Source: a virus. Taken from it: DNA of 20,580 nucleotides. A model generated the notes under the pieces. It saw only the letters and a program-made list of their open reading frames with translations, was not told the origin of the DNA and searched no databases. Location: IMG/VR virus record IMGVR_UViG_3300025889_001178, positions 1 through 20,580 of that record; one strand, given 5' to 3'. This document shows, piece after piece, positions 1-20,580 of the stretch. Position numbers and translations under genes: made by a program. Within the stretch, counting starts at the first letter, position 1. Each line of letters opens with the position of its first letter.

Positions 1-358
1 TTACAGCTTCATCATTAAAGTAGAAGGTGGTGAACTCTTTAATCTCATGTCCAGCAAAGGCTACAACACGATGAAGGTACTTGTTGTCTGTACCTGTAGT
101 GGCATCATAAATAACAACACCACCAACACGAGTTTGACCATAGATAATTTGTCGATCAGCAGCAGCACCACGTTGAGTTACTTGATAGCCACGGTTAGCT
201 TGTCCTAAACTTGTATCAGGCTTTGGGGCAAGAGCATTAAGTGCAGCACCCATAGCTGTGGTGACTAAGAAATATGTGAGGGCTGAACTTACAGCTATTG
301 TACCTACAGCAACACCTGCAGCAGTACTTATTAATGCCACGCCAGCAGAAATAGCCAT
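1..358 (-). CDS. Phage tail-tip protein, J-like N-terminus (partial)
   Basis: The open frame starts at ATG 358-356 and stays open to the left edge, giving about 119 codons. The TTA at bases 1-3 is out of frame and is not its stop. Residues 1-40 are hydrophobic and rich in Ala, Gly, Val and Thr. They are followed by the segments RGYQVTQRGAAADRQIIYG and TRVGGVVIYDATTGTDNKYLH. These resemble the N-terminal part of host-specificity/tail-tip proteins related to lambda J in long-tailed phages (family recognition from memory). The start lies 2 bp after the stop of the GNAT gene, with an AGGTGA ribosome-binding site overlapping that gene's end. A role in receptor recognition or tip assembly is inferred. 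The C-terminal part that would confirm the call is outside the window. Confidence 0.65.
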   Translation of the reverse strand, partial: MAISAGVALISTAAGVAVGTIAVSSALTYFLVTTAMGAALNALAPKPDTSLGQANRGYQVTQRGAAADRQIIYGQTRVGGVVIYDATTGTDNKYLHRVVAFAGHEIKEFTTFYFNDEAV

Positions 359-360
359 TC

Positions 361-816
361 TTAATCACCTATATATTTAGAGTAGACACGTTCTATGAGG
401 TTAAACCCCATATATTCCATCAGACTGTCAAAAGGTTTATGAACCTTAGTGTTGATGCTTAACACAGATACACCATCTTCTTTTAGGCACTTCTCTGCAA
501 ACTTTATTAGTTTAAGACCAATCCTACCTTTACGGTGTTCTTTACTTAGATATAGTATATCATTAACTGCAAAGACATGATCTTTATAGTGTAGGTTTAT
601 TCCCACAATAACGACAAAGTAACCTATTAGTCTGTCGTCATCTCTAGCTGTAAATATCTTTAGTTTCCCAGAACTCTCTAGAGCCTCGTATGCTTCCCAA
701 TCAGGGTTTAGAGCTATCTTACCTTTATTAAGGGCTATCTCTTCCCAGTGATCTTCTAATAACTTCTGTGCATCGGGTCTAGCAGTTGTAAGGAACTCCT
801 GCTGATAAGTTATCAT
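361..816 (-). CDS. GNAT-family N-acyltransferase-like protein
   Basis: The 151-aa protein has a GNAT-like layout: beta strands around residues 51-75 (KIFTARDDDRLIGYFVVIV), then a motif-A region at about 88-104 (LYLSKEHRKGRIGLKL) resembling the acetyl-CoA loop and following helix, and a C-terminal MGFNLIERVYSKYIGD like the final GNAT strands. The usual Q/R-x-x-G-x-G/A is imperfect (HRKGRIG), so catalytic activity is not certain. Proteins of this kind occur in phage structural operons and are often annotated as acyltransferase or T7 gp13-like. Its ATG overlaps the TGA of the upstream 209-aa gene by 4 bp (ATGA), which implies translational coupling. It sits between two tail-tip genes, so it may modify or help assemble a tail component. 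It is the second GNAT-like gene in the window. Confidence 0.75.
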   Translation of the reverse strand: MITYQQEFLTTARPDAQKLLEDHWEEIALNKGKIALNPDWEAYEALESSGKLKIFTARDDDRLIGYFVVIVGINLHYKDHVFAVNDILYLSKEHRKGRIGLKLIKFAEKCLKEDGVSVLSINTKVHKPFDSLMEYMGFNLIERVYSKYIGD

Positions 817-1442
817 TCTACAGATCTACCCCATACTAATTTCTGGTCTTGTAGTGATTCAACAAAGTCAAAGCCTAAGTCTGTTGGATACTTACTTTTC
901 TGATAAGCTGAAGTATAACGTGTTGGTCTAGCCCTCTCTAAGTCTACCAAACGGTTCTCTACAGCAAGTTGGATGGTAGAAGAGTCTGGGCCTTCCTCAA
1001 TAATCATCTGATCCATATAACCAGTGAAGATCTCAGTGAAACCAGTTTCTCTTAGTTCTAGCATAATCTTAGAACCATCTTCAAATAGAATGTAAGAACC
1101 AGATTCTTGTTGTAGTGATCCCCTAGAGAACATCCCAAAGTAAATGTTACAAACACGACCTTGGTAGGGCTGAGTTAGGGCAAGGGAGATAATTTCAGAT
1201 GGTACTGCAGTAAGAGTTAAGGTAGCACCCTTAGCTGCAATCTCAGATGTCTCCTCGACATTAGAAACGCCTAATAGGTTACCAGCACCATACCAACTTA
1301 CACTATCATAGACGAGTGTGCCAAACCCTGTCCACATGCGTAATACTTCATCACCATCAAATAGTAATTCTACCGCAAAGAATGGATAAACGACATCATC
1401 ATCTAATGAATCACTTACAGCAGTGGATAGAGTTCTTGACAT
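813..1442 (-). CDS. Tail-tip/baseplate protein, gpL/DUF2163-like
   Basis: This 209-aa protein begins MSRTLSTAVSDSLDDDVVYP and contains VELLFDGDEVLRMWTGFGT, VSNVEETSEIAAKGATLTL and FTGYMDQMIIEEGPDSSTI. It ends with RARPTRYTSAYQKSKYP and a Trp-Gly-Arg-Ser terminus. The arrangement resembles phage tail proteins of the DUF2163/lambda gpL kind that sit next to J-like proteins. I recognise the type but cannot assign a precise family without a profile search. The ribosome-binding site is weak: AAGAG lies directly before the ATG, with another AGAGG further upstream. The gene lies 5 bp after the 72-aa gene and overlaps the GNAT gene by 4 bp. A role as a tail-tip structural protein is inferred from its position before the J-like gene. 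Confidence 0.6.
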   Translation of the reverse strand: MSRTLSTAVSDSLDDDVVYPFFAVELLFDGDEVLRMWTGFGTLVYDSVSWYGAGNLLGVSNVEETSEIAAKGATLTLTAVPSEIISLALTQPYQGRVCNIYFGMFSRGSLQQESGSYILFEDGSKIMLELRETGFTEIFTGYMDQMIIEEGPDSSTIQLAVENRLVDLERARPTRYTSAYQKSKYPTDLGFDFVESLQDQKLVWGRSVE

Positions 1443-1447
1443 AGCTC

Positions 1448-1666
1448 TTAAGCCTCTTCTTGTACTACTTCTAAGCTACCTTTTAGCATTTGGATAAAGG
1501 CATCCTTGCCAACTCGTAGTTGATCCAAGTTAAACTCTGCAGAGTTAATCTTCTGCTGCAAAGAATTAATATGATTAATCATGATCTTTTGCTCATTGCT
1601 AAGATCATCTTCTGTATAGTCTTTGTCGTCGATTGTAATGATTGGCTTTTTTTCTTCACCGCTCAT
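1448..1666 (-). CDS. Small acidic coiled-coil protein, unknown function
   Basis: The product is 72 aa and starts MSGEEKKPIITIDDKDYTED. I chose the ATG at 1666-1664 because a strong AAAGGAGA ribosome-binding site lies 6 nt upstream. A longer frame starting at 1771 would overlap the preceding gene by 86 bp and add a basic N-terminus that looks like shadow translation. The middle (about residues 21-55, SNEQKIMINHINSLQQKINS) is predicted to form an amphipathic helix or short coiled coil, and the protein ends VVQEEA. Small proteins of this look are common in marine phage tail regions. Function is unknown. A chaperone or accessory role for the adjoining tail-tip proteins is possible but not shown. 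Confidence 0.7.
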   Translation of the reverse strand: MSGEEKKPIITIDDKDYTEDDLSNEQKIMINHINSLQQKINSAEFNLDQLRVGKDAFIQMLKGSLEVVQEEA

Positions 1667-1685
1667 GTTGATCTCCTTTAAGGTT

Positions 1686-1982
1686 TTACCACGGGGTTCC
1701 CGCAGTTGTGGTTGGGTTTTTCTCTGCATCAATCTTTGCAGCCAATGCAGCTTCTGTTGCGTCTTTGTCAACGCTGCCGTGAACCCAAGCTAATACGTCA
1801 GCTTCGGTCAGGTTTTCGTAAGGCACAAAGCCATCCGCAGATGCGTCAGGGGTAAAGCCCACTGTGCCATAAGCAGATGCGCTGTGATCACCGTCTACTG
1901 CTGTGCAACGCCAGTGTGCGACTGTAACGCCACCGTCAGCAGTGTTGCGTTCTAGTTGTGCGATTGTCCATGTAGCTGACAT
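1686..1982 (-). CDS. Conserved small phage protein (DUF7936-like), function unknown
   Basis: This 98-aa protein reads MSATWTIAQLERNTADGGVT, then AHWRCTAVDGDHSASAYGTV and LTEADVLAWVHGSVDKDATE, and ends in PTTTAGTPW. It resembles a small-protein family often found beside tail fibre genes in marine phages, which I recall as DUF7936. It has no known enzymatic motif. The start has an AGGAGA ribosome-binding site 7 nt upstream, and its ATG overlaps the previous stop by one base (TAATG). Base composition is distinctive: sampled 60-bp rows are 52-57% G+C, against about 37% in the genes at 361-900. That suggests this gene and the 83-aa gene moved in together as a cassette. Confidence 0.75.
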   Translation of the reverse strand: MSATWTIAQLERNTADGGVTVAHWRCTAVDGDHSASAYGTVGFTPDASADGFVPYENLTEADVLAWVHGSVDKDATEAALAAKIDAEKNPTTTAGTPW

Positions 1983-2233
1983 TATACTGTCTCCTGTGCG
2001 GCTAAGTGTGCAGCATAGGCTGCTTTGAGTTCGTCGGTATGTACTGCATTGCAGATGTCTTGCACCTCTGCGCTTTCACCTGTGATGTCTGCATCTGGTG
2101 CAACGACATGACGTGAGAATGATCGGCTGATCTCTACACCGTCACGCTTGATGACCGTGGCGGTTCTCACCTGCACATGTTTATAATCACCCACGATCTC
2201 TATTTTGTCGATAATTGTTTCTTCTGTTAGCAT
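1982..2233 (-). CDS. Conserved small phage protein, function unknown
   Basis: The product is 83 aa, beginning MLTEETIIDKIEIVGDYKHV and continuing QVRTATVIKRDGVEISRSFS, with an Ala-rich helical C-terminus (ELKAAYAAHLAAQETV). It looks like a small beta-rich protein with a helical tail. I recognise it as a type that accompanies the following 98-aa gene in marine phages, but no function is known. A strong AAGGAGA ribosome-binding site precedes the ATG by 6 nt. The gene lies downstream of two tandem hairpins that follow the second tail fibre. It shares the elevated G+C of its partner gene (rows at about 52-53%). Confidence 0.72.
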   Translation of the reverse strand: MLTEETIIDKIEIVGDYKHVQVRTATVIKRDGVEISRSFSRHVVAPDADITGESAEVQDICNAVHTDELKAAYAAHLAAQETV

Positions 2234-2264
2234 GTTTATCTCCTTATGCTAAATGGACTGTCCG

Positions 2265-2309
2265 TCAAGGTTCCTACCTTGATACTCTACCCTGTGATCC
2301 AACAGGGGT
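2265..2309 (-). terminator. Two tandem hairpins after the tail fibre gene
   Basis: In the 77-bp gap between the second fibre gene and the 83-aa gene there are two perfect inverted repeats. The first met by the transcript is at 2290-2307, with a 6-bp stem (CCCTGT/ACAGGG) and a 6-nt loop. The second is at 2265-2282, with a 7-bp stem (TCAAGGT/ACCTTGA) and an AGGA loop. Neither is followed by a U-run, so they are not classical intrinsic terminators. They could attenuate transcription, serve as RNA-processing sites, or protect the 3' end of the fibre mRNA. The structures are visible in the sequence; the role is inferred. Confidence 0.5.
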
Positions 2310-2310
2310 T

Positions 2311-4209
2311 TTATGTGCTATATTTAAGATTAACGTAAAGAGTATCAGCTGTATCAACAGTCCCATTTATTTGTTGAATAAAAAAATAAAAACCAGTTCC
2401 GCTTGAAAACAGTTGAATAAAAGCAGTAGCATTAGCATTCCCCCCAAGTGAGGAATAAACATGCCCTGTTCCAATCAAACCATATACAGAGGCTATTCCA
2501 ATTTTTTCACCAGAAAAAGGCAAGCCCTCAACAACAATCCAATCGCCAGTAACCATTGTCTCAACGCCTGAATGTGTAATATCAAAAGCTGCAACCGCAT
2601 GAACAATATCGCCGATCTTTACATACTTTCCCTCAACATTAGTAAATCCTGTTATATTAGCAAGGCCAGACGCGGTGTTATAACTGGGCGTCCAAGTCCC
2701 CTCCTCATAGTCATCCAGATGATTAGCCGACCCAGTGCCGCCAAGGTAGACACCGCCAGAGAGGTAGAGGTCTTTGAAGCGCCTTGTACTATCCCCCAAA
2801 TCAATAGCAGCATCACGAGCAGCATTAGTTGATGTATTCCAAGGATCAATGCTGTCTAATTGGTCATTAAAGAATAGACCAGTGTCACCTGTTCCAGCAT
2901 ATAAACGACTACCATTAGTCCCAATACTCCCCACAGTGGTGCCGTCTTTGCGGAACTCTGCAATGTTTCCGTCTAAGTTAAGTCTGTTGAATATAGCAGA
3001 GGCCCCACTATCTCTAGAAGCCCCCACTAGACCAAAAGCATTTCTTAAAGCAACACCAGTCTCAGTGGAACTGACATAAGGAGCAGGGTCAGTAGTCCCC
3101 ACCAGCAAGTTACCGCTGCTGTCGATGCGCATGCGTTCTGTAGAGCCACCAGAAGTAAAGGCTAACGCACCTGAGCCGCCTGTGTTCATTATTGTAGAGA
3201 CACTATCCTCAACCTTAAATCGTAAGTTGCTGTTGGAACCGTTAGTTACATTGAACGCAGTTGTGCCATTGCTTATGATACCGAGGTCTAACCTGTACCC
3301 AGGCGAACTCGTCCCAATGCCTACGTTACCCGACGTATCAATAACCAAACGATCACTTGCAGCATTATCATCACGAATAGCAAAAGATGCTAAGCCGTTC
3401 CAGCGGATTCGAGATAAGTTGCCAGTGACTGACGTTAAGTATAAGTTTGCGCCTCCTGCTGTAGAGTTAATTTCTACTGATGCGGCTGTTGCCTCAATAT
3501 CTAATGTTCGAGAAGGACTACTCGTCCCGATGCCCAAACTCTCAGCACTCGCATCCCAGAAGAACTTTGGCGTGGTGCCTGTGTCATCGTAGAAGCTGAT
3601 GTCGCCGTTGTTTGCTACCTGTAAGTGTAGATCACCCTGACCCGCAGACATATTGCCAGACCTAGCTTCAAGTACAGGCCCAGAGCCTCCATTTTGTATA
3701 TAGGCAGCTACATTTGATGAGTTTCTAGCAAGTAAGTTGTAATTTGTATTCCCACTATCTGCTTGAAAGCTATCAGCCGTCACAGTGCCAGTTACGTCAA
3801 TACCTGTGCTGGTGGTGGTGAGAACATTGCTTCCTAAATGTTTTAGAAATACCGTGCCTCCAGCGCCTCCATCAATCATACTAATAAAGCCATTTCCATC
3901 GGCATCTTGTATTGTTATATCAGTACCTTTGATACGCAGGTTGCCTGTTCCAGCATCATGGATGATTGATTGTGTCCCATCATGGTAAATCTGCAGGTCA
4001 GACCCAGCACCAAAGATGGCTTTCTCACCATCAGCAAACAAAGTATCGCCGCTAGAGTTTTCAGTCTTTAGCTCAAAGCCACCAGCCGTTGCGCCATCGT
4101 GAACACGAACCCGCTTGTTCGTTGTGTCAAATGTAAGCTCGCCCTGTGCGCCAGTAAATGAGTCATTCTCAGAAGAAGTACCGCGACGAAGTTGTACCTG
4201 TGTAGCCAT
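2311..4209 (-). CDS. Tail fibre with Mtd-like N-terminus (receptor-binding candidate)
   Basis: The 632-aa product has three visible parts. Residues 1-47 (VQLRRGTSSEN, QGELTFDTTNKRVRVHDGAT) match the N-terminal fold of major tropism determinant-like fibre proteins. Residues about 60-495 form a Gly/Ser/Thr/Asp-rich beta shaft. It contains repeated units of the type ID-SGN-GIGTSSP (GIGTSSPSRTLDIEA near 226-240, VIDTSGNVGIGTSSPGYRLDL near 289-309, and a diverged RIDSSGNLLVGTTDP near 361-375). Residues about 498-632 begin with LDDYEEGTWTPSY, a common junction before the C-terminal tip in marine phage fibres. The ATG overlaps the stop of the 575-aa fibre (TAATG) and has a GGGAG site 7 nt upstream, so the two fibres should be made together. 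The tip-coding end is more A+T-rich than the shaft. Direct receptor binding is inferred. Confidence 0.85.
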   Translation of the reverse strand: MATQVQLRRGTSSENDSFTGAQGELTFDTTNKRVRVHDGATAGGFELKTENSSGDTLFADGEKAIFGAGSDLQIYHDGTQSIIHDAGTGNLRIKGTDITIQDADGNGFISMIDGGAGGTVFLKHLGSNVLTTTSTGIDVTGTVTADSFQADSGNTNYNLLARNSSNVAAYIQNGGSGPVLEARSGNMSAGQGDLHLQVANNGDISFYDDTGTTPKFFWDASAESLGIGTSSPSRTLDIEATAASVEINSTAGGANLYLTSVTGNLSRIRWNGLASFAIRDDNAASDRLVIDTSGNVGIGTSSPGYRLDLGIISNGTTAFNVTNGSNSNLRFKVEDSVSTIMNTGGSGALAFTSGGSTERMRIDSSGNLLVGTTDPAPYVSSTETGVALRNAFGLVGASRDSGASAIFNRLNLDGNIAEFRKDGTTVGSIGTNGSRLYAGTGDTGLFFNDQLDSIDPWNTSTNAARDAAIDLGDSTRRFKDLYLSGGVYLGGTGSANHLDDYEEGTWTPSYNTASGLANITGFTNVEGKYVKIGDIVHAVAAFDITHSGVETMVTGDWIVVEGLPFSGEKIGIASVYGLIGTGHVYSSLGGNANATAFIQLFSSGTGFYFFIQQINGTVDTADTLYVNLKYST

Positions 4210-5936
4210 TATAAGCTCCCATAATCAGTAGATGAGGACACCGCGTCAATTACAGCGCCATAGTCAAAGATGCCATCAATCACACCAGCATTGATGTTAG
4301 AGGCCACCAAGTTAATATTTGCTAAGTTAGCAACAACAGTATCGATGTCAGCATAGTCACCAGCAACAGCAGTAATATCACCACTAATGCCAGCAGCCGT
4401 TGTTACATCAGAACTAATTCCCGCAACAGTCGTTACATTCGCAGCTATCCCAGCAACAGTCGTTACGTTTGCACTAATACTGCCAACAGTATTAACGTCA
4501 TCAATGTTTGTTGCCACAGTATCAATCTCAGATACCGCTTCATTCAAGTCATTCGCAGCAGTCTCAATCTCAGAGATCGCTTCGTTTAAGTCATTGGCAA
4601 CAGTAATAACATCAGCAATGTTTGTTGCTACAGTATTTACCGAAGCAATATTAGCTGAAACAGTTTCTAACTCATCAGTATAACCAGCAATAGCTGTCCA
4701 ACTAGAAGCAACACTAGACACATCCGAGATGTTAGTTGCTACCGTATTAATGTTTGATAGGTTGGAAACAGCAGTGTTAATATTCGAAATGCTGCCAGCA
4801 ACAGAGTTTACATTGCTAATTGCAGTTGCCACCGCGCCAATGTCAGCAGCGTCTTGCGCTACAGAGGTTACATTAGCAGAGATCCCTGAGACAGTTGCAA
4901 TGTCAGAAGAAATATTAGCCACCGTAGAAAGATAAGCCGTATCACCAGCAACCGTAGTAACATCTGCACTAATACCAGCAACCGTTGTGACATTGGTAGA
5001 AATATTAGCTACGTCATTTACATCATCGATGTTGCTGCTAACTGTAGTAATGTCGGCTGCATTGCTATTAACAGTGCTGATTGCAGCAGTAATGCCAGCA
5101 ACAGTCGTAATGTTAGAAGAGATTCCAGCAACAGTATTGATATTGCTAATGTCACCAGCAACAGTGCTAATGTTAGAGCTAGCAAGAGCAACAGTATCTA
5201 CATTGCTGATTGATCCAGCAACAAGCTCAACTTGATCGATGCTGTCTGCAACATCATTAATATCAGTAATAGAATCAGCAACATCACGAACATCACTAAT
5301 ATTAGAATTTAAACTAAGAATAGTAGAAATGTTATTAGCAACAGTTGCAACACTAGATATGTTTAATCCAACAGCATTAATGTTGCCAGCAGCAGTCGCA
5401 ACAGTGCTTAAATCAGAAGAAACACCAGCAACAGTTGTAATGTCATCAGCAATAGAAGCAATGCTTGTTAGTTCATCCCCGCTCGGGCCAACCTCCAAGG
5501 CACCAGTTGAGGAGTTAAACTGGATTGTTTTACCAAGTCGGTCAGCCGTTGCTGGGAGATCAAGAGAAACCGCAACTTCATAATCATTCAAAGAAATAGA
5601 GCGTGACACTCGATCATCAAGGTCAGCAATCTGAGCAACGATTGTGTCTAGTTGGTTGTTAATTGATGCAGCGTTATAAGTTGCCGTAAGGTCAGTTGTG
5701 CGCTCTAGTGGCACATCACGAGTCATAGCAATTTTATCGCCAGCCGTTGCACCAGTTACCAAAGTCATCGTTGACCCAGAGATCGTGTAATGAGTGGTAA
5801 TCGTTTTTAACGTACCGTTTTGATAAACGTTGATGTCACCATCATCAAAATAATCAAACGGAATTGTAAATGCAGTTTGGCCAGATGTAGCCGTGTAATT
5901 TATCCGTGGATTGTTGTCAGATACATCGATTGTCAT
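4209..5936 (-). CDS. Tail fibre, T7 gp17-like N-terminus with decapeptide repeat shaft
   Basis: The 575-aa product begins with a T7 gp17-like fibre-attachment domain (about residues 1-150: RINYTATSGQTAFTIPFDYF, then GDKIAMTRDVPLERTTDL and LDDRVSRSISLND). In T7 this domain joins the fibre to the tail nozzle. From about residue 159 to 553 the protein is almost entirely ten-residue repeats of the form V-A-x-x-I-S-x-[V/I]-x-T. It ends DYGSL with no separate receptor-binding head. It therefore looks like an adaptor and long shaft onto which the next, translationally coupled fibre could be mounted. The start at 5936 has a GAGGTG ribosome-binding site 5 nt upstream. A 70-bp gap with a terminator-like hairpin and an intergenic motif separates it from the ejection protein gene. 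Confidence 0.88.
   Translation of the reverse strand: MTIDVSDNNPRINYTATSGQTAFTIPFDYFDDGDINVYQNGTLKTITTHYTISGSTMTLVTGATAGDKIAMTRDVPLERTTDLTATYNAASINNQLDTIVAQIADLDDRVSRSISLNDYEVAVSLDLPATADRLGKTIQFNSSTGALEVGPSGDELTSIASIADDITTVAGVSSDLSTVATAAGNINAVGLNISSVATVANNISTILSLNSNISDVRDVADSITDINDVADSIDQVELVAGSISNVDTVALASSNISTVAGDISNINTVAGISSNITTVAGITAAISTVNSNAADITTVSSNIDDVNDVANISTNVTTVAGISADVTTVAGDTAYLSTVANISSDIATVSGISANVTSVAQDAADIGAVATAISNVNSVAGSISNINTAVSNLSNINTVATNISDVSSVASSWTAIAGYTDELETVSANIASVNTVATNIADVITVANDLNEAISEIETAANDLNEAVSEIDTVATNIDDVNTVGSISANVTTVAGIAANVTTVAGISSDVTTAAGISGDITAVAGDYADIDTVVANLANINLVASNINAGVIDGIFDYGAVIDAVSSSTDYGSL
4278..5462 (-). repeat. Tandem decapeptide-coding repeats in the fibre shaft
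   Basis: About 36 consecutive 30-bp units encode the pattern V-A-x-x-I-S-x-[V/I]-x-T, for example VAGISADVTT, VAGSISNINT and VATNISDVSS. The register is broken only near the unit VASSWTAIAG, which is followed by a 7-residue extension, and by two 14-residue units (VANDLNEAISEIET and AANDLNEAVSEIDT). The coding is diverged at synonymous sites, so this is an old protein repeat rather than a fresh DNA expansion. The periodic small and hydrophobic positions suit a regular trimeric fibre or beta-solenoid. That structural reading is inference. Confidence 0.85.
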
Positions 5937-5944
5937 GTGTCACC

Positions 5945-5977
5945 TCTTTGCGCAAACATCTCATGCTTAGGCAAAGA
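5945..5977 (-). promoter_or_regulatory. Inverted repeat bordering the fibre ribosome-binding site
   Basis: TCTTTGC (5977-5971) and GCAAAGA (5951-5945) form a 7-bp inverted repeat with a 19-nt loop, read on the minus strand. The second arm runs into the GAGGTG ribosome-binding site of the 575-aa fibre gene. A ten-base palindrome TTTGCGCAAA (5947-5956) lies within the same stretch. If folded in mRNA, the stem could limit ribosome access and tune fibre translation. The palindrome could instead be a DNA-binding site. No independent support is available. Confidence 0.3.
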
Positions 5978-5997
5978 AAAACAACGCACAAAGCGTC
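5973..5997 (-). terminator. Weak intrinsic terminator after the ejection protein gene
   Basis: On the minus strand a short stem ACGC-TTTGT-GCGT (with one extra G-U pair) is followed at once by GTTTTTCTTTG. This is the layout of a weak rho-independent terminator. It lies about 10 bp after the stop of the 1163-aa ejection protein and before the fibre gene. The stem is only 4-5 bp, so partial read-through is expected. Part of the same sequence is also shared with the gap at 20301-20361, so it may have another function. Confidence 0.4.
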
Positions 5998-6006
5998 TAG
6001 GACAAA

Positions 6007-9000
6007 TTAATACCTACCAAATCCACTAGGCTCATCAATGCCCTTTTCTAGCATTCTAGTGAACTCATTCATTTTTTGTTTCCAAAACCATAGTCGCGCC
6101 ATCGGAAGATTGCGGATTACTTCTTTGCTGCCTTCGCCGATGTTGCCCGTTGCCAAGTCATATGCCCCACGACTAATGTCAGATGCAATGCTAGGACCAG
6201 CGCCAAGCACACCTGTTGCAGCATCGATGTAATCTTTTTCTTGTGGGAATCTTGGCTGCAATCCACCGCCAGTTAAATTAGGACCACCAAGAGCAAGGCT
6301 TGTAGACATTGCGGTATAGAACATATCTGAATAAAGAGCCGCAACACCAGAGTAATCAAATGATCGAGCAAGCTGATCTTGGAAAGACATCTTAACAAAG
6401 TCAGGTGTTTTATATTGAAGCACCAAATAACCCAAGCCAAGAGAAATAGCCGTTCCAACAAACTGATTCTTTAGTTGCCCGTGGCCGTAAGCCGCTGTTG
6501 TTTTGTTTACCGCAGCCAAAGCATAGCTGTAGAACTGGAATGGCAAGCCGAGCAAGCCATTCTCAATACGAGCATATCCCTTATACTTAGCGTCTTCTTT
6601 CATTCCAAACTGCTTGGCAACGCGCATTGGGACATAAACAATACCATCTGTAATAATAGGTTTATCAGCAGGGGTTCCCATTAAAATAGTATTCATGATG
6701 CCAGAGCTAAGAGCATTGCGAAATGTTTGAACGGTCTCAGGCGCAACACGTTCTTGTTTTTTTATTTCAGCAATAGCCAAATCATTAATTGCATTTTCGT
6801 ATGCAGCCTTGCTGCCTTTCTTGCGCATATCAATGCCTACGTCTTTTGGACGATTTAAACTGTGCATAATCTCGTGCATTTTAATGAACGTGACTAAATC
6901 ATCAGGCGTATTTATGATGCCATCTTCGATTGGCCTTACGCCTTCAACTCTTGGGTTTTCCCAACCACGCTCATTCCACATTACATCTTTGATATACTCT
7001 TCATCGATATAGATTTTCTTTTCTTCATGGCGATAGAATGCTGGTTTGTAACGTCCGTTTGCGGCATAACTGTTTGTTGGCCCAGATATAACTTCTGCTT
7101 TTGTAGCAGGAAATTCAATCGTATTTGTCCATGCGTCAGTGTTGGCCATATACATGCCTGACTCTGATTTTTGCCAAGGCGCATTAGCAATCTTCTGAGC
7201 ATCTTCAAAGTTGATATTGTAACGAAGAAGATATTCTTGTTCTTGCTGTGTTGCTTGGCCCTTTGTCCATCGCACTGAGTAATCAATAATAGAGTGAGAA
7301 CGCAACATAGCGTCGAAGTCTTTAAGGATTCGTGTGATTGGTGCAAGCCCGTTAAGCAAATAGAATGGACGCTTTAGTTTATCAAACAAGTCAGCAGCCA
7401 TTGGGTTGTTATTTACTTCATCAACAATTCTAGCCTGGGCAGAACCCATTAAGTTTTCCAGAGCCTCACCAGCTATACGACCTTCTCTAGCTCCAAGTTT
7501 AAGCTGATTGCTTTTAAGGACAGAAAAAAGGCCACGAATAGTTGTGCCTAATCCATGCTCCATAATAATACGCGCAGGTTCAGTTAGCGTAGAAAATCCA
7601 GCGCTGCCTAGATAGTTTAATTGCGCCAAGTCACGCATAACTTTAGCTGTCTTTTGATCCCAAGATTCTGGATTCCGAAGAACAGTGCGAGTTACACGCT
7701 CATACAAATGGCGCATATTCTTCATTGTTTCATGGGCTTTTTCACGAGAGCCACCAGCAGAAATAATCTCTTCATATGTTTCTTCAAGAACATCATCAAT
7801 GCTCTTGCCCTCAAACATTTTAGCAAACTCATAGCGAGGGGCTGTCTTATGAATATAAGCCTTCATGACATCCATAGTGTCGGTATAGATAAAGTCTAAC
7901 ACCTTTTCGTTTGGAATATCTAAGAGGCGATGCTTAAAGTGTTTTGATTTCCCTGCTCCAAATGACGCTACGTCAAAGTCAGTAACATCAGACAAGCCAA
8001 GAATAGTATCGACAGATTCTTTTGCGCGTAAAGCAATAGCAGCAGGTTCAGTGGATGCAGTAGATGGTGTTAGTCGTCCATCTGCACTAACAATCTTTAA
8101 CGGATTTTCAGAAAACCATTCACGAAGAATAGCCTCTAAGCCTTCTCGGTTTGATCTGATTGCCGCTTGATTCCAGTAACGAGGACGAAAGACTTTCTCA
8201 TTGGATGGCATTACCGTCTTGTCTTTAAATACTTCAATGACTTCATTTGCTCGATCTATTTCATCTGAAAGTCGAACAAGAGTTGCTTGTAAATCACCAC
8301 GAATCTCTGCGCTTAAAGGTTTTGCTAGTCTATCTTGAAGAGATTTAATCTTTTCTTCATTGCGAGCAATTACTTTTTTGTAGTGCGCTTCCGTTCCAAT
8401 AAGCCCAGTTTCTCGCAAACGTGTTTCCCAATTTGCATAGAAAGAGTTTATCTTTTCTATAGCCGCTGCTTCAAATTCATCAGCAGGTTCAATGCCGCGC
8501 ATTGCTTTGGAATCAACTTCATTGATCCATTTATTAAAGTCCTTCCTTGCTGGCCAGTAATCCATTGCGGATACAACACCACGCCCAGAAGACTCCCCCC
8601 AAGCATTCGATAAATCATCATACAGCTTAGCAAAGTCACCCTCATGTAGCTTTGCATTTTGGAATACAGAGTTGCCAACTTTTTGACCTTGCTTGTTAGC
8701 TGCAAGGAGAATCCCAGAGTCATTTGCAATTTTTAATGTTCTTAGTTTTGCAGAGTTTGGAATCTCTTTGTCTATCAAAACATTTTTTAATGGCGTTGGA
8801 ACGCTCTTGTATAACCAAGAATCTGTAAACAAGCTTGGCGCTATCTCAGCAAGAGGCTCACCATCAACAGGGGTAATCGCTTCCTGAAGGCGATTGATTT
8901 CTTCTTGTGCATTTTGATAAGCTTTAGCACGACGGGCCGCAGGGATTTTAACCAAACCACCGATCAATCCACCAAGCGCAAATGCAGAGCCAATGTTTAC

Positions 9001-9498
9001 ACCAACTTCTGCGACTGTGGCTAATGGATCAACTGGATACCGAATAGCCTCTTGCCCAGCGACAATAGCTGCTGTTCCTGCACCTGCACGAAGTCCTGCT
9101 GCTGTAATCGTTTGACCGCCAGTAAATGGAATAGCAAGCCAGTTAATTGGGTCTACTATCTCGGCTGCAAGCGTTGCGCCTAAGCCAGATTTATAAAGCG
9201 TCTTTCGTGTTTCCAAGCCATCACGAATATTCCCAATAAGAAAGTTCATGTGCTGTTGGTTTGTCGCTCGGACAAGCGTTGAGCTATACTCCAACATATC
9301 TTCTGGTATATGATCTACTGCTCGATAACCTGCATCTGGCAAGTTATTGAACGTCATATCTTCTTCAATCTTATCTATAAGTGGATCGTATTTATAAGCA
9401 AGAGAAGCCCCAAGAGTTTCTGCAAATGTTGGGTCTTGTTCTTGATTTATAAACTCACCAGAGGCAAATTGAGGAAGATACTGTAAACCATTTTTCAT
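6007..9498 (-). CDS. Internal virion (ejection) protein with metallopeptidase-like insert
   Basis: The product is 1163 aa from the ATG at 9498-9496. I chose this start because it overlaps the previous stop by one base (TAATG) and has an AGAAGG site about 9 nt upstream. A longer frame from 9549 would overlap that gene by 52 bp. By position it corresponds to T7 gp16, the large internal protein that enters the cell with the DNA. Residues about 125-185 are hydrophobic and Gly/Ala-rich. The C-terminal part contains GIMNTILMGTPADKPIITDG, KYKGYARIENGLLGLPFQF and another hydrophobic stretch (GTAISLGLGYLVLQY), as in ejection proteins of related marine podoviruses. Between NTDAW (about 786-790) and the ETVQTF segment (about 921-926) lies an apparent insert. 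It carries HEIMH at 875-879 and a possible third zinc ligand, E901, in YENAIND. No lytic transglycosylase motif is evident. The ejection role is inferred from synteny; protease activity is a prediction from the HExxH motif. Confidence 0.82.
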   Translation of the reverse strand: MKNGLQYLPQFASGEFINQEQDPTFAETLGASLAYKYDPLIDKIEEDMTFNNLPDAGYRAVDHIPEDMLEYSSTLVRATNQQHMNFLIGNIRDGLETRKTLYKSGLGATLAAEIVDPINWLAIPFTGGQTITAAGLRAGAGTAAIVAGQEAIRYPVDPLATVAEVGVNIGSAFALGGLIGGLVKIPAARRAKAYQNAQEEINRLQEAITPVDGEPLAEIAPSLFTDSWLYKSVPTPLKNVLIDKEIPNSAKLRTLKIANDSGILLAANKQGQKVGNSVFQNAKLHEGDFAKLYDDLSNAWGESSGRGVVSAMDYWPARKDFNKWINEVDSKAMRGIEPADEFEAAAIEKINSFYANWETRLRETGLIGTEAHYKKVIARNEEKIKSLQDRLAKPLSAEIRGDLQATLVRLSDEIDRANEVIEVFKDKTVMPSNEKVFRPRYWNQAAIRSNREGLEAILREWFSENPLKIVSADGRLTPSTASTEPAAIALRAKESVDTILGLSDVTDFDVASFGAGKSKHFKHRLLDIPNEKVLDFIYTDTMDVMKAYIHKTAPRYEFAKMFEGKSIDDVLEETYEEIISAGGSREKAHETMKNMRHLYERVTRTVLRNPESWDQKTAKVMRDLAQLNYLGSAGFSTLTEPARIIMEHGLGTTIRGLFSVLKSNQLKLGAREGRIAGEALENLMGSAQARIVDEVNNNPMAADLFDKLKRPFYLLNGLAPITRILKDFDAMLRSHSIIDYSVRWTKGQATQQEQEYLLRYNINFEDAQKIANAPWQKSESGMYMANTDAWTNTIEFPATKAEVISGPTNSYAANGRYKPAFYRHEEKKIYIDEEYIKDVMWNERGWENPRVEGVRPIEDGIINTPDDLVTFIKMHEIMHSLNRPKDVGIDMRKKGSKAAYENAINDLAIAEIKKQERVAPETVQTFRNALSSGIMNTILMGTPADKPIITDGIVYVPMRVAKQFGMKEDAKYKGYARIENGLLGLPFQFYSYALAAVNKTTAAYGHGQLKNQFVGTAISLGLGYLVLQYKTPDFVKMSFQDQLARSFDYSGVAALYSDMFYTAMSTSLALGGPNLTGGGLQPRFPQEKDYIDAATGVLGAGPSIASDISRGAYDLATGNIGEGSKEVIRNLPMARLWFWKQKMNEFTRMLEKGIDEPSGFGRY

Positions 9499-12400
9499 TA
9501 CTGCATACCTTCTGCCTGTTTCTGAATCCCGCCGTAATAACCTTCCCAAGTGCTTTTATTTAGCCTTTCTTGGCGGCGTTGATTCTCTTCTGCTTTTTGT
9601 CGCAAGTCTGTTTTTACTCGGCCTTCTTTCATGCTGAGATATGTTGCAATATCATCTACGCCAAACATGGGCCAAACCATTTCGCTTTTCTTTTCACTAA
9701 TGCTGCGCTCAAAGATTAATGGGCGTAATTCATTTTGCTCGTCAACATAGTAAGCATAGTATTGAGGTGTAGCTGTACCCTCTACTGGCATTAAATATAC
9801 TTGCTTTTCACCAGTCTCTATGTCTTGACCTGTACGACCAAAACGTTTTGTTGCATTCAGCGAGTATCCATTTGGAAGTTGTGACTCCACAGTTTGGATA
9901 AATTGTTGTCGATCTTCTTTATCTCTAAACACAGCTTCTAGCGCATAGCGTGATCTAAACGGTGTACCAACAGGAAGTCGCGGATCAACAATGTATTTAG
10001 ATTCAGCATAACGCTGATCGATGAGAGTGTTGGCTTTGCTTAAAGCAGTCTCAAGTGTATTTTGAGTACGCAACCAATATTCAACAACAGGCTTTATTTC
10101 AGAAATAAGCATTTGATCGTTGCCAAATTCATCCGTTAAAACAGATTCTAAAGTTGCCTCATCACCTTTTGTTTTAATCTGCTCTGTTACATACCGATTT
10201 GACTTGTCATCTGCATTCATTTCACGAAGGCGCATAACAACATCATTAACATTACCACCTTGCGTAGCCACAATAGCGTTTGCATCTTGTAATAAAGCAA
10301 TGGCTGTATCGCTAAGAGAATTGCCAAACGGTTTTCCTTTAGCTTTGTTTACATTCATAAACAAATCCATAATGTCAGCCGCACCGTCAACAGATTGGCC
10401 AGACGCGATAGCCTCTAAAGACTCAACAAACTTAGTAGCTGGCGCACTTGTAAATAGCTGCACCATAGCCATTTGAGTTTCAGGATCATAATTAGAAAAC
10501 TGGCGAATATCCAACCCAGCTGCATCAACAAACCCTTGAGAAGCATCTCTATGATCTTTTAAGTTTGCATTTCCAAAGCCACTAATAACATCAGTGTTAA
10601 TTTTGGCTTTACGCAACTCTTCCTGATTTGCATTCTCACGTTCAGAGACTACAGATTTTAGGCCGCTAATCTTAGAAACAACAGCGTCAACATCTTGTCG
10701 ATCAGAAACTTTTCCTAGAATTTCCTCGCCAGCTTTAATAACCTTCTGGCTCATGCCGTCGCGCTTTTCTCCATTGCTATCAACAAAGATCTGAAGATCA
10801 CGCATTTCTTGAGAACTGGCGTTTTGAGAAAATGTATTTACAAACCCAATACCAGCTGCCTGACGCACTTGAGATTCACGGCTGCGACCTTGCTCTACCG
10901 TTAATCCTTTTGGCCCAATGCTTTTACGAATGTCAGATATTAACTCATCAAAAGCTTTGTCGTTAAAACTTCCGTTTGACATCAACTGTGTTGAACTGCG
11001 AACTTTTTGAGAAATCTCATACTGAACCTGCATTTTTGCAAGCTCTTCCGCATACTGATCTTTTGTTTTTGACAGAAGGTCGTTTACAAAGCCTTGGTCT
11101 TCACTCGCGTTGTAAAGATTGCTGTCTAAAACCTCAGAAATAAACTTGCGTTGGACATCTGAAAGCTTTGATATATCCCCGCCTTCTGCATTTAAAACAA
11201 GCCTTAACTGGTCAATGTTGCCATCTTTAGAAGCCTGTAAGATAAATGGACGCAATGATGCTTGACGCGCTTCACGCTTATCTCCTTCCCACTCAGACCG
11301 AGAATAATCTTTATCTGTTTGATATCTTTCATTCAGATTAGCTTCTATAGTCTGATAGCCACTTTCTACAGATTGAAAAGCCCCAGAAATAGATTGAGGC
11401 ATTAGTTGCCCAATTTCATCACGGCTATTAAAGCCATAATAAGCAATATTGCTTGATATGTCCCCTAGCGTAGAAACTGTTTCTGGAAACTGCAAGTCCA
11501 TCATGCGGCTTTGTTGTTCTTGCTGCCGCCGAAACGCATCAGCTTCCTCTCTTGCTATTGCCGCAAGATCAGCCTCTACAGAAGTATAATCAGAAGACAC
11601 ACCGCTTGCATGGTTGAGTACACGCTCAATGTTATCAGGAGTTACATAACGTAACGCTTGCTTAATTTCATCTTGAATGCCTTTAGGTAAATTACCTAGA
11701 GTAGAATCTCCACGACGAATAGCAAGAATAGTTTGATCACGTTCTAATTTAGAAACTGTACCAGATAAAATATATTCAATACTTCCACGCGCAATAGATT
11801 CTTGCATTTGCTTAGTAGCTTTTAAATCCGATCCTGGATTTAACACTCCAGAGGTAGATCCATTCTTTGCATCAGCAATAGCTTTGTTTGCAATTAGATC
11901 TGCTTCTGATGCTGGATCGCCATTAGCTGCAAGGAAGCCACCAGACTTTGCAGAAATATACGCATCATCTCCAGCTTTATCAACGCTGTTAGCTATAGAG
12001 GTTGCTAGCGCTGCTCTTGCTCGTGAGTTAGCCGCCTCTTGCAAGTTTAAGTAGGTATCAGCAATATACCTAGATCCAACAGTTGTTATTTGTTCTTTGT
12101 ATTTCCCAGTCGCATTTTTAGCCATTTCGCTGACATAATCAGACATAGCTGTTTTATAACCATTTGGGCTATACTTATATTTTACAGCAAGTTCTTTGGC
12201 TTTTAAGCGAACCTCTTCTTGCATTGAATCTTCATATCGAGCATCAATAACACGTTGATAGGCTTCAGCCGCAAAACGGCCAAAGCTCTGAGGTACCTTA
12301 TATGCTTCGGGCTTTCCAGTCTCAGGATTAATTGTTGTCAACTGCTCTCTTGGCGCAGCTTCAGCAGCCTCAGAACCAGCCCTTACAGCATCCTCTTTAG

Positions 12401-12536
12401 CACGTTGATAGAAATACCCCTGCCATTGGCTTGCAGCATTGGCAATAGCTTCACCAGTTATTTCGCCACCACGAGATGCACGGGCGACACCAATAGTGCC
12501 AATCTTAAACTGACGCTGTTCGCGAATTACTGCCAT
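9498..12536 (-). CDS. Internal virion protein, T7 gp15-like position
   Basis: This 1012-aa protein is long, mainly alpha-helical and charged, with no signal peptide and no clear membrane segment. It opens MAVIREQRQFKIGTIGVARA and contains an N-terminal stretch rich in AAxxW and AKED helices (ANAASQWQGYFYQRAKEDAV) that resembles gp15-type core proteins. It starts immediately after the stop of the 158-aa gene (TAAATG) with a strong GGAGGT ribosome-binding site, and its own stop overlaps the 1163-aa gene. In T7 the gp14, gp15 and gp16 proteins form the internal core and are ejected to make the trans-envelope DNA channel. The same role is inferred here from size and order. It is longer than T7 gp15 (about 750 aa). 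No enzymatic motif was recognised. Confidence 0.75.
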   Translation of the reverse strand: MAVIREQRQFKIGTIGVARASRGGEITGEAIANAASQWQGYFYQRAKEDAVRAGSEAAEAAPREQLTTINPETGKPEAYKVPQSFGRFAAEAYQRVIDARYEDSMQEEVRLKAKELAVKYKYSPNGYKTAMSDYVSEMAKNATGKYKEQITTVGSRYIADTYLNLQEAANSRARAALATSIANSVDKAGDDAYISAKSGGFLAANGDPASEADLIANKAIADAKNGSTSGVLNPGSDLKATKQMQESIARGSIEYILSGTVSKLERDQTILAIRRGDSTLGNLPKGIQDEIKQALRYVTPDNIERVLNHASGVSSDYTSVEADLAAIAREEADAFRRQQEQQSRMMDLQFPETVSTLGDISSNIAYYGFNSRDEIGQLMPQSISGAFQSVESGYQTIEANLNERYQTDKDYSRSEWEGDKREARQASLRPFILQASKDGNIDQLRLVLNAEGGDISKLSDVQRKFISEVLDSNLYNASEDQGFVNDLLSKTKDQYAEELAKMQVQYEISQKVRSSTQLMSNGSFNDKAFDELISDIRKSIGPKGLTVEQGRSRESQVRQAAGIGFVNTFSQNASSQEMRDLQIFVDSNGEKRDGMSQKVIKAGEEILGKVSDRQDVDAVVSKISGLKSVVSERENANQEELRKAKINTDVISGFGNANLKDHRDASQGFVDAAGLDIRQFSNYDPETQMAMVQLFTSAPATKFVESLEAIASGQSVDGAADIMDLFMNVNKAKGKPFGNSLSDTAIALLQDANAIVATQGGNVNDVVMRLREMNADDKSNRYVTEQIKTKGDEATLESVLTDEFGNDQMLISEIKPVVEYWLRTQNTLETALSKANTLIDQRYAESKYIVDPRLPVGTPFRSRYALEAVFRDKEDRQQFIQTVESQLPNGYSLNATKRFGRTGQDIETGEKQVYLMPVEGTATPQYYAYYVDEQNELRPLIFERSISEKKSEMVWPMFGVDDIATYLSMKEGRVKTDLRQKAEENQRRQERLNKSTWEGYYGGIQKQAEGMQ

Positions 12537-13013
12537 TTATTTACCTCCACCGCCACGGCGACCAGTGCTTCCACTTCCTGCCATAGTATCTTGATAATCG
12601 CTAATGCCACGAGCCAGTGTGCTAAAGGCTCCAATCATTGCTGCTTGTTTTTGAGCGCGGCCCTCGATCCTTGTTGCTGTAGCTTGCTGTTGAAGTTTCA
12701 TTGACTCAAACATACCCATAACATCAGAGCGACGTGTGTCTTCTGCTGCTGTTTGTTTTTGTTTTTCAAGAAAGGCCATAACAGATCGATCAGTAATATC
12801 TCGACCCATTGCATAAAAGGAAGCAATATTTGAAGCATTGTTTTGACGATACTGTTCCAAGCGATCATTGTGACGCTGGAGCGCTTCCGTCTTGCTTCTT
12901 ACTTTTTCAGTTTCAGTATTAAAAGCATCCAAATCAGCGGATTCTTGCGCCGCTTGGCCAGCGGCTATCTGCCCCATTGCGCCAATACCTGCTGCTATTA
13001 ATTGCCATACCAT
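12537..13013 (-). CDS. Small internal virion protein, T7 gp14-like
   Basis: The 158-aa product begins with a hydrophobic Gly/Ala-rich segment (WQLIAAGIGAMGQIAAGQAA). This is followed by a long helical, charged middle (ETEKVRSKTEALQRHNDRLE, QYRQNNASNIASFYAMG) and a Gly-rich, basic tail (TGRRGGGGK). This is the typical layout of gp14-like ejection proteins, which insert in the outer membrane in T7. Position directly after tail tube protein B and before two very large internal proteins supports the call. Its ATG overlaps the previous stop by one base (TAATG), and a GGAG site lies about 11 nt upstream. Confidence 0.82.
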   Translation of the reverse strand: MVWQLIAAGIGAMGQIAAGQAAQESADLDAFNTETEKVRSKTEALQRHNDRLEQYRQNNASNIASFYAMGRDITDRSVMAFLEKQKQTAAEDTRRSDVMGMFESMKLQQQATATRIEGRAQKQAAMIGAFSTLARGISDYQDTMAGSGSTGRRGGGGK

Positions 13014-15565
13014 TAGACTATTAACTCCGCTACTATCCCATTAACTTGCATTGGCAAAGGATCATCCTGCTCAATCGTTACTTGTGGGTTTCTATTGTAT
13101 CCAAGAAGTCTTACTTCTTTTTTTCCAGTGAAGTCAGAGCTAATTACAGGACGACTGTTTACCTTCATTGACTTAGTTGACTTAACGTCAACCACCACAT
13201 TGGTAATGCCTCGAACCTCACCAGTTACAGGGCCATTGCCTAAGTTAGCGTCTACTGGGTTTGTTACAACCTTTGCTGTAAAACTTAGACCAGCATACAT
13301 AACTCCAGAGTAACCAGTCAGATCAATCTCATCAGAAGAATCTACAGTAAACTCTCCAATGTAATTCCCTTCGTCATCAACAACCTGAACGACATCACCA
13401 TCAGAAAATGCAGCACTTACATCCAACTTGTTGGCTGCAATAGTCCCAGAAACATATTTGTCCAAGCCAATATCAGAATCAAACTCGCATAAGTGCAACT
13501 GATTGTCGTACCAGATATTCGCGAATAAACGATCATGTATTGCAACTACAGAACAGAAACTACCATTTGTAGTAACCCTAGTCCAAGACGCACGTTTTTC
13601 TGCACGGTTGGAACTAAACAATGTCATGTCACCATTACCTAAGGTCAGCGCTGCATAACTATCTGGTAAACCAAAACCACTATGCACAACAGCCATACAT
13701 TTAGGATCATTAATCAAGTGTGAAGCAATCGTAGAGATCGCAGTAGAAGTGTAGGCATCTTCACTGTCAGTGTACAAATACTCACGCACAATCTTACCAG
13801 ACTTCTGAACAAAGATTGTAGCACCATCAATAGAAACTGGCTGAACAAATTGAGTACCATATGGAGTCTGTTTACGAATCTGGGCATTTGTAGGTGTAAT
13901 TGCTTGGTTTAAGTAAGTAGGAACATAAAGCTCACCAGTCGCAGTAAAGACCTGTAAATCACGGTTCGAGATCATGTAACGAATTTGGTTTACATCCCCA
14001 GTCGCGGCAACAAGATTAATAGAATCATTATCAGCAGCTTCACCAACATTAAAGTTAAAGAACTCTCCTAGTTTAGACATCCAGATTGCATCTGGTTCTG
14101 CAAGAGTCCCGCCAAAACACAAACGATTCTCATGGAATACAACAGCAGCAGGATAGCCACGCGCGGCAGACCAAGATTGCTCATCCCACTCTAGTGTAGG
14201 CGCATGAGAAACAATCTTTACATACCCACCGCCATCTTCCGCACTAGAAGCCGCGCCACCAGCAGTAAAGGTAAATGTATTTTCATCAATGATTGCGATT
14301 ACAGTACGCGCACCATTTAGGTTGCCAGTATTAATACCGCCAACAGAAGACGCCTCTTCAATCGTAATCGCCTCTCCACCAGAGAAGCCGTGATCTAACA
14401 TAGTTACTTCTACAGTTGTGCTGCCATCAATAGTGCGAAGTGGATTTAGAACTGTAAGCCTACGTTTTAGCTCATCAATAATTTCTACCGTAGCTACATC
14501 AGGAGACTGAACGGTTACAATGCTCATTTCTGCGTCATCATAACGCAAAACAACATCAACATGCTTTGAGTCTGGATATGCGCCACCAGTCTTACTTCCA
14601 GTTATATCAAAATAACTAACAGATCGTTTTTCAGAAACACCAACAGTAATATCTGAAGCAGATAGCGCAAAACTCGATTCAATGCTTGTTATTGTTTTGT
14701 AAAAATTCTTTGAGTAAACCGTTGAATTGTTTGGTCCATTCAAAAGCTCACTTTCAAAATTACCCGCATGGTCTGTGCCGCTAATTATAAATACATTAGA
14801 GCTTTGATTTGATATTGATGTAATGCTAATTTGAGTCCCGACTTCAAAAGTTACAGTACCTCCACTTGCAAGAGGCCCATTTAACTCAAATAAATATGGT
14901 GAAGTGCTGTCATTAGTGCCTGTATCGATGCCATCAGGATCGGCAATGCCGCTTTTATTATAAAGCTGAACCCTGCAAGTTCCAGTTGTAGCTTCTGGAT
15001 CAAGAAGAACATCAGTAGATTGGAACCTAGAGTAAGGCTGATAAGTAACCTTGTTGTCTGCGCGCCTATCAAATGTATAAGCTGTAATCTCAAATGAATC
15101 TAATCCAGTACGGATTAACATTCTTGGTGAAAACAAAGGATGCGAGATAAACATCACATCGCCATACTGAGCCGTAGTGTATTCTTGTAAATAATCTTGA
15201 TCGAATGGCAGCGCATCTCCATTCGTATCTGCAGTCAAGGTCTCAGCTAGTGTAACAGAACCATCAGTTTCTAAGAAAAAACAGCGAAGCTTTTGATGCT
15301 CAATAGAAATTACATATCGCTCATTGTCATCAAACTCGAATTTGAACAAATGAGACTGAGCAGGATTATTAGCATCATAAGTAATACTATAGTCGTGGAT
15401 GTGCTTTAGGCCATAGCGCTTTTTAAGAGAGCCTTCAGCAGTAACAACCATGTTCTCGATACGTTGAGCAGAAGCAGCATACACAGGTGAATCTGTGCGC
15501 ATTATCAACGAATCACTGACCTCACCAAACTGAAAGCTATTTTGTGGTACTCTAACTTTCTGCAT
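13013..15565 (-). CDS. Tail tubular protein B (T7 gp12-like nozzle)
   Basis: The 850-aa protein starts MQKVRVPQNSFQFGEVSDSL and continues with RIENMVVTAEGSLKKRYGLK, an N-terminal pattern typical of gp12-type tail nozzle proteins. The central part contains WSAARGYPAAVVFHENRLCF and GGTLAEPDAIWMSKLGEFFN, and it ends in a beta-rich region (KEVRLLGYNRNPQVTIEQDD). These features are characteristic of the family, which forms the hexameric nozzle at the tip of the short tail and carries the fibres. Its length is slightly above T7 gp12 (about 794 aa). The ATG overlaps the gp11-like stop by one base (TGATG) with little Shine-Dalgarno sequence, so translation probably depends on re-initiation. Confidence 0.9.
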   Translation of the reverse strand: MQKVRVPQNSFQFGEVSDSLIMRTDSPVYAASAQRIENMVVTAEGSLKKRYGLKHIHDYSITYDANNPAQSHLFKFEFDDNERYVISIEHQKLRCFFLETDGSVTLAETLTADTNGDALPFDQDYLQEYTTAQYGDVMFISHPLFSPRMLIRTGLDSFEITAYTFDRRADNKVTYQPYSRFQSTDVLLDPEATTGTCRVQLYNKSGIADPDGIDTGTNDSTSPYLFELNGPLASGGTVTFEVGTQISITSISNQSSNVFIISGTDHAGNFESELLNGPNNSTVYSKNFYKTITSIESSFALSASDITVGVSEKRSVSYFDITGSKTGGAYPDSKHVDVVLRYDDAEMSIVTVQSPDVATVEIIDELKRRLTVLNPLRTIDGSTTVEVTMLDHGFSGGEAITIEEASSVGGINTGNLNGARTVIAIIDENTFTFTAGGAASSAEDGGGYVKIVSHAPTLEWDEQSWSAARGYPAAVVFHENRLCFGGTLAEPDAIWMSKLGEFFNFNVGEAADNDSINLVAATGDVNQIRYMISNRDLQVFTATGELYVPTYLNQAITPTNAQIRKQTPYGTQFVQPVSIDGATIFVQKSGKIVREYLYTDSEDAYTSTAISTIASHLINDPKCMAVVHSGFGLPDSYAALTLGNGDMTLFSSNRAEKRASWTRVTTNGSFCSVVAIHDRLFANIWYDNQLHLCEFDSDIGLDKYVSGTIAANKLDVSAAFSDGDVVQVVDDEGNYIGEFTVDSSDEIDLTGYSGVMYAGLSFTAKVVTNPVDANLGNGPVTGEVRGITNVVVDVKSTKSMKVNSRPVISSDFTGKKEVRLLGYNRNPQVTIEQDDPLPMQVNGIVAELIV

Positions 15566-16143
15566 CAGCTAAGCCTTTGTGTTATAAACCTCGAAGTATT
15601 TAACTTGCGCGTTGTTTGTTGTTGTGAATCCAATCGACGCGCTTTAATCAAACTCATCTCAGCTTTTTGATCCATAGCATTTGCAAGCGCACCGTCACGG
15701 GCAGCCGACAAAGCAAGCACAGATGCCATCGCAAACTCTACTGCAATCGTAAAGTAAGGCGGCCATGTAGATTCATCAGCCCTAAAAATATAGTCAGCAA
15801 TCAAGACCTCTGCTTCATTTGCATCACAGTAAACTTTATCGCCGTAAGTATCATAGATGATTGGGTCATCGTTTATTGTTATTGCGCTCAACATAATTAA
15901 GTCAGCAGGTAACTGATATGCAGCATCAAAGCGACCTGTTGGGGCCGCTTCTAGCCGAGAGAGTTGTGCTTGATTAGTCGCAAACCGCCACCGTGTGTTA
16001 GTAAGCGCTGATCGAGCAATATCTTCATACATTGCATCACAAATGTCAGCCTCGGCTGTTCCCTCCGAGAATGATGAAATAGGAGAACCCCCAATTAATA
16101 TGGAGGCGCGAGAACATACTTTAATGGCTGTATTTGCTGGCAT
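15565..16143 (-). CDS. Tail tubular protein A (T7 gp11-like adaptor)
   Basis: This 192-aa protein contains IKVCSRASILIGGSPISSFS, ICDAMYEDIARSALTNTRWR and FDAAYQLPADLIMLSAITIN, a conserved pattern of gp11-like gatekeeper proteins. In T7 these form the ring between portal and nozzle. The length is close to T7 gp11 (196 aa). Its position between capsid and gp12-like genes is the standard order. The nearest Shine-Dalgarno-like sequence (AGGGAG) is 24 nt from the ATG, too far in linear RNA. It comes to about 8 nt if the intervening hairpin folds. Confidence 0.92.
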   Translation of the reverse strand: MPANTAIKVCSRASILIGGSPISSFSEGTAEADICDAMYEDIARSALTNTRWRFATNQAQLSRLEAAPTGRFDAAYQLPADLIMLSAITINDDPIIYDTYGDKVYCDANEAEVLIADYIFRADESTWPPYFTIAVEFAMASVLALSAARDGALANAMDQKAEMSLIKARRLDSQQQTTRKLNTSRFITQRLS

Positions 16144-16150
16144 AGCAGTT

Positions 16151-16169
16151 AGGGGGCTTACGCCCCCCT
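16151..16169 (-). terminator. GC-rich hairpin between capsid and gp11-like genes
   Basis: On the minus strand, GGGGGC (16167-16162), a GTAA loop and GCCCCC (16157-16152) make a 6-bp all-G/C stem, extendable with a bulge. It lies in the 31-bp gap between the capsid stop and the gp11-like start. T7 has its terminator T-phi at the equivalent place, after gene 10. There is no U-run after the stem (TAACTGCT follows), so termination is unproven. The stem could instead act on translation of the next gene. The structure is seen directly; the function is inferred by analogy. Confidence 0.55.
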
Positions 16170-16174
16170 CCCTA

Positions 16175-16984
16175 TTAGTTGTTGTCTAGGACTTCGTAAA
16201 CACCGTCGTCATCAATGACCTTAGCACCCATTGACATCATCGATGTCGCCAAATGCGCCACTTTCTGTGGAACGTAGTTTACTTCAGTTTGGACATCAGC
16301 GTTGATGCCTAGACCGATTGCGCGTGTGTGATACGCAAAGTTTTTACCACCAGCAACCGCAGACGTTGAGAAGATCTTAAAGCCTAAGAACTCTTTCATT
16401 GTCATGCCGCCAGCAAATGGCAAGTTTTGTGGGCCAACATAGTCAGAAGATGCAAACTCAGTAATGTTGAACAAGTCAGCAAAACCAGCTGGTGACATTG
16501 CAAGATAGCGTTGGCCATCTTCTGGAATGTCTGCTGTGCCAAATGTTTCAAACAAAGTTAGCAAGTCAGCTTTAACAAGTGCGCCAGTTGCATCTGCGAT
16601 TGCAGTCGCATTTGCACCTGCATCCATTGCAGTTGTGATAACTGAATCAGTCTCACGACCCAATGCAGCAGCAGCAGATTGTGCCACAGCTTGACGCTCG
16701 TTAATGTTGATCTTCAACTCGTCCAGTTTGTCGATGTACTCAGCTGCATATTTGTCAGCCATTGTTGCTTCGACATAGGTGTGTGCCAATTCCATTACGG
16801 AAACGTCACCGTTACGAGTCTTGGTAGATGCTGTGCCTTTACCAATTACTTGGAAACGCGCTGTCGAGCCATTTACATTCGTTGTACGAACTGTACCGCG
16901 TAGCTTTGAACCCATACGTTGGTAAGCCATGTGTACTTCAGACTCGAACTGTTTGATGAAGGCTTGGTCGATTGTATTAGCCAT
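16175..16984 (-). CDS. Major capsid protein
   Basis: The 269-aa product starts MANTIDQAFIKQFESEVHMA and contains SKLRGTVRTTNVNGSTARFQ, ATMADKYAAEYIDKLDELKI and RYLAMSPAGFADLFNITEFA. It ends near MMSMGAKVIDDDGVYEVLDN. These are recognisable features of a podovirus major capsid protein family, expected to take the HK97 fold. Position after the scaffold and gp13-like genes and before the tail tube genes agrees. It is shorter than T7 gp10A (345 aa), so extra domains are absent. The start has an AAGGA site about 9 nt upstream. It is preceded by a 79-bp gap with short repeats and followed by a GC-rich hairpin, which suggests its expression is set apart from its neighbours. Confidence 0.93.
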   Translation of the reverse strand: MANTIDQAFIKQFESEVHMAYQRMGSKLRGTVRTTNVNGSTARFQVIGKGTASTKTRNGDVSVMELAHTYVEATMADKYAAEYIDKLDELKININERQAVAQSAAAALGRETDSVITTAMDAGANATAIADATGALVKADLLTLFETFGTADIPEDGQRYLAMSPAGFADLFNITEFASSDYVGPQNLPFAGGMTMKEFLGFKIFSTSAVAGGKNFAYHTRAIGLGINADVQTEVNYVPQKVAHLATSMMSMGAKVIDDDGVYEVLDNN

Positions 16985-17063
16985 TTTATCAGTCCTTGAT
17001 TAAGTTTCGGGTTTGCTACGGGTATCCACTAGCAGCCTCATTTCGGGTATCCTTTCGGGCCGA
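16985..17063 (-). promoter_or_regulatory. Capsid gene leader with short direct repeats
   Basis: This 79-bp gap holds two copies of GGATACCCG on the minus strand (plus-strand CGGGTATCC at 17019-17027 and 17044-17052, 25 bp apart). It also holds three copies of CCCGAAA (17005-17011, 17041-17047, 17053-17059). No good sigma70 -35/-10 pair or T7-like promoter was recognised. A leader that controls high capsid expression, a phage-specific promoter or a protein/RNA-binding site are all possible. The capsid ribosome-binding site lies at its downstream end. Confidence 0.4.
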
Positions 17064-17585
17064 TCAGTGCATCATGGGCCGTGATGTGCTATCATAAACA
17101 TCTGCATGTGGATTTTTACAACGCACAAACTCTACATATTTGTTATTTCCGTTTAGGGCAACACCTACAGGTTCATAACCCAACCACAATGCCCACTGAA
17201 TCATATGTTCATAATCAGCCAGAATAGTCATTGTTGTGTTGGGATTTGTTTTATCGATGTAGTCTAAAAACATTTTAGACCCTCTAGCTATAGCGGTGAA
17301 GTTGTCACCAAGCTGTTCTGAAAACATAGCAAACATCTGCGGCATATCATCTCCAGCATCATACCAAAGACCACCAACAAAAAGAAAAGGCTCGCCATCC
17401 TTGCGAGCCAGATAACATTCAGAGCATTCATACATTTCTTCAAGAGCTTGCATAATGCTGCTATACCCAAGAAGCTTTAGCTCTCGTCGATTTTCCTTGC
17501 TAAGATGATCGTGGACTTCCTGAAGATGATCCTTGCGCAAAGGAGTTAAGTAATAAGGACCACGATTAATAATCTTAACGTCCAT
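17064..17585 (-). CDS. T7 gp13-like GNAT-fold virion-assembly protein
   Basis: The 173-aa product begins MDVKIINRGPYYLTPLRKDH. I chose ATG 17585-17583 because AAAGAG lies about 5 nt upstream and the start overlaps the scaffold stop by only 11 bp. The longer frame from 17633 would overlap the scaffold by 59 bp. The sequence has a GNAT-like strand pattern: ECYLARKDGEPFLFVGGLWY in the middle and MIQWALWLGYEPVGVALNGN near the C-terminus, as in gp13-type proteins. The acetyl-CoA loop consensus is not clear, so enzymatic activity is doubtful. T7 gp13 (138 aa) is needed for assembly of the internal core. An equivalent morphogenesis role is inferred from its place between scaffold and capsid. Confidence 0.75.
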   Translation of the reverse strand: MDVKIINRGPYYLTPLRKDHLQEVHDHLSKENRRELKLLGYSSIMQALEEMYECSECYLARKDGEPFLFVGGLWYDAGDDMPQMFAMFSEQLGDNFTAIARGSKMFLDYIDKTNPNTTMTILADYEHMIQWALWLGYEPVGVALNGNNKYVEFVRCKNPHADVYDSTSRPMMH

Positions 17586-18303
17586 ATAACTCTTTGAACC
17601 CCGCCTCGACTTGCTTCCGAACCTGAGATCCATCCTTCCAGTAATCAGGGTGGCGCATCATTTCATTAAGATCATCTTGACTTATGCGACCAGCTGCTTG
17701 TACTGGCTCACTAAATGTTCCATCCTTCATTGCTTCTTGAATTGCTTCAAGCGCAATTATTCCTTCGTGGGTTTCACACATGCGTTCAATCGCTGGCAAT
17801 GCCGATGATGGAAAGAACTTGTTTGCAAAAGCTGACGCTGCGTCAATTCGAGCATTTGCATTGTCGCCAAGCTTTGCCATCTCAGCCTCTAAGTCTGGCT
17901 GATTTGCATTAATTGCCTGAGCATACATCTCAATGCCTTGTTCAAATTCCGATTGACTATACCCATTCTCAAAAGAATGTTCTGACCACCATTTTAACAG
18001 ATCACTATCTACTGCAAGACTGTCATCAACAATGTCTGGAAGCTGATAATCACCAGCTGAATCTGGGCGGTCTGAAAAAGCTTGGGATTGAATCTCTTCA
18101 AGGATAGACTTGCGCATGTCCTCCTCTTTTGTTCCCAGCTTTTTTGATAGCTCATCATAGGATTTAGCTAAATCTTCTGCTGTATTAAATTTTTCAGGCA
18201 ACCATTCTGGTCGCGCTGGAGCTTCTGATTTGTTCAGGTCTTCTTCCGTTACAAAATCACGACCATCTGCGGCTGCAATCTCTACTGCATTATCTTCACT
18301 CAT
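17575..18303 (-). CDS. Capsid scaffold (assembly) protein
   Basis: The 242-aa acidic, helical protein contains RPEWLPEKFNTAEDLAKSYD followed by ELSKKLG, the usual N-terminal signature of T7-like scaffold proteins. It ends with RISQDDLNEMMRHPDYWKDG and a basic tail, similar to the capsid-binding C-terminus of scaffolds. It should guide procapsid assembly around the portal and leave before packaging. The ATG overlaps the previous stop by 4 bp (ATGA) and has a strong AGGAG site 7 nt upstream. Location just before the gp13-like and capsid genes agrees with this role. Confidence 0.9.
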   Translation of the reverse strand: MSEDNAVEIAAADGRDFVTEEDLNKSEAPARPEWLPEKFNTAEDLAKSYDELSKKLGTKEEDMRKSILEEIQSQAFSDRPDSAGDYQLPDIVDDSLAVDSDLLKWWSEHSFENGYSQSEFEQGIEMYAQAINANQPDLEAEMAKLGDNANARIDAASAFANKFFPSSALPAIERMCETHEGIIALEAIQEAMKDGTFSEPVQAAGRISQDDLNEMMRHPDYWKDGSQVRKQVEAGFKELYGR

Positions 18304-18557
18304 TGTTTACTCCTATGTGCATGTGCAATACGCTGTTCAAGAAGGCCAACAATATATCGTTGACCCTCTATATGGCGTAACTCTTCCGTTGTCACATTAG
18401 GCCCATTTACCATTTCAATAGTAATGGATCGCAAATAACGAAGAACCTCTTTGCCTGTTGGCGTTGAGAAAACTTCTGCAACATTCTGACTAACTTGCTT
18501 GTCTAAGTCAGTTGATCTCTGTATTCCGTCTAGTCCGATATTAACCTTGTTGACCAC
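18300..18557 (-). CDS. Small protein between portal and scaffold, function unknown
   Basis: The 85-aa product from GTG 18557-18555 reads VNKVNIGLDGIQRSTDLDKQ, then VSQNVAEVFSTPTGKEVLRY and GQRYIVGLLEQRIAHAHRSK. It overlaps the portal gene by 17 bp and the scaffold gene by 4 bp. The GTG start has an AGGGG sequence about 11 nt upstream, a rather weak site, so coupling to portal translation is likely. The protein looks like a compact helical domain with no catalytic motif. Small genes occur at this position in other T7-like marine phages. A head-assembly accessory role is possible but not shown. Confidence 0.72.
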   Translation of the reverse strand: MVNKVNIGLDGIQRSTDLDKQVSQNVAEVFSTPTGKEVLRYLRSITIEMVNGPNVTTEELRHIEGQRYIVGLLEQRIAHAHRSKQ

Positions 18558-20070
18558 TCGGCATTATCCCCTGCTGTTGCGCCATTTGCTGCGCTAATGC
18601 AGCTATTTGTTTACGCTGATTTTCGTCACGAATCAAGCTTTCTGGCACACCAAACTTTTTGGCTAGGTGAACAGCTGTTTTTTCACTATCAATTAATACC
18701 TGCAACATCTCTGGGCCGAATACACCACCAACCAACTCTAAGAAGCGAGCAACGCTAGAAATGTCTTGGTTTGCTTGAGCTTGTGCAAGTGGTGAAATAG
18801 AACGAATCTTTACCTCACGGCCATTAACCGTCGGTACTTCAATGCGTCCTTGTTTCTTTAAGATGTAAATGACGCGCTGAAGCACTGGCTGAATAAGCTC
18901 TGCTTGCAAACGGCCAAATGCAGCGCCCATACGACGAGACAAATCAGCCATACGTTCTGCAACCTCGGTTGCTGTGGCTGGTGTCTTATCTGGATCGCCA
19001 AGCATATCGTTAAACAATGCTCGCTTAATGTTTAAGCGTTGCTCAGAAAGAATAAGTTGCGCAACATCAAAGCGACCAGCCGCCTGAATAGGCTCTAAAC
19101 CACGGCTTCCCATGGCTTTTGGAATAATACTCCCTGGTACAAGGTTAATTGTATCAGGATTAATTACGCCATCATCTTCCATTTGATAAATGCCAGATAT
19201 TGCCATCTGAGCATTCTCAAGAATCATCTCAATCGTTAGATTAGTAGTCTTAATTGCGGACAAAGCACTAATGATAGGCCCACGACCATAGACTTCCCCA
19301 GCGCATTTTGCCCAACGGAAACAAATAAATGGATTTGACCCCACACCAGACATCTCTTTAGAGTAAAGAAGCGTATTTGTTGTGAGACAGATAGCATAAT
19401 GGTAATAAGACTCCTCGTTTTTCTTCGAGTAGTCACGACATACCACTTCCAAGACTGTCGTTTTACGCTCTTGCCCCATCATTGATTGAACTTTTTGGTC
19501 AAACTTAGAGTTTGGATACATCAGAGAAAGATGGTCAAACTCTACATTCTTGCGCTCACGATAAACGTGATCGATTCTATCGTCGGGACCAGTGTCAAGG
19601 ACAACATGAGGAAGCGGAATTGCTGAGAATATCACTGGGTTTACTGCATCTCCCTCTTCAACGCACAAGACCCCAGTCCCGACAGCCAAGTCCATGAATG
19701 ATTCATGCACTTCTTGGCTAAAGTTTGAATTTTGAAGAACCTCAAACACATAGTTTGTGACTTCATCTAACTCATTGTCAATTTCATCACGCTGTTCTGG
19801 AGGGACTTCACTACCTGACGTAAGGTCAGCCCAGCGCGCAAAGTTAGGAACCAAGCCAGATTGTAAGCGACTTGCAAACTCTTGAACGCCAACAACAGCA
19901 GTTTCGTCAAAGATCTTTTCATCTCGACGCTGCCCAGCTTCCTCATAGTAAAACGATTCCCGCTGAGGCAGTGTATACTCATAACACTCCTCAAACAGTG
20001 GCACCCAGTTTTCTCGGAAAGCTTTAGCCTTCTGGTACTTTTGGATGTACTTTTTGGCTATCTCGTTCAT
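18541..20070 (-). CDS. Head-tail connector / portal protein
   Basis: The 509-aa protein has the typical layout of T7-like head-to-tail connector proteins: an N-terminal KFRxxW-like region (KAFRENWVPLFEECYEYTLP), FASRLQSGLVPNFARWADL, and an ESFMDLAVGTGVLCVEEGD segment. The C-terminal half has FICFRWAKCAGEVYGRGPII, DPDKTPATATEVAERMADLS and a terminal Gln/Ala-rich helix (IAALAQQMAQQQGIMPSGQQ). It forms the dodecameric ring through which DNA is packaged and ejected. The length is close to T7 gp8 (536 aa). Its ATG overlaps the stop of the 77-aa gene by 4 bp, and terminase lies upstream, as expected. Confidence 0.94.
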   Translation of the reverse strand: MNEIAKKYIQKYQKAKAFRENWVPLFEECYEYTLPQRESFYYEEAGQRRDEKIFDETAVVGVQEFASRLQSGLVPNFARWADLTSGSEVPPEQRDEIDNELDEVTNYVFEVLQNSNFSQEVHESFMDLAVGTGVLCVEEGDAVNPVIFSAIPLPHVVLDTGPDDRIDHVYRERKNVEFDHLSLMYPNSKFDQKVQSMMGQERKTTVLEVVCRDYSKKNEESYYHYAICLTTNTLLYSKEMSGVGSNPFICFRWAKCAGEVYGRGPIISALSAIKTTNLTIEMILENAQMAISGIYQMEDDGVINPDTINLVPGSIIPKAMGSRGLEPIQAAGRFDVAQLILSEQRLNIKRALFNDMLGDPDKTPATATEVAERMADLSRRMGAAFGRLQAELIQPVLQRVIYILKKQGRIEVPTVNGREVKIRSISPLAQAQANQDISSVARFLELVGGVFGPEMLQVLIDSEKTAVHLAKKFGVPESLIRDENQRKQIAALAQQMAQQQGIMPSGQQG

Positions 20071-20300
20071 TCAAACCGACCTAAAAATCCAGAGCCACCA
20101 GCGCGAAATAAAGATCTACGACCTGTTCCACCGCGCATACCCTTGCGCTGTTCACGACTTGTTAAGGCTGAAGAAATATCTTCGCGTTTTTGCTTCGCTC
20201 GCTTCTCAACCTCTTCTCGCTTTGCAATATCAGCTTCTACTCGTTGATCTGCCGCTTGCTCTTTTTCAGACTGGCTCGGACCACCACCACCAAAACACAT
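20067..20300 (-). CDS. Small basic Gly-rich protein upstream of portal, unknown function
   Basis: The 77-aa product starts MCFGGGGPSQSEKEQAADQR, has a strongly charged helical middle (VEADIAKREEVEKRAKQKRE) and a basic Gly/Arg C-terminus (RKGMRGGTGRRSLFRAGGSG). The start is supported by an AAGGAGA ribosome-binding site about 6 nt upstream, and the stop overlaps the portal start (ATGA). Small proteins with an N-terminal Met-Cys-(Phe)-Gly-Gly motif are common directly upstream of portal genes in marine T7-like phages. Their function is unknown. The Cys-Gly start followed by a charged helix could suit membrane or head-vertex association, but this is speculation. Confidence 0.75.
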   Translation of the reverse strand: MCFGGGGPSQSEKEQAADQRVEADIAKREEVEKRAKQKREDISSALTSREQRKGMRGGTGRRSLFRAGGSGFLGRFE

Positions 20301-20361
20301 ATCGAATCTCCTTCTTTTGTCTATTCGTAGGCAAAGAACACGCTACTGCACAACGCACAAC
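20301..20361 (-). promoter_or_regulatory. Intergenic element shared with the pre-fibre gap
   Basis: The 61-bp gap after terminase contains, on the minus strand, TTGTGCGTTGT (20360-20350) and TTCTTTGCCTA (20338-20328), separated by 11 nt. The same two 11-base blocks, in the same order but 2 nt apart, occur at 5991-5981 and 5978-5968 before the tail fibre gene. No sigma70 promoter or intrinsic terminator is convincing in this copy. A late promoter for a phage RNA polymerase or an RNA-processing signal is possible. Confidence 0.4.
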
Positions 20362-20580
20362 TTATATTCTAGCCCACAAACTAGGTTTCTTTCTTTGATT
20401 TGGATTCTTTCTGAACACATCAAAGTCACGCTTCGCCACCACTGGTTGCGCTGGCTTCTGACTATTCATCAAGGCCCGACCTTCACCAGCCCCCAAGAAT
20501 AAATACTGGGCCGCATCATGAACGTGGCTAAACATATTCTTATCTGGTTTATCTGCGTACCTTTCGCCGCTCACTTCCAT
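20362..20580 (-). CDS. Terminase large subunit, C-terminal end (partial)
   Basis: The last 72 codons of a gene that continues beyond the right edge are present. The segment MFSHVHDAAQYLFLGAGEGR matches the C-terminal nuclease-domain pattern of T7-like terminase large subunits, where the His-Asp pair of the HVHDA/HIHDA motif lies near the end. It is followed by a basic tail ending SLWARI. The Met encoded at the window edge is unlikely to be the true start because the family is about 550-600 aa. The protein is the packaging ATPase/nuclease that docks on the portal encoded two genes downstream. Confidence 0.88.
   Translation of the reverse strand: MEVSGERYADKPDKNMFSHVHDAAQYLFLGAGEGRALMNSQKPAQPVVAKRDFDVFRKNPNQRKKPSLWARI

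What the first reader, a model, noticed from the sequence alone, without database searches (positions are those of the whole stretch)
6745..7128. Metallopeptidase-like domain inserted in the giant ejection protein
The sequence shows HEIMH (residues 875-879) followed 22 residues later by E901 in YENAIND, the spacing expected for a gluzincin-type zinc site. The roughly 128-residue segment sits between two parts that look like the continuous core of the ejection protein (…MANTDAW and ETVQTFRNALSSGIMNT…). If correct, the phage ejects a protease with its DNA, perhaps for opening the periplasm, cleaving its own core proteins or disabling a host defence. No lytic transglycosylase, the usual gp16 enzyme, was seen in the ejection proteins.
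Basis: partly seen in the sequence, partly recalled or inferred. Interest (0 to 1): 0.68.

Follow-up and report, generated by a model that had tools for sequence, protein, structure and literature searches.

The report
Swappable metalloprotease cassette in ejection protein
A marine phage related to a Pelagibacter phage carries, inside the large protein it injects with its DNA, a compact zinc-protease-type domain that relatives lack, replace with a different protease domain, or carry at another position, which suggests an interchangeable injected weapon rather than a fixed part of the injection machine.

Summary
Observation confirmed. The 1163-aa T7-gp16-type ejection protein (window 6007-9498, minus) has HEIMH at 875-879 and E901, in a segment (791-918) inserted after W790. 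Relatives lack it cleanly: the junction closes to 6-20 aa. Among 74 non-redundant relatives found without using the segment, 37 have no cassette and 37 have one (33 at this site, 4 at a second); module-based searches added a third site. HExxH plus the downstream Glu is kept in nearly all; four copies are naturally dead, including one in the cultured Pelagibacter phage Hodr. Two phages 93% identical over 7.4 kb carry different zincin types at this site: a cassette swap. AlphaFold gives a confident zincin fold (pLDDT 88) resembling IrrE/PprI, ArdC and lethal factor. Module dN/dS is 0.00-0.085. Profile alignment to T7 gp16 (E 1e-14) puts all three sites in the stretch modelled as cytoplasmic, and the protein begins where T7's transglycosylase part ends. 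Best reading: a polyvalent-protein-type metallopeptidase cassette exposed in the host cytoplasm, acting on host (possibly defence) proteins; autoprocessing is the main rival; cell-wall opening is disfavoured. Proteolysis is untested. New variant of a known kind.

The parts
6007..9498 (-). T7-gp16-type (PHROG 342) ejection protein, 1163 aa, ATG start overlapping the stop of the upstream gene
   Evidence: PHROG 342 E 4e-41; T7 core protein 9jyy_I Z 9.2; hhalign to T7 gp16 family E 1e-14
7129..9498 (-). core part 1 (residues 1-790), corresponds to T7 gp16 about 229-1063; lacks the N-terminal transglycosylase part
6745..7128 (-). inserted type-A zincin cassette, residues 791-918
   Evidence: absent in relatives, swapped in others; AF2 pLDDT 88, pTM 0.82
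6856..6906 (-). active-site helix, residues 865-881, containing HEIMH (H875, E876, H879 at 6862-6876)
6757..6813 (-). glutamate helix, residues 896-914, containing YENAIND with E901 (6796-6798), predicted third metal ligand
6814..6855 (-). loop between the two catalytic helices (residues 882-895); hot spot for secondary (nested) inserts in relatives
6007..6744 (-). core part 2 (residues 919-1163), ETVQTFRNALSSGIMNTILMGTPADKP..., includes the second membrane-associated region
9498..12536 (-). gp15-position ejection protein, 1012 aa, no Pfam match and only weak PHROG matches
12537..13013 (-). gp14-type internal virion protein (PHROG 418)
   Evidence: E 1.7e-8

Best explanation
Residues 791-918 are a catalytically competent-looking zincin metallopeptidase domain carried as an interchangeable cassette at a tolerated insertion point in a gp16-type ejection protein. 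The protein is packaged in the head and ejected ahead of the DNA; its homologous part in T7 is modelled as crossing the inner membrane, with the insertion point on the cytoplasmic side. The cassette would therefore be displayed in the host cytoplasm at the first moment of infection, where H875/H879/E901 hold a metal ion, E876 activates water, and a host protein (most plausibly a defence or regulatory protein) is cut. Shown: the cassette, its conservation, purifying selection, presence/absence, swap, multiple sites, predicted zincin fold, homology to T7 gp16. Inferred: metal binding, proteolysis, cytoplasmic exposure, host target.
For: Conserved HExxH...E in almost all of about 96 inserts; AF2 domain model pLDDT 88.4, pTM 0.82, best structural matches all zincins: IrrE/PprI Z 7.1-7.3, YbeY, ArdC Z 5.3, selecase, lethal factor Z about 4.8; Pfam MPTase-PolyVal is the family most often hit, weakly, by members (5 of 42, best E 0.006). 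Cassette behaviour: empty sites of 6-20 aa; swap of type A for type B between L049 and L157, 93% nt identity over 7.4 kb upstream and 86% over 1.5 kb downstream; gain/loss scattered on the core tree (7 changes, 6 of type A forced by well-supported branches); the same domain family at two other positions, never at two positions in one protein. All three positions map to T7 gp16 about 421-506, 703-726 and 1063, inside 411-1118, the part modelled as cytoplasmic (PMC8954989). dN/dS 0.00-0.085.
Against: No activity, metal or target data. Zincin folds can lose catalysis or be dispensable: four natural copies have lost HExxH (L263 KEVYY, L303 REIMH, L296, Hodr), and in the related ArdC the protease centre was not needed for antirestriction (PMC7213743). 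The Glu motif is ExxI, not the usual Exx(A/F/T/S/G). Z scores of 5-7 are middling. The T7 topology is itself a model, and the structural alignment endpoints (P0001 929 to T7 1274) disagree with the profile alignment about the exact site. Half of the relatives do without the cassette.
Confidence: 0.55

Rival explanations
1. Autoprocessing protease: the zincin cuts the ejection protein itself or its neighbours (gp14-, gp15-type), either in the head before release or after ejection, as proposed for MPTase domains of polyvalent proteins and for P1 DdrB.
For: Iyer et al. 2017 propose this role and cite processed P1 DdrB (PMC5512222). Some relatives carry extra nested segments that could be released (L195, L231).
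Against: The cassette is absent in about half of relatives with the same core and swaps for a different type in an almost identical core, hard to square with an essential maturation step; no further effector domain was recognised in the window protein; N4 vRNAP with an MPTase is packaged unprocessed (PMC5512222).
Confidence: 0.22
2. Cell-wall or periplasm opening enzyme that replaces the missing transglycosylase of gp16.
For: No SLT domain in the window or in 26 related records; T5 tape-measure pb2 has a metallopeptidase motif with muralytic activity (PMC10038345).
Against: All three insertion positions map to the cytoplasm-assigned part of gp16; relatives without any cassette also lack SLT; the fold matches are protein-cutting or regulatory zincins rather than known peptidoglycan hydrolases.
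Confidence: 0.08
3. A degenerate or purely structural/binding zincin fold with no catalysis, kept for assembly or DNA binding.
For: Four natural copies lack the ligands yet keep the fold signature; ArdC works with a dead centre.
Against: H, E, H, E are invariant in 42 diverse copies while most of the domain varies, the loop between them tolerates inserts of up to several hundred aa without loss of the ligands, and dN/dS is very low.
Confidence: 0.1

Closest known systems
Zincin-like MPTase domains of polyvalent proteins (Iyer et al. 2017, PMC5512222; Pfam PF18818)
   Same: HExxH on one helix and Glu on the next; variable inserts between these helices; housed in large proteins delivered with phage or plasmid DNA; phage copies sit among virion genes
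   Different: Sequence falls below the Pfam cut-off; embedded inside a T7-gp16-type ejection protein at defined points, exchanged as a cassette; the window protein has no other recognisable effector domain
N4 virion RNA polymerase C1 domain (PMC12633501, PMC5512222)
   Same: HExxH zincin domain in a giant ejected virion protein
   Different: Fused to an RNA polymerase and described as almost always present; here it is optional and swappable in a gp16-type protein without polymerase
T7 gp16 and relatives (PhiM1, E1004 core proteins)
   Same: Core homology over residues 24 to the C terminus, same gene order gp14-gp15-gp16
   Different: T7 gp16 has an N-terminal transglycosylase and no zincin; here the N-terminal part is missing and a zincin is inserted
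IrrE/PprI (M78), ArdC metallopeptidase domains
   Same: Best solved-structure matches (Z 7.3 and 5.3), same helix-borne HExxH and Glu
   Different: About 17% identity, different domain partners; Glu motif ExxI here
T5 tape-measure protein pb2
   Same: A metallopeptidase motif in a protein that enters the envelope with the DNA
   Different: Long-tailed phage tape measure, muralytic, cleavable C-terminal part; no relation shown

Membership tests
Polyvalent-protein MPTase (PF18818) | HExxH on one helix, Glu on the following helix | tested here: met
[quoted passage not shown]
   model shows three strands and two C-terminal helices; the only other long helix follows the sheet
Polyvalent-protein MPTase (PF18818) | Score above the Pfam gathering cut-off | tested here: not met
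   window copy no hit; 5 of 42 relatives hit, best E 0.006; 0 of 16 records
Polyvalent-protein MPTase (PF18818) | Several disparate effector domains in one polypeptide | tested here: not met
   no other effector domain recognised in P0001; some relatives have unidentified nested segments
Gluzincin metallopeptidases | HExxH plus distal Glu ligand | tested here: met
Gluzincin metallopeptidases | Exx(A/F/T/S/G) on the glutamate helix (as given in PMC7213743) | tested here: not met
   ExxI/ExxM in nearly all copies
Gluzincin metallopeptidases | Bound metal and proteolysis | not testable with these tools
   needs bench work
IrrE/M78 peptidases | Shared fold and family profile | tested here: inconclusive
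   VIA Z 7.1-7.3; PF06114 weak in 2 of 42
T7 gp16-type ejection proteins | Full-length profile homology and structural match of the core | tested here: met
   PHROG 342 E 4e-41; hhalign prob 98, E 1e-14; 9jyy_I Z 9.2
T7 gp16-type ejection proteins | N-terminal lytic transglycosylase (T7 itself; not universal) | tested here: not met
   alignment starts at T7 about 229; no SLT hit

The most novel reading that the evidence does not exclude
The gp16-type ejection proteins of abundant marine podoviruses are a modular delivery platform: interchangeable protease cassettes sit at a few tolerated points of the cytoplasmic hub and are turned over by an arms race with host defence or regulatory proteins, making them injected anti-host proteases of T7-type phages.
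Probability: 0.35. Interest if true: 0.82.

Novelty: new variant of a known kind. Interest (0 to 1): 0.62.

Why it matters
Metallopeptidase domains in injected phage proteins were predicted in 2017 but their role is unsettled. Here natural near-identical pairs exist with the cassette present, absent or swapped, so the role becomes directly testable by host range and defence assays. The mapping to T7 gp16 would also make the cassette a natural tag for which side of the inner membrane that part of gp16 reaches. The nearest cultured phage infects Pelagibacter, among the commonest cells in the sea.

Tried and rejected
Single-sequence Pfam, PHROG and PDB sequence searches found no family for the segment. 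The genome-collection scan with the module found no relative among 84,980 prokaryotic species genomes, and tblastn of types A and B found none in GenBank phages. I first took Pelagibacter phage Hodr as lacking the segment; a profile search showed it carries a dead type-A copy at another position, so it is not an empty example for the domain as a whole. The weak PF02868 (thermolysin) hit of the full protein lies at 761-816, off the motif, and was dismissed. Apparent double modules in some proteins are halves split by nested inserts, except the tandem L253 and L347 cases. A mistyped DNA pattern gave three loci that were not used. Foldseek against the PDB alone gave no match with E below 0.1; the VIA second look was needed. 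The 240-aa nested insert of L195 looks ADP-ribosyltransferase-like by eye, but no library or phage match supports that. Mutual exclusion of the three sites was seen but not tested statistically, because many loci were collected by the module itself.

Full report
What was checked. The window holds the reversed structural block of a T7-like podovirus: portal (18541-20070), scaffold, major capsid protein, tail tubes, gp14-, gp15- and gp16-type internal proteins and tail fibres. The portal is 62% identical to that of Pelagibacter phage EXVC031P Hodr, the nearest cultured phage found. Shuffling gives HExxH in 1.3% and HExxH plus a suitable Glu motif in 0.08% of random orders.

The segment is an insert. 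A core-only search that did not use the segment (residues 1-792) and a DNA pattern for the downstream flank returned many relatives. With profiles for the two flanks, 151 sequences had both; 96 have an insert of more than 60 residues and the rest have short junctions of about 6-20 residues. The junction is exact...ANTKDW-ANVTGE-ETVQTFRNAL... in the empty L159, against ...ANTDAW-[128 aa]-ETVQTFRNAL... in the window. In the non-redundant set found without the module, 74 proteins of at least 950 aa: 37 have no module and 37 have one.

The insert is a zincin in nearly all cases. In 42 diverse type-A copies the invariant columns include H, E, H of HExxH and E and N of ExxxN. A second type, B (about 180-210 aa, HE[LM]xH...YExRI[ND]), shares this signature, and the type-A profile detects type-B copies, so the two are probably related. 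dN/dS of the module is 0.00-0.085 in eight pairs and lower than the rest of the protein in seven. Natural dead copies exist: L263 (KEVYY), L303 (REIMH), L296, and Hodr, whose type-A copy at another position has lost both histidines. In L253 and L347 a dead or partial type A sits in tandem with an intact type B.

The insert behaves as a cassette. L157 (type B) and L049 (type A) are 93% identical at nucleotide level over 7.4 kb up to the codon of the Trp, then unrelated for about 600 versus 390 bases, then 86% identical. Type B recurs on independent contigs, so this is not one chimeric assembly. L159 (empty) groups with L026, L028 and L195 (type A) on the core tree with full support. On that tree the three states need 7 changes, and 6 changes of type A are forced by well-supported branches. 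Type-B copies also occur at two other positions, around residues 200-255 and 465-487, and no protein was seen with a module at two positions. The loop between the two catalytic helices takes further inserts: L144 and L145 are 95% identical up to and 93% after that loop but differ in it, and L195 has 240 extra residues.

Predicted structure. The isolated domain is predicted with pLDDT 88.4 and pTM 0.82: three strands, a helix, the HExxH helix and the Glu helix, the same elements as within the full-length model. The best solved-structure matches are all zincins: PprI/IrrE Z 7.3 (86 residues, 2.6 A), YbeY, ArdC Z 5.3, selecase, lethal factor. These Z values are middling alone, but the coherence of the list, the Pfam MPTase-PolyVal hits and the motif agree. 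BFVD shows four clear matches (E below 1e-3) to large unnamed proteins, at least one from an uncultured phage.

Where the segment would act. Profile-profile alignment of the module-free core with T7 gp16 relatives covers residues 24 to near the C terminus (probability 98%, E 1e-14). It starts at T7 about 229, so the transglycosylase part of T7 gp16 (residues 1-228 in PMC8954989) is what is missing, and no SLT domain was found in the window or in 26 related records. The three insertion positions fall at T7 about 421-506, 703-726 and 1063, within residues 411-1118 that a published model places in the host cytoplasm (PMC8954989). Full-model structural matches to T7, PhiM1 and E1004 core proteins confirm the family but their end points suggest a somewhat later position in T7, so the topology is an inference.

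Mechanism and rivals. The cassette is conserved and under purifying selection, yet optional and swappable in almost identical cores. That pattern fits an injected protease with a host-side target better than a maturation protease that every virion would need, and the position speaks against a wall-opening enzyme. Autoprocessing remains the main rival because it is the role proposed for polyvalent MPTases (PMC5512222). A caution is ArdC, whose protease centre was not needed for antirestriction (PMC7213743). My estimates: zincin domain inserted as a cassette 0.93; catalytically active in the window copy 0.8; acts on a host cytoplasmic protein 0.55; autoprocessing 0.22; wall opening 0.08.

Known or new. 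Zincins in injected phage proteins are a known theme (polyvalent proteins, N4 vRNAP). New here, as far as the searched library shows, are a gp16-type carrier, defined insertion points, exchange of two zincin types at one point, nested inserts and dead copies. I file it as a new variant of a known kind.

Noticed in passing
L195/L040/L047 (loop between HExxH and YENAIND; 240 aa): A nested insert (FVHYTRKQNIESLL...GDVMYFTND...) inside the zincin that looks ADP-ribosyltransferase-like by eye but matches no Pfam, PHROG or phage record.
   Followed up: partly
L231, L232, L242, L155, L118, L122, L020, L031 (same loop): Unrelated nested inserts of about 50-300 aa in the same loop of the zincin, some differing between phages that are 95% identical elsewhere (L144 versus L145).
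   Followed up: partly
L053 (Pelagibacter phage EXVC031P Hodr), protein residues 266-378: The only cultured close relative has a type-A copy at a different position with both zinc histidines replaced (KKEVYRG...FENRIN).
   Followed up: yes
window:9498-12536: The 1012-aa gp15-position protein matches no Pfam family and only chance-level PHROGs; it may be a strongly diverged tunnel protein.
   Followed up: no
relatives, around residues 190-300 of the ejection protein: Many relatives have 50-150 aa inserts without a zincin near the first insertion position; content not identified.
   Followed up: no
L375 (PBGS01000051.1): A contig binned as a Euryarchaeota genome carries a 46% identical ejection protein core; probably a misbinned phage contig.
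   Followed up: no
window:361-816 and 17064-17633: An acetyltransferase-like gene next to the tail genes, and a PHROG 308 internal virion protein between scaffold and capsid genes.
   Followed up: no
window:4209-5936: Tail fibre protein with a long run of degenerate repeats (TVATNISDVNTVA type).
   Followed up: no
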